This document shows positions 1 through 64,000 of a stretch of 64,000 nt of DNA, one piece after another (within the stretch, counting starts at the first letter, position 1; every line of letters starts with the position of its first letter). The position numbers were made by a program, and so were the translations under genes. The notes below the pieces were generated by a model. The model worked only from the letters and a program-made list of their open reading frames with translations. It was not told where the DNA came from and did no database searches. This DNA comes from Alphaproteobacteria bacterium (GTDB lineage: Bacteria > Pseudomonadota > Alphaproteobacteria > UBA7985 > JAUIBT01): assembly GCA_030428255.1 (NCBI GenBank), contig JAUIBT010000005.1, positions 64,308-128,307 of the forward strand, read 5' to 3'.

Positions 1-1
1 C

Positions 2-1411
2 GTGGAGTTCGACTTCGGCGGTTTGGAGATCATCAACGAGCCCTATGACGCGGTGACGAAGACCCAAAGCGGTGAAATGGTGCTCAAGCCCATACACTTC
101 TTAATGGATGGCAATGCAGAAGGCTCGGACATGCCAGCCGATATGGCGCAGACCATGGATATGTCGGCCATAACCTATCGCTACACCACCGATCTTGATC
201 AGCCCCTGGGCAGCTTTGCTCCGTTCCAGGTCATTGCTGATGCCATGGTGTTCAATAAGCAAATCGGCGACGACGCCGACGTGCGCCGGGCCTGGCTGTT
301 GGATCTGATCTCGGCATTATTCGTCGAATATCGCAGCTTTGAGGGCGTGGCCAAGGGTGGGGAGATGACCCAAACCCTGCGCAGCCCAGAGTTTAATATG
401 GACGTTTCCCAAGGCAGCCAGTCGGTGAGCTTTGAAGGCCAGAACGAAGATGGCATGGTATCGGTCATCTCAAAATCGACTGCCGGCGAAATGCGCTATA
501 CCATCAGTTCTGACAAAGAAGCGCTGCTGAATGGCGAGGCGATCATTGAGCGCGCTCTTGCTGGCGTTGATCTGGAAAATATGGACGTGGCCTTGCTGGA
601 AGCGGCGCTGTTGCGCATCGTTGACACCGGCTATGATAACCCCATGGCGGTCGATTTTAAGGCCTTTGAGGACGTGATCGCAGCGCTTGGCAGCTTGGTA
701 GCCTATGGCTCGATCGAAAGCGTAGAAGTTACCAGCAACGCGATGGGCCCCTTGGGCAGCCTCGATGCCCTTCGCTATGGCATTGCTCTGGGCACCAGCC
801 AGGATGAGCTGACCCGCAGCGGCCTGTCGCTGGCGATTGAGGGCTTCCAGACCCCTATCGTAGCGGCCATGACTGGGCTGCCAGAGGGTATTGTGCCAAG
901 CGACGCCAGCATCGAATTTAGTATGGACTATCCAGCCTTGGCCATGTTTGCCACCAGCATTGGCATGGATCGAGTGGTGCAAGTCTCTCTGTCTAGCGAT
1001 GATGGCGACGAGGCCATGGAGCTGTTGTTCCCAGAGCTGCTGTCGGTCTATCGCCAAAAGCCCGGCGGCGTCAATCTGGACCTGGCCATCAAGAGTCCTG
1101 ACTATGATGTCAAGCTGAGTGGCAGCATGCAGGTCGAGGTCTTGTCCGAAGATGATCCGAACTTTGCGATCTTCCCGGCAAGGGCGACGGCGCACATCGA
1201 AGTCACCGGCTTCGATGGCCTGATGACCCGCTTGCAGCAGTTGATCGGCGAGACCGAAAACCCTGAAATCCAGGGCGGAATCTCAGGGGCCTTGTTGGGT
1301 CTGGGGATGGCGCGCGGCATGGCGCGTCCCGAAGGCGATATGCTGGTCTATGATATCGTGTTGGACCCGGCTGTTGGTGTCACCGTCAACGAAGTTCCGC
1401 TTCCCATGTAG
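2..1411 (+). CDS. hypothetical protein, 5'-partial
   Basis: The reading frame is open from the left edge of the window to a TAG at 1409-1411, so the first GTG is probably not the true start and the N-terminus, possibly with a signal peptide, lies outside. About 469 residues are visible. They are acidic and rich in alternating polar and hydrophobic stretches, with no catalytic motif and no membrane segment in the visible part. This would fit an exported beta-rich protein of the YdgA or DUF2125 kind, but I do not recognise it and that is a guess. A strong terminator follows at 1470-1501. The next gene, hemF, converges on it. Confidence 0.7.
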   Translation: MEFDFGGLEIINEPYDAVTKTQSGEMVLKPIHFLMDGNAEGSDMPADMAQTMDMSAITYRYTTDLDQPLGSFAPFQVIADAMVFNKQIGDDADVRRAWLLDLISALFVEYRSFEGVAKGGEMTQTLRSPEFNMDVSQGSQSVSFEGQNEDGMVSVISKSTAGEMRYTISSDKEALLNGEAIIERALAGVDLENMDVALLEAALLRIVDTGYDNPMAVDFKAFEDVIAALGSLVAYGSIESVEVTSNAMGPLGSLDALRYGIALGTSQDELTRSGLSLAIEGFQTPIVAAMTGLPEGIVPSDASIEFSMDYPALAMFATSIGMDRVVQVSLSSDDGDEAMELLFPELLSVYRQKPGGVNLDLAIKSPDYDVKLSGSMQVEVLSEDDPNFAIFPARATAHIEVTGFDGLMTRLQQLIGETENPEIQGGISGALLGLGMARGMARPEGDMLVYDIVLDPAVGVTVNEVPLPM

Positions 1412-1469
1412 CGCTGGCGCGGCTGCGCAGGAACAATGCTGCGTCGCTTCTTACGGCTTCCAAAACGCG

Positions 1470-1501
1470 AAAAAGGCGAGCTTTCGGGCTCGCCTTTTTT
1501 T
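1470..1501. terminator. bidirectional rho-independent terminator
   Basis: AAAAAGGCGAGC and GCTCGCCTTTTTTT form a GC-rich stem around a short TTTCGG loop. The stem has A and T tracts on both sides, so it can end both the rightward gene before it and the leftward hemF gene after it. Confidence 0.9.
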
Positions 1502-1527
1502 GTATGCTGCTGGGATCTGGCCTCAAC

Positions 1528-2454
1528 TCACTCCAGTTCGCCGCTGATGTCGGACAGGGGCGAGGGCCATTTCACCACCGGCGGCATGGACATGAGAATG
1601 GCGTCGATGTTGCCACCGGTCTTAAGGCCAAACAGCGTGCCGCGGTCGTGCAGCAGGTTGTACTCGACATAGCGGCCACGGCGCACCAACTGGTGCTCGC
1701 GATCCGCCTCGCTCCAGGGCTTGTGCATGTGCGCGCGCACGATGGGTTCATAGCTGGTCAAGAAGGCGCGGCCCACGTCTTGAGTAAAGGCGAAGTCAGC
1801 CTCCCAGTCGCCGGTATTGTGCTGGTCAAAGAAAATGCCGCCGATGCCGCGCGGCTCTTTGCGGTGGTGCAGATAGAAATAGTCGTCGCACCACTTCTTG
1901 AATTTGGGATAATAGTCCGGGTCATGGCGGTCGCAGGCGGCTTGCAGCCCGGCATGGAAGGCTTGGCTGTCCTCGTCGCGTCGGCGCATGGGCGTCAGGT
2001 CTGCGCCGCCGCCGAACCAGCCCTGGGTGGTGACGATCATGCGGGTGTTCATGTGCACGGCGGGTACCAAGGGCGACTGCATGTGTGCCACCAGCGAGAC
2101 GCCTGAGGCCCAGAAGTTTGGATTTTCGCTGGCGCCAGGGATCGACTTGGCGAACTCGGGCGAGAATTTGCCTTCGACCACAGAGATGTTGACGCCCACC
2201 TTTTCAAATACCCGGCCCTCCATGATCGACATGGTGCCGCCGCCACCTTTGCTGCCGTCTTTGGTGGGGCGTCGCCAGGTCTTGCGCTGGAATTGCCCGG
2301 CGGCCTGGCTGGTCGGTCCGGGGTCGGTCTGCGGGGCCTCCAAGTCGCGTTCGATGGCCTCAAACGCGGTGCAGATATCGTCGCGCAGGGCCTCGAACCA
2401 GGCGGCGGCGCGGGCCTTGCGGTCTTGCCAAACGGGGTCTGCGTGCAGATCCAT
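1528..2454 (-). CDS. hemF: oxygen-dependent coproporphyrinogen III oxidase
   Basis: HemF oxidatively decarboxylates coproporphyrinogen III to protoporphyrinogen IX in haem synthesis, using O2. The 308-residue product has the family hallmarks throughout: [25 protein letters not shown] followed by [10 protein letters not shown], the [13 protein letters not shown] block, RGIGGIFFD, and the C-terminal [13 protein letters not shown] and SMPP segments. Length matches the family. I place the start at the ATG ending at 2454 because AAGGAG sits eight bases upstream and MDLHADPVW resembles other HemF N-termini; the frame is open about 37 codons further upstream, but that part is unlike the family. It converges with the preceding gene and shares its terminator. 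No oxygen-independent HemN gene is in the window (hemW at 46 kb is a chaperone-type relative). Confidence 0.97.
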
Positions 2455-2641
2455 GAGCGTCTCCTTGCGGGCTGTGTTGGGCGAACTGGCGCGCATTGGA
2501 CTGCAAAACGCGGGCCAAGGCCAGTGTAGAGGTCCCAGGGGCAACGACGCGGGCCCACGATGCAAGAATTAGCGTTATAAATCAGCATGCTATAGGCTAC
2601 GCGCCCTAATGTCGCTGCCTTGCGGACGGCCAGGCCAGACC

Positions 2642-3091
2642 TCAGAGCGGCCGCGAGGGCACCCAGGCGTAGCCATCGAAATCCAAAATATAGGCCTCAC
2701 GCAGGCCGTGGGGCTTGTCGGTCGGCTCTTGCAGCAGGGTCAAAGCCTGGCGTTGGTCATCGGGCAGGGCTTCGAGCGCCACCACCGCCGCCTCGGGGTC
2801 GCTGTCATAGAGCCTGATCTCCAGGCCAGCACCGCGCGGTCCGGCTTCGGGCAGCAGTCCCAGCAAAGGATTGGCGGCGTAGGTCTGATCGCCATGGAGC
2901 TGGAAGAGCTGCCGCTGATCGCTCGCGCCATAGGTCAGGATGGCAAAGTCAGCGCTCAGGCGGTGGATGCCCATGCCAAAGACGGTCTGCAAAAAGCCCG
3001 CCGTGCGCTCGACATCGCGCACCAGCAAATTGAGGCCCTGGCCACGAAGGCTAGCCCCAAAGTCGGCGGCGGAAATGGTCTCGAAATCCAT
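2642..3091 (-). CDS. VOC (glyoxalase/bleomycin resistance) family protein
   Basis: The 149-residue protein has the vicinal-oxygen-chelate layout. Its LNLLVRDVERTAGFLQTVFGM opening is a typical beta-alpha start of such domains, with a central L-E-I-R-L strand and a C-terminal REAYILDFDGYAWVPSRPL segment that resembles the last metal-site strand. VOC proteins are often metal-dependent lyases, dioxygenases or binding proteins; the substrate cannot be told from sequence. No strong ribosome-binding site precedes the ATG at 3091. It points the same way as hemF but is about 190 bases upstream of it, so co-transcription is uncertain. Confidence 0.85.
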   Translation of the reverse strand: MDFETISAADFGASLRGQGLNLLVRDVERTAGFLQTVFGMGIHRLSADFAILTYGASDQRQLFQLHGDQTYAANPLLGLLPEAGPRGAGLEIRLYDSDPEAAVVALEALPDDQRQALTLLQEPTDKPHGLREAYILDFDGYAWVPSRPL

Positions 3092-3178
3092 AGTCAGGTG
3101 CTTCTCAATGCCCGAGAACGCTACAAAAGGGCGGGGTTTGCTTGTCGTCTACCACAGGCGAGCGCCCGTTTCGCCGAG

Positions 3179-3607
3179 CTATGGCCACTGGCAACTTTGC
3201 TGTACGGCTTGCAGGTCTCTTGCAAGATTGGCGGCTTGCTCGCGTGCTTGCAAGCAATAGTCCCGGCGTTCTGCCATGCCCTTGCGGGTGTTTTGAATTG
3301 CAGGCGGAATGCCAAGCTTCTTGAGGCGATCGGCTAGCCGTTCGAACCAAACCTGATAGTACTGTCGGACGCTACCTGCGAAGCTAGCGGCCTGGGTTGG
3401 GTTTGCCGCGCTGCTCTGACATCCAGATCGCCATCCCATCAGGGGGCGACCCTCTGTTTTCGTCTTAAAGGCGCGTTGGCGCAGGAACCCATGGCGCGTC
3501 CTTCGGCGCGAGAGCAAATCCAGAGCAATCGCGCTCGATTGCGCCAAATCTGCTTGGGGTGCATCTGGGGCAATATCAAAGAGATAGAAGGCGTAGGCTG
3601 AATGCAC
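3179..3607 (-). CDS. doubtful hypothetical protein
   Basis: A GTG-initiated frame of 142 residues fills much of the gap between the VOC gene and rsmB. The C-terminal half (about residues 80-140) is helical and rich in Arg, Gln and Ala, with a run like RQYYQVWFERLADRLKKLG. The N-terminal half shows no recognisable pattern. A TAG closes the frame about 20 codons upstream, and no clear ribosome-binding site was found. An alternative frame at 3439-3771 on the same strand reads plausibly before this one begins, so the locus could be a frameshifted remnant. I do not recognise either product. Confidence 0.35.
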   Translation of the reverse strand: MHSAYAFYLFDIAPDAPQADLAQSSAIALDLLSRRRTRHGFLRQRAFKTKTEGRPLMGWRSGCQSSAANPTQAASFAGSVRQYYQVWFERLADRLKKLGIPPAIQNTRKGMAERRDYCLQAREQAANLARDLQAVQQSCQWP

Positions 3608-3786
3608 TTCAGTGACACGCGCTCGAGATCTTCGGCAGTTGCGGACAGTCGGCTACTCGTGACACGTTCGGCTCTTGTCAGCGCTCCACACCTGAGAGGG
3701 GTAAACCCAACAAGGACCAAACGGCCTTGAGAGGAAGCAGCCATGAGACGAAACTGCCAGGGCATCGACACTTTGATCGAGGCGCG

Positions 3787-4944
3787 CTAACCCTCGCGCA
3801 GCATCCGCGCCATATAGAAGCCGTCCGAGCCGCCCACTTCGGGCAAGCGCTGCTCCTCAACTTCCAGGCTCCAGCCAGGGTTGGACGCCAGAAAGGCCGC
3901 GACCTGCGCCTGGTTCTCGGCCTGCAAGATCGAGCAGGTGGCGTAGACCAGCTTGCCGCCCACACGGGTCATGCGGCTGTAGCGCGCTAGAATATCGGCT
4001 TGCAGGGCCTTGGTCTCCTCCAGGCCCTCGGGCGTCACCTTCCACTTGGTATCAGGCTTACGGCGCAGCACGCCCGAGCCCGAGCAGGGCACGTCCAGCA
4101 AGACACGATCGGCATTGCCGTCCAAGCGTTTGATGGTCTTAGAACTCTCGATCAGCCGCGATTCGATGCAGTGCACCCCGGCTCGATTGGCCCGCTTGCG
4201 CAGCGCATCCAGCTTCCAAGCGTGAATGTCCAGCGCCATCAGTTTGCCGCGGTTGCCCATCAGAGCTGCCGCGTGCAGCGCCTTACCGCCGCCGCCGGCA
4301 CAGGCATCTACCACCCGCTGTCCGGGCTCAACCTGCAAGAAGGGCGCGATGTCTTGGCTGCCTAGGTCTTGGACTTCAAACAGGCCTTCTTGGAAGCACT
4401 GCGAGGTGAAAACGTTCTGGCGCTTGACGACTTCTAGGGCCGCATCACCACACAAGCGGGTCTCAATATCTTCGTAGTCCAGGCGCTCTTGCAGGGCTTC
4501 AGGGCTGGTTTTGAGCGTATTGGCGCGCAAGAACAGCGGCGCTTGGCTGTTGAGCACCGCCGCCAGAGCGTCCCAATCTGCGCCAAAGTCGGCCTGCCCT
4601 GCGGTTTGCAGCCAATCGGGCATGGCGTTGCGGGTCTGCGCATCCAGCGGTTGGTCCCAGCGCGCGCGCAGATCGGCATCCGCCGAGCCGTCTTGCAGCG
4701 CCAGCCAGGCCGACAGCAGCCCGCGCGCCTGCTGCGCATCCACCAGCGCAGCATAGGCCAGCCGTGAGCGCCACCGCACCACCTCATAGAGCGTTTGGGC
4801 AAACTGCCGCCGGTCGCGCGCGCCCCACTTTTTGTGGTTCTTCAGGTTCCATTCCACCACTTTGGCGGCGTGGTAGCCTTGATTGAGGCAGCGGTCGAGG
4901 CCATCAACGAGGGCGTCTTGCAGGTTGGGGTGCAGGCGGGTCAA
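3787..4944 (-). CDS. rsmB: RsmB/NSUN-family RNA (cytosine-C5)-methyltransferase
   Basis: This is a SAM-dependent RNA m5C methyltransferase, most likely acting on 16S rRNA. The N-terminal part is a NusB-like RNA-binding region. The C-terminal Rossmann fold has the SAM-binding DACAGGGGKALH motif, the DVPCSGSG motif IV cysteine and the YATCS motif VI catalytic cysteine, the two-cysteine arrangement of the family. At 385 residues it is slightly shorter than E. coli RsmB (429). The frame starts with TTG at 4944; AAGGA lies about ten bases upstream, so a rare TTG start is plausible. It lies 41 bases after the flavoprotein gene on the same strand and may be co-transcribed. The exact target nucleotide is inferred from family. 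Confidence 0.9.
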   Translation of the reverse strand: MTRLHPNLQDALVDGLDRCLNQGYHAAKVVEWNLKNHKKWGARDRRQFAQTLYEVVRWRSRLAYAALVDAQQARGLLSAWLALQDGSADADLRARWDQPLDAQTRNAMPDWLQTAGQADFGADWDALAAVLNSQAPLFLRANTLKTSPEALQERLDYEDIETRLCGDAALEVVKRQNVFTSQCFQEGLFEVQDLGSQDIAPFLQVEPGQRVVDACAGGGGKALHAAALMGNRGKLMALDIHAWKLDALRKRANRAGVHCIESRLIESSKTIKRLDGNADRVLLDVPCSGSGVLRRKPDTKWKVTPEGLEETKALQADILARYSRMTRVGGKLVYATCSILQAENQAQVAAFLASNPGWSLEVEEQRLPEVGGSDGFYMARMLREG

Positions 4945-4985
4945 AACGGGTGCTAGGTCCTTGGAGTTGCGGCGGGCGAGCCCGT

Positions 4986-6209
4986 CTATTTCTTCAAAAT
5001 CAGCGCTTTAAGCTTGGTGCTTGTGTCGCTGAGGCTGGCCGGATCGACCGGCAGTTGCGTATCCACGGCGCGGCGCATGACCGCGAAATCCTGCGACGCA
5101 TTGATGACTTGCCCCGCTTTGATCTGGTCGCCGTCGAGGCCGATCAGCGTAACACTGTCGTCGCCGTTGTTGCGCTCGATCCAGGTCAGCTCGGGCGAGT
5201 AGAGGCCCACCATTTGCAGGCCGTAATCGTATTGATCGGTCCAGAACCAGGGCGCTTCCTGACGCGGTGCCTCTTTTCCCAGGATCGCCGCTGCACAGAG
5301 CTTGGCGCCGTAGATGGCGTTCTGTACGCTCTCCAGCCGCACGCCCGAAGCTAGGTAGCGGTCTTCGCAGATTGCTACGTCGCCAATGGCGTAGATGCTG
5401 GGATCGGCGCTGCGCTGGTTGGCGTCGGTCAAGATCCCGCGCTCGGAATAGATGCTGCTGCCTTGCAGGAATTCGGTGTTGACCAGGGCGCCGATACCGA
5501 TCACCAGACCGGCCGCTTCGATGCGCTCGTCACCGATGGTCAGCGCCAGGCCGTCGCCCGTCGCCTCGATATCTCGGGTCATGGTGTTCAGCTCAACGCG
5601 CGCGCCCTCGGCGCGGTGCTTGGCCAGGCAGAGTTCAGAGATGCGCGGGTGGACTGCGCGGCCCATCAGGCGGCTGTCGGCTTCAACGATGATCACCGGC
5701 CACCCCATGATGCGCGCTGAGGCCGCCACTTCCAGACCGATAAAGCCGCCGCCGATCACGACCAAGGGCTTGTCCTTCGTGCCGCCTTCCAGCTTGGCTT
5801 TCAACGCCAGGCTCTCGTCCCAAGAGCGCACCAGGTGCGCGTAGGGCTGCGCGGCCTCGGGCAAGGGCAAACTGCGCGCCCGAGCTCCGGTGGCGACGAT
5901 CAAGATGTCATAGTCCAGGCTGCTGCCGTCGGCCAAAGTCAGGCGCTTGGCGGCCTGGTCCAGGCTCTGAACCGGCGTAGACACCCGCAGCTCGATGCCC
6001 TGATCGCTATAGGCTTCAGCCGAGCGGTAGATTGTGCGCTCGATCTCCATGTCGGACTTAAGCACAGCTTTGGACAGGGGCGGACGGTCATAGGGCAAGT
6101 GGCTCTCGTCGCCCAGCATGGTAATGCTGCCCTCAAAGCCACCTTGGCGCAGGCTCATGGCGCACTGCGAGCCCGCTTGTCCGGCTCCCACGATCACGAT
6201 TTTGGTCAT
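4986..6209 (-). CDS. FAD-dependent NAD(P)H:ferredoxin/rubredoxin reductase-type oxidoreductase
   Basis: The 407-residue flavoprotein is of the putidaredoxin-reductase type. The N-terminal FAD-binding motif is IVIVGAGQAGSQCA (residues 4-17). The central NAD(P)H-binding motif is VVIGGGFIGLEVAAS (near 150), and the second FAD site ends in SIYAIGDVA. The C-terminal PWFWTDQYDYGLQMVG segment is typical of the reductase C-terminal domain. Such enzymes pass electrons from NAD(P)H to a ferredoxin or rubredoxin that feeds an oxygenase. The start at 6209 is preceded by AAGGAGTGAGC. It lies downstream of a Rieske oxygenase and a small gene on the same strand, so it is probably the reductase of that oxygenase. 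No ferredoxin gene is nearby. A perfect 17-bp duplication lies just upstream of the ribosome-binding site. Confidence 0.92.
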   Translation of the reverse strand: MTKIVIVGAGQAGSQCAMSLRQGGFEGSITMLGDESHLPYDRPPLSKAVLKSDMEIERTIYRSAEAYSDQGIELRVSTPVQSLDQAAKRLTLADGSSLDYDILIVATGARARSLPLPEAAQPYAHLVRSWDESLALKAKLEGGTKDKPLVVIGGGFIGLEVAASARIMGWPVIIVEADSRLMGRAVHPRISELCLAKHRAEGARVELNTMTRDIEATGDGLALTIGDERIEAAGLVIGIGALVNTEFLQGSSIYSERGILTDANQRSADPSIYAIGDVAICEDRYLASGVRLESVQNAIYGAKLCAAAILGKEAPRQEAPWFWTDQYDYGLQMVGLYSPELTWIERNNGDDSVTLIGLDGDQIKAGQVINASQDFAVMRRAVDTQLPVDPASLSDTSTKLKALILKK

Positions 6210-6222
6210 GCTCACTCCTTTT

Positions 6223-6256
6223 GGCATCCCCTGGCCGCTGGCATCCCCTGGCCGCT
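6223..6256. repeat. 17-bp tandem duplication
   Basis: Two perfect adjacent copies of GGCATCCCCTGGCCGCT lie 14 bases upstream of the flavoprotein start codon, next to its ribosome-binding site, in the gap after the small coupled gene. Confidence 0.95.
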
Positions 6257-6328
6257 TGGCAACCGCAGGCCGGGCATTCGCCAGGGCTGCCCTGCTGCCG
6301 ATCCCTTACAACTGGGTGCCGGCTGGCT

Positions 6329-6538
6329 TTAGCGCAAACGACCCAGGCGACGCAACAGTGCGCCCGCCCGTTCTTCTATCGCAGCTTGGCCCGCTTGTAA
6401 CGCATGGACATAGGCGTGGGTGGCATAAAATGCGCTGGCATCATCGCCAGAGCTGGCCTCGGCCGTTTCCATATAGAGCCGGGCCGCCAGCGCGTGGTCG
6501 CCAGCGGCCAAAGCGGCCAGCAATGCTTTGTCGCTCAT
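6329..6538 (-). CDS. small hypothetical protein, translationally coupled to Rieske oxygenase
   Basis: A 69-residue, alanine-rich, helical protein starting MSDKALLAALAAGDHALAAR. Its ATG overlaps the TGA stop of the Rieske oxygenase in an ATGA junction (6535-6538), the usual sign of translational coupling, and this decides the start. The pattern of short helices (AALAAGDHALAARLYMETAE) resembles a tetratricopeptide-like helical hairpin. It contains no cysteine, so it cannot be the missing ferredoxin. The flavoprotein reductase follows on the same strand. The product is unrecognised; a small accessory or assembly subunit of the oxygenase is one possibility suggested only by the coupling. Confidence 0.75.
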   Translation of the reverse strand: MSDKALLAALAAGDHALAARLYMETAEASSGDDASAFYATHAYVHALQAGQAAIEERAGALLRRLGRLR

Positions 6539-7737
6539 TGCGCCTCGGCGAGCATCTTTGAAGCTGCCCACTGGTGAAAGACGTGGGTCGGTGCGTCCAT
6601 GGCAGGCGCGAAAACGCCGCCGTCGAACCCCGAGGCAGAGCGGCCCTTCTGCATGCCCTCAACCACGAAGATGTCTTCTTCAAACACCTGCTTCCACATG
6701 GTCGCGTTCTTGTCGCGCATGGCCTGCCATTCGGCTTCGGCCACATGAGGTTGGGCATAAAAAATCTCGACATGCTCGACCGACTGCGTCGGGCCCTTGG
6801 GCTCAATGACGATGGCAAAGCTGTGGTCTTTGTGAACGCCCAACAGCACGTTGGGGAACAGGGCGGTGTACTCGGCTTGTTTGTCCCACTTGGGGTCCAG
6901 GCCGTCGAAGGCGGGGAAGCGGCGGCCGTCGTCGGCCAGCATGGGGCTGTAAACCAGCGTCCCCTGGCCCGCGAAGGCCTCAGAGGTCACGCCAGGGCGC
7001 AGCTCTTCACCGGCCTGCATGATGTGATAGTGGTCCTCGAGCCGCGAATAGGAGTTCAGCGAGGGATGGACCCAGGGCAGGTGATAGGATTCGCAGTAGT
7101 TTTCGACCGCCAGCTTCCAGTTGGTATCCAGGCTGAGGGTAAAGCCGGAATCGCTGCCGGTGTGGGTCAGCGGCTTGTCGGCGTATTCGTGCCAGCGCTG
7201 CAACAGGCCCGCGTTGGCCTCCTCAAAGGCGGGCGCCTTGCCGTCCAAGTTGATGAAAATAACGCCCATGAACACATGGCTGCGGATCTCGATCAGGCCG
7301 GTGACATCTTTTTCTAGGCGGCTGCAAATGTTGTTGCCGGGGCCGCCTGCGTGCGGGGTGATTTTCAGCGTACCGCCATGGTCGTAGGACCAAGAGTGAT
7401 AGGGGCAGCGGATGACGTTTTGCTTGCCTGCCTCGAAAACCAGCTTCATGCCGCGGTGGCGGCAGACGTTGTAGAAGACCCGCACCTGGCCTTCGCGATC
7501 ACGCGCCAGCAACAGGGGCTCGCCCAAGAACTCGATGGGTTTGACCCACAAGGGTTCGGGCAGGTCTTTGGCAAAGCCGATCCCCGCCCAAGAGGCGGCG
7601 AAGACTTTGCGCTTTTCTTCTTCGAAATAGTCGGCGCTCAGGTAGGCCTCGTTCGGCAGGCCAAGGGCAACATCAACGTCGCCAACCACCTGGGTCAGCG
7701 CGGCACAACGATCTTGAGACGACAGCATCTGGGTCAT
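6535..7737 (-). CDS. Rieske non-haem iron oxygenase, alpha subunit
   Basis: The 400-residue protein belongs to the ring-hydroxylating oxygenase alpha-subunit superfamily. The Rieske 2Fe-2S ligands are visible as C92-x-H94 (NVCRHRGMKL) and C111-x2-H114 (CPYHSW). The mononuclear iron site is formed by H219 and H224 (NYCESYHLPWVHPSLN) with D355 (FEEDIFVVEGMQ). The family covers aromatic dioxygenases as well as betaine-, carnitine- and stachydrine-type demethylating monooxygenases; the compact catalytic domain and the lack of a beta-subunit gene favour the second group, but the substrate is not determined. The start at 7737 has GGAG upstream. The stop overlaps the small downstream gene and a flavin reductase follows, giving a likely three-gene operon. 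Confidence 0.93.
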   Translation of the reverse strand: MTQMLSSQDRCAALTQVVGDVDVALGLPNEAYLSADYFEEEKRKVFAASWAGIGFAKDLPEPLWVKPIEFLGEPLLLARDREGQVRVFYNVCRHRGMKLVFEAGKQNVIRCPYHSWSYDHGGTLKITPHAGGPGNNICSRLEKDVTGLIEIRSHVFMGVIFINLDGKAPAFEEANAGLLQRWHEYADKPLTHTGSDSGFTLSLDTNWKLAVENYCESYHLPWVHPSLNSYSRLEDHYHIMQAGEELRPGVTSEAFAGQGTLVYSPMLADDGRRFPAFDGLDPKWDKQAEYTALFPNVLLGVHKDHSFAIVIEPKGPTQSVEHVEIFYAQPHVAEAEWQAMRDKNATMWKQVFEEDIFVVEGMQKGRSASGFDGGVFAPAMDAPTHVFHQWAASKMLAEAQ

Positions 7738-7861
7738 GAGCAGCTCCAAGCAAAGACAGGCGTTTTGCTTACGCAATTCATTCTGGCATCACTCACACAA
7801 AACAGACATTGCCAGGGCGCAATTGGTCGATTTGCTGCTCAGGATCCGCAAGGAGAGCAAC

Positions 7862-7892
7862 AAAAAACCCCGAACCGGGCGGCTCGGGGCTT
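7862..7892 (-). terminator. rho-independent terminator of the petABC operon
   Basis: On the minus strand AGCCCCGAG pairs with the TTCGGGG arm and is followed by TTTTTTG, 48 bases after the petC stop. It separates the bc1 operon from the Rieske oxygenase operon downstream. Confidence 0.88.
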
Positions 7893-7939
7893 TCAATCGC
7901 TTGGGATGTTAGGCGCGCGGCCTCACACTCCGTTCCAGC

Positions 7940-8776
7940 TTAGTGCAGCGGCCAGGGGCCGTTGGCAGGCTCATTGTGCACGCGGGCATGAACGCGACGG
8001 TAAGCCAAATAGGCCATGATGGTGAAGGCGATCATGAACAGCAGCACGGCCCAGCCCAGACGCTTGCGATTGTCCAAGTTCGGCTCGGCGACCCACATCA
8101 AGAATTCCGCAACGTCTTTGGCGTGTTGATCCAAAGTCGCCTCGGTGCCGTCAACGTATTCAACGCTCTCGTCGCTCAAAGGCGGGCCCATAGCGATGAC
8201 GTTGCCCGGGAAGGCCGCGTTGTAGTACAGATCACCAGCTTTGGCCTGCTGCTCTTCGCTCAGGTGGTCAGCGTCGATGTAGGAGGTCAGCAGCGAATAA
8301 ATATAATCCGCGCCACCTTCACGAGATTTGGCCAACAAGGACAGATCCGGCGGAGCCTTTCCGTGGATCGAAGCGGCGGCCTTTTCGTTCGGGAAAGGCG
8401 CGGGGAAGACGTCAGACTGCAAAGCGGTGCGTTTCAGGCGCTCGCCATTGTCGTCGTGGGTCAAGCCCTCTTCATTGGGCTCGGCGTCCACTTCGTGGTT
8501 GGCAGCAATCGCCTTCACCTGGTCTTTGGACAGGCCCAGGGCCTCCAGGTCACGAAAGCGGAAGTACTTGGCCGCGTGGCAAGCAGAACAGACCTCTTCA
8601 AAGATCTGGAAGCCGCGCAGAGCTGCCGCCTTATCGTACTGGCCAAAGAAGCCTTGGAAGTGCCAGTGCTGGTGCTTCAGCTCGACACCCTCGCCAGAAG
8701 CGAGGGCCGAGGTGCTCGCGCCGGTGGCCAGAGTGAGGCCAAGCAACGCTGCAGGGATGATTTTCATCAATCGCAT
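7940..8776 (-). CDS. petC: ubiquinol-cytochrome c reductase, cytochrome c1
   Basis: Cytochrome c1 carries electrons from the Rieske protein of the bc1 complex to cytochrome c in the periplasm. The 278-residue precursor has a signal peptide (MRLMKIIPAALLGLTLATGA, ending near ALA-SG), the single haem-binding CSACH motif near residue 64, a distal methionine in VIAMGPPL, and a C-terminal membrane anchor (WAVLLFMIAFTIMAYLAYRR). AAGGA precedes the ATG. It is the last gene of petA-petB-petC, 32 bases after petB, and is followed by a strong terminator. Confidence 0.97.
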   Translation of the reverse strand: MRLMKIIPAALLGLTLATGASTSALASGEGVELKHQHWHFQGFFGQYDKAAALRGFQIFEEVCSACHAAKYFRFRDLEALGLSKDQVKAIAANHEVDAEPNEEGLTHDDNGERLKRTALQSDVFPAPFPNEKAAASIHGKAPPDLSLLAKSREGGADYIYSLLTSYIDADHLSEEQQAKAGDLYYNAAFPGNVIAMGPPLSDESVEYVDGTEATLDQHAKDVAEFLMWVAEPNLDNRKRLGWAVLLFMIAFTIMAYLAYRRVHARVHNEPANGPWPLH

Positions 8777-8808
8777 GGTGTGTTTTCCTTATGTCTGCAG
8801 GGTTGCGC

Positions 8809-10059
8809 TCAAGCGTGACCGTCGATGGCTTCTGCAATCGAGCGCGGCATCTTGCGAGGACGCTCGAACAGAGGCACGAAGGGCAACAGCACAAAGAAGC
8901 CAAAGTAAGCAGCTGTGAAGATTTGACCGACGGTCAGAACGCTCCAGCCAAAGAAGACTTCAACACCGTAGATGGTAAAGGGATCTGCGGGAACCTGCGC
9001 ACCCACGAAGCCCAAAATGATGCAGGCGATCACGAAGATGAAGACCATAACCTGGAAGATCGGACGGAAACGCGCCGCGCGGATCGGTGAGCGATCCAGC
9101 CAAGGCAGCAGAGCCAGAATGACAATCGCGCCGCCCATAGCGATCACGCCGCCCAGCTTATCTGGGATCGAGCGCAGAATTGCGTAGAAGGGCAAGAAGT
9201 ACCACTCGGGCACGATGTGCTCGGGCGTCGACAGCGGGTTGGCTGGCTCGTAGTTGATGGCTTCGCCCATCATGTTGGGGGCAAAGAAGACCACCAAGAA
9301 ATAGATGGTGAAGAAGGCACCGATGAAGAACAGCTTTTCCATGGTGAAGTAAGGGTGGAAGCTGATGCTGTCCTGCGGACCCTTCATGTCGATGCCCAGC
9401 GGGTTGTTCGAGCCAACCTGGTGCAGCGCCAGAACGTGCAGGCCAACAACCGCCAGCAGCACGAAGGGCAGCAAGAAGTGCAGCACAAAGAAGCGGTTCA
9501 GGGTCGGGTTATCAACCGAGAAGCCACCCCACAGCCAGGTCACCAGGGTATCGCCGACCACCGGAATGGCGCCAAACAGGTTGGTGATCACGGTCACACC
9601 CCAGAAGGACATGTTGCCCCAAACCAGCGAGTAGCCCATGAAAGCAATCGCCATCATCAGCAGCAAGATGACAACGCCCAAAATCCACAGAACCTCGCGC
9701 TGGCCCTTGTAGGAGCCGTAGTAGATGCCACGGAAGATGTGGATATAGACCGCGATGAAGAAGAAGGAGGCGCCGTTCATGTGCAGATAGCGCAGCAGCC
9801 AGCCGTAGTTTACATCGCGCATGATCCGCTCGACCGAATCAAAAGCGTGCAGCGTTGATGGGTTGTACTGCATGGCCAGCACCAGGCCGGTCAGGATCAT
9901 CAGACCCATCAGCAAGCCCGCAATTGCACCAAAGTTCCAGAAGTAGTTCAGGTTGCGCGGGGTGGGGTAGTGATTGAAAAAGTGATCAGCGGGCGAAATG
10001 ATGGGCAGGCGCTTTTCCAGCCAGCCTGCAAAGCCCTTGTATTGGTTGCCTTGAGACAT
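8809..10059 (-). CDS. petB: ubiquinol-cytochrome c reductase, cytochrome b
   Basis: This is the membrane core of the bc1 complex, with both quinone sites and two b haems. The 416-residue protein has the haem-ligand histidines on helices B and D ([13 protein letters not shown] and [23 protein letters not shown]), the Qo-site [13 protein letters not shown] motif and eight to nine hydrophobic helices. AAGGAAAAATAACCC precedes the start. It lies 14 bases downstream of petA. Length is normal for an alphaproteobacterial cytochrome b. Confidence 0.98.
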
Positions 10060-10073
10060 GGGTTATTTTTCCT

Positions 10074-10610
10074 TTAGCCGATCTTGATGTTGGTATCTGA
10101 CAGGAAGGCGTACTCAGGAACTTCCAAGTTCTTGGGTGCCGGGCCTTTGCGGATACGGCCAGAGATGTCGTAGTGCGAGCCGTGACAAGGGCAGTACCAG
10201 CCATTGAAGTCGCCGCGAACGTCCGAGTCTTTTTGCCCCTTGGGCACGCAACCCAGGTGCGTACAAACGCCAACGACCACCAGGTATTCTTCTTTGCCTT
10301 CGATGGTCCGGTCCGCGTCAGTCTGCGGATCTTTCAAAGCGCCCAGCGCGACGCCGCGCGCTTCATCGATTTGTGCTGCGGTGCGGCGGCGAATAAAGAC
10401 CGGCTTGCCGCGCCACATTACGGTCACGGCCTGACCCGGCTCAAGGGCGGCCACATCGACTTCAATCGAAGCCAGCGCCAGCACGTCGGCGGAAGGGGTC
10501 AAAGAGCTCAGGATGCCCAGGGTGCCGGCCACGGTGCCCACGCCCAGGGTCACATAGGCGCTAAGCGCGAGAAAATCGCGTTTTGAATCGTCTTGTACTT
10601 GTTCGGCCAT
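10074..10610 (-). CDS. petA: ubiquinol-cytochrome c reductase, Rieske iron-sulfur subunit
   Basis: The Rieske subunit of the bc1 complex takes an electron from ubiquinol at the Qo site. The 178-residue protein begins with the Tat-like segment [21 protein letters not shown], which acts as an uncleaved membrane anchor. It carries the two cluster-binding loops CTHLGC and CPCHGS, which include the disulfide cysteines. GAGGAAG precedes the ATG at 10610. It is the first gene of petABC, and a sigma-70-like promoter lies at 10690-10718. Downstream TAC and PNLEVP-like C-terminal strands agree with the family. Confidence 0.98.
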
Positions 10611-10689
10611 CTTTTCTTCCTCTAGACCAAAGCCCGAGCTGGACGCTCAGGCGCTTGGAGGCTGCTTCAGGTTTATGACTTCGCTCCTC

Positions 10690-10718
10690 TATAACCCTAT
10701 GTCAGGCGGTTGCCGCAA
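10690..10718 (-). promoter_or_regulatory. predicted sigma-70-type promoter of petABC
   Basis: On the minus strand TTGCGG (10713-10718) and TTATAG (10690-10695) are spaced by 17 bp, about 80 bases upstream of the petA start. The match is good but was found by eye. Confidence 0.45.
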
Positions 10719-10844
10719 GGCCAATTGGGAGACATAGTGACGCAAAGAACCCAAGGAACCACTTGCAAGCCATGAAATGGTAATGACAAGACCTTTTCGC
10801 CCGCTCAACTGCGACGGGCTGCCTCATAATATTCAAAAGTACGA

Positions 10845-11318
10845 ATGAAAACCGTTCCCAAGTCCCTGGCCATTGCCCTCTATCAACCCGATATTCCACA
10901 GAATACCGGGGCCATTATGCGGCTTTGCGCCTGCTTTGGTCTCGATTTGCACATTATCGAGCCCTGCGGATTCTTGCTGGATGATCGGCGCATTCGAAAG
11001 GCCGGATTGGACTACAGCCAAGGGCTGGACTACCAGCGCCATGCCTCTTGGCAGGCCTTCATGCAGGCCAAGCCGGGCCGTTTGGTCTTGGCCACCACCA
11101 AGGCCAGCCAACCGCTGAACCAGGTGCGCTTTTTGACCGGTGACGTGATCCTCATGGGGCGCGAGTCGGCTGGAGTCCCCGACGAAGTGGCCGAGGCCGC
11201 AGACCAGCGCCTGCGCATCCCCATGCGTGCCGACCAACGCTCTTTGAATGTTGCCATGTCTGCAGGCATTCTGGCTGCTGAAGCCATGCGCCAGATTGGC
11301 TGGCCGGGCTTGGGGTGA
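10845..11318 (+). CDS. trmL: tRNA (cytidine(34)-2'-O)-methyltransferase TrmL
   Basis: This is a SPOUT-class methyltransferase that 2'-O-methylates the wobble base of tRNA-Leu isoacceptors. The 157-residue protein has the family order: ALYQPDIPQNTGAIMRLC at the N-terminus, FLLDDRRIRKAGLDY, and the SAM-binding trefoil knot LMGRESAGVPDEV followed by RIPMRADQRSLNVAMSAGI. Length equals the E. coli protein. It is divergent from petABC; the 234-base gap must hold promoters for both. The ribosome-binding site is weak. Confidence 0.96.
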   Translation: MKTVPKSLAIALYQPDIPQNTGAIMRLCACFGLDLHIIEPCGFLLDDRRIRKAGLDYSQGLDYQRHASWQAFMQAKPGRLVLATTKASQPLNQVRFLTGDVILMGRESAGVPDEVAEAADQRLRIPMRADQRSLNVAMSAGILAAEAMRQIGWPGLG

Positions 11319-11760
11319 GCGGCACGCGCGATCGTTTGCAGGCCAACAGAGGAATTGGGCGCGTGCGAAGGGCCAAGAAGCCGCAACCAGCAAAGTGGCG
11401 CCCTACGGCGGTTCGCTCATCGCGTGGCCGACCCAACTCCAGGCTGCCTTGCTGGAGGCGCTGTCGCCTTCGCTCTATGCGCGCAAAACCAGAGCGGCTT
11501 GAGTTTGTCGACGCGATTGGAACTCGTCTGCACGAAACCAGAGCGCTGGGTTTCGACCGGCTCTAAGCGGCCTTGGTCGGCATGGGCCCCACGGTCGAGC
11601 GACAGGAATGCTGGCCCGACTGCAAAGCTGCGCGATAAGCGTCACACTGAAAATGAAACGGTTTGGCCTGTTGGTCTTGACCGCGATTCTTCGCCCGACA
11701 GCGATGACGCTTTCTCCCGAGTTGCCTCGCGGTGCGCCCGAGGCTTAGAGCAAAGACCGC
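11319..11760. other. intergenic stretch without a convincing gene
   Basis: Between trmL and the terminator of the next leftward gene there are several overlapping short frames on the plus strand (for example 11355-11807, 150 codons). They have no ribosome-binding site, no domain pattern and biased Arg/Ser/Pro content typical of chance frames in GC-rich DNA. I see nothing else here. Confidence 0.6.
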
Positions 11761-11816
11761 AAAAACAAAACAGCGCTTCAGGCGCCCGAACTTTGCTCGG
11801 GGTCTGAAACGCTGTT
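11761..11816 (-). terminator. long-stem rho-independent terminator
   Basis: Read on the minus strand, AACAGCG-TTCAG-CCCGA pairs with TCGGG-CTGAA-CGCTGTT around a short loop and is followed by TTGTTTTTG. It lies about 100 bases past the stop of the His-rich secreted protein and probably ends its transcript, after the 15-bp repeats at 11833-11892. Confidence 0.8.
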
Positions 11817-11832
11817 GTCCTTCGTTCAGCGC

Positions 11833-11892
11833 CTGGCTAACCGGACTCTGGCTAACTGGAATCTGGCCGAACGGAACCTGGCCAACCGGAGA
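11833..11892. repeat. 15-bp imperfect tandem repeat, four copies
   Basis: Four successive 15-base units, the first being CTGGCTAACCGGACT and the others differing at two to five positions, lie between the stop codon of the His-rich protein and its terminator. A plus-strand reading would give a WLTGL-like pentapeptide repeat, but no credible gene covers it. Confidence 0.92.
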
Positions 11893-11912
11893 TCAGCGGC
11901 GCGGCGTCGGTA

Positions 11913-12236
11913 TTAGTAGCAGCGGTTGATGGCAGCGCGGGTACGCGGACCCAGAACGCCATCGATCGGGCCGGGGTTACAGCCCATGTTGCGCAGATCG
12001 CGTTGCAGGCGCATGACCTGCCACTTGCTCAAAGTGTGCGAGTGGCCGACCAGACCGTGGTGGCCGCTGTGGCCATAGTGACCGTGCGCGTGGCCGGTGG
12101 CTGCGTGACCGACGATACCAGCACCCAAAACGATACCAACCAACTGCAAAGTGGTCAGAGTAACGGAGGCCGATGCTGCAACGGGGGCTGCTGCAAGACC
12201 GGTTGCCAGGGCCGCGGCCAGGATAATCTTCTTCAT
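11913..12236 (-). CDS. secreted His-rich peptidoglycan-binding-like protein
   Basis: The 107-residue precursor has a clear signal peptide (MKKIILAAALATGLAAAPVA, ending at ASA). A hydrophobic Gly-rich segment (LQLVGIVLGAGIVGHAATG) follows, then a histidine-rich stretch of alternating Gly-His (HAHGHYGHSGHHG), and a C-terminal PG_binding_1-like motif (LQRDLRNMGCNPGPIDGVLGPRTRAAI). The last module binds peptidoglycan in many bacterial proteins. The His cluster could bind metal ions such as zinc, copper or nickel; this is inference. AGGAG precedes the ATG at 12236; a longer frame to 12293 exists but lacks a signal-like start. A pair of cysteines in the C-terminal module may form a disulfide. Confidence 0.85.
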   Translation of the reverse strand: MKKIILAAALATGLAAAPVAASASVTLTTLQLVGIVLGAGIVGHAATGHAHGHYGHSGHHGLVGHSHTLSKWQVMRLQRDLRNMGCNPGPIDGVLGPRTRAAINRCY

Positions 12237-12395
12237 ATGTTTAGCTCCTGTAGGATGAGACCTGGAGCCTAACATGTTTCGCGAGCCTGGCAAATTGAAG
12301 CTGTGGTGTTTTGCAATTTGAGGCAGCGATTTTCGAAATGATCCGCACAGGTTTGGCGCTCTGCGAGGCGTTTTTCTTGCACGGAGCCGAGTGGG

Positions 12396-13526
12396 TCAAG
12401 ATTTGGGGGCAAGTTTGCTCGCCAGCCAAGGCAAACTGAAGAAAATGATCAGTATTCGCAGGGTGTGATGGAAGGAAACAAAAGCCAAATCAAAGCCAAA
12501 GATCAAAGCCAGCAAGGTCACTTCATACAGGCCGCCGGGCAAAAATGCCAAGATTGCCTGCATGAAGGCCAGGCCAAACGCCAGGCTGACGAACCCAGCA
12601 AGGGCCGCGTAGCTGGCCAAAATCAGCGCCGCATTCACCAGCCCATCGCACAGATAGCCCGCCAGCTCGGCAAAGGGGACGCGGGCCAGGCGCCCGCCGA
12701 TACCGCCCCCCACCGCAAGCTGTGCGAGGATAACAAATTCGCGGATACGTGGTATGTCGATGATGTCAAAGGTATGCCCAGCCGCCGAAAGCAGCAGCGG
12801 TCCCAGAAGATGCGGCATGGGCAGGCGCACCAAGCGCGCGATCCCATAGCCCAAGCCTGCACAGAGCACGAACGCCAGCCAGGTCTGTCCGTCCAGACTC
12901 CAGATGTGGGGTAGGGCTGCCTGAACGCGGTAGGAGGAGGCCACGCCCTCGAAGCCGGTCACGAGCATCAACAAGAGCGGTGCCAGCCCGACCACCAAAG
13001 CGACGCGGGTCAGGTGACACAAAGCCACCACGTAATCCTTGTCGGTGTAGGTCTTGGCGAGCAAGATCATCTCGGCTTGGCCGCCGGGCAAACTACAGAG
13101 CAGCGCCAAACGTGGGTCATAGCCCCGCAGGCGCGTTAGGTAGCTATAGCCCGCCGCCGTGGCGAGCGTAGTGGCCAGCGCCATAGCGATCAACGTCGGC
13201 CACCAGTCCAGCGCGTGGCCAAGCAAGCCCGATGAAAAAGCAGCGCCAATCATGGTGCCCAGCCCCAAGACCACGGGCACGTGAAACCAGCGCGCGACGC
13301 CAAGCTTTGGGCGAAGGGCGGGGGCCAGGCTGCCGAACAGCCAGACGCCAAACACAGCGCCCAGGATGTAGGGCGCGGGCAGGCCAAGGCGCTGGAAGAG
13401 CCAGCCCGTCGCCAAGGCAAGCCCGAGCGTCAGGGCCAGGCGGGTGCAATCGCGCAGCGCGCGGCTTGCCAGGGCGCGCCAAGCAGGGTGAGGGGGGGCG
13501 GTGAAAAGAGGAAAGCGCCAGGTCAT
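12396..13526 (-). CDS. AbrB-family integral membrane protein
   Basis: The 376-residue protein has about ten hydrophobic helices in two similar halves, each with a conserved P-GxxG-type loop (LGLPAPYILGAVFGVWLFGS and LPMPHLLGPLLLSAAGH; SLPGGQAEMILLA and FLPGGLYEVTLLAL). This internal duplication is the mark of the Pfam AbrB membrane family (not the Bacillus AbrB transcription factor). Members have been linked to regulation or transport without a settled substrate. No strong ribosome-binding site precedes the ATG at 13526. It is about 70 bases downstream of the PhoB-like regulator on the same strand, so co-transcription is possible. Confidence 0.88.
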   Translation of the reverse strand: MTWRFPLFTAPPHPAWRALASRALRDCTRLALTLGLALATGWLFQRLGLPAPYILGAVFGVWLFGSLAPALRPKLGVARWFHVPVVLGLGTMIGAAFSSGLLGHALDWWPTLIAMALATTLATAAGYSYLTRLRGYDPRLALLCSLPGGQAEMILLAKTYTDKDYVVALCHLTRVALVVGLAPLLLMLVTGFEGVASSYRVQAALPHIWSLDGQTWLAFVLCAGLGYGIARLVRLPMPHLLGPLLLSAAGHTFDIIDIPRIREFVILAQLAVGGGIGGRLARVPFAELAGYLCDGLVNAALILASYAALAGFVSLAFGLAFMQAILAFLPGGLYEVTLLALIFGFDLAFVSFHHTLRILIIFFSLPWLASKLAPKS

Positions 13527-13597
13527 GCCATTAGATCATTCGTAAAGGCCAGGCCACAGAGGCAGGGGACTGCTTGACACACAAGCGGGCTGCCGGG

Positions 13598-14398
13598 CTA
13601 GCTTTGGCTCTCGGCCGCGTAGCCGATGCCGCGCACGGTTCGGATCAAATCGCTCTCGCCTGCGCGGGTCAGCTCTTTGCGCAAGCTGCGCACCAGTGCG
13701 TCCAACTTGCGCTGCGCGGGGCCGTCAAGCTCCTCGCCCACCGCACTTTCATCGCCGTCGGCAAAGACCTTGGCGTAGAGCACTTGGCGTTGAAAGATGC
13801 GGCCGGGGCGTTCGACAAGCGTTTGCAGCAACCGCCGTTCAGCGGGCTGCAAGTCCAGCTCGCGCTCACCGCGCCGCGCTTCGCTACTGTCGGGCTTGAT
13901 TACCAGATCGTCCAAGACCAAGGTTCCGCGCGAGCGCCTTGGGTCCAAGATGCGCAGGTGCTGGCGGATTAGGTGCAAGAGTTCGCGCATGGCAAAGGGC
14001 TTGCGCACATAGGCGTCCGCGCCTGCTTTGAGGCCTAAGACCACATCCTCTCCGTCGCTGCGCGCGGTCACCATCAGAATCGGTACGCGCTTGAGGGTCG
14101 GATGGGCGCGCAAGGTCTTGCATACGTTGATGCCCGAGCGCCCCGGTAGCATCCAGTCCAGCAAAATCAGATCGGGAGCCCGTTCCAGGGCTTGGGTTAG
14201 GGCGCTGTCGCCGTCTTCGCAGACCACCACCTCATAACCTTCGTTGGTCAAATTATAGCGCAGCAGCGTGACAATGGCGGGCTCATCTTCCACCACCATG
14301 ATGCGCGCCAGGCTGCGCTTGCCGTTTGCGGCATCGCTCGCGGCGGCACTATTGCCCGCAGTGGCGTTGTCGCGCGGGTGTGGCGGCTCGTTCGTCAA
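13598..14398 (-). CDS. PhoB-like response regulator with divergent winged helix
   Basis: The 266-residue protein has an N-terminal receiver domain very close to PhoB (acid pocket E37/D38, phosphoacceptor D81 in LILLDWMLPG, T111, K133 in VRKPF), preceded by a 28-residue polar extension. The C-terminal winged helix ends in IRTVRGIGYAAES, as in OmpR/PhoB proteins. The recognition helix, however, reads RKLDALVRSLRKEL where PhoB has RTVDVHVRRLRKAL, and the loop before it is longer. The start codon is TTG at 14398 with AAGGA upstream. It lies 39 bases after phoR, so it is probably the partner of that kinase. A second, canonical PhoB is encoded at 20816-21577. Confidence 0.9.
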   Translation of the reverse strand: MTNEPPHPRDNATAGNSAAASDAANGKRSLARIMVVEDEPAIVTLLRYNLTNEGYEVVVCEDGDSALTQALERAPDLILLDWMLPGRSGINVCKTLRAHPTLKRVPILMVTARSDGEDVVLGLKAGADAYVRKPFAMRELLHLIRQHLRILDPRRSRGTLVLDDLVIKPDSSEARRGERELDLQPAERRLLQTLVERPGRIFQRQVLYAKVFADGDESAVGEELDGPAQRKLDALVRSLRKELTRAGESDLIRTVRGIGYAAESQS

Positions 14399-14437
14399 AG
14401 CAAGCCCGTCCTTTTGCCAAGATTTGATCGGGTCGTT

Positions 14438-15574
14438 TTAGGCGCCCTTTGTATCCGTGCTAGGGGGGTGAGGCAACAAGACTTCAAATACCGATCCCAC
14501 ATCTTGTTCGCTGGTCACGACCAGGCGTCCGCCGTGGCGGTAGAGGATGTGCTTGACGATCGCCAAACCCAGCCCGGTGCCGCCAATCTGGCGCGAGCGC
14601 GCTTTGTCCACGCGATAGAAGCGCTCGGTCAAGCGGTGGATGTGCTTGGGCGCAATGCCGGGCGACTGATCGCACACCGCGATGGAGTGCAAGCCGGAGC
14701 CCTCCTCGTGCGGGCGAGATTTCAAGGTGATGGTCGAATTGGCGTGGCCGTACTTGATGGCGTTTTCGACCAGGTTCGACAGCACCTGACCCAACTGGTC
14801 CTTGTCGGCGACGACCGGGGCTTTCCAATCGCCTTCAAAGACAAAGCGAATGCCCCGCTCCTTGGCTGCCAGCGCCAGAGAATCGGTCACCGGGTAGGCA
14901 ACATCCTCAAGCCGCACCACGGTAGAGGGCGAATCGCCTTCCTCCATTTCGATTTTCGACAAGGACAGCAGGTCGTCGATCAAGCGCGACATCCGCCGAG
15001 CCTGCTCGGCCATGATGCCCAAGAACTGCTCGCGGGCGACCTCGTCGTCTTTGGCAGGGCCCTGCAAGGTTTCAACGAACCCCATCAGGCTGGCCAGTGG
15101 TGTGCGCAGCTCGTGGCTGGCGGCGGCAACAAAATCGGTGCGGGTCTTGTCCAATTGGCGCTGGGCGGTCATGTCGTGGACGCTCCACAGCACCTGACGG
15201 CGCGAGGGTTTGCCCGCCTCTTCGGCTTTGTCATCGCGAAAGCAAACAAAGCGAATATTCAGATAGCGGCGCTTGAGCCCGCCCCATTTGATATCGACCT
15301 CGGTCTGGCCTTGCTCCTCGATGGCTTCGGCAAAGGCGCTGTGAACCTCCGGCAAATCCACCAGCGCCAGCGCGTTGGCCTCGCGCCCCAGATTGCCAAA
15401 GACCTCGGCGGCGCTGGGATTGTGCCACAAGACGCGGCCCTTGGCGTCGGTATGGATCAAGGGATCGGGCAGGTGGGCCAAAACGGATTGAAGGTCGCCA
15501 AGTTTCACGTGTCGAACAAGCTCAAGAAAAAGGGGCAAGCGGAGGCCTGGGGATCTGGGCCTTGCTGGCAACAC
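14438..15574 (-). CDS. phoR: PhoR-like sensor histidine kinase without membrane segments
   Basis: The 378-residue kinase has a PAS domain (about residues 28-135, SVLAHLPDPLIHTDAKGRVLWHN at its start), a HisKA domain with the phosphorylated H154 in ASHELRTPLASLMGFVETL, and a HATPase domain with N box (NLVENAIKYG), G1 and G2 boxes (GTGLGLAIVKHIL). The fingerprint of the H box is that of PhoR. Unlike E. coli and Caulobacter PhoR, no N-terminal transmembrane helix is present, and no in-frame start upstream would add one. The annotated GTG at 15574 has a poor ribosome-binding site; a GTG at 15508 is an alternative. It is divided from pstS by a terminator. Confidence 0.9.
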   Translation of the reverse strand: MLPARPRSPGLRLPLFLELVRHVKLGDLQSVLAHLPDPLIHTDAKGRVLWHNPSAAEVFGNLGREANALALVDLPEVHSAFAEAIEEQGQTEVDIKWGGLKRRYLNIRFVCFRDDKAEEAGKPSRRQVLWSVHDMTAQRQLDKTRTDFVAAASHELRTPLASLMGFVETLQGPAKDDEVAREQFLGIMAEQARRMSRLIDDLLSLSKIEMEEGDSPSTVVRLEDVAYPVTDSLALAAKERGIRFVFEGDWKAPVVADKDQLGQVLSNLVENAIKYGHANSTITLKSRPHEEGSGLHSIAVCDQSPGIAPKHIHRLTERFYRVDKARSRQIGGTGLGLAIVKHILYRHGGRLVVTSEQDVGSVFEVLLPHPPSTDTKGA

Positions 15575-15602
15575 CTAGAGGAAACGGCGGGCTTTGGACA
15601 CG

Positions 15603-15631
15603 AAAAAAGGGCTCCCTGCAAGGGGAGCCCT
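15603..15631 (-). terminator. rho-independent terminator after pstS
   Basis: On the minus strand GGGCTCCCC and GGGAGCCC pair around CTTGCA, followed by TTTTTTCG. It lies 70 bases past the pstS stop and 29 bases before the phoR start, so phoR is either expressed by read-through or from its own promoter. Confidence 0.9.
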
Positions 15632-15649
15632 GATTTGACGGCTAGCTGA

Positions 15650-15691
15650 TTGGCTGGTCGGTGGGACCTGTTGGCTGGCCGGTGGGACCTG
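15650..15691. repeat. 21-bp tandem duplication
   Basis: Two adjacent 21-base copies differing at one position (units begin TTGGCTGGTCGG and TTGGCTGGCCGG and end GTGGGACCTG) lie ten bases past the pstS stop codon, before its terminator. Confidence 0.93.
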
Positions 15692-15700
15692 GAGCAGGCC

Positions 15701-16669
15701 TTATTGAGCGAACTTGCCGCTGGGCCCATCCAGGCTGGGCGCTTGGCGCTCTTCGTCGGGCAGGTTGATCATGCCCAGGTCGGCCAAATACCCGTCTGGG
15801 CCCCAAGTGTCTTCATTTGTGAACTCGGCCACGTAATCCTCGATGCCCCGGATGACGCCACGGTGGTCATTTTTGACATAGAACCACAAGGAGCGCGCGA
15901 TGGGGTAAAGACCATCGGCGATGTTGTCGAAAGAAGGCTCAACGCCGTCGATCAGCGCGCCTTGAACGCGGTCAGAGTTCTGATCCAAGAAAGAGAAGCC
16001 AGCGATGCCCAGCAAGGCCGTGTCGGTGGACAGCTTTTCAACGATCAAGTTGTCGTTTTCGCCCGCTTCGATGTAGGCGCCATCTTCGCGCAGCTCCAGC
16101 GCAACGCCCGCGTGCTCGGCCAGCTTTTCCATCACGATTTCTTCAAAGGCGTCACGGGTGCCAGATGAAGGCGGGGGGCCCATAACTTTGATGGCCATGT
16201 TTGGCAGACCGGGGTTGACGTCAGCCCAAGTTTTGTTGGGGTTGGCAACCTTTTCGCCGTTCACGACAAGGGTGGCGTTCAAGGCGTTGAACAGGTCTTC
16301 TTTGGTCAGATCCAGGGGCTCGGCGTCGATGGACGACAAGATCGAGATGCCGTCAAAACCGATCTTGACCTCGGTGACGTTGGTCACGCCGTTATCGGCG
16401 CACAGCTTGACCTCTTTGTCCTTTACGCGGCGTGAGGCGTTGGTAATGTCGGGCGTGTCTTCGCCGACGCCAGCGCAAAACAGCTTCATGCCACCGCCAG
16501 AACCGGTTGATTCGATAGTCGCGCCCAGGCCGGTCTTGTTCGAGAACTGCTCGATCACGGCAGAGGCGAAGGGGAAGACGGTCGAAGAGCCAACGATGCG
16601 CAGATCGCGCGCAGAAGCTGAAGTCGCAACCGCAAAAACCGCGGCGCCAAGGATGAGAGCTTTTTGCAT
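15701..16669 (-). CDS. pstS: phosphate ABC transporter, periplasmic phosphate-binding protein
   Basis: PstS captures phosphate in the periplasm and delivers it to PstCAB. The 322-residue precursor has a signal peptide (MQKALILGAAVFAVATSASA), then the phosphate-contacting motif RIVGSSTVFPFASAVIEQF and the SGGGMKLFCAG and PPSSGTRDAF loops. Two cysteines (near 65 and 90) may form a disulfide. It is transcribed away from pstCAB, an unusual split of the operon, and a Pho box lies about 70 bases upstream (16738-16759). A terminator and a 21-bp duplication follow the stop. Confidence 0.96.
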   Translation of the reverse strand: MQKALILGAAVFAVATSASARDLRIVGSSTVFPFASAVIEQFSNKTGLGATIESTGSGGGMKLFCAGVGEDTPDITNASRRVKDKEVKLCADNGVTNVTEVKIGFDGISILSSIDAEPLDLTKEDLFNALNATLVVNGEKVANPNKTWADVNPGLPNMAIKVMGPPPSSGTRDAFEEIVMEKLAEHAGVALELREDGAYIEAGENDNLIVEKLSTDTALLGIAGFSFLDQNSDRVQGALIDGVEPSFDNIADGLYPIARSLWFYVKNDHRGVIRGIEDYVAEFTNEDTWGPDGYLADLGMINLPDEERQAPSLDGPSGKFAQ

Positions 16670-16737
16670 AGCTTGTGTCCAATTGTGCTGTGTCAGGTGC
16701 GAGGCCGTCGGGCTCCGCTGACCTCCTGCTAGCCTGC

Positions 16738-16759
16738 GAATGTTACAGCCGAGTTACGG
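16738..16759 (-). promoter_or_regulatory. Pho box upstream of pstS
   Basis: Read on the minus strand, two 11-base half sites stand head to tail: CCGTAACTCGG then CTGTAACATTC. The CTGTAAC heptamers repeat with 11-bp periodicity, as PhoB dimers require. It points at pstS. Confidence 0.82.
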
Positions 16760-17027
16760 CTTGGGCAATTTTTTGGGGACAAGTTGACCGCAGGACGGGA
16801 CGCAGTGCCGCGCCTGTTGCGGCTGCCTCGGGGTTGAATTGCCATCCTTGCTGGACAAGGCCATGTGGTGAAGAGCCAAGGAAGCCAGGGTAATCGATTG
16901 ATAAATAAACGAAGTTTTGAAAACCAGTCCTTGGTCAGTCTTTGGATTGCCTCGGGTCGCTGCTAGCCAGACCGGGTGTGCGGGGCCGCAGTGCCGAAAG
17001 GACTAGGCCTTGCATGGCCCCCCAGGG

Positions 17028-17049
17028 CTGTAACATACCTGTAACAAAC
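17028..17049 (+). promoter_or_regulatory. Pho box upstream of pstCAB-phoB
   Basis: Two near-perfect 11-base direct repeats, CTGTAACATAC and CTGTAACAAAC, lie 70 bases before the pstC start. The match to the PhoB consensus is excellent. Together with the box facing pstS, it makes this 449-base gap a divergent phosphate-starvation control region; nothing else recognisable lies in the gap. Confidence 0.88.
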
Positions 17050-17118
17050 CTTCGTTAGGCCGAAGACAGACCTCTTTGCAGGCTGCTGACCCTTCTTGCT
17101 GACCACATCGGGCCAACC

Positions 17119-18684
17119 ATGCTTTTGTTGCTTTTTCTTGCCGCGCTGCTGCTTGTCACCGTCTTTGCCTATTTTGCGGGCCAGAAACGGGCCTTGTCAG
17201 CGGTACGCGGGCATTCGGTTGGTCGCACGCTCAGCACCAACAATTTTGGTCTAGCCGCGCTGCCCAGTTTCTATGGCCAGCGTCTGGCCTACCTGGTCTT
17301 CATCCCGCCCTTTGTCTTGCTGTTGGTTTGGTGGCTGGTTGAGCCCCGCCTGGCTGACGCTCTGATTTCTTGGAACTTGCCAGAGTCGATGGCAGGGGCC
17401 TCCAAAGGCGACTTGGTTGGCATCATTTCCAGCATTCGCGAGGCAGCAGCGGGCAAGATTGCACTGCCCTCAGCAGACTATCGCGCCGCCGTCGAGGCCC
17501 TGCAAACGCTGACTTGGGTCTCCACGACCGGCGTTTACCTGCTGTTGAGCCTGCTGCTGTTGAGCCTGCTGATCCTGGGCCTGGCAACCTCTAGGCCCGA
17601 GTTGCGCGCCCGGCGGGCGGTTGAGGGCTGGAACCGTTGGGTCATGTTTATAGCCGCCAGCGTGGCCATCTTGATCACCGTCGGCATTGTCATGTCGCTG
17701 TTGTTCCAAGCGCTGTCCTTCTTTCAAGCCTACAACTGGTTCGATTTCTTGACCGGCACGCGCTGGTCGCCCGGTGGTGCCTTCCAGCGCGGATATGGCG
17801 AGGAAGCCAGCGGCGGCGTGTTTGGCGTGGTGCCCTTGATGACGGGCACCTTGTTGATTGTGATCATCGCCATGGCGGTCGCGGTGCCGGTGGGCCTCAT
17901 GTCGGCGATCTATCTGGGTGAATACGCCACCAACCGCGTGCGCAGTTTTGCCAAGCCCTTGCTGGAGATCTTGGCTGGTATTCCCACGGTGGTCTATGGC
18001 CTGTTCGCGGCGCTGACCTTTACCCCTTGGCTGGCAGCGGGCGTTGAGGCCCTAAATTCGGTACTCAATCTGCCAGTTATTCGTCCTGCCGTGCTGTTTG
18101 TGGCCAATGTTTTCGTAGGGCTTGGCAATATCTTCGTGTGGATCGCTGGCCTGTTGTCCGGTCTGTTATCTGGCAGCGAGACCCAATTCATGAGCTATTT
18201 TACTCAGGTCCAGTTGCAAACGGGCTCGGATATCGCCTTAGCCGCTGGCGTGGTCATGGGCACGATGATCATTCCCTTCGTCGCCTCTTTGTCCGATGAT
18301 GCCATTCGCGCGGTGCCAGACAGCTTGCGCGACGGCGCCTTGGGGCTGGGCTCGACCCGCTCAGAGATGATGTTGCGGGTGATCTTGCCCGCCGCTCTGC
18401 CCGGCATTGCCGGCGGGGTTTTGCTGGCCGTCTCACGCGCGATTGGTGAGACCATGATCGTGGTCATGGCTGCGGGCTCCTTTGCCTACCTGACTTTCAA
18501 TCCGCTGGACTCGGTTTCGACCTTCACGGTGCAAATCAATGCTCTGCTGACCGGAGATTTGGATTTCGGCGGTACCAAAGTGCAGGCGGCCTTTGCCATC
18601 GGCATTTTCTTGTTCTTCATCACTTTGGCTCTGAACACCCTGGCGCTGGCCATCGTGCGGCGCTTTCGTGAAGAATACGACTGA
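17119..18684 (+). CDS. pstC: phosphate ABC transporter permease PstC
   Basis: PstC is one of two inner-membrane permease subunits of the high-affinity phosphate importer. The C-terminal half (from about residue 240) has the binding-protein-dependent permease fold with the EAA-type loop SLRDGALGLGSTRSEMMLRVILPAALPG. At 521 residues it is much longer than E. coli PstC (319) because of an N-terminal extension with about three extra membrane helices and a soluble loop, a form common in Alphaproteobacteria. A perfect 15-bp duplication at 17539-17568 encodes LLLSL-LLLSL in one of these helices. The start has a weak ribosome-binding site. A Pho box lies upstream and pstA follows after eight bases. 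Confidence 0.95.
   Translation: MLLLLFLAALLLVTVFAYFAGQKRALSAVRGHSVGRTLSTNNFGLAALPSFYGQRLAYLVFIPPFVLLLVWWLVEPRLADALISWNLPESMAGASKGDLVGIISSIREAAAGKIALPSADYRAAVEALQTLTWVSTTGVYLLLSLLLLSLLILGLATSRPELRARRAVEGWNRWVMFIAASVAILITVGIVMSLLFQALSFFQAYNWFDFLTGTRWSPGGAFQRGYGEEASGGVFGVVPLMTGTLLIVIIAMAVAVPVGLMSAIYLGEYATNRVRSFAKPLLEILAGIPTVVYGLFAALTFTPWLAAGVEALNSVLNLPVIRPAVLFVANVFVGLGNIFVWIAGLLSGLLSGSETQFMSYFTQVQLQTGSDIALAAGVVMGTMIIPFVASLSDDAIRAVPDSLRDGALGLGSTRSEMMLRVILPAALPGIAGGVLLAVSRAIGETMIVVMAAGSFAYLTFNPLDSVSTFTVQINALLTGDLDFGGTKVQAAFAIGIFLFFITLALNTLALAIVRRFREEYD
17539..17568. repeat. 15-bp tandem duplication inside pstC
   Basis: Two perfect copies of CTGCTGTTGAGCCTG lie in frame in the extra membrane helix region of pstC and add five residues without breaking the hydrophobic stretch. 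Confidence 0.9.
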
Positions 18685-18692
18685 GGCGCGCC

Positions 18693-19985
18693 ATGGTTCA
18701 GATTATCGACCCCAAGTACAAAGACGCCGACTATCAGCGCCAAGTCACCGCGCGGCGACGTCAAAAGGGCAAGCGCTTTCAGGCCTTGGGAATCGCCGCG
18801 CTGGCGGTGGCGGGCCTCATGTTGGCGGCTCTTCTCTATTCCATTGTTTCCAACGGCGCACGTGGCCTGATGGAAGATCGTATCGCGGTCGAAGTCTATT
18901 TTGATCCCGCGAAGATCGACCCCAAGGGCACGGGTGAGCTGTCGGTTATGCGCAAGTTCAACTACGACACGCTGGTCTATCCGACCCTGTATGAGGCACT
19001 GGGGATCAAGGCAAAGGGGCGCAGTGATCGCGACAAGCGGCGCAAAGTCAAACAGCTCATCGGCCTGGGTGCCTCCAACCAACTGCGTGAGATGGTGGTG
19101 CGTGAGGTGGGGCGTGATCCGATCAGCGATGAGGCCATCTTGGTCTCGGGCGGCACGCAATTGGGCGACACCGTTATGGTCGAGCTGACGGCCCTATCCA
19201 CCTCGGCCAACCCCTATACCCAGACCTTGCGCGACCTGGGCATGCTGCACACCCGCTTTAACGGTGACTTCTTCACCGGTGTGAATTCCAACGACCCTGG
19301 CTATTACGGCATTTTGGATGCGCTGGTTGGCAGCTTCTGGACCCTGTTGGTTTGCTTCTTGGCCTCTTTCCCAGTGGCGGTGCTGACAGCGGTCTATCTG
19401 GAGGAGTTCGCGCCGCGTAACCTGATTACCGACTTTATCGAGGTCAATATCAACAACTTGGCCGCTGTTCCTTCAATCGTTTTCGGACTGATGGGGGCCT
19501 TCGTCTTCATCTTCGTTTTTGGCATGCCGGGCGGCACGGCGCTGGTCGGCGGTCTGGTGCTTTCCTTGCTGACGCTGCCGACCATCATCGTTGCGGCGCG
19601 CGCTGCAATCCGCGCGGTGCCAGGCTCCTACCGCGAGGCCGCGCTGGGGCTTGGGGCCTCGCGCCAGCAAGCCATGTGGAGCTTTGTTTTACCCTCCGCG
19701 ATGCCCGGGATTATTACCGGAACGATCATCGGCTTGGCGGGCGCGCTGGGCGAGACCGCTCCGCTGCTGTTTATCGGCATGGTGGGCTTTCAATCGGGCA
19801 TACCACTGACGCCGGTGGATGGCACGCCAACGCTGGCCGTTGGCATCTACAACGCCTTTGGCTCGCAGTTCGACGAGCTGAAGAACCAACTCTCCAATTC
19901 GACCATTATCGTGCTGTTGGTCTTGCTGATGCTGTTGAACGGCACAGCGGCCTATCTGCGCTATCGCTCTGAAAAGCGTCAATAA
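18693..19985 (+). CDS. pstA: phosphate ABC transporter permease PstA
   Basis: This is the second permease subunit of PstSCAB. The 430-residue protein has a first membrane helix near residues 28-50 and a large loop of about 150 residues that should be periplasmic (the DUF3333-type insertion of alphaproteobacterial PstA, containing RGLMEDRIAVEVYFDP and LGMLHTRFN). The permease domain follows, with the EAA loop SYREAALGLGASRQQAMWSFVLPSAMPG and five further helices. GAGG precedes the ATG. It is eight bases from pstC and 15 bases from pstB, so one operon. Confidence 0.96.
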   Translation: MVQIIDPKYKDADYQRQVTARRRQKGKRFQALGIAALAVAGLMLAALLYSIVSNGARGLMEDRIAVEVYFDPAKIDPKGTGELSVMRKFNYDTLVYPTLYEALGIKAKGRSDRDKRRKVKQLIGLGASNQLREMVVREVGRDPISDEAILVSGGTQLGDTVMVELTALSTSANPYTQTLRDLGMLHTRFNGDFFTGVNSNDPGYYGILDALVGSFWTLLVCFLASFPVAVLTAVYLEEFAPRNLITDFIEVNINNLAAVPSIVFGLMGAFVFIFVFGMPGGTALVGGLVLSLLTLPTIIVAARAAIRAVPGSYREAALGLGASRQQAMWSFVLPSAMPGIITGTIIGLAGALGETAPLLFIGMVGFQSGIPLTPVDGTPTLAVGIYNAFGSQFDELKNQLSNSTIIVLLVLLMLLNGTAAYLRYRSEKRQ

Positions 19986-20000
19986 AGGAAGCCGCGATCC

Positions 20001-20792
20001 ATGTCTGACGACGAAATCCGCATGTCATGCAAAGGCGTCGATGTCGCCTATTGGGGCGAGTTGGCGATCAAGAATGTCTCGATGGATATACTGTCCAAGA
20101 AGGTCACTGCCTTTATCGGTCCCTCGGGTTGCGGCAAGTCCACCTTCCTGCGCGCGCTGAACCGTATGAACGATACCATCGATGGCTGTCAAGTCACGGG
20201 TGAGATCAAGCTGGACGGCAACGATATCTACGCCAAAGGCATGGACACCGTCTTTTTGCGCCAGTGGGTCGGCATGGTGTTTCAAAAGCCCAACCCCTTC
20301 CCCAAGTCGATTTATGAGAATGTGGCCTATGGGCCGCGTATCCACGGCTTGTTTCGCACCAAGTCTGAGCTGGACGATATTGTCGAGCAGTCCTTGATGG
20401 GCGCTGGCCTGTGGGATGAGGTCAAGGACCGCCTGCGCAATCCTGGCACCGGGTTGTCAGGCGGCCAGCAGCAGCGCCTCTGCATCGCGCGCGCCATTGC
20501 GGTTAATCCAGAGGTGATTTTGATGGACGAGCCCGCCTCGGCCCTGGACCCCATCGCGACCCGCAAGATCGAAAGCTTGATTAAGTCGCTGGCGGAGAAC
20601 TACACCATCGTTATTGTCACCCACTCCATGGCCCAGGCCCAGCGGGTGTCGGACAAGACCGCCTTCTTTTACGCCGCTAGCCTGACCGAAGACGACGACT
20701 CAAACCTGATTGAGTACGGCGACACGGACCAAGTGTTCAATAATCCCATCGACGAGCGGACCCGCCAATACGTCGAAGGGGCCTTTGGCTGA
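20001..20792 (+). CDS. pstB: phosphate ABC transporter ATP-binding protein PstB
   Basis: This is the ATPase subunit of the phosphate importer. The 263-residue protein has Walker A (GPSGCGKST), Q-loop ([16 protein letters not shown], typical of PstB), signature [14 protein letters not shown], Walker B ([12 protein letters not shown]) and the H-loop histidine (IVTHSM). AAGGAAG precedes the ATG. In most bacteria phoU follows pstB; here phoB follows directly after 23 bases. Confidence 0.98.
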
Positions 20793-20815
20793 TTCTGTCG
20801 GCAAGAGGCCGTGCC

Positions 20816-21577
20816 ATGAGCGAGCAAGACCAGAGCCGCAAGACCCCAGCCGAGGCCAGTTTGGAGCGCAACCGCTGGAGCCGCCCACCACGGGTGCTGA
20901 TCGTCGAGGATGAACGGGCGATTGCCGAGCTGATCCGCTATAACTTGAACAAGAATGGCTACCAGTGCCAAGTGGCTGAGGATGGCGAAGAAGCTTTGCT
21001 GGCGGTTGAAGAGCTGGCCCCTGATCTGATTATTCTTGATTGGATGCTGCCCGAGGTCTCGGGAATCGAGGTCTGTCGGCGCCTGCGCGCGCGTCCCCAA
21101 ACCCGCAGTGTACCGATTATCATGGTCACCGCCCGAAGCGAAGAAGCCGACATGTTGCGCGGTTTTCGCGAAGGCGCTGATGACTATATGCGCAAGCCCT
21201 TCAGCCTTAACGAGCTGAACGCGCGGGTGGACGCCGCTTTGCGCCGCACGCGAGTGACCCACCAAGCTCACCTGCTGGAGGTCGGCGATCTGGTGCTGGA
21301 CTCCGAAGCACTGACCGTCAGCCGTGCGGGTAAGCGCCTGCATCTGGCACCGACCGAATTTCGCCTGCTTCAAGCGCTGATGCTGACGCCGGGCCGGGTG
21401 CTGTCCCGCGATAGCCTGCTGAGCCAGGTCTGGGGCCTGGATAGCGACGTTGAAGCGCGGACAGTCGATGTGCATGTGCGCCGCTTGCGTAAGGCCTTGA
21501 ACGGTGAGGGGGGGCTTAGCATGCCCGACTACATCCGCACGGTGCGCGGTGTCGGCTATTGCATCGAGGCGGCTTGA
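20816..21577 (+). CDS. phoB: phosphate regulon response regulator PhoB
   Basis: PhoB activates phosphate-starvation genes when phosphorylated. The 253-residue protein has a receiver domain with phosphoacceptor D75 (LIILDWMLPE) and K127 (MRKPFS). Its winged-helix domain keeps the canonical recognition helix RTVDVHVRRLRKAL and the C-terminal hairpin IRTVRGVGYCIE. An N-terminal extension of about 25 polar residues precedes the receiver. It is the last gene of pstC-pstA-pstB-phoB and so likely under its own Pho-box control. This is the better candidate of the two PhoB-like proteins for binding the Pho boxes at 16.7 and 17.0 kb. Confidence 0.96.
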   Translation: MSEQDQSRKTPAEASLERNRWSRPPRVLIVEDERAIAELIRYNLNKNGYQCQVAEDGEEALLAVEELAPDLIILDWMLPEVSGIEVCRRLRARPQTRSVPIIMVTARSEEADMLRGFREGADDYMRKPFSLNELNARVDAALRRTRVTHQAHLLEVGDLVLDSEALTVSRAGKRLHLAPTEFRLLQALMLTPGRVLSRDSLLSQVWGLDSDVEARTVDVHVRRLRKALNGEGGLSMPDYIRTVRGVGYCIEAA

Positions 21578-21664
21578 GCGGCGGGCCGCGCGCGTCGCTC
21601 CGTCTCGTGCGCGGCTTTGAGGTAGGGCTTTCGGCTTGGCCGGATAGCCGCTAGTCTGGGCCCC

Positions 21665-22585
21665 ATGTCACAGCTTCCCATCCCGATCCTCATGGGCCCA
21701 ACGGCCAGCGGCAAAACCGCGGTCTCGATCCGCCTGGCCCAAGCGCTGGGCGCGGAGATCATCAACGCCGACAGCATGCAGATCTACGCCGATCTGCGCA
21801 CCATCACCGCGCGCCCTGATCCCGCTGAGGAAGCCCAAGCCCGCCACCATCTGTTCGGCCTGCTGCCCGCCCGCGAGGTTTGCAGTGCCCAGCGATGGGT
21901 TGAGCTGGCCTGCGCTTGCATGGCCGAGATCGAAGCACGCGGACGGCGGCCTTTGATCGTCGGCGGTACGGGCTTTTACATCCGCGCCCTGACCGAGGGC
22001 CTGGACACCATCCCGCCGATCTCTGATGCTGTTCGCGCCGCAGTGCGGTCCCTGGAGGCCGAGGCCGCCTACCAGGCCCTAGCGCAAGATGACGCTATCA
22101 TGGCCGCGCGGTTGGCGCCGAACGACGGGCAGCGGGTGCGCCGCGCGCTGGAGGTCTTGCGGCAAACCGGGCGCTCTTTGGCCAGCTTTCAAACCGGTAC
22201 GGCCCAGGGCCTGGCGCGCGAGTTTCGCCTTTTTAAGCTGCTGCCCGAACGCGCGGCGCTCTATGCGCGCTGCGATCAGCGGCTGGCGCTGATGTGGCCC
22301 GAGGCGCTGCGCGAGGTCGAGGCCTACCTGGCCCAAAACCCGCATCCCGACTGGCCGCTGACCAAAGCCATCGGTGTGCCGCAGATTGCCAGCTATCTGG
22401 CAGGGGAGCTTGACTGCGACCAAGCGCTGCAACTCGCGCAGCAGAAGACCCGCAATTATGCCAAGCGACAGCTCACCTGGCTGCGCAATCAGCACCACGA
22501 GGCGAGAAATATTGCGTTTTCTTACAATGATGCGCAATATTTGGAAAATATATGTGATATCGTAATGGCAAATCTTACAGATTGA
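21665..22585 (+). CDS. miaA: tRNA dimethylallyltransferase
   Basis: MiaA adds a dimethylallyl group to N6 of A37 in tRNAs reading UNN codons. The 306-residue protein has the P-loop GPTASGKTA, the tRNA/substrate motifs INADSMQIYADL and VGGTGFYIRALTEGL, RVRRALEVLRQTGRS, and the C-terminal KAIGVPQIASYL and TRNYAKRQLTWLRNQ segments. The last part is more AT-rich than the rest. It stands 87 bases after phoB; a strong hairpin follows 45 bases after its stop. Confidence 0.97.
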   Translation: MSQLPIPILMGPTASGKTAVSIRLAQALGAEIINADSMQIYADLRTITARPDPAEEAQARHHLFGLLPAREVCSAQRWVELACACMAEIEARGRRPLIVGGTGFYIRALTEGLDTIPPISDAVRAAVRSLEAEAAYQALAQDDAIMAARLAPNDGQRVRRALEVLRQTGRSLASFQTGTAQGLAREFRLFKLLPERAALYARCDQRLALMWPEALREVEAYLAQNPHPDWPLTKAIGVPQIASYLAGELDCDQALQLAQQKTRNYAKRQLTWLRNQHHEARNIAFSYNDAQYLENICDIVMANLTD

Positions 22586-22629
22586 GGCTTGACCTGCCCG
22601 GAGACTCGCGATACTAACCAAATCATAAG

Positions 22630-22677
22630 AGGTCTGAATGCTAGACAGGACAGCCTGCCTAGTGTTCAGACCTATTT
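22630..22677 (+). terminator. 20-bp hairpin: miaA terminator or ilvB leader attenuator
   Basis: AGGTCTGAATGCTAGACAGG (22630-22649) pairs with the complementary arm 22654-22673 around an ACAG loop with one mismatch and two wobble pairs, then ATTTTC. It may end miaA transcription. Because it lies 88 bases before the ilvB start it may also act as an attenuator of the ilv genes. No leader peptide with a clear run of Ile, Val or Leu codons was found. Confidence 0.6.
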
Positions 22678-22761
22678 TCATGTCATGCGAATGTCGCGCT
22701 CTGCTGAGCTGCCATCTAGCAGCGAGCGGAGCTATTGCGACAGAATTATTGGAGAGTGGCT

Positions 22762-24567
22762 GTGCAAAGCGCACAAGCAGACAAGAGCGAGCAAAAGCTA
22801 CTGGACGAGCCGCGATGCGGCGCCCGTATCATTATTGACTGTTTGCAGGAACAAGGGGTGGACGTGATCTTCGGCTACCCCGGCGGTGCGGTGTTGCCCC
22901 TGTACGACGAGATTTTCAAGCAAAACGAAATTCGCCACGTTTTGGTGCGCCATGAGCAAGCTGCGGTCCATGCGGCCGAAGGCTATGCGCGCTCAACTGG
23001 GCGTGTGGGCGTGGTCTTGGTGACCTCTGGCCCCGGAGCGACCAACGCAGTGACCGGCTTGACCGATGCCCTGATGGACTCGATCCCTGTCGTGTGCCTG
23101 ACCGGCCAGGTGCCCTCCTACATGATTGGCAATGATGCCTTTCAGGAGGCCGACACGACCGGAATCACGCGCCCCTGTAGCAAGCACAACTACTTGGTCG
23201 ATCAAGTCGATCAATTGAGCGAGAAGATGCACGAGGCCTTTGATGTCGCGCGCAACGGTCGTCCTGGCCCGGTGGTCATCGACCTGCCCAAAGACGTGCA
23301 GATGGCCGAAACCCGGGTCTATAAGACCAAGGATCAGGTCAAGCGACGCTCGTTCCAAGTAGTCACCCAGCCAGCCGTTGAGGGCATTGAAGCAGCCATC
23401 GCCGCGCTGTCTACCGCGAAGCGACCGATCATTTACGCGGGCGGCGGTGTGATCAATTCGGGCCCGCAAGCGGCCATGGCGCTGCGCCAGTTTGCGGACA
23501 TGACCGGCATGCCGGTGACCCAAACGCTGATGGCGCTGGGCGCCTTCCCGGCCAGCCACAAGAGCTTCTTGGGCATGCTGGGAATGCACGGCACCTATGA
23601 AGCCAACCTGGCGATGTACAACTGCGATGTCATGCTGAACATCGGCGCGCGCTTTGACGACCGCATCACCGGCAAGCTGGACGAGTTCTCGCCCAACTCG
23701 ATCAAGATCCACTGCGACATCGACCCCTCGTCGATCAACAAGTCGGTCATGGTCGATATTCCGGTGATCGGCGACGCAGGCGAAATTCTGAATGCCTTGA
23801 TCGCAGCCTGGAAGTCGGGCGGCCATGCGCTGGACGCTGGAGCGCAAAAGAAGTGGTGGGCGCAGATCGACGCCTGGCGCTCGCGCGACTGCTTGGCCTT
23901 CAACCAAGACTCAGGCGATGCGGAGATCCGCCCCCAGCACGCGATCGCGCGCTTGAACGCAGCGGTGAAGGGCAAGGATGTCTACATCTCGACTGAGGTG
24001 GGGCAGCATCAAATGTGGGCCGCTCAATACCTGGAGTTCGAGGAGCCGAACCGTTGGCTGACTTCGGGCGGTCTGGGCACCATGGGCTATGGCCTGCCCG
24101 CAGCCGTAGGCGCCCAAGTGGCGCACCCGGACAGCCTGTGCATCGACGTGGCCGGTGAAGCCTCGATCCTGATGAACATCCAAGAGCTGTCTACGGTCAT
24201 GCAATACCGCCTGCCGGTCAAGGTCTTCATCCTCAACAACCAGTGGATGGGCATGGTTCGCCAGTGGCAAGAGCTGTTGCACGGCGAGCGCTACTCGGAA
24301 TCCTACACCGACTCGCTGCCCGATTTCGTCAAGCTGGCCGAAGCTTTTGGCGGCAAGGGCATTCGCGTCACCAAGGAAAGCGAGCTGGATCAGGCCATCG
24401 CCGATATGATCGCCTATGACGGTCCGGTGGTGGTGGATTGCTGTGTGGTGCGCAACGAGAACTGCTTCCCCATGATCCCATCGGGCAAGCCGCACTACGA
24501 CATGATCCTCAACGACGAAGACAAGCGCGCCAAGCCCATCGAGGGCTCTGGCCGTAACATGGTGTAA
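22762..24567 (+). CDS. ilvB: acetolactate synthase, catalytic large subunit
   Basis: This thiamine diphosphate- and FAD-dependent enzyme makes acetolactate or acetohydroxybutyrate, the first common step to Val, Leu and Ile. The 601-residue protein has the ThDP-activating glutamate region GYPGGAVLPLYDE with RHEQAAVHAAEGYARSTG, the FAD-binding central domain (LGMLGMHGTYEAN, GARFDDRITG) and the C-terminal ThDP/Mg site GEASILMNIQELSTV with LNNQWMGMVRQWQ. I chose the GTG at 22762 because GGAG lies seven bases upstream; the frame is open nine codons earlier. ilvN follows after 11 bases. Confidence 0.97.
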   Translation: MQSAQADKSEQKLLDEPRCGARIIIDCLQEQGVDVIFGYPGGAVLPLYDEIFKQNEIRHVLVRHEQAAVHAAEGYARSTGRVGVVLVTSGPGATNAVTGLTDALMDSIPVVCLTGQVPSYMIGNDAFQEADTTGITRPCSKHNYLVDQVDQLSEKMHEAFDVARNGRPGPVVIDLPKDVQMAETRVYKTKDQVKRRSFQVVTQPAVEGIEAAIAALSTAKRPIIYAGGGVINSGPQAAMALRQFADMTGMPVTQTLMALGAFPASHKSFLGMLGMHGTYEANLAMYNCDVMLNIGARFDDRITGKLDEFSPNSIKIHCDIDPSSINKSVMVDIPVIGDAGEILNALIAAWKSGGHALDAGAQKKWWAQIDAWRSRDCLAFNQDSGDAEIRPQHAIARLNAAVKGKDVYISTEVGQHQMWAAQYLEFEEPNRWLTSGGLGTMGYGLPAAVGAQVAHPDSLCIDVAGEASILMNIQELSTVMQYRLPVKVFILNNQWMGMVRQWQELLHGERYSESYTDSLPDFVKLAEAFGGKGIRVTKESELDQAIADMIAYDGPVVVDCCVVRNENCFPMIPSGKPHYDMILNDEDKRAKPIEGSGRNMV

Positions 24568-24578
24568 GGGGCGCGATC

Positions 24579-25085
24579 ATGACAACTGAACAACGAACCT
24601 TTGCCGTCTTGGTTGACAACGAGCCTGGCGTTTTGGCGCGCGTGGTCGGCCTGTTTGCTGGCCGTGGCTACAACATCTCCTCGCTGACCGTAACCGAAGT
24701 CGATCACGCGCAAGGCCTGTCGCGTATTACGCTGGAGACTTCAGGTACGCCGGTGGTGTTGGAGCACGTCAAAAACCTGCTTTATCGCTTGGTGCCGGTG
24801 CATAGCGTCGCCGATTTGACCTCCTACGGTCCTGCGGTACGCCGCGAGATGGCGCTGATCAAGGTCTGTGGCGTTGACAAGCAGCGAGTCGAAAGCCTGC
24901 GCATCGCTGACATCTTTAAAGCCGAAGTCGTGGATGCGGGGATGGAGCACTTCATCTTCCAAATCAGCGGCGAGCCGGAAGAAATCGATCGCTTTGTCGA
25001 GCTGATGCGTCAGCTTGGCATGGTCGATATTTCCCGCACCGGGGTTGCTGCCATCTCTAGAGGTGCCGAGGTGGCGCTGAAGTAA
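24579..25085 (+). CDS. ilvN: acetolactate synthase, regulatory small subunit
   Basis: The 168-residue protein activates the large subunit and mediates valine feedback. An N-terminal ACT domain (FAVLVDNEPGVLARVVGLFAGRGYNI with TVTEVDHAQGLSRITL) and a C-terminal ALS_ss_C domain (KAEVVDAGMEHFIFQISG, LMRQLGMVDISRTGVAAISRG) are complete. Length is typical of the IlvH-type small subunit. It forms an operon with ilvB. A 216-base gap separates it from ilvC. Confidence 0.97.
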   Translation: MTTEQRTFAVLVDNEPGVLARVVGLFAGRGYNISSLTVTEVDHAQGLSRITLETSGTPVVLEHVKNLLYRLVPVHSVADLTSYGPAVRREMALIKVCGVDKQRVESLRIADIFKAEVVDAGMEHFIFQISGEPEEIDRFVELMRQLGMVDISRTGVAAISRGAEVALK

Positions 25086-25283
25086 CCCATACAGCCTGGC
25101 TGCCTTCTAGGCAGCTTGTGAGCGCTCGCAAATCGTCACGCTGGCGGCTCTAGAGTCCGATTTGACCGGAAAGTGGCCCAAAAGTAGCGCGGAATCTTGC
25201 CTTGGGCTATTGACCGCGCGCTCTAAACCCGCTTCAAGCAGCGCGAAGCATTTTGTTCCAAAATCAACAACACTCACATCTAA

Positions 25284-26312
<1,029 letters not shown>

Positions 26313-26335
26313 GTCGAATTGCCCTTTTTGGATAG

Positions 26336-26372
26336 AAAAGCCCCTCGGAGCCCGGCTCTGAGGGGTTTTTTG
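26336..26372 (+). terminator. rho-independent terminator of ilvC
   Basis: AAAAGCCCCTC and GAGGGGTTTTTT form the stem with an inner GAGCC/GGCTC extension, 24 bases past the ilvC stop. Confidence 0.93.
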
Positions 26373-26489
26373 TTGCGCGTCTCCACAGCAATTGCAAATT
26401 ATAAAAATACACTTGCGAATGGACATTCAGCGATGATATAGGAACAAACAACGAACATTCTGTGTGTTCAGACCTTACGGAGACGTCAA

Positions 26490-27386
26490 ATGGGACAAAA
26501 TGGAAAAAAACACTTCTTTGCGCAGTTCTTTGGAGGAAATGCACCAAAGAAACCAACATTCACGCACTTGGGTCAGAGCCGCTACCGGCTGAGTAAACCA
26601 GGTCGATTTAAGTATCAGATGATGCGTGATATCTACGCGACCGGTTATCCGGCTGAAATGTGGGATACGCTTCCTTATCGCTTGAAACCAGGCGAGGATA
26701 TACGGGATGTAGCCCAAAAAACATGGATACGGAGCAGGGCTCGCGGGGCGACTGTCTATATGGACTCGGCTGACCTGCAGCGCAGAACGGGGATCGCCAA
26801 AAGAAATCCGAATGATTACGATGCCGTGAAACGTCTAGTGGAGCATAGGGGGCTAATTCCCAATGGTACGCATACCTTTGAAAGTTTGGCCAGCGGCCCT
26901 CTTAAGGGAAAAATGAAAATAATTGGAGATCATGACCGTAGGACAAGTATTATTGCGCGCAATGACACCGCCAAAGCGGGCGATTTGTACACGAGTACAA
27001 TCTTTGCTCCGGCATGGTCTTCGAATAGGGGTCTAATGGGTGCAATTGGTAGTTATAGAAGTTATCTACCGACAGATTCTTTTATTTATAAAGGAGATGA
27101 TGGTATCTATATTAGATCATATCAAAAATTAACACTTGACGATTTTGATTATAGTTCGAATAATTGGATCGCTGGTATCTATAATAAATTTTCTCGAGAG
27201 CTAGGAAAAACGGTAGATATTGATGCCAACGGTCAAGGTTATCTACGTGAATTATTTATTCCAGCAAATCGTAATCATGCATTTGATTTGAATAATTCTG
27301 GTTGGGTAGATAACAGACGCTCTAATACGGTTAAACGTGGCCGGGAAATTGCTGCGATTCGTGAACGAGTTGCACAAGGGATGTAG
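26490..27386 (+). CDS. hypothetical protein, AT-rich, possibly horizontally acquired
   Basis: The 298-residue protein is basic and soluble, with no signal peptide, membrane helix or motif that I can name. The N-terminal 50 residues are rich in Lys, Arg and Phe (KKHFFAQFFGGNAPKKP). The middle holds KTWIRSRARGATVYMDSADLQRRTGI, and the C-terminus KRGREIAAIRERVAQGM is a charged helix. GGAG lies nine bases before the ATG at 26490. Base composition departs sharply from the neighbours: the first half is mildly, and the last 350 bases strongly, AT-rich, with AT-ending codons. This suggests transfer from another source, and perhaps a chimeric origin. Function unknown. Confidence 0.75.
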   Translation: MGQNGKKHFFAQFFGGNAPKKPTFTHLGQSRYRLSKPGRFKYQMMRDIYATGYPAEMWDTLPYRLKPGEDIRDVAQKTWIRSRARGATVYMDSADLQRRTGIAKRNPNDYDAVKRLVEHRGLIPNGTHTFESLASGPLKGKMKIIGDHDRRTSIIARNDTAKAGDLYTSTIFAPAWSSNRGLMGAIGSYRSYLPTDSFIYKGDDGIYIRSYQKLTLDDFDYSSNNWIAGIYNKFSRELGKTVDIDANGQGYLRELFIPANRNHAFDLNNSGWVDNRRSNTVKRGREIAAIRERVAQGM

Positions 27387-27398
27387 GTCGAAAGAACC

Positions 27399-27635
27399 AT
27401 GATAATCTTCCGAAGCATCATCTATACCGCCATCTTGGCTGGAGTGCTGGTCGCTGCGCTGGGCGGGGTCTTTCGTGGCGCCTACTTTCACGCCAATCTG
27501 ACGACATCCTTTGATCGCTTCGCCAAACGGCATAACTTGCAGTTCGATGAGCAACAAAAGCAACGGCTGTTTAGTCTGCAAGATCGCGACGCCGAACGGG
27601 CGCGATTGATCCAACCCTGGAACTTGGACTTATGA
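27399..27635 (+). CDS. small membrane protein, unknown function
   Basis: The 78-residue protein has one N-terminal hydrophobic helix (IIYTAILAGVLVAALGGVF) and a polar, charged C-terminal part (FDEQQKQRLFSLQDRDAER). Its TGA stop overlaps the ATG of the next gene (ATGA, 27632-27635), so the two are translationally coupled. Base composition returns to that of the chromosome. Not recognised. Confidence 0.65.
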   Translation: MIIFRSIIYTAILAGVLVAALGGVFRGAYFHANLTTSFDRFAKRHNLQFDEQQKQRLFSLQDRDAERARLIQPWNLDL

Positions 27636-28246
27636 GTTGGCTTGCGTGGGTTTTCCTGTTTGCTTTTCGCATGGTCGCGACTGTCCTGCTGGCGCTCTTG
27701 GGGTTCCTGTTCGCCTTGCTGGCGACAACGCTGTTCATCGGCACCGTTTTCATTGTGCCTGCGAGCGATATCAAGAATCCGGAGCATCGCGTAATTGAGC
27801 AGAACGCCATCGCGCTTGCACCCGGTGAATTTGAGCGCCTGCGGGACGCCCCTATGACTCCCAACTACGAACGCATCCTAGAGGGCGACAATCACTATGA
27901 AATTTACTTTCGCAATGAGTTCTACCCGTCCTACCTGTTTCACAGACGTGAAGGGCAGGCTTATGTCACGCCGTTGCCCTTCGGCTATGACTATCCCTGT
28001 CCTGTTGTGGTCACGCTGGGTGTGATCTGCTCCGGTATGGCCACCTCGTATCACAAAGACTATGGTCTGCGGCTGATCGACCACAAGCCCTTTGTCTATT
28101 CGCTGGCAGAAGGCCTGCAACGCGATTCCCAAGGCTATTTTTTGCCCGAAGCCCGTGGCTATACGGGCTGGGCTATCCTGGTCTTGCTGGCCTTGTTGGC
28201 GGCGGTCATCTTTGCGACGCGTCGCCTGTTCCCGCTGCGCGCCTAA
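27632..28246 (+). CDS. two-helix membrane protein, unknown function
   Basis: The 204-residue protein has a long N-terminal hydrophobic region (about residues 7-42, ending FIVPASD), a soluble central domain of about 130 residues that contains two cysteines (YDYPCPVVVTLGVICSG), and a C-terminal helix (WAILVLLALLAAVIFATRR). The central part would be periplasmic if both ends are cytoplasmic. It starts inside the stop of the 78-residue gene and converges with gyrB 41 bases later. Unrecognised. A membrane pair with the upstream protein is inferred from coupling only. Confidence 0.75.
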   Translation: MSWLAWVFLFAFRMVATVLLALLGFLFALLATTLFIGTVFIVPASDIKNPEHRVIEQNAIALAPGEFERLRDAPMTPNYERILEGDNHYEIYFRNEFYPSYLFHRREGQAYVTPLPFGYDYPCPVVVTLGVICSGMATSYHKDYGLRLIDHKPFVYSLAEGLQRDSQGYFLPEARGYTGWAILVLLALLAAVIFATRRLFPLRA

Positions 28247-28287
28247 GGCGTACCAGGCATTGCAACCAGATTTGCGCGGCCTTCCTT

Positions 28288-30759
<2,472 letters not shown>

Positions 30760-30804
30760 TCAGCGCGCCATCTGCGGCGCTGTCTCATATCTGTTGCAAG
30801 CGAC

Positions 30805-32082
30805 CTAGGGCGGCGGCAGGTCGTAGGCCTGCAAACTGCCCTCTGAGACCTCAAAAGCCTGAGCTCGCGCCCCCAGGCTGGCAAAGGAGCCCGGCTCAGT
30901 GCCGGTCATCCAAACCTGAGCGCCCAGGGCCTCGAGAGCCTCGAACAAGGCGTCGCGTTTGCCTGCGTCAAGGTGGGCTGCCACCTCGTCCAACAGCAGC
31001 ACGGCTGGCATGGCGCGCAGGCTTGCAATCATGTAAATGTGGCCCAGAATCAGGGCGATAACGAGTGATTTTTGCTCGCCAGTGGAACAAGTTTGCGCGG
31101 GCAGGCCCTTGGCCTTGTGAAAGACCAGCAAATCGCTGCGATGGGGCCCAAATTGGGTGCGACCGGTGGCCTGATCCTGCTCGCGACTACGCGCCCAGGT
31201 CGATTGCGCCCAGTCTTCTACATCGACAGCGGAGCGTTCCTGCAAGGCCGCCTCGAAGTCACCCTGCAGAGCCAGCTCGGCGCCGGGGAAGGGGCCGAAG
31301 TCTTGGGCCAAGCGGCCCGACAGGTGCTCAAGGGCAGACAGGCGCGCTTCGGCGATCGCCACCCCGTGACGGGCCATGGCATCTTCGGTCGCCGCCAACC
31401 AGGCCGGGTCGGCGGGCTGGCGGCGCTGGGCGGCATCGCGCAGGATCTTTGAGCGCTGGCGCTGGCTGACCGAATAGGCGTTGAGGTGGCGAGCATGCTG
31501 CGGGAAGAGCGCCAGCACCAATTGGTCAAAGAAGGCGCGCCGCTCGCTGGAGGGGCCACGGAACAGGCCGTCTTGCTGCGGGGTCAACCAGGTCAGCGCC
31601 ACCAGGTCGGCAAAGCCCTGTAAGGACTTGAGCAGCGCGCCGTCCAAGCGGTGCAAGCGCTTGTCACCACCTGCCTCGCGGTAGGAGTGCAGGCGGCGTT
31701 CGCCCAGCGGCGTCTGCCAGGTCGAGAAGACCGACCAGGGCAGGGCTTGATCCAGCTTTTGCAGCTCGCTGAGTTGGGCGCCCCGCAGGCCCCGACCCGG
31801 CGACAGCAAGGACAAGGCTTCCAGCACGTTGGTCTTGCCGGCACCATTCTGGCCGGTCAGCACGACAAAGCGCGCGTCCAGATCCAGCGTTAAGCTGTCG
31901 TAGGAGCGAAAGGCTTGCAGCACCAGGCGCGAGACCCACAGCGGCGGAGTGCGGAACACGGACGGCTCCTTTGTGGCCGCCTGGTTTGGGATCACCTGAT
32001 CTGGCACCACCTGATCTGGCACCACGTCTCCAAGGGGCGCTTCCTGCTCTGGGGCCACGCGAAGTGGGGCGGCAACCGACAT
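30805..32082 (-). CDS. recF: DNA replication/repair protein RecF
   Basis: RecF is an SMC-like ATPase that helps load RecA at gaps. The 425-residue protein has Walker A (LTGQNGAGKTNVLEALS), the signature STGEQKSLVIALILGH and Walker B (AVLLLDEVAAHLD). Its first 45 residues, before the usual LQAFRSYDSLTLDL start, are an extra acidic, proline-rich tail with the repeat VVPDQ-VVPDQ-VIPNQ, encoded by a 15-bp tandem array at 31985-32029. Most RecF proteins begin close to the RSY motif, so the tail is an addition in this lineage. It is nine bases after dnaN. Confidence 0.96.
   Translation of the reverse strand: MSVAAPLRVAPEQEAPLGDVVPDQVVPDQVIPNQAATKEPSVFRTPPLWVSRLVLQAFRSYDSLTLDLDARFVVLTGQNGAGKTNVLEALSLLSPGRGLRGAQLSELQKLDQALPWSVFSTWQTPLGERRLHSYREAGGDKRLHRLDGALLKSLQGFADLVALTWLTPQQDGLFRGPSSERRAFFDQLVLALFPQHARHLNAYSVSQRQRSKILRDAAQRRQPADPAWLAATEDAMARHGVAIAEARLSALEHLSGRLAQDFGPFPGAELALQGDFEAALQERSAVDVEDWAQSTWARSREQDQATGRTQFGPHRSDLLVFHKAKGLPAQTCSTGEQKSLVIALILGHIYMIASLRAMPAVLLLDEVAAHLDAGKRDALFEALEALGAQVWMTGTEPGSFASLGARAQAFEVSEGSLQAYDLPPP
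31985..32029. repeat. 15-bp tandem repeat in the 5' end of recF
   Basis: Three in-frame 15-base units (central unit TCTGGCACCACCTGA on the plus strand) encode the VVPDQ, VVPDQ and VIPNQ repeat of the RecF N-terminal tail. Confidence 0.92.
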
Positions 32083-32091
32083 GGTTGCGGC

Positions 32092-33210
32092 TTAGACCCG
32101 CATGGGCATAAGCACGAACAAGGCCGTTGAGTCCTCAGGATCGCAAGCCACGACCGGCGAGGCTGAATCGTTCAAGCGAAACTCAGCCACTTCGCCTTGC
32201 AGTTGGCTCAAGATGTCAGATAGGTAGCGCGCATTGAAACCAACGGACATGGCCTCACCGCTAAAGCTGACCTCCAGCTCCTCAAAGGCGCTGCCGACGC
32301 CAGCCGAGTTGGATTGCAGGCTCATGGAGCCCGTGTCCAAGCCAAACTTGACGCCGCGTGAGCGGTCTGTAGACACCACCGAGACACGATCGACCGCTTT
32401 GGCCAGCGCGCGCGGATCGAAGTTCAACACCTTGTCGTTCTGGCTGGGAATGACCCGCTGATAGTCGGGGAAATTGCCGTCGATCAGCTTGGACGTTAGG
32501 GTCAATTGGCCGTGCTTGAGGCGAATTTTGGTCTCGCTAACCGACAGCTCAACGGTCTCTTCGTCGTCCTCGATCATCTTAAAGATCTCGCCGACGGTTT
32601 TGCGGGGCACGATTACGCCGGGAATGGTCAGCCCGTGCAGCTCCATGGCGATCTCGCACTTGGCCAGGCGGTGGCCATCGGTGGCAACCGCGCGCAGTCC
32701 CTGCGTGCCGTCTTGCTGGAAGGACTCCAAATAGATGCCATTCAGGTAATAGCGGGTCTCTTCGGTCGAGATGGCAAAGCGCGTGCGCTCGATCAACTGC
32801 TTCAGGTGTTGACCGGTGACGCCCAAGGCTTCGGGCAGATCGTCGTGTGGGATCGATGGGAAGCCTTCCTTGGCCAGGGTCGGCAGCTCAAAGCTGGAAC
32901 GGCCCGCAGCGATGCTGCACTGCTGGCTGGCGGGATCCAAACGCATCTCGACCTGCGCACCGTCGGGCAGCTTGCGCACGATGTCGTACAGCATGTGCGC
33001 GGACAGCGTTGTGCTGCCCTCTTGGCTGATGGCAGCCTCGACCTGCTCTTCGACGGTCAGATCCATGTCGGTGGCGGTAAAGGTCAGATGCTGGCCTTGG
33101 GCCTCGATCAACACGTTGGAGAGAATCGGCACCGTATTGCGCTTCTCGACCACAGAATGCACGTGGTTCAAGACGGAAAGCAGCGTGGCACGTTCGATTG
33201 TCAGATGCAT
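32092..33210 (-). CDS. dnaN: DNA polymerase III beta sliding clamp
   Basis: The beta clamp tethers DNA polymerase III to DNA as a ring dimer. The 372-residue protein has three clamp domains, with NTVPILSNVLIEAQGQHLTFTATDMDL in domain I, RGLRAVATDGHRLAKCEI-type strands in domain II, and the C-terminal VFVLMPMRV strand that ends nearly all beta clamps. The ATG at 33210 (MHLTIERATLL) fits the family; the longer frame to 33258 does not. It lies upstream of recF. A transporter gene separates it from dnaA. Confidence 0.97.
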   Translation of the reverse strand: MHLTIERATLLSVLNHVHSVVEKRNTVPILSNVLIEAQGQHLTFTATDMDLTVEEQVEAAISQEGSTTLSAHMLYDIVRKLPDGAQVEMRLDPASQQCSIAAGRSSFELPTLAKEGFPSIPHDDLPEALGVTGQHLKQLIERTRFAISTEETRYYLNGIYLESFQQDGTQGLRAVATDGHRLAKCEIAMELHGLTIPGVIVPRKTVGEIFKMIEDDEETVELSVSETKIRLKHGQLTLTSKLIDGNFPDYQRVIPSQNDKVLNFDPRALAKAVDRVSVVSTDRSRGVKFGLDTGSMSLQSNSAGVGSAFEELEVSFSGEAMSVGFNARYLSDILSQLQGEVAEFRLNDSASPVVACDPEDSTALFVLMPMRV

Positions 33211-33410
33211 GACGGGCTCTTGTTTGGTGGCGCGGCGGCGCGCAAGATAGGCAGGCACGACGGCGCGATTTGAGAGGGCAAAACGAGGGGCTCAACCCGC
33301 GAAAATTCCGCAGGCCAAACGGCCCAACACCATAGCACGCTGACCCCACGATGCTAGGATTTGCGCCGCCTTATCCCCTGCCTTCACGCGCCATGTTCAA
33401 CCACATCGGC

Positions 33411-34676
33411 TTAGCGTGCATTTTGGCTGGGGTTGCTGCGCCGAGTTCGGCTCTGAAGCGCCAAGACCAGGCCGCCCAACACCAGGCCCCAAAAGGCGCC
33501 AGCGATGCCCAGGATCGACACGCCCGAGGCGGTGAGCAGGAAGGTGATGGCGGCAGGCACGCGGCTGCTTTGGTGCTGGAAGGCTGACAACAGTGCGCCG
33601 CTGAAGGTGCCCAACAGAGCCAAGCCCGCAACGGTTTGGATCAACAGCACGGGTGCCAGGGCGATGAAGCGCACGCACAGCCCGGCAAACAGCCCCAAGG
33701 GGATGAACATGAGGCCCGCCCAGACCGAGGCCCAATAGCGCCGCTTGGGATCGCGGTGCGCGTCACTGCCCGAGCAGAGCGCGGCTGTGATGGCCGCCAG
33801 GTTGTTGGCATGCCCGCCAAAGGGCGCGGACAGCAGCCCCGCGACGCCCGACGCGCCCAAGGCCGTCGCGTGGCCTTGTGGGAAGCCATTGAGCCGCAGC
33901 GCGGCCTGGCCGGGCAAGTTTTGGCCCGCCATGGTCACCAGATAGAGCGGCAGCGCGAGGCTGGCGGCGGCGGTCAAGCTGAACTGCGGCCAGACCCAAA
34001 CCAGTGGCGTCCATAGCCCGGCTTGATCGTGCAGCAGCCCGGTCCAATCGGGCCGAATGCCAAAGCTGAGAATGCCGGCAAAAGCCAGCAACGCCGCCGG
34101 GACCGCCAGCAGACTGTGGATTTGGCGGGCCAGCAACCAGGCGGCCAGCAAGATCACCCCCCAAAGCGGGTAGAGGCTCAGGGTCTTGAAGGGGGCCAAA
34201 CAGAGCGGCAGCAGCACACCGGCCAGCATGGCGTGGGCCAGGGGCGCGGGAATGGCGGCCACGGCGCGGGCCAGCGGGCGAATCATGCCGGTCAGGGCCA
34301 GCAGGATCGAGGCGATGATGAAGGCCCCCACCGCCGCTGCAAAGCCACCCTCAATGGGTCCGGTGGCGACCAATAGGGCGGCACCACTGGTGGACCAGGC
34401 CAGCGAATAGGGGCGGCGGAAGGCAAGGCTGAGGACGATGGCAAAGACGCCCTTGGTGATCGAAAGCGCCATGAGCCCGGAGGCCACTTGCTCAGGGCTG
34501 GCGCCGACGGCGGCCAGGCCCTGCATGATGACCGAGAAGGAGGAGGCGGTGCCGACCAGCGCCACCATCATCCCCATCAACAAACTGGACCAAGCCAGGT
34601 CGCGCCACCAGGTCTGCCAGGGCCTGGACGCGCGCGGCGCGGTGCCTGAGGGGTCGGGGCGAGGAGGACGAGGCAT
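33411..34676 (-). CDS. benE: BenE-family (benzoate/proton symporter-like) transporter
   Basis: The 421-residue integral membrane protein has about twelve hydrophobic helices and the BenE family hallmarks: FSVIMQGLAAVGASPEQVASGL near the N-terminus, AHAMLAGVLLPLCLAPF, and the motif LSAPFGGHANNLAAITAALC shared with nucleobase transporters. E. coli relatives include YdcO; benzoate transport is the founding activity but the substrate here is not shown. It sits between dnaA and dnaN on the same strand, an unusual place for a transporter. The ATG at 34676 precedes MPRPPRPDP; a 13-bp duplication lies 47 bases upstream. Confidence 0.9.
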   Translation of the reverse strand: MPRPPRPDPSGTAPRASRPWQTWWRDLAWSSLLMGMMVALVGTASSFSVIMQGLAAVGASPEQVASGLMALSITKGVFAIVLSLAFRRPYSLAWSTSGAALLVATGPIEGGFAAAVGAFIIASILLALTGMIRPLARAVAAIPAPLAHAMLAGVLLPLCLAPFKTLSLYPLWGVILLAAWLLARQIHSLLAVPAALLAFAGILSFGIRPDWTGLLHDQAGLWTPLVWVWPQFSLTAAASLALPLYLVTMAGQNLPGQAALRLNGFPQGHATALGASGVAGLLSAPFGGHANNLAAITAALCSGSDAHRDPKRRYWASVWAGLMFIPLGLFAGLCVRFIALAPVLLIQTVAGLALLGTFSGALLSAFQHQSSRVPAAITFLLTASGVSILGIAGAFWGLVLGGLVLALQSRTRRSNPSQNAR

Positions 34677-34722
34677 GGGACAAGGGCACGGTTGTAGGTG
34701 GCGGAAGGCGTGACGGCGGGCG

Positions 34723-34748
34723 CAGCGCCCAGAAGCAGCGCCCAGAAG
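34723..34748. repeat. 13-bp tandem duplication
   Basis: Two perfect copies of CAGCGCCCAGAAG lie in the 370-base gap between dnaA and benE, 47 bases upstream of benE. The remainder of this gap holds only the dnaA terminator. Confidence 0.93.
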
Positions 34749-34922
34749 CAGCACGCACCGGGGATCAGAGCCCGAAAACGGCGGTTAAAGCAAGCACCAA
34801 AGCCCGGTCGTCGGCAAAGCGCCTGGGCCCTTCCTAAAGCCGCGCCGCTCCTGACCATGCCAAGCCGCGCCAAGCGACGACTCTATCTGTTTTGCAGCCT
34901 CAGGACGGATGCGCGAGGGCGC

Positions 34923-34958
34923 AAAAAAAAGGCGGCCCTGCGCAAACAGTGACCGCCT
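34923..34958 (-). terminator. rho-independent terminator of dnaA
   Basis: On the minus strand AGGCGGTC pairs with GGCCGCCT across a 20-base loop and is followed by eight T residues. It lies about 90 bases past the dnaA stop and separates dnaA from benE. Confidence 0.85.
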
Positions 34959-35046
34959 AGACTAAAGGTAGAACGAACGGACCCCACCTTTAAACTCTCA
35001 AAGTCTTGAAGCCTGCGCTTGCCTTGTCGGGAAGCGCAGAGCCCCC

Positions 35047-36519
35047 TTATTCGCGCAGAGAGCGCTCCAGCAGCTCGACATCCTCGCGGAAGGCACGGTC
35101 CATCTTGCACAGCTCTTCGACGCGGCGCACGGCGTGCATCACGGTCGTATGGTCGCGTCCGCCGAATTTCCGGCCGATGTCCGGCAACGAGCGGTTGGTC
35201 AGCACCTTGGACAGATACATGGCGATCTGGCGGGGGCGCGCGACAGAGCGGGCGCGGCGGGCTGACGTCATGTCAGACAAGCGCATGTTGAAGTGGGTTG
35301 CGACCCGCTTTTGAATATCGTCGATGGTCACGCGGCGATCGTTGGCCTTGAGCAAATCCGCCAACAGCTCGCGTGCAGTGTCGATGGTGATTTGACGGCC
35401 CATCAAGGAGGCATGTGCCACCAGGCGGTTCAAGGCGCCCTCAAGCTCGCGCACGTTAGAGGTAATAGATTGTGCCAAGAACTCCAGAACGGAAGTCGGC
35501 ACGTCAACGCCCCGCGACGCGGTCTTTTGCTGCAAAATGCCCAGGCGCAGCTCGTAGGAGGTGGGGTGGATGTCTGCCACCAAGCCCCAGCCCAAACGCG
35601 AGCGCAGGCGATCTTCCATGCCTGTTAGCTCAGTCGGGCTCTTATCCGCCGAGATTACCACCTGACGATTGCGGTCGACCAAGGCGTTGAAGGTATGGAA
35701 AAATTCTTCCTGCGTGGATTGACGATTGCCGATGAACTGAATGTCATCGATCATCAAAACATCGACGTTGCGGAAGGATTCTTTAAAGGCCACCGTGCTG
35801 CGCTCGCGAATCGAGCGAATGAACTGGAACATGAACTGTTCGGCGGTCAGATAGACCACTTTGCGCTCAGGCTGGTGGGTGCGGATGTGCCAAGCGATGG
35901 CGTTCATCAGGTGGGTTTTACCCAGGCCAACGCCAGAATAAAGGAACAGCGGATTGAAGCCGACCTGCGCGTTTTCAGCTACACGACGCGAGGCGGTATA
36001 GGCCAGCTCGTTGGTGCCATCGACGACGAAGGTTTCAAAGGTCAGGCGTTGGTCCAATTGGGCGGAGATATCGCCGCTGGCGAACAATCCGCCGCTCAGC
36101 GAAGCAGCGCCTTCGGCCCCGCTGAGGGACGGCGCACCAGCGCTGTCTGCCAAGCCAGGCGCCTTGAAATCGGGGTTCCCAGCCAGCGCTTCAGCGTCGC
36201 CAGGGGCGCGCGGCGGTCGACTAGTTGCAGACTTGGGCTTGACGATCACATCAATAGCGAGCACTTTTGGCATCTCGCGCTTACACTGCGCCAAGATTTT
36301 GTCGCTGTAATTGCTGCGTACCCAGTCGCGGATAAAGCGGCTGGTCGCCACGAGCGTCAGTTTACCGGCCTCAAACTCGCCCAGCGAGATCGGGGTAATC
36401 CACGATCGATAGTTGGTGTCGCCAAGCTCTTTTCGAAGAGAAGCAGTGACGGTCTGCCATCCCTCTTCTAACCAAGCTCGGTCTAACTCGTCGGTCATTC
36501 CGTTCGAAATCCCATGCAC
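35047..36519 (-). CDS. dnaA: chromosomal replication initiator protein DnaA
   Basis: DnaA binds the origin and opens it for replication. The 490-residue protein has domain I (WQTVTASLRKELGDTNYRSWITPISLGEF), a variable linker rich in Ala, Ser and Gly (about residues 110-150), the AAA+ domain with Walker A (GVGLGKTHLMNA) and Walker B (VLMIDDIQFI), sensor motifs, and domain IV with the DnaA-box-binding signature GRDHTTVMHAVRRVEEL. Two starts are possible, ATG at 36519 or ATG at 36498 (MTDELDRAW); neither has a strong ribosome-binding site. benE lies between it and dnaN. Confidence 0.97.
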   Translation of the reverse strand: MHGISNGMTDELDRAWLEEGWQTVTASLRKELGDTNYRSWITPISLGEFEAGKLTLVATSRFIRDWVRSNYSDKILAQCKREMPKVLAIDVIVKPKSATSRPPRAPGDAEALAGNPDFKAPGLADSAGAPSLSGAEGAASLSGGLFASGDISAQLDQRLTFETFVVDGTNELAYTASRRVAENAQVGFNPLFLYSGVGLGKTHLMNAIAWHIRTHQPERKVVYLTAEQFMFQFIRSIRERSTVAFKESFRNVDVLMIDDIQFIGNRQSTQEEFFHTFNALVDRNRQVVISADKSPTELTGMEDRLRSRLGWGLVADIHPTSYELRLGILQQKTASRGVDVPTSVLEFLAQSITSNVRELEGALNRLVAHASLMGRQITIDTARELLADLLKANDRRVTIDDIQKRVATHFNMRLSDMTSARRARSVARPRQIAMYLSKVLTNRSLPDIGRKFGGRDHTTVMHAVRRVEELCKMDRAFREDVELLERSLRE

Positions 36520-36667
36520 TCAAAAGATTACCGCTTGCTTCCGGGGCTTCCCTGGCACCCGGTACGGCTTTTTCATATTGATCAAATCGCTCCGCAATAC
36601 GCACCCGCTCTTCGGCGGATTATGCTCGCACACTGCCCTCCACCACGATTGCAAGACAACCGTGCGG

Positions 36668-36684
36668 CTAGGTTCCGAACCTAG
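36668..36684. repeat. perfect inverted repeat between dnaA and rpsT
   Basis: CTAGGTTC and GAACCTAG flank a single C, forming a 17-base palindrome in the 325-base gap upstream of dnaA. A second small inverted repeat (GTGCCT and AGGCAC) lies at 36751-36772. The palindrome could be an operator of dnaA; no regulator is known for it. No cluster of DnaA boxes is visible in this gap. Confidence 0.6.
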
Positions 36685-36772
36685 TGAAGCAGACCTGGCA
36701 TATCAATCGAAAAGAGCGCTTGACAGCCAAACGATCGCGTCGAGGTTGTTGTGCCTGGGGAAAACTAGGCAC

Positions 36773-36800
36773 AAAAAAAGGAGAGGCGGAGCCTCTCCTT
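36773..36800 (-). terminator. rho-independent terminator of rpsT
   Basis: On the minus strand AAAGGAGAGGC and GCCTCTCC pair around a three-base loop and are followed by eight T residues, 45 bases past the rpsT stop. Confidence 0.93.
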
Positions 36801-36844
36801 TGCATAGGTCGTGCAAAGCTGCACGCTTGGCGCGAGTCCGCGCG

Positions 36845-37108
36845 TCAGCCCATGGATTTGATCCGAGAGGATAGGCGCGACAGTTTGCGTGACACCATGT
36901 TCTTATGGAAAACGCCCTTGGTCACGCCGCGTTGCATTTCGGGTTGAGCGTTTTTGAAAGCTTCGGCAGCTGCATCCTTGTCGCCAGCCGCAATCGCAGC
37001 TTCGACTTTCTTGATGAAGGTACGCACGCGCGAACGGCGGGCGCGGTTGATAGAGGTCCGGCGCTCGGCTGTGCGAATGCGCTTACGGGCCTGTGGCGAA
37101 TTTGCCAT
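36845..37108 (-). CDS. rpsT: 30S ribosomal protein S20
   Basis: S20 is a small basic helical protein bound to 16S rRNA. The 87-residue product has the usual [21 protein letters not shown] opening, the [19 protein letters not shown] segment and the C-terminal [25 protein letters not shown] precedes the ATG. It stands alone between dnaA and mutM, on the same strand, with its own terminator. Confidence 0.98.
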
Positions 37109-37292
37109 GGAGACATGTTCCTTATGGTACGAGTTCTTTCACGTTACCGCGGTCTATAAGATAGCTGTGGATACCTCGTCAAGCGGGGCGATGGGCTCAC
37201 CGCCCCAGAAACAGCGAAAGATCGGGCTGCGAGCTGCTTTTGGCGCGGCTCTTGGCCGGTCAAGGCGGTCACTTGACCTTTGGTGCCCGCTA

Positions 37293-38111
37293 TTAAGATT
37301 GACACTCTGGGCAAAGGAAGGAGCTGCGACCGGCCTGTTGCAAGCGTTGGAGTCGCGCGTCGCAGCGCGGGCAGGCGTCTCCTTCGCGGCCATAGACCTG
37401 CCACTGGTGCGAAAAATACCCCAGGCTGCCGTCCACCTGCTTAAAGTCACGCAAGGACGAGCCCCCAGCGGCGATGGCTTGTTCAAGTACTGCGACCAGA
37501 GCCGCGTGCAGGCGTTGGCAGTCCTTCAGGCTGAGGCTGGCACCGGGCCGCGTCGGGTGGATCGCAGCGGTAAACAACGCCTCGCAGACATAGATATTGC
37601 CTAGGCCCGCCACCAGGCGCTGATCCAACAACAAGCCCTTGATTGGCGCGCGGCGGCTCTTAATGGCCGCGAACAAGCCCTCGGGCGTGAAGCCCTCACC
37701 CAGCGGCTCAGGGCCAAGTGCCGCAAGCGACTTGTGTTGGTCGCGGTTCTGGGCGTCCAGCAGGTCGACAAAACCAAAGCGGCGCGGGTCATAAAAGCGG
37801 ATGTCGGCCCCGTCCTCGGTCTGCCACTGGATATGGTCATGCTTGGCGATGGGCTCGTTGGGGTTGATGCGCAGCCGCCCCGACATGCCCAGATGCATCA
37901 GCATGATGCGCCCGGAAGTCAGGTGCCACAGCATGTATTTTGCGCGCCGCTCCAACCGCTCGACGCGTTGGCCCTGCATGGCTTGTTGCAGGTCGGCGGG
38001 GATGTCAAAGCGCAGGTTGGGGCGAAAGGCCCGCACCAAGGCCAGCCGCTGGCCCGCGATAAAGGGCTCTAGCCCGCGCAAGGTGGTTTCGACTTCGGGC
38101 AATTCGGGCAT
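37293..38111 (-). CDS. mutM: bifunctional DNA-formamidopyrimidine glycosylase/AP lyase
   Basis: MutM (Fpg) removes 8-oxoguanine and other oxidised purines. The 272-residue protein begins with the catalytic P2 and E3 (MPELPEVETTLRGLEP), has a K57-like residue in the AKYMLWHL strand, the helix-two-turn-helix LVAGLGNIYVCEALF, and the C-terminal zinc finger CPRCDARL... FLCPECQS. Length is typical. It is divergent from ubiE; the 184 bases between it and rpsT hold no gene. Confidence 0.98.
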   Translation of the reverse strand: MPELPEVETTLRGLEPFIAGQRLALVRAFRPNLRFDIPADLQQAMQGQRVERLERRAKYMLWHLTSGRIMLMHLGMSGRLRINPNEPIAKHDHIQWQTEDGADIRFYDPRRFGFVDLLDAQNRDQHKSLAALGPEPLGEGFTPEGLFAAIKSRRAPIKGLLLDQRLVAGLGNIYVCEALFTAAIHPTRPGASLSLKDCQRLHAALVAVLEQAIAAGGSSLRDFKQVDGSLGYFSHQWQVYGREGDACPRCDARLQRLQQAGRSSFLCPECQS

Positions 38112-38159
38112 GCAAGACTCTCAGGGCTAGGACAAAATGGCCTTGGGCAAGACACAGCA

Positions 38160-38265
38160 TTGGCACTAGGGTGGCACTCGGGCGGCACAGCGCGCAAGCA
38201 CTATAGCGCCGCCGAACCCTCGAGCCACCGCCAATCGAGCCACCGCCAATCGAGCCAGCCACAAG
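38160..38265. repeat. two tandem arrays upstream of ubiE (11 bp and 15 bp units)
   Basis: At 38160-38192 three imperfect 11-base units occur (TTGGCACTAGG, GTGGCACTCGG and a weaker third). At 38221-38265 two perfect copies and one partial copy of CGAGCCACCGCCAAT follow. Both lie in the mutM-ubiE divergent gap, the second ending 10 bases before the ubiE ATG. Confidence 0.88.
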
Positions 38266-38275
38266 AGCCTTTGCT

Positions 38276-39154
38276 ATGTCAGACCCCCGCGCAGACACCC
38301 AAAGCCCAGCAGATCCGAGCCCAGCAGATCCGAGCCCAGCAGATCCGAGCCCAGCAGATCATAGCCAAGCCACCACCCACTTTGGCTTCAAGGACGTGCC
38401 CTTGGAGGAAAAAGCAAGCATGGTGCACGGCGTCTTCACCTCGGTCGCCAGCTCCTATGACCGCATGAACGATGTCATGTCGTTCGGCGTGCATCGCTTG
38501 TGGAAAGCCCATCTGATCAACTGCATACGTCCGCGCGCCAGCGAGCGTTTTTTGGACGTAGCGGGCGGCACGGGCGATATTGCTTTTGCGATTGGCCGCG
38601 CTGCCGAACAAGAGGCGCGCCGTCGCCGTTTGCCCATCGACACCCGCGCGGATGTCACCGTTTGCGATCTGACCGAATCCATGCTGGTCGAGGGCCAAGC
38701 GCGCGCCCAGCGCCTTGATGTGCCCTACCCGCAATATCAGACGCGCTACTCCTGGCTCTGCGGCACGGCGACGGGGCTGGCGCTGCCGGATCGGCAATTC
38801 GATTGCTATACGATCTCATTTGGCCTGCGGAACGTGGACGAGCCGCAAAAGGCGCTGAACGAAGCCTATCGGGTGCTGAAGCCCGGCGGGCGCTTCTTCT
38901 GCCTGGAGTTCTCGCAGGTCGTGCTGCCGGGCTTCGACAAGCTCTATGACGCCTATTCTTTTAACGTCATTCCGCGCATGGGTCAGTTGGTGGCGGGCGA
39001 CCGCGAGTCCTATCAGTACCTGGTCGAGTCTATCCGCAAGTTCGCCAAGCAAGACGCGCTGGAGGACATGATGCGCCAGGCGGGCTTTGAGCGCGTGTCG
39101 CACACCAACCTGTCGGGCGGCATTGCGGCCATCCACACCGGCTGGCGACTCTAG
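38276..39154 (+). CDS. ubiE: ubiquinone/menaquinone C-methyltransferase with repeat-expanded N-terminus
   Basis: UbiE C-methylates the demethylubiquinone precursor in quinone synthesis. The core (from about residue 35) has HFGFKDVPLEEKASMVHGVFTSVASSYDRMND, the SAM-binding FLDVAGGTGDIAFAI, TISFGLRNVDEPQKALNEAYRVLKPGGRF and NLSGGIAAIHTGWRL. The first 30 residues are an added tail of four SPADP-like pentapeptides (residues 10-29) encoded by a 15-bp tandem array at 38305-38364. The predicted protein is therefore 292 residues rather than about 250. ubiB follows after six bases. Confidence 0.97.
   Translation: MSDPRADTQSPADPSPADPSPADPSPADHSQATTHFGFKDVPLEEKASMVHGVFTSVASSYDRMNDVMSFGVHRLWKAHLINCIRPRASERFLDVAGGTGDIAFAIGRAAEQEARRRRLPIDTRADVTVCDLTESMLVEGQARAQRLDVPYPQYQTRYSWLCGTATGLALPDRQFDCYTISFGLRNVDEPQKALNEAYRVLKPGGRFFCLEFSQVVLPGFDKLYDAYSFNVIPRMGQLVAGDRESYQYLVESIRKFAKQDALEDMMRQAGFERVSHTNLSGGIAAIHTGWRL
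38305..38364. repeat. 15-bp tandem repeat in the 5' end of ubiE
   Basis: Four in-frame copies of CCCAGCAGATCCGAG (the last with two changes) encode the SPADP pentapeptide repeats at the N-terminus of UbiE. Confidence 0.96.
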
Positions 39155-39160
39155 GGCCCT

Positions 39161-40690
39161 ATGTCGATCTTGCCCCCCTTTGCGCAGCTCTGGCGTTTGC
39201 TGCGGGTCTTGCGCCGCCACGACGCGCTGGAGATCTTTCAACCGCTCGCGCCTGAAGCGGGCCTGGGGGCGCTGGCCTTTGGTCTGCTGCGTGGACGGGT
39301 GCGCAAGCCTGAGCTGGGTCTGCGCCCGGGCCAGCGACTCGCGGCCGCCTTGGTTGAGCTGGGCCCGTCCTACATCAAGGCGGGGCAACTTCTGGCGACC
39401 CGCGTGGACCTGATCGGCGAGCAGGGCGTCATGGACCTGACCGCCTTGCAGGACCGTTTACCGGGTTTTGACTTCGCCATCGTGTGCCAAGAGATCGAGC
39501 GTCAGTTTGAAGCCCCACTTGAGAGCCTGTTTGCCTCGTTTGAAGAAGAAGCCTTGTCGGCGGCATCAGTGGCGCAGGTGCATTTTGCGGTCACCAAGGA
39601 CGGCGCACCGGTAGCGGTCAAGGTCTTGCGTCCCGGCATTCGCCGCGCCTTTGCCCGCGATCTCAAGCTGTTCCGCTGGCTGGCACAGCTTACGGCCTGG
39701 CTGCCGGGTACCCGCTCGCTCAACGCTCCGGGTCTGCTGGCCGTCTATGAGCGCCAGTTGGCCACCGAGACCGATCTGCGGCTGGAAGCTGCGGCCATGG
39801 AGACTTTCTTCGCCTACAATGAACACGAGCCGCGGATCGTTATCCCGCGTGCGCGTTGGGATTTGACCGCCCGCACGGTGCTGACCATGAGCCGCGTTGA
39901 AGGCGTGTCCATGAACGACCGCGAGGGGCTGATCGCCGCTGGGCACGATCTTGAGCAGATCTTTGGCCAGGCCGCCGAGCTGCTGTTCTTGTCGATCTTC
40001 CGCGATGGCTATTTCCACGGCGACCAACACGGCGGCAATCTGTCGATCACCGACCAAGGCCAGGTGGCGCTGGTCGATTACGGCATTATGGGCGCGGTGG
40101 CTTGGCCGCTGCGGGTCTTTTTGGCCGACGTGCTGATGGCCTTATTGCAGCGCGACTACCGCGCCATTGCCCAGCGTTTTTTGGACGAGGGCTATTTGCG
40201 CCGGGCCGACGACTTGGATTTCTTCGCCTTGTCGTTGCGCGCGGTCTGCGAGCCCATCATTGGCCAACCGCTGGAACGGGTGTCGTTCGGGCGCTTGGTG
40301 GGCCAACTGCTGGGCATGGGGCGCGCCTTTAACTTCGTGGTGCAGCCCGAATTGTTCATCTTGCAAAAGAATATGATCATGGCCGAGGGCATTGCCCGGC
40401 GGGTCGCGCCCGGGGTCAATATCTGGACCTTGGCCCAGCCCTTGATCGAATCCTGGATGCTGGAGCATCGCGGCCCCAGAGCGCGCGTCAAAGAAGAGCT
40501 GGAGCGCGGTCTTGCCAGTCTGCGCCGCCTGCCGGATCTGGCCGACAAGCTGGAGGCTGATTTGGATCGCCGCCAGGCGGCCAGCGCTGCGCCCGCTCGC
40601 TGGGCACGCGGGCTGCCCCTGTTTGTTGGGCTTGGCTTGGGATCAGCCGCAGGCCTGGCGCTGGTGCTGGTGGCGGCTGCGCTGCTCTAG
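39161..40690 (+). CDS. ubiB: ubiquinone biosynthesis protein UbiB (ABC1/ADCK-family atypical kinase)
   Basis: UbiB is a membrane-associated atypical kinase/ATPase needed for the hydroxylation stages of ubiquinone synthesis. The 509-residue protein has the KxGQ motif (YIKAGQLLATRVDLI), the alanine-rich loop EEALSAASVAQVHFAV, the catalytic-lysine strand APVAVKVLRPG, the HGDQHGGNL metal-binding loop and DYGIMG. The C-terminus ends in a hydrophobic helix (GLPLFVGLGLGSAAGLALVLVAAALL). It overlaps no gene but is six bases from ubiE, which agrees with a ubi operon. Confidence 0.96.
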   Translation: MSILPPFAQLWRLLRVLRRHDALEIFQPLAPEAGLGALAFGLLRGRVRKPELGLRPGQRLAAALVELGPSYIKAGQLLATRVDLIGEQGVMDLTALQDRLPGFDFAIVCQEIERQFEAPLESLFASFEEEALSAASVAQVHFAVTKDGAPVAVKVLRPGIRRAFARDLKLFRWLAQLTAWLPGTRSLNAPGLLAVYERQLATETDLRLEAAAMETFFAYNEHEPRIVIPRARWDLTARTVLTMSRVEGVSMNDREGLIAAGHDLEQIFGQAAELLFLSIFRDGYFHGDQHGGNLSITDQGQVALVDYGIMGAVAWPLRVFLADVLMALLQRDYRAIAQRFLDEGYLRRADDLDFFALSLRAVCEPIIGQPLERVSFGRLVGQLLGMGRAFNFVVQPELFILQKNMIMAEGIARRVAPGVNIWTLAQPLIESWMLEHRGPRARVKEELERGLASLRRLPDLADKLEADLDRRQAASAAPARWARGLPLFVGLGLGSAAGLALVLVAAALL

Positions 40691-40786
40691 CGCTGAACCC
40701 AGCAGACCTTGACCCGGTGCGGCTGGCAGTCCTACATGAGCCTCTTGCTCTTGGCACCCACTGCCAGAGCGCGAAAGGACGAGCTG

Positions 40787-41989
40787 ATGGTGCTGACCGG
40801 CAAACGCATTCTCTTGATCATCGGTGGCGGAATTGCCGCTTACAAGGTGTTGATCCTCATTCGACGCTTGCGCGATTCAGGAGCGACTGTGCGCTGCATC
40901 CTGACCAAGAGCGGCGCGGAGTTCGTCACGCCGCTGTCGGTATCGGCCTTGAGCGAGCAGCCGGTTTATCAAGAGCTGTTCTCGCTGACCGACGAGGCAG
41001 AGATGGGCCACATTCGCCTGTCGCGTGAAGCCGACCTGGTGGTGGTGGCTCCGGCCACGGCCAACCTTATGGCGCGCGCGGCTCAAGGCTTGGCAGACGA
41101 TTTGGCCACCACTTGCCTGCTGGCCAGCTCTGCGCCCCTGATGCTGGCCCCGGCAATGAACGGCTATATGTGGGCGCATCCAGCGACCCAGGCCAACGTG
41201 GCGCAGCTGGCCGAACGCGGCGCGCAGATCGTTGGCCCCGATGCGGGCGATTTGGCCTGCGGTGAGGTCTCGCTGGGGCGCTTGGCCGAGCCTGAGGCCA
41301 TCCTGGCGGCGATCGTGGAGCGGCTCGCTCCGACCGCCATGCCCCTCGCTGGCAAGCGCATTTTGGTCACCGCTGGCCCAACACGCGAAGCCCTGGACCC
41401 GGTGCGCTATGTCTCGAACCACTCGTCGGGCAAGCAGGGCTTCGCCATTGCCGAGGCCTTGGCGACCTTGGGTGCGCAGGTGGCTTTGGTGGCTGGACCA
41501 GTCAACCTGGCCACCCCGCCCGGCGTTGATCGCGTCGATATCGAGAGTGCCGATGATATGCTGGCGGCCTGCCGAGCGGCGTTGCCGGTCGATGCTGCGA
41601 TTTGCGCGGCGGCGGTGGCCGACTGGAAGGCCGAGATCGCACCGCAAAAAATGAAGAAGAGCGGCGACGGCTTGCCGGTCATCACCTGGCAGCAAAACCC
41701 GGATATCCTTGCGACCTTGAGCCAGGGCGCGCAGCGTCCGGGCCTGGTGGTGGGCTTTGCTGCAGAGACCCAGACCGTGATCGCGCACGCCCAAGCCAAG
41801 CGCGCGCGCAAAGGCTGCGACTGGATTTTGGCCAACGATGTCAGCGCCGAGCGTGGTGTGTTCGGCGGTGATGCCAACCAGGTGCATCTGATCGACGGCG
41901 AAGGCGTTGAAACCTGGCCGCAACTCAGTAAGACCGAGGTGGCCGCGCGCCTGGCCGAGCGGGTTGCAGCCGCGCTTAGCGCGACCTAA
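40787..41989 (+). CDS. coaBC: bifunctional phosphopantothenoylcysteine decarboxylase/phosphopantothenate-cysteine ligase
   Basis: CoaBC carries out two steps of coenzyme A synthesis. The N-terminal CoaC flavoprotein domain has GGGIAAYKVLILIRRL, an active-site-type histidine in EMGHIRLSREADLVVVAPATANLMAR, and the PAMNGYMW signature. The C-terminal CoaB domain has GKRILVTAGPTREALDPVRYVSNHSSGKQG, AAAVADWKAE and the KMKKS motif, then ILANDVS. The 400-residue form starts at ATG 40787 with AAGGACGAG upstream; the frame opens 26 codons earlier without family-like residues. Confidence 0.97.
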   Translation: MVLTGKRILLIIGGGIAAYKVLILIRRLRDSGATVRCILTKSGAEFVTPLSVSALSEQPVYQELFSLTDEAEMGHIRLSREADLVVVAPATANLMARAAQGLADDLATTCLLASSAPLMLAPAMNGYMWAHPATQANVAQLAERGAQIVGPDAGDLACGEVSLGRLAEPEAILAAIVERLAPTAMPLAGKRILVTAGPTREALDPVRYVSNHSSGKQGFAIAEALATLGAQVALVAGPVNLATPPGVDRVDIESADDMLAACRAALPVDAAICAAAVADWKAEIAPQKMKKSGDGLPVITWQQNPDILATLSQGAQRPGLVVGFAAETQTVIAHAQAKRARKGCDWILANDVSAERGVFGGDANQVHLIDGEGVETWPQLSKTEVAARLAERVAAALSAT

Positions 41990-42031
41990 GTTGGCCGGGT
42001 TCACCAGCTTGGCCCCTAAGTGAGACTTTCT

Positions 42032-42487
42032 ATGCAAATCGACTTTATGCCTTTAGAGCACGGCCGCGACTTGCCGTTGCCCAAATACGAAACCGCAGGC
42101 TCGGCCGGCATGGACCTGATGGCCGCCGTGAGCCAGACGCTGACCTTGGAGCCCGGTGCACGCGCGCTGCTGCCCTGCGGCTTTGCCATGGCGCTGCCGA
42201 GCGGCTATGAGGCGCAGGTGCGGCCCCGCTCGGGCCTGGCGGTGCGCCAAGGGCTGACTGTGCTGAACGCGCCTGGCACGGTGGACAGCGACTATCGCGG
42301 CGAAATCTGCGTGCCGCTGATCAATCTGGGCCAAGAGCCGGTGGAAATTACGCGCGGCATGCGCATTGCCCAGATGGTGATTGCGCCAGTCGAACAAGCC
42401 CGCTGGCACGTGACCGAAGCCCTGGATGACACGCAAAGAGGGGCGGGTGGCTTTGGCTCGACGGGTATCGGAACTTCGGGCCAATGA
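42032..42487 (+). CDS. dut: deoxyuridine 5'-triphosphate nucleotidohydrolase
   Basis: dUTPase converts dUTP to dUMP and keeps uracil out of DNA. The trimeric-type protein has the five motifs: [47 protein letters not shown] and the C-terminal [11 protein letters not shown] chose the ATG at 42032; a GTG four codons upstream is possible. Its stop overlaps the ATG of the ThiF-like gene (ATGA, 42484-42487). Confidence 0.97.
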
Positions 42488-43371
42488 CCGACACGGCCGC
42501 ACCTCATCTGCAAGAGCTAAGCGACGCCCAGATCGAGCGCTATGCGCGCCATTTGGTGCTGCCCCAGATCGACGAAGACGGCCAGCTGACCCTGCTCAAC
42601 AGCCGGGTTGCGGTGGTGGGTGGCGGTGGGCTGGGCTGCGCGGTGGTGCAGAGCCTGGCGGCGGCGGGCCTGGGCCACATCACGGTCTTTGACCCCGATG
42701 TTGTGGAGCTGTCCAACCTGCAGCGCCAAGTCTTGCACACCACTGCCGACATCGGTCAGCCCAAGGTGGCCTCGATCCGCGCGGCGGTGGCGGCGCTCAA
42801 CCCAGATGTGACGCTTGAAGCCCGCCAAATCGCGGTGACCGCCGAGGCCGCGCGCGCGCAGCTCGCCGGTTTTGATGTGATCGTGGACGGCTGCGACAAT
42901 GCTCCGACCCGCCTGGCGGTGGCCGATGCTGCCGAGGCGCTTCGCCTACCGCTGGTGACGGGCGCCATCTTTCAGTGCGAAGGGCAAATGACGACGCTCA
43001 AGCCCTATGAGCCTGGCATGCCGCGCCTGCTTGACTTTTTCCCCGACCTCGCCAGCCCGCGTCCAGGTCAGTCCTGCGCCGAGGTCGGCGTTTTTGCCCC
43101 GCTCTGCCCTTTGCTGGGCGCGTGGATGGCCAGCGAGGTCATCAAGGAGCGCTTAAGCCTTGCACAGAGTCCGGGTCTTGCGCGGGGTGAGGGCCTTGCA
43201 CGGAGTGAGGGCCTTGCACGGAGTGAGAGCCTTGCACGGAGTGAGGGCCTTGCACGGAGTGAGGGCCAAGGCCTAACCGGTCGTCTGTTGATGCTGGACC
43301 TCATGGCAGCGCGGGTGCGGGTCTTTGCACTGGAGCCGACCGCGAAAACGTTGCCATCACAGCCGCTATGA
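42484..43371 (+). CDS. ThiF/MoeB/HesA-family adenylyltransferase with hexapeptide repeat insert
   Basis: The 295-residue protein is an E1-like enzyme that adenylates the C-terminus of a ubiquitin-like sulfur carrier. The nucleotide-binding motif is [29 protein letters not shown], followed by [11 protein letters not shown] (arginine finger), DGCDNAPTR and the crossover-loop cysteine region [10 protein letters not shown]. The paired CxxC zinc ligands of MoeB and ThiF are missing: [10 protein letters not shown] stands where the first pair is expected. Residues 225-260 are six GLARSE-like hexapeptides encoded by an 18-bp array, inserted before the last beta strand. No partner carrier protein gene is adjacent. 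Confidence 0.88.
43156..43263. repeat. 18-bp tandem repeat in the ThiF-like gene, six copies
   Basis: Six in-frame 18-base units (consensus GGCCTTGCACGGAGTGAG; the inner three are almost identical, the outer ones diverged) encode a GLARSE hexapeptide repeat near the C-terminus of the ThiF-like protein. Confidence 0.96.
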
Positions 43372-43390
43372 CAAAACGGCTGACCATCGC

Positions 43391-43429
43391 AAACTCCACA
43401 GTCAAACTCCACAGTCAAACTCCATCGTC
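43391..43429. repeat. 13-bp tandem repeat, three copies
   Basis: AAACTCCACAGTC occurs twice perfectly and once with two changes, 20 bases past the stop of the ThiF-like gene, in the convergent gap before yraN. No terminator is seen in this gap, which is otherwise empty. Confidence 0.94.
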
Positions 43430-43633
43430 GCACAAAACCGCAAATTCAGGCCTTGATCATAACGGATATTCTAGCCGCGTGATTGGCGCGCCTGGAAAAC
43501 AAAACCGGAGCGACACAAGCGAGGCCGGCGAGAGCCAGAAACACCAGCGTAGTCGCGTCGCTCCTAGCCGCTCTAGGCCTTGATTCGACTCCCATCGCAC
43601 CGACGTGTCAGAGCGCTTCCTGCGGCGAGAATC

Positions 43634-44020
43634 TCAGGCCATCCAGGCGTTTTCGATCACCTGGGTTTGGTTGTTTTCATCCAGCAGGACAGCGTCAAAG
43701 CGGCAGACAGCGGCCTGCCATTCGGGGCGTTCAGCCAGCCAGAGTTCGGCGGCCCGTGCGATGCGAGCCTGCTGGCGCGCTTGCAGGGATTCGGCGGCCA
43801 GCGCCAAGGTCTTACGACGTTTGACTTCGGCGAACACGATGACATGACCCCACAGGGCGTGCGGCTGGCGGACAATCAGATCGATTTCCCCGCCCTCGGT
43901 GCGGCACCGCTGCGCCAGGACTTCGCCGCCGCCCCGGCAATAGAGATCGCGCGCTTGGGCTTCACCCGCCAATCCGGCCTGGTAACTGGTCTGATTTATG
44001 CTGTCGCTAGCGGTTTTCAT
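43634..44020 (-). CDS. yraN: YraN family (UPF0102) protein
   Basis: The 128-residue protein has the YraN nuclease-like fold: GLAGEAQARDLYCRGGGEVLAQRCRTEGGEIDLIVRQP and VIVFAEVKRRKT. The E, D and E-x-K residues match the active site of restriction-endonuclease-like folds. Biological role is unclear; it is regularly next to rsmI, as here. The start overlaps the rsmI end by 14 bases. Confidence 0.93.
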   Translation of the reverse strand: MKTASDSINQTSYQAGLAGEAQARDLYCRGGGEVLAQRCRTEGGEIDLIVRQPHALWGHVIVFAEVKRRKTLALAAESLQARQQARIARAAELWLAERPEWQAAVCRFDAVLLDENNQTQVIENAWMA

Positions 44021-44867
44021 CTTTGATTTTCAGCGCACGTTCGTAGACAAGTTTTTTCTTTGTTCCACTTACGTTTGTGACATAGGCCACCGCATCTTTC
44101 AAGCTGTTTTCCGCAAGCGCACGCCGCAACATCGCATCTAGGTTCTCTTCGCTTGGTCCAGGGTCGTCAAACGGCGGCCCGATCAGCACCACGATTTCCC
44201 CTTTCGGCGCGCCTTGCTCCTGATAGTGCTGAGCCAGCGTTGACAAGTGACCCCGTCGGGTCTCTTCATAGAGCTTGGTGAGTTCGCGGCTGACGGCGGC
44301 GGGGCGATCGCCCAGGGCTTCGGCGGCATCGGCCAGCATGGCTGCCAATCGCGAGGGCCCTTCATAGAAAATCAAGCTGCCGGGTACTTGCGCCAGTTCG
44401 GCCAGCGCCTTGCGCCGCGCACCGCTCTTGGGCGGCAGAAAGCCCGCAAACATAAAGCGATCGCTGGGCAGCCCCGCCAGCACCAGCGCCGTGGTCGCGG
44501 CGGTCGGGCCGGGCACGACCTGCGGCTCCAGCCCCTCGGCGATCACCGCCTGCACCAGCTTATAGCCGGGGTCCGAGATCAGGGGCATGCCCGCGTCGCT
44601 GACCAGGGCCAGGTTTTGACCGGCCTCTAGTGCCTCCAGGATGCGTGGACGCAGGGCTTCGGCGTTGTGCTCGTGGTAGGCGCGACACGGCGTCTTGATG
44701 CCAAAGTGGTTGCAGAGCTTGCCCGTTATCCGCGTGTCCTCGCAATAGATGACATCTGCGGCGGACAGGGCAGCTTGCGCGCGCGCGCTCAGGTCGCCTA
44801 GGTTGCCAATCGGCGTGCCGACGATGGTAAAGCTGCCTGAAGCAGTGCTGCCGAGCTTGCCAGACAT
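44007..44867 (-). CDS. rsmI: 16S rRNA (cytidine(1402)-2'-O)-methyltransferase
   Basis: RsmI 2'-O-methylates C1402 in the decoding centre of 16S rRNA. The 286-residue tetrapyrrole-methylase-fold protein has TIVGTPIGNLGDLSARAQAAL, the CEDTRITGKLCNHFGI segment, ALVSDAGMPLISDPGYKLV, and GFLPPKSGARRKAL. AGGAGG precedes the ATG at 44867. It is followed by yraN with an overlap. Confidence 0.97.
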   Translation of the reverse strand: MSGKLGSTASGSFTIVGTPIGNLGDLSARAQAALSAADVIYCEDTRITGKLCNHFGIKTPCRAYHEHNAEALRPRILEALEAGQNLALVSDAGMPLISDPGYKLVQAVIAEGLEPQVVPGPTAATTALVLAGLPSDRFMFAGFLPPKSGARRKALAELAQVPGSLIFYEGPSRLAAMLADAAEALGDRPAAVSRELTKLYEETRRGHLSTLAQHYQEQGAPKGEIVVLIGPPFDDPGPSEENLDAMLRRALAENSLKDAVAYVTNVSGTKKKLVYERALKIKDENR

Positions 44868-44893
44868 GGGGCCTCCTGATGAGAAAATGCGAG

Positions 44894-46078
44894 CTAAAGA
44901 ACCAGAGCGCCCAGAATGGCGTCCAAGCGCTCGATCCCTTTATCACTGGCAACCAGAGTGCGCGCTTGCTCCGTGCCCTGCAAGGACAGATCGCCCGATT
45001 GGCACAGCCGCTCGATCATGGCCAGGTCCAGCAAGGCCGCGACCGGGCGACCCGCCAGAGCTTCCAAGCGAGCCAGCGGCAGGCCTTCGCGCAGGCGCAG
45101 GCCCATGATCAGCGCCTCCTGCCAGGCGTCGTCGGGCTCCAAGTTCTGCCAATGGCGGGTGGCGTGGCCCTGGTCGTTGCACAGCGCCAGCCAGGCGGGC
45201 GGGGCTTTGTGCTGGCGGCTGGCCCAGCGCTGGCCGTTGAGCGTCAGGCGGCCATGCGCGCCTGGTCCAACGCCCACGTAATCCTGGTAGCGCCAATAAC
45301 ACAGATTGTGCCGCGATTCTTGACCCGGCTTGGCGTGGTTCGACACCTCGTAGGCGGGCAGACCAGCGGCGGCCAGGCGCTGGCGGGTGGCAAGAAACAG
45401 GTCGGCAGCGATCTCATCATCCAGGGGTTGCCACAGGCCGCGCCGCACGTCCGAGGCAAAGACCGTGTTGGGCTCGATGGTCAGTTGGTAGAGCGAGATA
45501 TGGTCGGGCTTCAGAGCCAGCGCGCGATCCAACTCGGCCAGCCAAGCGGCCAGACTCTGCTGCGGTCGGGCATAGATCAAGTCCAGCGATGCGCGGTCAA
45601 ACAGGCCCCGGGCCAGCTCCCAGGCGGCCAGCCCCTCTGCCGCGGAGTGTTGGCGGCCCAAAAAGCGCAGGTCGGCGTCGTCGAGCGCCTGCAAGCCCAC
45701 CGACACGCGGTTGACCCCCGCAGCCTTGTAGCCGGCAAAGCGCGCGGCCTCGGCAGAGGTAGGGTTGGCCTCCAGCGTGATTTCGGCGGCCTCGGCAAAG
45801 CCCCAGAGCCGGTCGATGGTCTCCAGCAGGCCCGCCACCAGCCCTTCGGGCATCAGCGAGGGCGTGCCGCCGCCAAAAAACACCGAGGTCACGGGCCGGT
45901 TGGGGCTGAAGGCGGCAAAGTGGGTCAGCTCACTTTGGTAGGCCTTGAGCCAGGCCTTGGGGTCCGGGGTCTGCTCGGCGACAAAGGAATTGAAGTCGCA
46001 ATAAGGGCACTTGGCCTTGCAAAAGGGCCAGTGCAGATAGACCGCAAAGGCGGAGTTTGGTGGGGCTATAGCCGCCAT
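44894..46078 (-). CDS. hemW: radical SAM family haem chaperone HemW
   Basis: HemW inserts haem into respiratory enzymes; earlier it was taken for an oxygen-independent coproporphyrinogen oxidase. The 394-residue protein has the radical-SAM CKAKCPYCDF motif near residue 20, FFGGGTPSLM, VSVGLQALDDADLRFLGR and YEVSNHAKPGQESRHNLCYWRYQDYVGVGPGAHG. As in HemW, the extra cysteines specific to HemN are lacking. It starts directly after the rdgB stop (TAG then ATG). Confidence 0.96.
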   Translation of the reverse strand: MAAIAPPNSAFAVYLHWPFCKAKCPYCDFNSFVAEQTPDPKAWLKAYQSELTHFAAFSPNRPVTSVFFGGGTPSLMPEGLVAGLLETIDRLWGFAEAAEITLEANPTSAEAARFAGYKAAGVNRVSVGLQALDDADLRFLGRQHSAAEGLAAWELARGLFDRASLDLIYARPQQSLAAWLAELDRALALKPDHISLYQLTIEPNTVFASDVRRGLWQPLDDEIAADLFLATRQRLAAAGLPAYEVSNHAKPGQESRHNLCYWRYQDYVGVGPGAHGRLTLNGQRWASRQHKAPPAWLALCNDQGHATRHWQNLEPDDAWQEALIMGLRLREGLPLARLEALAGRPVAALLDLAMIERLCQSGDLSLQGTEQARTLVASDKGIERLDAILGALVL

Positions 46079-46690
46079 CTAGGCCCGAGCAGTCGCAAAA
46101 CAGGCGGCGATCAATTGCTCAAAGGCAAGGGCGCGGTGGCTCATGGCCTGCTTGGCTGCGGGCTCCATCTCGCCGAAGGTCTGGGTGAAGCCATCGGGCT
46201 GGAACACCGGATCATAGCCAAAGCCATGCTGGCCGCGCATTTCCGTGGCCACCTGGCCCTTGACGCGGCCTTCAAAGCTCTCGCAGTGGCCGTCGGGCCA
46301 GGCTAGGGTCAGCGCGCAGATAAAGGCCGCGCGCCGCTGGCTGTCACCGCTGGCCGCCAGCTCGTCTAGCACGCGCTGCATGGCGGGCTTGAAGTCCTTG
46401 CCCGGTCCCGCCCAACGCGCGGAATAGATGCCCGGTGCGCCGCCCAGAGCATCGACCGCAAAGCCGCTGTCGTCGGCCAGCGCCAACAGGCCCGAGGCCT
46501 TGGCGGCCGCCCGTGCCTTCAGCTCGGCATTGCCGATAAAGCTGTCCTCGGTCTCCTCGGGCTCGGGCAGATCCAGCTCAGCGGCCGATAGGACGCTGAG
46601 GCCATAGGGGGCCAGCAGTTCGCCGATTTCCCGCACTTTGCCGGGGTTGTGGCTGGCGATCACCAGCTTGTCTTCGCTCACGCGGCGCAT
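46079..46690 (-). CDS. rdgB: non-canonical purine NTP pyrophosphatase (dITP/XTP)
   Basis: RdgB hydrolyses dITP and XTP to keep them out of DNA. The 203-residue protein has [31 protein letters not shown], the [23 protein letters not shown] segment and [29 protein letters not shown] precedes the ATG at 46690. It lies 12 bases from rph and abuts hemW, a conserved alphaproteobacterial cluster. Confidence 0.97.
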
Positions 46691-46702
46691 GCTCGCCTCT
46701 CC

Positions 46703-47428
46703 TTAGCCCAAGTTGAACAGCGCTTGATGCTGGGCGCGCACCAGTTCGCTGATGCCCTTTTCTGCCAGGTCCATCATGGCGTTGAACTGGTCGCGCCGGA
46801 AGGGCTCTTCTTCGGCGGTGCTCTGGATCTCCACCAGCCCGCCGCGTCCGGTCAGCACAAAGTTGGCGTCGGTCTGGGCGCTGCTGTCCTCGGCGTAATC
46901 CAGGTCCAAAACCGCCGCGCCTTCATAGAGCCCGCAAGACACAGCGGCCACCTGATCGGTCAACGGCAGGGTCTCGAGCGCCTTGATCGACTGCAAGTGA
47001 CTGCATGCCAGGTGCAGCGCTACATAGCCGCCGGTGATCGACGCGCAGCGGGTGCCGCCGTCGGCCTGGATGACATCGCAATCCACCTTGATCTGACGTT
47101 CGCCCAGCGCGACCAAGTCGGTCACGGCGCGCAAAGAGCGGCCAATCAAGCGCTGGATTTCCTGCGTGCGGCCCGATTGCTTGCCTTTGGCAGCTTCGCG
47201 ATCCATGCGGCTGTCGGTTGAGCGGGGCAGCATGCCGTATTCCGCCGTCACCCAGCCCTTGCCACTGCCACGCAGCCAAGGCGGGATGCGCTCGTCAACG
47301 CTGGCGGTGCAGAGCACATGTGTGTCACCCATCTTAATCAGGCAGGAGCCCTCGGCGTACTTGTTGACGTGGGGTTCAATGATGACGCTGCGCAGAGCGT
47401 CAACTTTGCGGCCAGAAGGACGTGACAT
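46703..47428 (-). CDS. rph: ribonuclease PH
   Basis: RNase PH trims tRNA 3' ends phosphorolytically. The 241-residue protein has [29 protein letters not shown], the [13 protein letters not shown] block with [27 protein letters not shown], and the [17 protein letters not shown] catalytic region. It is divergent from hrcA across 121 bases. Confidence 0.98.
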
Positions 47429-47549
47429 GACGAGTGGCTTTCACTTCAAGAATTGACGTTGATTGGGGGCTTGCTTACATGGGAAGTGATGCCAGGAAAA
47501 GCCCTTTGCCCGGCGCAGCGATTGTTTGTTCCTAGGCCCCACTCCGCTT

Positions 47550-48614
47550 ATGCCCCAAGATCGAGACATTGCCGATATTCTGACCAGCATCTCGCCGCGT
47601 GCCCAAGAGGTGATGCGCGAGATCGCCTTGGCCTACGTCGAGCGTGGTGAGCCGGTGGGTTCGCGCACCTTATCCAAGCTGAGCCACCTGGAGGCCTCGC
47701 CCGCTACCATCCGCAATGTCATGGCCGACTTGGAGGAGCTGGGGCTGCTCTATTCGCCCCACACCTCGGCCGGGCGTTTGCCGACCGAGACCGGTTTGCG
47801 GCTGTTTGTCGAGGGCTTGATGCAGGTGGGCACCGTCAGTCGCCAGGACCGCGAGCGCATCGAGCGGCAATGCGCTGAGCGCGGCAGCCGGGCCAGCGAT
47901 GTGATCGACAGTGCCTCAACCGCGCTGTCGGGCCTGTCGGGCTTTGCTGGGCTGGTAGCCTCGCCCAAGACCAACGCGCCCCTCAAGCAGATCCAGTTCA
48001 CCATGCTGAGCGACGAGCAGGCGCTGGCCATCTTGGTGCTGGCCGATGGTACAGTGGAAAATCGCCTGCTGCGCTTGCCGCCGGGCATGCCGACCTCGGC
48101 ACTGGTGACGGCGGGCAACTATTTAACCCAGCGGCTTGGCGGTCTGACGTTGGCCGAAGCCCGCGCAAAGATCCTAAATGACATGGAACAGGACCGCGCC
48201 GCCTTGGATGGCCATATCCAAAAGCTGGTCGAGCTGGGGATTGCCACGCCCTCGGCGGATGGCCACGACGCGGGCGTGCTGATCGTCAAAGGCCATCTCA
48301 ATTTGTTGGACGGCGTGGAGGCGGTGGCCGACTTGGCGTCGGTGCGTGCGCTGATGCGCTCGCTGGAGTCCAGTCAAACCTATCTCAAGCTGATGGAGGC
48401 CGCCGATCAAGCCGACGGCGTGCGCATCTTCATCGGCTCAGAGACCGAACTGTTCGGCCTGTCCGACTGCTCGGTGGTGATCAAACCCTACCGCAATGCC
48501 GACCAACACATCATTGGCGCGGTTGGGGTAATTGGTCCCTTGCGCTTGAATTACGGGCGCATCATACCCATGGTGGATTACACGGCTGATGTCATGGGAC
48601 GGCTCTTGTCTTAG
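47550..48614 (+). CDS. hrcA: heat-inducible transcription repressor HrcA
   Basis: HrcA represses groE- and dnaK-type operons through the CIRCE operator. The product of about 354 residues has the N-terminal winged helix (GEPVGSRTLSKLS, SPATIRNVMADLEELGLLYSPHTSAGRLPTETGLR) and the GAF-like C-terminal domain (GSETELFGLSDCSVVIKPY and GVIGPLRLNYGRIIPMVDYTA). The ATG at 47550 is chosen on N-terminal similarity; a start nine residues earlier is possible. No CIRCE inverted repeat is seen upstream. Confidence 0.96.
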   Translation: MPQDRDIADILTSISPRAQEVMREIALAYVERGEPVGSRTLSKLSHLEASPATIRNVMADLEELGLLYSPHTSAGRLPTETGLRLFVEGLMQVGTVSRQDRERIERQCAERGSRASDVIDSASTALSGLSGFAGLVASPKTNAPLKQIQFTMLSDEQALAILVLADGTVENRLLRLPPGMPTSALVTAGNYLTQRLGGLTLAEARAKILNDMEQDRAALDGHIQKLVELGIATPSADGHDAGVLIVKGHLNLLDGVEAVADLASVRALMRSLESSQTYLKLMEAADQADGVRIFIGSETELFGLSDCSVVIKPYRNADQHIIGAVGVIGPLRLNYGRIIPMVDYTADVMGRLLS

Positions 48615-48704
48615 CCAGCCTCACCTTTGAACTTGAAGCAGCCTTGAAGCGCTGCAAACAAGTCGCCACTTTCGAATTCCCAAACGATGGAACGCTGCAA
48701 ATCT

Positions 48705-49337
48705 ATGTCACACACCGATACTGAAAACGGCCAAGTTCAAGACGCCGCCGAAGAGGCACTGATGGATCAAGACGCCCCGAACGAAGAGGGCGAGCAAGAC
48801 GCGCCGGTAGAGGGCGAGGAAGAGGCGCTGGCACTGAGCATTGAAGACCAATTGGCTGAGGCTTTGGACGAAATCGAAGCCCTGAGGTCCGAGATGGACG
48901 CGCACCGAGACCGGGCTCTGCGGGCTGTAGCCGAGGCGGAAAACACGCGCCGCATCGCCCAGCGCGACCGGGAGAACGCCGCTAAGTATGCCGCCGAGCC
49001 GCTGGCCAAGGACCTGCTGGAAGTGGGCGAGAACCTGAAGCGTGCGCTCAGCGCGGTTGATCCGGGTGAGGCCGAGGCCAACGCAACGCTGAAACAGGTC
49101 GTCCAGGGGCTGACCATGGTCCAACGTGAGTTTGAGGCCGCCTTTGCCAAGCATCAGATCGAGATCATTGATCCTCTGGGTGAGGCCTTTGACCCCAACG
49201 CGCATCAAGCTATGGGGGAGATGGTCACCGATCAGGTCGAGCCCGGAAAGGTCGCGGTCTGTTTTGCGCGGGGTTACAAGCTGCGCGATCGCTTGCTGCG
49301 CCCGGCCATGGTGCAATTGGCCAAAGCGCCGGAGTAA
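48705..49337 (+). CDS. grpE: nucleotide exchange factor GrpE
   Basis: GrpE releases ADP from DnaK. The product of 210 residues has an acidic disordered N-terminus (residues 1-45), a long helix DRALRAVAEAENTRRIAQRDRENA, the four-helix KDLLEVGENLKRAL segment, and the C-terminal beta domain EIIDPLGEAFDPNAHQAM, GKVAVCFARGYKLRDRLLRPAMVQLAK. An upstream in-frame ATG at 48687 is an alternative start. It follows hrcA, as in many bacteria. Confidence 0.96.
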   Translation: MSHTDTENGQVQDAAEEALMDQDAPNEEGEQDAPVEGEEEALALSIEDQLAEALDEIEALRSEMDAHRDRALRAVAEAENTRRIAQRDRENAAKYAAEPLAKDLLEVGENLKRALSAVDPGEAEANATLKQVVQGLTMVQREFEAAFAKHQIEIIDPLGEAFDPNAHQAMGEMVTDQVEPGKVAVCFARGYKLRDRLLRPAMVQLAKAPE

Positions 49338-49374
49338 GGCCCGGCGTCCAGCGAACACACCGCGCCCACATGAC

Positions 49375-49415
49375 GAAAAAAGCCCGAGGCAGGCAGGCTG
49401 CGCTCGGGCTTTTTG
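49375..49415. terminator. bidirectional rho-independent terminator
   Basis: AAAAAAGCCCGAG and CTCGGGCTTTTT pair across a 15-base loop between the convergent grpE and low-complexity membrane protein genes. Confidence 0.93.
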
Positions 49416-49449
49416 TGACACTATTGCAAATCCACCTTCGGGGTTTGCG

Positions 49450-50877
49450 TTAGAGGTTCGACAGCTCGTAAATGGCGGTCATCTCTTCGAACACCTCCGG
49501 CGTCAGCTCACCGGTCTGCGCCAAGCCGTGCATCTCCTGAAACTCGACGATCGCCAGGCGGTAGGCATCGTCAGCAATACCGTCTTGCGGTCCTGGGTCT
49601 ATATCCAGGCCCGCCAACATGGTCTCGACCGTTGCGATGCTCTCTGGTGTCTCCAGAGGGTTGCCCGAAAAGGGGTTGAACAAATAGAGCAAGACCGCCA
49701 GCACAAGCACGCCGACCGCGATTGATCCAGCGGGCATGAGCCATTTAGAGGACAAGGAGAGGCCAGCAAAGGGGCCGCGATTCAGGCCTGGCGATATCAA
49801 GCTTTGACCGGCGCCCAGAGCACCGCTACCCGGTTGGCCGGTGTAGGTGTCATCACCCAGGTCATCGACATAACCTTGAGAGTCGTAATTCGAGCTGGCG
49901 TAAGCTTGTGACCCATAGTCCTGCGCGCCGTAGCCCTGAGAGTCATAAGCCTGAGAATTGTAAGCCTGCGAGTCGAAGCTTTGGGTATCGTCGTAGCTCT
50001 GAGTGTAGTCGCTCGCGTAGCCAGTATCATAGGACTGGCTTCCCAAGCTCGGGTCATGGAAGCCGCCATCAGAACCGGCTAGATCGGCTGTCCGGTTGGC
50101 GAAGCGCGAGCGCCATCCAGACGCCGGGCGCCCCTCGCCAGTGGCAGCTTGGCTTGTCGGCGTGCCGTAACCCTGGGAGTCGTAACCTTGGGAATCGTAG
50201 CCCTGGGAGTCGTAACCCTGGGAGTCGTAACTCTGGGAGTCATAGCCAGCGTTCTCGAAGCCTGAGGTCTCAAAGCCCTTATCAGAATAGCCCTGATCAG
50301 AATAGCCCTGATCAGAATAGCTCTGGCTATCGTAACTCTGTTCGCCATAGGCTTGATCGCCATAGGTCGCCTCGCCGTACGCGGTGTCACCGTATCCGTC
50401 GCCGTAGTCGCCACCTGCGCCCGCTTGATAGCTGTCATCTAGGCCTGCAGCGTCGTAGTCCTGGGCCTCAAAGCCAGCCTCGCCGTTTGCAGGCTCTGGC
50501 TTTGAGCGTGAAAACGATAGTGATTCGCTGAAACGCGAAGCGATGCGTTCGCGCAAGCTACTTGGCTCTTCGTATGCTTGGTCATGACCATAGGGGTCGC
50601 TGGCGGCATCGACGCCCGGCTCATAGCCTTGCTCGCCTTCCAGCTGGTAGTCTGAATTTGGATCGAAGCTGGCGACCTCGTCGCGCGGGGCAGGGGCCTC
50701 GTCGAAAGCATCGCTTGAGTAGACCTTCGGGCCGTCCTCGCCGCTTGCTGAGCTGCGCAGTGGGTTGGCAGCGGCTGGCTCAAAGCCAAAGGAGCCGGCG
50801 CCCGATCCAGAGGGGCGCCCAAAGCTGCTGCCGTATCGTTTGCTATCGCTGCTCATGCCGTTTCCTACTGCTGTCAT
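49450..50877 (-). CDS. low-complexity Tyr/Gly/Ser/Gln-rich membrane protein with peptidoglycan-binding-like C-terminus
   Basis: The 475-residue protein has no signal peptide. Residues 1-370 are disordered and rich in Tyr, Gly, Ser, Gln and Asp, with repeats such as YDSQG (five in a row near 212-236), YSDQG and QAYGEQSYDS; Tyr is spaced every four to seven residues. One hydrophobic helix follows (residues 379-400, WLMPAGSIAVGVLVLAVLLYLF). Residues 415-472 resemble a PG_binding_1 module (ATVETMLAGLDIDPGPQDGIADDAY). Lacking a signal peptide, the N-terminus should be cytoplasmic and the C-terminal domain periplasmic. The ATG at 50877 has AGGAAGG upstream; the frame opens 60 codons earlier without a ribosome-binding site. 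Function unknown; a Tyr-rich prion-like region anchored at the envelope is unusual. Confidence 0.9.
   Translation of the reverse strand: MTAVGNGMSSDSKRYGSSFGRPSGSGAGSFGFEPAAANPLRSSASGEDGPKVYSSDAFDEAPAPRDEVASFDPNSDYQLEGEQGYEPGVDAASDPYGHDQAYEEPSSLRERIASRFSESLSFSRSKPEPANGEAGFEAQDYDAAGLDDSYQAGAGGDYGDGYGDTAYGEATYGDQAYGEQSYDSQSYSDQGYSDQGYSDKGFETSGFENAGYDSQSYDSQGYDSQGYDSQGYDSQGYGTPTSQAATGEGRPASGWRSRFANRTADLAGSDGGFHDPSLGSQSYDTGYASDYTQSYDDTQSFDSQAYNSQAYDSQGYGAQDYGSQAYASSNYDSQGYVDDLGDDTYTGQPGSGALGAGQSLISPGLNRGPFAGLSLSSKWLMPAGSIAVGVLVLAVLLYLFNPFSGNPLETPESIATVETMLAGLDIDPGPQDGIADDAYRLAIVEFQEMHGLAQTGELTPEVFEEMTAIYELSNL
50171..50245. repeat. 15-bp tandem repeat encoding YDSQG, five copies
   Basis: Five adjacent in-frame units (CCCTGGGAGTCGTAA on the plus strand, with single changes in copies two and five) encode YDSQG repeats of the low-complexity region. 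Confidence 0.95.
50276..50320. repeat. 15-bp tandem repeat encoding YSDQG, three copies
   Basis: CCCTGATCAGAATAG occurs twice perfectly and once as CCCTTATCAGAATAG, a second independent in-frame array in the same gene. Confidence 0.93.
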
Positions 50878-51149
50878 AATCCTTCCTGCGGTGGCGAGGC
50901 TTGGTGCCATCCAGGGGCGGGTCCATTCGAAGTGAGTAGACTTAAAGACTAGACTAGGAGAGCCCTGGGGTCGCGACCAAGAACAAATCTTGACAATATT
51001 GTGGGTATTTTTGCCAAAATCGGCCAATTCTTTCGTGGCTTTGCGGCCAAGACGCAAAGCTGGTCGGCTTCAGACTAAGGCCAAGGCCCTGTTGGCAGGG
51101 CTGTGGGCGAAGAGCGCGATAAAATCGGCATTTTCCTTCATTTTTCCGC

Positions 51150-51178
51150 TTGAATCCGCAAAAGATCGGGGCTACATA
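51150..51178 (+). promoter_or_regulatory. predicted promoter of tRNA-Gln
   Basis: TTGAAT (51150-51155) and TACATA (51173-51178) are spaced by 17 bp, with the second box 12 bases before the tRNA. The rest of the 313-base gap from the low-complexity gene contains nothing I recognise, apart from an isolated TTGACA at 50990. Confidence 0.45.
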
Positions 51179-51190
51179 GCAAGCCCTCGT

Positions 51191-51265
51191 TGGGGTATAG
51201 CCAAGTGGTAAGGCAGCGGTTTTTGGTACCGCCATTCCCTGGTTCGAATCCAGGTACCCCAGCCA
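51191..51265 (+). tRNA. tRNA-Gln (TTG)
   Basis: The acceptor arms TGGGGTA and TACCCCA pair fully, followed by discriminator G and an encoded CCA. The anticodon stem GCGGT/ACCGC holds the loop TTTTGGT, so the anticodon is TTG (Gln, CAA/CAG codons). The T arm is CCTGG-TTCGAAT-CCAGG. The 75-base length, including CCA, is normal. Confidence 0.97.
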
Positions 51266-51933
51266 TCTCTTCCTTTTAAGATTGTAGACGTTAAGGGTTT
51301 TGCTCTTTTGAGGGCGCAATCACTGAGCGATACTTTGTGGCCCTGGTCGACACGCGGCTGTGGCCGCATGCGCCTGTCGCTGATTTCGTGCGATTATCCA
51401 GGGTGATTATCCAGGGTGATTATCTGGGGCGTTCATCTGGGGCGATTTCCTCGCGCTACGCGATCGGGTGCAAAATTCATCTATAACAATTTCGATGCGC
51501 GATCATTGGCTACAGACCGCCCGCTGCGCTGCGGTGTGATCACAAAAACACCCGGTTATAGATCGGAGTTTGCTGCAAATTGCCTCGCGGATCGCAAGAA
51601 CCAATCGGTTCTTTGACCGCTCGCGCGGATTCACCCTAAGCGTTCTGCTTCCACAATTTCTGCGCGATTTGGGACGCTGCCCGCCGAAAAACTGCAATTT
51701 ACAAACCGATCCTGCAAAATTGGGCCTTGAGCACCCGCTTTAACAGGAATTGGTGGCTTTGCCGCGCGCCCAATGCCAACATAAACCACATTTTTCTATA
51801 ACCAGCCAGAGGTGGCACCGGTGGCATTTTGCTTTGCGATTTTGCGGGCCAAAACCAACCAGTGCCACTGACATCTGGCGGTCATCCGCAGTGCGGATTT
51901 TTTATTAAGAGCGGTTCCTGAGTGAAGGTCATT
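51266..51933. other. long non-coding gap before the giant DUF11 gene
   Basis: About 670 bases separate the tRNA from the DUF11 gene. The stretch holds a 13-bp tandem array at 51392-51443 and no credible open frame. It becomes more AT-rich from about 51500. It probably contains the promoter of the giant gene; no clear boxes were seen, and no copy of the tRNA 3' end was noticed that would mark an integration site. Confidence 0.55.
51392..51443. repeat. 13-bp tandem repeat, four copies
   Basis: GATTATCCAGGGT occurs twice perfectly and then as GATTATCTGGGGC and GTTCATCTGGGGC, in the gap before the DUF11 gene. Confidence 0.94.
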
Positions 51934-54900
51934 ATGCATCAAGTTGAAACGGACACGCCCCAGGCTCATACGACTGCAGCCCAGTTGGCTGCCAAGCTCG
52001 GCGCTGGGCGTTACGCACTGGCCGGACTGTTTGGCCTTTCACATGAGCGCCGCGCTTCCAACCCGACACTGCCCAAGCCAACCAAGAGTGATATGAAAAA
52101 ACCGTCTATGTTACCGGCCTCTATTCGTAAAGCCGCTGCGGCCCTGTCCTTTGCTCTTCTAGCTGGCATGGGACTGGCGACAGGCGCCCAGGCGCAAACA
52201 CTGGTGGAAAACTGTGCGACCATCACATCATCGTCGCCGGTTGACGGAACGCCGCTGAATAACACCGACTGTGCGAACCTCACTCTGCAGCCGTCTGCGG
52301 ATCTCAGCCTGACCAAGACGGTGAACTTTCCCAACGCGGCGGTGGGCTCAACGGTGACCTTCACCTTGACGCTGACCAACGGCGGCCCCTCGACGGCGAC
52401 GGGCGTGGTCGTGCATGATCCTGAGCCGACCGGCTTCACATTCGGTCTGGTGACTCCGGATCTTTTGGGTGTCTGGGATCCTGTTGGTGACAACTGGACC
52501 ATTGCCACCTTGGCATCTGGAGCCTCGACCAGCTTGACCATCGAGGCTGTAGTCGATCCGGTTGGCGACTATACCAACCGCGCCGAAGTGACGGTGTCTG
52601 TTGTGCCCGACCCTGACTCGACGCCGAACAACGGTGTCACAACAGAAGACGACTATGCAGAGGCCACGGTGACCCCTGCCGGTGGTCCGCCGCCTGTGAA
52701 CCCGCCGCCCAGCGGTGGTGTGCTCAGCATTACCAAGTCTGCTAACCCGACTTTGGGCGACATCGATGGGGACTTCATGCCTGAGGCCACCTTTACCGTG
52801 ACCATTTCCAACACTGGCACGGGTTCGGCCACCTATACCGCGACCGATACGGCCAATCTGCTGCCCGCAGGGGTCACAGTCTCAGAGGTGAGCTCGCTGG
52901 CCGTGGCGACCAACGGCAGCAACGATCCGACCCTCAATCTCAACCCCGCATTCGATGGCAGCAGCGATACGGCTTTGTTGGCGGGACCGCAGACCATCGA
53001 CGCCAACGAGACGCATACCTTTACCATTGTTGTCGAGTACGCGATTGATACGGCTACGGTGAACTATGCCAACTTGACCTGTACCGGCGCGCCCAACTTC
53101 GGCTTTTATAACCAAGCTGAGTTGACTTTCACCGACAAGGCTGTGATCGCCACCAACGTTGCATCTAGCGTCGACCGGACCTTCCTGACCGGCGGACTCT
53201 TGTTCCCCAGCAATCCGGACCTACAGGCCTTCTCCATCCCTGCAGGCAACGAGCGCGGACTTGTGATTCACGCGGGTTTCGAGCGCGAGGGCAATTTGGC
53301 GCTGTTGCTCAACTTTTACACCGGTGGAAACGTGCCGGAAGTGACCGTTACGGTGACCGGACCCGGTGGCTCGATCGCCCGCCCCACCACCTTCTCGTTC
53401 GCGCGTCAGGTGAATACGCTTCTTGGAATCCCGACCTTTGGCCTGGCCAAGGAGCTGCATACAGCAGTGTTTGACGAAACGGATATCGCGACCCTTATGG
53501 GCGGGAACACCGGCGGAAACGTCGCAATCACACTCAGCTTCCCGAACACAAACCTTGTTCTGGGCGATGAAACCTATGTCGTGGCAACGGCTATGAACAA
53601 CGTCGATGCTGGCGGTTCGGGGCTGCAAGTGGCGGCTCAAGAGACCGGGGCTTGGGCCAGTGTCGCGGGCGATTACACTATCGCGTCGGGCCCTTTCGCC
53701 GTTGGCACCGAAACAACTGACGCAGGCGATGCGGTGCTGGTCAATGGCCTGAGCCTGGCCGGCTTGGAGCAGGGCAGCTTCGGCTACCTAACGCCAGCGG
53801 GCTATACCAATATTGACGGCAACGCCAATGCCAACTCCTTGAGTGTGTTCGGTTTGCTGGAATTCGATTCTGAACCCAGCGGTATGTCGACCAACACTTT
53901 CTTTACCAACGGCGCGCAGTCCAGCGTGTCGATCCAATCGGCCATGCCAAATGCTACCCCAGCCTATGAAGGCGAGATGTCGGTGGTCACCGCGCAGGTC
54001 GCCTCGAACGTTACGAGTGCCAGCGCTTGTGTTAGCGGCAATTTCATCGACCTTGAGCTTGAGAAAACCGCCGACACTTTGACCGCTGTTCCAGGCGGAA
54101 CCGTCAATTTCACCGTGACGGTGACCAACGCTGGCGGCCTCGATGCCACTGGCGTCGCGGTGACTGACCTGCTGCCTGCTGGCTTTACCTTGCTCAGTTC
54201 AGCGGTCAGCCAGGGCAGCTATGCGACCGGAAACGGCGTGTGGACCGTCGGAACCTTGGCACCCACAGCCAGCGCGACCTTGACGCTTGAGGCAGGGGTC
54301 AACGCTGGACAGCCGATCACGGCCTATATCAATTTGGCGGAGGTAACGGCCGCCAACGAGGTCGATGTGGATTCCACGCCAAACAACGGCGTTGATACCG
54401 ACAATGACGGCATTGTCGTCGATGACCCAGGCGACGAGGATGACGGCGATGGCGTGCAAATCACCGTTGATGGCATCGTGATCAGCAAGGCGGTATCGCC
54501 CGTGGCGCTCGACGCAGCGACTTACGGCAAGGTGCGCTACGAATTTACGGTCTCGAACAATTCTGGTACCGAGACACTGAGCTATGACTTAGTCGATACC
54601 ATCGACTTTGGTCCCGGCCTGCCCGCCTCGGTAACCGGCATTTTGGTGCGGCAGAGCGATCCCGGCGTTGTTGTTGCGACGCCCACCTTGGACGACGGCG
54701 TGGCGACGGTCTTGGTGGCCTCAGAGACGCTCGCGCCCAACGCGACAGAGGTTTGGGAGCTGCTGGTAGATCTGGGTACGATACCCTCAACCCCGACGAA
54801 TCGTGCTGCGCTGACCGCCTGTGATCCTGGCAATCCAACCGCGAATACTGGCCTGTACAACTCCGCCGATTTGGCCCCTGGCGGTTCTATTCCTCCCGGT

Positions 54901-57900
54901 GCGGGGGCGCTGGGGCTGAATGCCCAGGCCTGCCCGACCGGCAACAACCGGGGTCTGCTTATCACCAAGCAAGCCTCAGCCGTCGTATCGGCTTTGCCAA
55001 ACGGCGACCTGCGCGCGGTCTACAGCGTGTTGGTCTACAACACCGGCCTGGCCACCTCTTATACGTTGACCGATAATTTCCTGTTTGACGCAAACTTCAC
55101 CGTGACCGACATGCAGATCCTGGCCAATACCAGCGGTTTGGTGATCACCCCCACATTCAACGGCGCGGATCCAGACGGATTCACCGTCGGCGGCGCCATC
55201 GGGGATGCAGATACGCACCTATTCCTGGTTCAGGTTGATGTCAGCCATGCTGGCAGCACGGCGGCGGCCTTGGCGGACGTTGGCGCTTGCGATGCCACCA
55301 GCCCAGAACCGCTTGTCGGCTTGACCAACGCGGCGACCCTCATCGGCCCCGGTCCTTCGGACGTGCCGATCACGGCCATGGCCTGCCCGACCGGTGATGG
55401 CGTGGGCGGAACCATATCCTTTGACAAGGACGTGGTGTCATTGGTCAACGTCGATGCGGATACGGTCGAGGTTGTTTATAGCCTGACGGTCAGCAATACC
55501 ACGGCCAGCAACGTCACCTATGACATCGCTGACGCCTTTAATTTTGATCCAGACTTTGCCGTTGTGCCTGGCTCGATCAATGTCTCCACGGCCCCAGGTG
55601 GCTTGCTGCTGACGCCTGGCTTCGACGGCATCGCGACCTCAAGCCCGACAATTGCATCGGGTCAAGTCATTGCCGGCGGCGATACGCACACCTACACCAT
55701 TTCACTGCAGGTTGATTACAACGGTCCGAATCTTGCGGATCTTGACGCGGAGATTGCGGGCTGTGACCCAACAGATCCGCAGCCTGGCACAGGCCTATTC
55801 AACCTTGGCGTCTTGACGGTCAACGGCATTCCGGTCAGCGATGAGGCCTGCCCGGGCAACGTTGATCTCAGGTTTAGCAAGCAAGCCTCCTTCGTGGGCT
55901 ATGAAGGCAATGACCGTTTCAAGGTTGGCTATGAAATTCAGGTTCAAAATCTCAGCGGCGCATCGGTGGTCTATGATTTGGCCGATACACCCGATTTTGA
56001 AACCGGGCTTGTTATCGCCTCGGCCACCCTGTCTTTGAACGGCGGGCCGCAATCGTCGGTCGCCGCCCTGACCAGCGGCACTCCCAGCACTCTGGCGACA
56101 GGGGTCACTCTCATAGATGGCGCCACGGATACCTACTATTTAGAGGTCATTATTGACGCCTCAGCCTTGGCGACGGTTCAAGCACAGTTCTCGGCCTTTG
56201 CCACCTGTAATCCCTCTTCGCCCTTGGCTGGAACCGGCGCCTATAACTCAGCGGTCTTCACCGTCGACGACCAGCCCTATGCACCGGTCGAAGCCTGTCC
56301 TGACGGCATCAATCTGCCGGTCTTCGCCACCAAGCTCGCCTCGGCGATTGCCAATATGGGCGGCGGCAGACTGCGGGTCATTTACGACGTTCAAGTCTAC
56401 AACCCGGGATCGAGCGCGATCACTTATGACCTGGTTGATGCTTTGGACCTGGATGGAGACTTCAGCATTGATGCGATCAATGTGGTCGATGCGACTGTGT
56501 TTCCCGCGACCGCCGTCGTGACGGCCAATGGCTTCACCCATACCAGCGTTTCTTTGGCGAGTGGAGCGACAAATACCTATCGGGTCGAGGTCCTGGTGCA
56601 GCATGCCAGCGGGCTCGAGGCCACGGCCATCACCGATGCAGTCGCCTGTGATCCCGCCGATCCTGTGCCCGCTACGGGTCTCTACAACGGCGCGACGGTC
56701 ACCGGCCCCAACGGCGTGCCCATTACAGTGGAGGCTTGTCCGCCAGCCTTGGTGCTGACCAAGACCGGCTTGTCAGCGGTCCAGTCTGCCACGGACTCGG
56801 TTGATGTTGTCTATCAAATTACAGTGGAAAATAGGAGCGCCCAGTCCCAGCAGTACTATCTGCTCGACGCCTTTGGTTTTGGGACGGACTTCTCGGCAAC
56901 CACCTCTACCACCGTCAGCGTCACACCGGGCAGCGTGACCCTGAATGGCGGCTTTAACGGTGTCACCGATGTCTTCGTGACGGCGCATGACGGGGCCAGC
57001 CCACCGAACCCCGTCCTTCAGACCATTGCGGGGAATTCGACCCACACCTTTACCATTTCAACAGTGGTTGCCTACCCTGCCGGCGGCAATGCTGAAGCTG
57101 ATGTGGCGCTGTGTAACCCCTCCAACCCAACGCCTGGCACGGGTCTTTACAATGGGGCGGCCTTGTTTGTGAACGGTATCCCGACCCTAGAGGATGCCTG
57201 TCCCAACTTGTCAGAATTGGCGCTGTACAAAGTGGCAAACCCGACGGCCAACTTGCAGCAAGGCGACACTGTTTCTTACACCTTTATGATCGAGAATAAC
57301 GCCAGTTCACCGGTCGATACACTGACGTTGAACGATCCCTTGGTGACAAATCTGTCCTGCGCTGCATCCTCCTTGGGTGGTACAGGCTTCACCTGGACCT
57401 ACAGCGGCAGCCAAGCTAGCTCGACCTCAGGCGCTTTGGCCATCGGTGATCGGGTCATCTGTACGGCGGTCTATACCGTAACGGCAGGCGATGTGACCAC
57501 AGGATCCATCACCAACACCGCGGCTGCGACGGCCGTTGACGGCGGTGGCGCGACTCTGAACGCTGGCGCCTCGGCGACTGTCACCACCCAGGCCTCCGGT
57601 GCGGGTGGGCTGATCAGCGTTACCAAGTCGGTGACGGGCTTCGACGATATCGTGACCGCCAATGGTCGCGTCGAGGTGGGCGAGACAGTCGATTACGAGA
57701 TCCGCGTGGTCAACTCTGGTCCCACTCCATTGACCAACGTTCAGGTCAACGATTCTCTGATCGCGGGCTTGAGCTGTAGCCCGATCGTCGGCTCCGGTCT
57801 TGCGTCTGGGGCGACCATGGTCTGTACGGGTAGCCATACCGTGACCGCGGGCGATTTTGCTGTCGCCGCCGCCAACTTTGGCGACCTGGTCAACACCGCA

Positions 57901-60777
57901 ACGGCGACCGGTCAAGTCCCGGGCGGCGCCACGGTCAGCGACAGCGACCAGGCTGTCATATCCCTGGACCCTGCCGGGATTACGCCAGCCATCGACCTCA
58001 GCAAGTATCTGATCGGTTTCACAGATAGTGACGGCGACTCAGGCTATTCGGCGGGTGACGTTCTGGTCTATGGCTTCACCATAACCAACACCGGTGGGGA
58101 CACGCTGACCAATGTCACCTTGACTGACTCCCTGCTGGCAGGCGCGCCCATCAGTTGTAGCACAGCGTTGCCGACCACCTTGGCACCTTTGGCGTCGATC
58201 ACCTGTAGCGCGTCCTACACCGTTGATGCGACGGATATCACCACCCAAGCCGGGACCGGGTTCGAGGTGCTGGTTAACACTGCTACTGCAACAGGAACAT
58301 CGTTGAACGACCCAGGCCTGACTGTCCTGGACATCGAAGATCTGACCCTGTTCATCTTCCCGAACTTGTTGGATTACGGTGACTTGCCCGACAGCTACGA
58401 CGGTGTTGCGGACTCGAGCGATGACGCCGCGCACCGCCGAGATGCTGGTCTGTTCATGGGAGCGGTCGCTCCCGATGAAGAAGCTGGCAAGCAAGCGCCC
58501 TTGGATGGCACCGGCGATGACGTGACCGGCGTTGACGACGAGGACGCCATCAATCCGGCAGTGCCCTTGTCCTTGGCCTCCAGCAGCTACAGCTTGGACG
58601 TGACGGTTACAACGCCGTTGGTCGGTGCCTGTACCGATCAAAATACCTTCACCCTGGTCGGCTGGATTGACTTCAACAGCGATGGTGTATTCCAAGCCAA
58701 CGAGCGCTCGGAGCTGTTTGGCCTTGTTGCAAACATTGCAGCAGGTTCGGCAACCCTGTCCTGGCCGACCCTACCAGGGCTGACCGCGCCAGCAGGCGGA
58801 GCCTATGCGGTGCGCTTGCGTCTTTATGAAGGAACCATAGTCAACCCGCAGCCGATCGACTTCGGCGGCTGTGGTGAGGTCGAGGACGACTACATCACCT
58901 CCAGTGATCCGGACTTCGGTGATGCGGCCAGCAGCTATGAGGGTGGCACGCCAGCCTCGCATACGCCGGGCGGTCTCTATTTGGGTGCCGTGGCTCCGGA
59001 CGGCGAAGCAGCGCCCCAGCCCAACGGCAGCCTGACGGGTGACGACCTGGCCGGCGTGGACGATGAGGACGGCATCAATGCCGCGACCTTCCTGCCCTAT
59101 AGTGTCGGTAGCGATCTCTATTCCTTGGAAATCATCACGGCACAGGTGCCCGCCCAAGGCGGTGTCGTGGTGGGCTGTATGGACTTCAATGACAACGGCA
59201 GCTTTGAAGCCGCTGAAATTGACTTCACCCCTGTAGCAGGCGGGCAAATCGCGACCACTTTGAGCTGGTCGGGCCTCAATGCTTTGCCCGCAACCACGCC
59301 AGCCAGTGGCTCTTACACCTTGCGCTTGCGGATCTTCGAGCGCCAAGCGGTCGAGACGGTTCCAGGCACGATTGATCCAGCTTTGGTGGTCTGTAACGGC
59401 CCAGGCGGCGTCGGTGAGGTCGAAGACCACGCCTTGCTGGCTGTGCTGCCACAGGTGATCATCGCGCGGAAGGCAGCCGATGTGACGACGGTGCAAGTGG
59501 GTGACTTCATCCAGTGGACGCTGGAGTTCGAAAACACTCTGGCGGCCCCCTTGAACAACGTCACTCTGCGCGACTGGTTGCCCGCTGGTGTGGCCTATGT
59601 GGCGGGCTCCGCGCGCTTGCAGCGTATTGGCATCGATCCTGCGCCGCTGGCCGCTGAGCCGACCATTGCCGGTGGCTCGGTCTTGACCTGGGCGCCTTAC
59701 GACTTCCAGGCTGCGGGCTCGCCCGGTGACACGATCCAGATCAGCATCTTGACCACCGTTGGTACGGTGGCCGTGGGTGCAACGCTGGAGAACCGCGACC
59801 AGGCGCTGACCGCTGGGGGCTTGCCCTTGTCCAACATCGGACGCGCTTTCGTGACCGTTGAAGCCAGCGGCGTCTTTGACTGCTCTGATATCATCGGTAC
59901 GGTGTTCGAGGACAAGAACGCCAACGGCTATCAAGACCAGGGCGAAGGCGGTCTGGCGGGCGTCAATATCTACACCGCCCGCGGATTGAAGATCACCGTG
60001 GATCGCTATGGCCGCTATCACGTTCCTTGTGGTGCAACGCCCGACGAGCGCGGACAGAACTTCATCTTGAAGCTGCACGAGCAAACCTTGCCGCTGGGCT
60101 GCCAGCTCACCACCGAGAATCCGCGCGTGGTGCGCCTGACGCCTGGCAAGCTGACCAAGGCCAACTTTGGTGCAAGTTGTGGCAAGACCGTATCTGTCTT
60201 CTTGTGTGACGATGTCTTTGTGGCCGGATCGACCCAGGTGCTGGACACTTGGCGACCTCAAGTCGGCCAGATCGTGGATATGATGAAGCGGGCGCCTGTC
60301 AGCTTGAACATCACCCATGCGACGGCGGGTGACTTGACCTTGGCCCAGCGTCGTTTGGCGCGCCTCAGCCGCTATCTGCGCCAGGCGTCGGCGAGCGGGC
60401 AGTTCCAATCGACTGTCAGCACGGGTGTTACCAACGATGTCTCGCGCTGTCCGCAGAAGGCTCCCGAGCCCGTGCCGATCGAGGTCTGTGACGTGCCGAC
60501 GCGCTATGCGATCAAGTCCATGATTTCCTACTGTCAAGGACTGCGCGATCTGCTGGTGCAGGAGTACTACAGCTATCAGCCGCTTGGAACGACGGTGGAG
60601 AACTACAACACCTATGTGCGTAGCGTTGAGGCCTGGAAGGCGGACTATAAGGACGTGATTGCCAATCAGAACCGCTGGTCGCGGCAACGCATCCAAGATG
60701 GCTACCTGCGTCTGACGCAGCGCTATCACCAGCTGATGACCTACCGCAACACCTACGTGGTGCCGGGCGGTCGCTAG
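51934..60777 (+). CDS. giant secreted DUF11/GEVED repeat surface protein
   Basis: The product is about 2947 residues. A 53-residue extension precedes a signal peptide (residues 54-87, MKKPSM then AAAALSFALLAGMGLATG, AQA). Module order: a DUF11 domain (about 122-248), a proline-rich linker, an anti-DUF11-like domain (266-410), a unique region (410-700), DUF11 (704-840), six tandem repeats of 143-160 residues (850-1762), each starting with a K-x-A-S type strand and holding a paired ACDP...ACP motif. Three further DUF11-like domains follow (1763-2140), then two GEVED-type modules (2147-2505; DYGDLPDSYDG, GEVEDDY), another DUF11 (2508-2646), an SdrD_B-like fold (GTVFEDKNANGYQDQGEGGL, 2649-2748) and a basic C-terminal domain (2752-2947) recalling OmpA-like proteins. 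A surface adhesin or matrix role is inferred. The ATG at 51934 (AAGG upstream), GTG at 51922 and ATG at 52093 are possible starts. Confidence 0.92.
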   Translation: MHQVETDTPQAHTTAAQLAAKLGAGRYALAGLFGLSHERRASNPTLPKPTKSDMKKPSMLPASIRKAAAALSFALLAGMGLATGAQAQTLVENCATITSSSPVDGTPLNNTDCANLTLQPSADLSLTKTVNFPNAAVGSTVTFTLTLTNGGPSTATGVVVHDPEPTGFTFGLVTPDLLGVWDPVGDNWTIATLASGASTSLTIEAVVDPVGDYTNRAEVTVSVVPDPDSTPNNGVTTEDDYAEATVTPAGGPPPVNPPPSGGVLSITKSANPTLGDIDGDFMPEATFTVTISNTGTGSATYTATDTANLLPAGVTVSEVSSLAVATNGSNDPTLNLNPAFDGSSDTALLAGPQTIDANETHTFTIVVEYAIDTATVNYANLTCTGAPNFGFYNQAELTFTDKAVIATNVASSVDRTFLTGGLLFPSNPDLQAFSIPAGNERGLVIHAGFEREGNLALLLNFYTGGNVPEVTVTVTGPGGSIARPTTFSFARQVNTLLGIPTFGLAKELHTAVFDETDIATLMGGNTGGNVAITLSFPNTNLVLGDETYVVATAMNNVDAGGSGLQVAAQETGAWASVAGDYTIASGPFAVGTETTDAGDAVLVNGLSLAGLEQGSFGYLTPAGYTNIDGNANANSLSVFGLLEFDSEPSGMSTNTFFTNGAQSSVSIQSAMPNATPAYEGEMSVVTAQVASNVTSASACVSGNFIDLELEKTADTLTAVPGGTVNFTVTVTNAGGLDATGVAVTDLLPAGFTLLSSAVSQGSYATGNGVWTVGTLAPTASATLTLEAGVNAGQPITAYINLAEVTAANEVDVDSTPNNGVDTDNDGIVVDDPGDEDDGDGVQITVDGIVISKAVSPVALDAATYGKVRYEFTVSNNSGTETLSYDLVDTIDFGPGLPASVTGILVRQSDPGVVVATPTLDDGVATVLVASETLAPNATEVWELLVDLGTIPSTPTNRAALTACDPGNPTANTGLYNSADLAPGGSIPPGAGALGLNAQACPTGNNRGLLITKQASAVVSALPNGDLRAVYSVLVYNTGLATSYTLTDNFLFDANFTVTDMQILANTSGLVITPTFNGADPDGFTVGGAIGDADTHLFLVQVDVSHAGSTAAALADVGACDATSPEPLVGLTNAATLIGPGPSDVPITAMACPTGDGVGGTISFDKDVVSLVNVDADTVEVVYSLTVSNTTASNVTYDIADAFNFDPDFAVVPGSINVSTAPGGLLLTPGFDGIATSSPTIASGQVIAGGDTHTYTISLQVDYNGPNLADLDAEIAGCDPTDPQPGTGLFNLGVLTVNGIPVSDEACPGNVDLRFSKQASFVGYEGNDRFKVGYEIQVQNLSGASVVYDLADTPDFETGLVIASATLSLNGGPQSSVAALTSGTPSTLATGVTLIDGATDTYYLEVIIDASALATVQAQFSAFATCNPSSPLAGTGAYNSAVFTVDDQPYAPVEACPDGINLPVFATKLASAIANMGGGRLRVIYDVQVYNPGSSAITYDLVDALDLDGDFSIDAINVVDATVFPATAVVTANGFTHTSVSLASGATNTYRVEVLVQHASGLEATAITDAVACDPADPVPATGLYNGATVTGPNGVPITVEACPPALVLTKTGLSAVQSATDSVDVVYQITVENRSAQSQQYYLLDAFGFGTDFSATTSTTVSVTPGSVTLNGGFNGVTDVFVTAHDGASPPNPVLQTIAGNSTHTFTISTVVAYPAGGNAEADVALCNPSNPTPGTGLYNGAALFVNGIPTLEDACPNLSELALYKVANPTANLQQGDTVSYTFMIENNASSPVDTLTLNDPLVTNLSCAASSLGGTGFTWTYSGSQASSTSGALAIGDRVICTAVYTVTAGDVTTGSITNTAAATAVDGGGATLNAGASATVTTQASGAGGLISVTKSVTGFDDIVTANGRVEVGETVDYEIRVVNSGPTPLTNVQVNDSLIAGLSCSPIVGSGLASGATMVCTGSHTVTAGDFAVAAANFGDLVNTATATGQVPGGATVSDSDQAVISLDPAGITPAIDLSKYLIGFTDSDGDSGYSAGDVLVYGFTITNTGGDTLTNVTLTDSLLAGAPISCSTALPTTLAPLASITCSASYTVDATDITTQAGTGFEVLVNTATATGTSLNDPGLTVLDIEDLTLFIFPNLLDYGDLPDSYDGVADSSDDAAHRRDAGLFMGAVAPDEEAGKQAPLDGTGDDVTGVDDEDAINPAVPLSLASSSYSLDVTVTTPLVGACTDQNTFTLVGWIDFNSDGVFQANERSELFGLVANIAAGSATLSWPTLPGLTAPAGGAYAVRLRLYEGTIVNPQPIDFGGCGEVEDDYITSSDPDFGDAASSYEGGTPASHTPGGLYLGAVAPDGEAAPQPNGSLTGDDLAGVDDEDGINAATFLPYSVGSDLYSLEIITAQVPAQGGVVVGCMDFNDNGSFEAAEIDFTPVAGGQIATTLSWSGLNALPATTPASGSYTLRLRIFERQAVETVPGTIDPALVVCNGPGGVGEVEDHALLAVLPQVIIARKAADVTTVQVGDFIQWTLEFENTLAAPLNNVTLRDWLPAGVAYVAGSARLQRIGIDPAPLAAEPTIAGGSVLTWAPYDFQAAGSPGDTIQISILTTVGTVAVGATLENRDQALTAGGLPLSNIGRAFVTVEASGVFDCSDIIGTVFEDKNANGYQDQGEGGLAGVNIYTARGLKITVDRYGRYHVPCGATPDERGQNFILKLHEQTLPLGCQLTTENPRVVRLTPGKLTKANFGASCGKTVSVFLCDDVFVAGSTQVLDTWRPQVGQIVDMMKRAPVSLNITHATAGDLTLAQRRLARLSRYLRQASASGQFQSTVSTGVTNDVSRCPQKAPEPVPIEVCDVPTRYAIKSMISYCQGLRDLLVQEYYSYQPLGTTVENYNTYVRSVEAWKADYKDVIANQNRWSRQRIQDGYLRLTQRYHQLMTYRNTYVVPGGR

Positions 60778-61337
60778 CGCGCCACAAGCCCCCCCGCCAG
60801 CGGTCGGTACCAGACGGTGCCAAAGCTTGCCGGGGTGGTTTTGGGCATTCGTCGAATCGTTCGCGAGCGGGTGCGCCAGTGGGCCAGTACGCCAGTGCAG
60901 CGAAGGCTGCCAGCCTGCGCGAGCGCTCTGGTCGGTTTGTTCTGGCCTAGCAATGCAAGGCAAATCATTGCCCGGTAGGTCCTGGAGCGACCTGGCTTTG
61001 GTATAAGGGCTCCGTTGACCTGCGCTTGGATCAGGATCTCGGTCCAACGTTTGGCTTGCTTGTAGTTGGCACTGGCGCCGGTCTTGGCCAAACGCTTCCA
61101 CCTGGAAGGCACTGTCCGCCCAAGTCCTGCGAATCGCAGCTTCACCAAGCCCTCTACCAAAGCCGAAGGCCCCACCCGGCCAGACCAACGCGCGCGGGAC
61201 CTGGCGTGGCCTGGGCATGGCCTGGGAGGGGCCTGGGCGGGGCCTGGGCGGGAGGTCGCGGGCCTGGCGAATATCAGACGACTATAAAGCCGCGAAAACG
61301 TCGCGCATCGCAGCCCATAGGCTGCGCGACCTTGGCC
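60778..61337. other. gap after the DUF11 gene without a confident gene
   Basis: This 560-base gap holds a minus-strand frame of 133 codons (60774-61175) that reads as an Arg- and Thr-rich protein with no motif and ends four bases inside the DUF11 gene. I give it little weight. An 11-bp tandem array lies at 61208-61251. No hairpin terminator stands out after the DUF11 stop. Confidence 0.5.
61208..61251. repeat. 11-bp tandem repeat, four copies
   Basis: Four units of GGCCTGGGCGG or close variants (GGCCTGGGCAT, GGCCTGGGAGG) stand in a row about 430 bases past the DUF11 stop, before the convergent dehydrogenase gene. Confidence 0.93.
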
Positions 61338-62321
61338 CTAAAAGGAGCCCACAACCCGGTCGCGTGGTGCGTGGCCGTCAGCAAACGAGCGGATGTTGAT
61401 AATCACACGTTCGCCCATCTCCACCCGGCCTTCAAAGGTGGCTGATCCCAGGTGCGGCAGCAAGACGACGTTGTTCAGATCAAGCAAACGCGGGGTGACG
61501 CGCGGCTCGTGCTCGTAGACATCCAGACCTGCACCGGCAATCTTGCCGTTGATCAACGCGTCCGCCAGCGCTTCTTCATCAATTAGGTCGCCGCGCGCGG
61601 TGTTAATGACGATCGCATGCGGTTGCAGTTTGGCCAAGCGCTCGCGGCTCAGAATATAGTGCGTCTCTTGGGTGGCTGGTGCGTTGAGGGAGATGATGTC
61701 CATATGCTGCAGCATATCGTCCAAGTTAGCCCAGTATGAGGCCTGCAACTCGTCCTCAATTGCCTCGGCGACGGGTGATCGGTTGTGGTAGTGAACTGCA
61801 ATGCCAAAGCCATTGGCACGACGGGCCACGGCCTGACCGATGCGACCCATGCCGATGATACCCAAACGCTTGCCCCAAACGCGGTGGCCCAGCATGGCGG
61901 TCGGCGACCAGCCTTGCCAGCCGCCGCTGCGCACGCGGCGCTCGCCTTCGGCAAAGCGGCGCGCTACGGACAAGAGCAGCGCCATGGTGATATCGGCGGT
62001 GTCCTCGGTCAGCACGTCGGGCGTGTTTGTGACCAGAATCTTTTTGGCGCGGGCGGCCTTGAGATCGATGTGATCCACGCCAACCCCAAAGTTCGCGATC
62101 AGCTTTAGGCGCGGTCCGGCGGCCTCAATCAGTTCGGCGTCGATGGTGTCAGTGACGGTGGGGACCAGAACATCGCAGGACTTTACCGCCTCCAGCAATT
62201 GCTCGCGCGTGCACGGCGCATCAGAGCTGTTCAATGTGGTACGAAACAGCTCGGTCATGCGGGTCTGCACGACAGATGGCAGCTTGCGCGTTACAAATAC
62301 TGACAGACGTTCAGCAGTCAT
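61338..62321 (-). CDS. D-isomer-specific 2-hydroxyacid dehydrogenase (glyoxylate/hydroxypyruvate reductase-like)
   Basis: The 327-residue NAD(P)H-dependent dehydrogenase has the Rossmann motif LGIIGMGRIGQAVARR with HYHNR at the end of the second strand (an Arg there favours NADPH), the catalytic Arg in INTARGDLIDEEAL, the Glu in GLDVYEHEP and the His in LLPHLGSAT. NFGVGVDHIDL in the substrate domain resembles glyoxylate/hydroxypyruvate reductases. AAAGGAG precedes the ATG at 62321; the frame is open 28 codons earlier without it. It is transcribed away from the SH3-like gene, across a 463-base gap. Confidence 0.94.
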   Translation of the reverse strand: MTAERLSVFVTRKLPSVVQTRMTELFRTTLNSSDAPCTREQLLEAVKSCDVLVPTVTDTIDAELIEAAGPRLKLIANFGVGVDHIDLKAARAKKILVTNTPDVLTEDTADITMALLLSVARRFAEGERRVRSGGWQGWSPTAMLGHRVWGKRLGIIGMGRIGQAVARRANGFGIAVHYHNRSPVAEAIEDELQASYWANLDDMLQHMDIISLNAPATQETHYILSRERLAKLQPHAIVINTARGDLIDEEALADALINGKIAGAGLDVYEHEPRVTPRLLDLNNVVLLPHLGSATFEGRVEMGERVIINIRSFADGHAPRDRVVGSF

Positions 62322-62784
62322 GCATGGCTCCTTTGGATTTGAAGGCCTTGCGGGCGTTTTATGCTGGCTTTGGTGTCGGCGTTTGAACGTCAACCAAAGA
62401 GCCAAACATCATCACACGCAGGCCGCACCCCCGTTGCTTTGCAATTTTGGTAGCAAAGGCACGCCAGCGCGTCTACTGGCTAGCGGCCTTGAGCAGGGCT
62501 AAGGAGGCCGCGCTGACGATATATTGTGTGTATTTGGGCCGACACCCAGGATGCTTGCCGCCATGTTTAGGCCTTGGCTGTGGCCAAAATAACAAGAAGG
62601 CTCCACCTTCGCGTGCCAGGCAGATGCTAGTTCTCTCGGATTGTTCCTGCTCGACTCAGCCCTTGCCCCAATCCTGGACCCAATCCTTGCGCGGGTTAGG
62701 TGCGCGTCGCGCGGCCGTTTTTGCGATACTGTTTTTTGATCCCCGATGCATTTTCAAATTCGTTCTGCCTGCTCGCCGCACCTG
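62322..62784. other. divergent gap between dehydrogenase and SH3-like gene
   Basis: About 460 bases with no credible gene; a plus-strand frame at 62447-62785 has unconvincing Cys- and Arg-rich content. The region must hold promoters for both flanking genes. I see nothing else in it. Confidence 0.5.
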
Positions 62785-63312
62785 ATGGTCCGTTTATTGA
62801 TCGGCCTATTCTGTGTCGGCCTTGTTTGTTTGGTGGCCAGCGGCGCGTCGCAAGCAGCGCCTCGGCCAATGCCACGGTTTGAAACCGGACCGGTCACCAA
62901 GCTGCCGTTACCGCGATTTGTTTCTCTGGCGGATGACAAAGCCAATGGCCGCGCTGGCCCCAATCAGCGCCACCCCATACACTATGTCTACACCGCCAAG
63001 CACATGCCCCTTGAGGTCATTGAGGAGTATGAGAACTATCGTAAGGTTCGCGACTGGCAAGGCTCGGAGGTCTGGATCTTTCGGCCGCGCCTAACCAACA
63101 CCCGCTTTGTGCGCGTTCAGGTCGAGGGCAGTCCTTTGCTGGTCAGCCCCGATCCGACGGCGCAGGTGCGCGCCTATCTGGCTGAGGGCCTCTATGGTCG
63201 CATTCGCCAATGCCAGCCGGGTTGGTGTCAAATCGAGGCGGAGCATGTTCGCGGCTGGGTGTCTACAGACGCGATCTATGGAACTTATGAGGGCGAAATT
63301 ATCGCGCGATGA
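62785..63312 (+). CDS. secreted SH3-like domain protein
   Basis: The product of about 175 residues has a signal peptide (MVRLLIGLFCVGLVCLVASG, ending ASQAAP) and an SH3-type region of the DUF1058/SH3_4 kind found in Alphaproteobacteria: PRFVSLADDKANGRAGPNQRHPI, VYTAKHMPLEVIEEYENYRKVRDWQGSEVWIFRP, then a second SH3-like repeat (LLVSPDPTAQVRAYLAEG... GWCQIEAEHVRGWVSTDAIYG). Such proteins probably bind cell-wall or protein partners in the periplasm. Two starts are possible, ATG at 62746 or 62785; the second gives the more typical signal peptide. Gene order next to a 2-hydroxyacid dehydrogenase is common in the class. Confidence 0.87.
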   Translation: MVRLLIGLFCVGLVCLVASGASQAAPRPMPRFETGPVTKLPLPRFVSLADDKANGRAGPNQRHPIHYVYTAKHMPLEVIEEYENYRKVRDWQGSEVWIFRPRLTNTRFVRVQVEGSPLLVSPDPTAQVRAYLAEGLYGRIRQCQPGWCQIEAEHVRGWVSTDAIYGTYEGEIIAR

Positions 63313-63502
63313 GATACACCGGCATCCTCGACACAGCCTAAGGCTCCAGTTCGCGGCGACGCAAACCCGCATTTTGGCCAGGATGCAGGGCAGCCATGCG
63401 TCGTCTGCAGGGCTGCCTTGTGGGCCGGTGGATCGATTGTTCACAAAACTAAACCTGCCCGATTCACCCGCGCGAGGTCTGCTAGCTAAGGTTGCAGAGA
63501 TG

Positions 63503-63545
63503 AAAAATGGGAATGATCCCGCTCTAGTAGCAATTTCCCATTTTT
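63503..63545. terminator. long-armed hairpin, possible terminator
   Basis: AAAAATGGGAA and TTTCCCATTTTT pair almost perfectly across a 20-base loop, with an inner GATCC/TAGC region unpaired. It lies about 190 bases past the SH3-like gene. The T tract forms part of the stem, so terminator function is plausible but not certain. Confidence 0.45.
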
Positions 63546-64000
63546 GGGCGCAAACGCGGTGGATGAACACCTATTTTGGCCGTTTTTTCTGGCACAACTT
63601 TTGCAAATTTGTCGGGCGCGAGTGGCGAAGCAATTCCGCGGCTCCCGCATAGTCTACTGAAATATTGCGATTTTTTTGCACAAACAGGCTGTCAACATTT
63701 TAGGTTGCGTGTAACGGGAATCGGGGAGGTTGATCATCCCCAAATGTAATCCACAAAATATAAAGCTTTGAGTACTTCAAGTAATTACAAAGCTAAACAA
63801 CCAAAAAGCAAGCATACGAAAATATTCTGTACAATTGACTGCGCAAATGAAAGATTTAACGGTGTGAAATCTGTAATATAGTTGAAGTAACGAAATCGAC
63901 CAAGCACAACTCAAGATATCAACGAATATGGCAAAAGCCTTACATGAGGTGAATGCGAGCATGGACATGAGCCGCTTAACGTGTATGTTGGGCTCAACCT
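63546..64000. other. AT-rich tail without a confident gene
   Basis: From about 63650 to the window edge the sequence becomes clearly AT-rich, with no good open frame on either strand. A small inverted repeat, GGGGA and TCCCC around GGTTGATCA, lies at about 63724-63742. A frame from ATG 63928 (MAKALHEVNASMDMSRL) stays open to the edge, but 24 codons are too few to judge. Confidence 0.45.

Follow-up and report, generated by a model that had tools for sequence, protein, structure and literature searches.

Gene and Protein Organization

The window, a 64,000-nucleotide stretch of alphaproteobacterial DNA, carries next to a tRNA-Gln gene an open reading frame for a bitopic protein, whose parts are listed in Table 1. 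The protein was described in the earlier note as a disordered tyrosine-rich arm followed by one membrane helix and a PG_binding_1 module, and composition, hydropathy, Pfam and AlphaFold all confirm this layout. The start has to be moved, as position 50877, given previously, is an upstream in-frame ATG whose additional residues are not conserved, and the MSSD start at 50856 is conserved in the congeners. The 5′ end of the gene falls within a near-tandem duplication (about 22 bp, at 50837-50877), which generates these two in-frame ATGs, only the second of which is conserved.

Table 1. Coordinates of the gene, its encoded segments and the neighbouring tRNA gene (window numbering)
Feature	Coordinates	Strand	Basis
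Gene for the 468-residue bitopic protein (start MSSD)	49450..50856	-	ORF call; start common to both congeners
Conserved N-terminal motif, residues 1-47 (MSSD.KRYGSSFGRPS.SGA.SFGFEPA.NPLR...GPKVYS)	50716..50856	-	73-94% identity between the three species
Basic motif 2, residues 99-118 (PSSLRERIASRFSESLSFSR region)	50503..50562	-	65-80% identity between the three species, gap-free
Tyr block 1, residues 119-242, acidic Y-x-x-Q-G/S pentads	50131..50502	-	Aromatic residues five apart
Basic motif 3, residues 243-261 (RPASGWRSRFANRTADLAG)	50074..50130	-	84-89% identity between the three species
Tyr block 2, residues 262-354	49795..50073	-	16-45% identity between species
Single membrane helix, residues 372-393	49678..49743	-	Hydropathy; N-terminus predicted cytoplasmic
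Periplasmic PG_binding_1 domain	49453..49668 (Pfam match 49480-49644)	-	Profile, AlphaFold, structure matches
tRNA-Gln (TTG), conserved divergent neighbour marking the locus	51191..51265	+	Also in relatives

The hydrophobic segment at residues 372-393 is the only one that exceeds 1.6 on the Kyte-Doolittle scale. Two basic residues precede it and none occur among the 30 residues that follow, and an N-in topology is predicted by the positive-inside rule, in agreement with the cytoplasmic N-terminus proposed earlier. The remainder of the protein is occupied by a PG_binding_1 domain (PF01471, residues 405-459, E=2.6e-9, 37.6 bits against a cut-off of 23), and Pfam recognizes nothing else after the helix, in particular no Sel1 or TPR repeats. 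When modelled in isolation by AlphaFold the domain forms three helices with a pLDDT of 94, and it superimposes on peptidoglycan-binding domains in the PDB with TM-scores of 0.84 (CtpB) and 0.80 (SleB); the corresponding Foldseek E-values are above 0.001 because the domain is short. Profile match and modelled fold together support the periplasmic, wall-binding-like domain of the original description. The fold is that of the PG_binding_1 domains of CtpB, SltB3 and SleB, but here the domain sits on a bitopic protein in which no enzymatic domain was detected. NCBIfam contains no applicable family, and a Pfam 'PMG' match to the protein is compositional.

Beyond the tRNA-Gln gene lies a gene (51922-60777, forward strand) for a secreted-type protein of 2951 residues, in which five DUF11 stretches are accompanied by DUF7507 and GEVED domains. 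Both congeners (L023, L024) have a DUF11-type gene at the corresponding position, and none was seen in the two other families of the order that were compared. The interval between tRNA-Gln and the DUF11 gene includes a 13-bp direct repeat, GATTATCCAGGGT, in 2.5 perfect copies (51392-51424). Elsewhere, at L017 (G006:C119), DUF11 and PG_binding_1 occur in one protein (frame residues about 560-839), which ends in many His/Trp/Lys repeats (KYKSSWHxKxxSxxH and similar).

The Disordered Arm and Its Aromatic Lattice

The arm (residues 1-369) is of low complexity and is modelled by AlphaFold with low confidence throughout, as expected of a disordered region. Its composition is dominated by Ser (16.3%), Gly (14.9%), Asp (11.4%), Ala (10.6%), Tyr (9.5%) and Gln (7.3%), with Phe contributing a further 3.8%. 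In Tyr content the ORF ranks first of the 48 non-overlapping window frames that reach 150 residues, for which the mean is 2.2% (s.d. 1.4%). The arm is strongly acidic, with 61 Asp and Glu against 17 Lys and Arg, that is a net charge of -44 or -0.12 per residue. Charge alternates along the arm, where acidic Tyr blocks (17 Tyr and a net charge of -23 in block 1, 12 Tyr and -14 in block 2) are interspersed with conserved islands that are basic or neutral.

The 50 aromatic residues of the arm, 35 of them Tyr, are arranged in a lattice in which gaps between successive aromatics peak at five (24 of 49 in the window species, 28 of 56 and 29 of 56 in its two congeners) and few spacings of ten occur in any of the three species. 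Over the whole arm the aromatic residues are more evenly spaced than in shuffled sequences (p=0.003 in the window species, 0.001-0.003 across the three). The effect is strongest in Tyr block 1 (p=0.0002 in the window species and at most 0.0004 in all three); block 2 is not significant in the window species (p=0.38) and reaches p=0.02 in both congeners. The pentads that make up the lattice differ between species, the commonest being YDSQG in the window species, Y(S/T/G)DQ(G/S) and FGGQT in congener G001, and YQDQG, YGQSD and FSQSD in congener G002. The earlier note had suggested looking in homologues for Tyr spacing that is kept while the sequence drifts, and this pattern is what the two congeners display: across the three species, composition and Tyr/Phe spacing persist while the sequence of the arm turns over. 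These statements rest on spacing and codon diversity; Tyr retention in aligned columns was set aside because the aligner favours Tyr-Tyr pairs. Within the class such an arrangement is uncommon, as a four-fold Tyr-x-x-Gln-x pattern at the DNA level is present in only 9 of 385 sampled genomes. Congener G002 also holds two other Tyr-pentad repeats (YTQQGYSQQG, YPQQG), one at G002:C81:5168-5254 and one at G002:C62:13854-13940 (L183), the latter forming the C-terminus of a secreted lipoprotein-like protein.

Embedded within the arm are three conserved motifs (Table 1). Identity between the three species is 73-93% in the helix region and 88-96% in the wall domain; it is 16-45%, with many gaps, in the Tyr blocks (24-38% in block 1). 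Since dS is near saturation, dN/dS values are rough; they are 0.01-0.05 for the wall domain, 0.05-0.12 for the motifs where dS can be estimated (about 0.1 for the N-terminal motif, 0.05-0.09 for motif 3) and 0.2-0.9 for the Tyr blocks. A full-length AlphaFold model, built with three sequences and taken as a hint only (pLDDT 41), predicts short helices at residues 101-112 in motif 2 and 248-256 in motif 3. Apart from these helices, of 12 and 9 residues, the low-confidence model of the Gly/Ser/Tyr/Asp-rich arm offers nothing that resembles a coiled-coil-rich region. Motif 2 was considered as a strong amphipathic membrane helix and rejected, its hydrophobic moment (0.16-0.24) being below that of other stretches of the arm.

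Conservation of the Locus within the Order

The locus was compared in 11 genomes of the order, which fall into three families: f1, which contains the window genus, f2 and f3. A scan of contigs returned the two congeners and one match unlike a relative (L025). In every family the gene is divergent from tRNA-Gln(TTG), which bounds it in the window, in both congeners, in f2 (L028, L083, L084, L085) and in f3 (L026, L027). On its other side the gene is convergent with ispE in G002, f2 and f3, with ispE followed by a TPR gene in f3, G002 and f2 locus L028. In the genome of the window itself grpE adjoins the gene and ispE lies on another contig.

The proteins encoded at this position share their C-terminal part and differ in what precedes it. 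Those of f3 consist of little beyond the helix and the wall domain, their frame of 110 codons leaving almost no cytoplasmic part; a conserved GTG is likely to be their start. In f2 the arm is about 400 residues long and contains conserved islands of its own, and it is Tyr-poor and has no Tyr lattice. The wall domains of f1 and f3 group in a tree (support 96/91), whereas that of f2 is on a long branch and f2 is placed by synteny. Judged by sequence, the core of membrane helix and PG_binding_1 domain is orthologous across the order and resides in a conserved slot. As the arm is Tyr-poor in f2 and nearly missing in f3, the Tyr-rich arm is a recent, genus-level feature on an older core. It had been argued earlier that homologues which lack the Tyr-rich region with no effect would speak against a condensate; the first half of this is found here, in syntenic homologues with almost no arm (f3) or a different one (f2), and the membrane-plus-wall core therefore does not need the Tyr arm.

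The Same Slot across the Class

Outside the order, several of the best matches adjoin ispE (G025, G026, G050), and further PG_binding genes are present in the slot in G125, G077, G110 and, in a short form, G083. Among 20 ispE-to-tRNA-Gln intervals chosen as wide enough for a gene, eight contain a PG_binding gene, and several of the others contain genes with a W-S-V-K-G type N-terminus in which PG_binding was not detected. In G047 a short gene for a membrane helix and PG_binding domain is kept beside tRNA-Gln. The long forms in the slot combine a membrane helix, Sel1 repeats and PG_binding_1, and most also have the W-S-V-K-G N-terminus, so that, coiled-coil length apart, they have the published layout of PodJ. 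The N-terminal motif of these locus proteins (WSVKG...A..AGL..G.W) is one that we take to be that of PodJ.

This motif was found in 38 of 144 genomes of the class, the best copy being within 10 kb of ispE in 16 and away from it in 22. Larger PodJ-like proteins are often encoded elsewhere, so that the PodJ-like group resides in this slot but is not confined to it. In G026:C45, G125:C68, G137:C2, G104:C4 and G113:C60 the interval between ispE and tRNA-Gln contains a run of three to five genes or frames with a PodJ-type N-terminus; most of these genes are short, and they have the appearance of a cluster of small paralogues. A search of plasmids with one slot protein returned only generic Sel1/TPR-type repeat proteins.

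Comparison with Known Scaffolds

PopZ is a disordered, acidic polar hub of the Alphaproteobacteria. Unlike the window protein it has no membrane helix or wall domain, and PopZ was rejected as an explanation, as PF10691 has no match in the genome and a Caulobacter control is positive. The closer parallel is PodJ, a polar scaffold of Caulobacter and other Alphaproteobacteria that joins a large, partly disordered scaffolding part in the cytoplasm to a single membrane helix and, on the periplasmic side, to repeats and a peptidoglycan-binding domain, that forms condensates, and whose homologs have disordered regions of variable sequence (PMC9684454, PMC8980812). PodJ is further characterized by its polar position and by recruiting PleC. 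The window protein likewise has a disordered region, predicted to be cytoplasmic, a single helix and a C-terminal, predicted periplasmic PG-binding domain. The view that no described bacterial system has this architecture must therefore be given up, as PodJ matches it in outline and PodJ-like genes occupy the slot elsewhere in the class. The open-access literature searched describes no membrane protein of bacteria whose arm is Tyr-rich and FUS-like.

The differences from PodJ are nevertheless considerable, as the window protein has no PodJ-type N-terminus, coiled coils or Sel1/TPR repeats, and its arm is built from Tyr-rich pentads where the disordered region of PodJ has an acidic block beside a basic block. 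The PodJ-type N-terminal motif was not found in the protein or in the whole order (best E=0.035, partial). Nor was a canonical PodJ located at another site, either in the genome or in the order, as a full-length query matched only Sel1 and PG_binding pieces. With N-terminus, coiled coils and Sel1 repeats missing, the protein would be a remodelled relative, not a PodJ.

Alternative Explanations

One alternative is that the Tyr lattice acts alone, as a bacterial counterpart of FUS that drives homotypic phase separation at the inner face of the membrane while tethered to the wall. The many evenly spaced aromatics speak for it, as dispersed aromatic residues raise the phase-separation propensity of prion-like domains (PMC11820118), and so does the ability of PodJ to condense (PMC9684454). 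The likeness to FUS-type proteins that was drawn in the earlier note stands where it concerns evenly dispersed Tyr in Gly/Ser/Gln-rich sequence and fails where it concerns charge: the charged fraction of prion-like domains of the FUS/hnRNPA1 type is 0.02-0.1 (PMC11820118), and that of the arm is 0.21, with the strong net negative charge given above, in a protein that is membrane-anchored and bacterial. A higher net charge per residue lowers phase-separation propensity (PMC11820118), and orthologs within the order either lack the arm or have a different one. Taken together these points make the lattice unlikely to act by itself.

A second alternative treats the arm as neutral or nearly neutral low-complexity expansion, in which only the helix and wall domain are functional and the Tyr blocks are filler grown by slippage between a few motifs. 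The DNA of the arm contains 15-bp tandem arrays in all three species, from which it follows that slippage contributes to the Tyr blocks; the low identity, many gaps and dN/dS of 0.2-0.9 of these blocks, together with the armless orthologs of f3, point the same way. On the other side, the 15-mers encoding the pentads are nearly all distinct (22 of 24 in the window species, 25 of 28 and 29 of 29 in the congeners) and Tyr codons are mixed (TAC:TAT 22:13, 18:14 and 18:16), yet a spacing of five is found in all three species, and the motifs inside the arm are conserved. The lattice is good evidence of selection, though not conclusive, because slippage can also restore a period, and we regard pure expansion as rather improbable.

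Comparable doubt attaches to a third alternative, that an unrelated PG_binding_1 protein entered the PodJ-like slot by chance and has no tie to PodJ in origin or role. PG_binding_1 domains are common, and the genome that contains the window has 16 matches with E-values up to 0.1, among which the generic PF01471 profile ranks the window protein only third; the class-level tree of PG_binding domains is poorly resolved, which leaves synteny as the ground for descent from a PodJ-like gene; and the protein has neither the PodJ N-terminus nor Sel1 repeats. Set against this, slot, orientation and the order of helix and wall domain are the same in f1, f2, f3 and several other families, the short forms of G083 and G047 included. 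A domain profile built from the class locus also ranks the window protein first among the PG_binding proteins of its own genome (48.5 vs 39.6 bits), a rank that is supportive and not decisive because PG_binding domains from outside the locus in other genomes score higher still. Chance entry accordingly seems a rather improbable origin.

Tyr clusters also occur in BY-kinases, and the arm might be a substrate in which a bacterial tyrosine kinase modifies Y-D/S-x-Q clusters, switching charge and assembly. Acidic residues close to most of the presumed cytoplasmic Tyr would speak for this role, no kinase gene adjoins the gene, and the role is very improbable.

A Candidate PodJ-like Scaffold and Its Significance

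The explanation that we favour, with moderate confidence, is that the protein is a remodelled, PodJ-like bitopic envelope scaffold, placed by its wall domain and binding several partners through its arm. Since the gene occupies the slot that PodJ-like proteins hold in relatives, it probably encodes a PodJ-like scaffold with a rebuilt inner half. In such a scaffold the wall domain would bind the wall and hold the protein at one place in the envelope, be it the pole, the division site or another, and the acidic arm would recruit partners multivalently. The three conserved, mostly basic motifs could be specific docking sites, and the Tyr/Phe lattice may supply weak and sequence-tolerant stickers through which partners, and perhaps also the protein, would be concentrated at the inner face of the membrane. 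Condensation is plausible; given the strong acidity of the arm, assembly would more probably be heterotypic, involving basic or arginine-rich partners, than a matter of self-condensation alone. Against the PodJ-like scaffold reading stands family f3, which by its gene structure manages with almost no cytoplasmic arm.

A bolder form of the PodJ-like reading, in which a sticker domain with a Tyr lattice replaced the PodJ-type cytoplasmic half in one genus and gave rise to a wall-tethered condensate held by aromatic stickers, is doubtful. If true, it would mean that a single locus had naturally exchanged its mode of assembly, since PodJ relies on coiled coils together with a charged disordered region; the orthologs of f2, whose arm is Tyr-poor, and those of f3, which have almost no arm, would be natural controls.

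The locus presents a regularly spaced aromatic lattice kept through sequence turnover, which is uncommon in the class sample. More generally, one alphaproteobacterial slot holds orthologous or near-orthologous wall-tethered proteins with widely differing cytoplasmic parts, ranging from a coiled-coil scaffold, accompanied by Sel1 repeats on the outer side, through a Tyr-lattice arm and a Tyr-poor arm to almost nothing. Owing to this variation, the role of the disordered arm, and whether stickers can replace coiled coils, could be tested by swapping arms between relatives.
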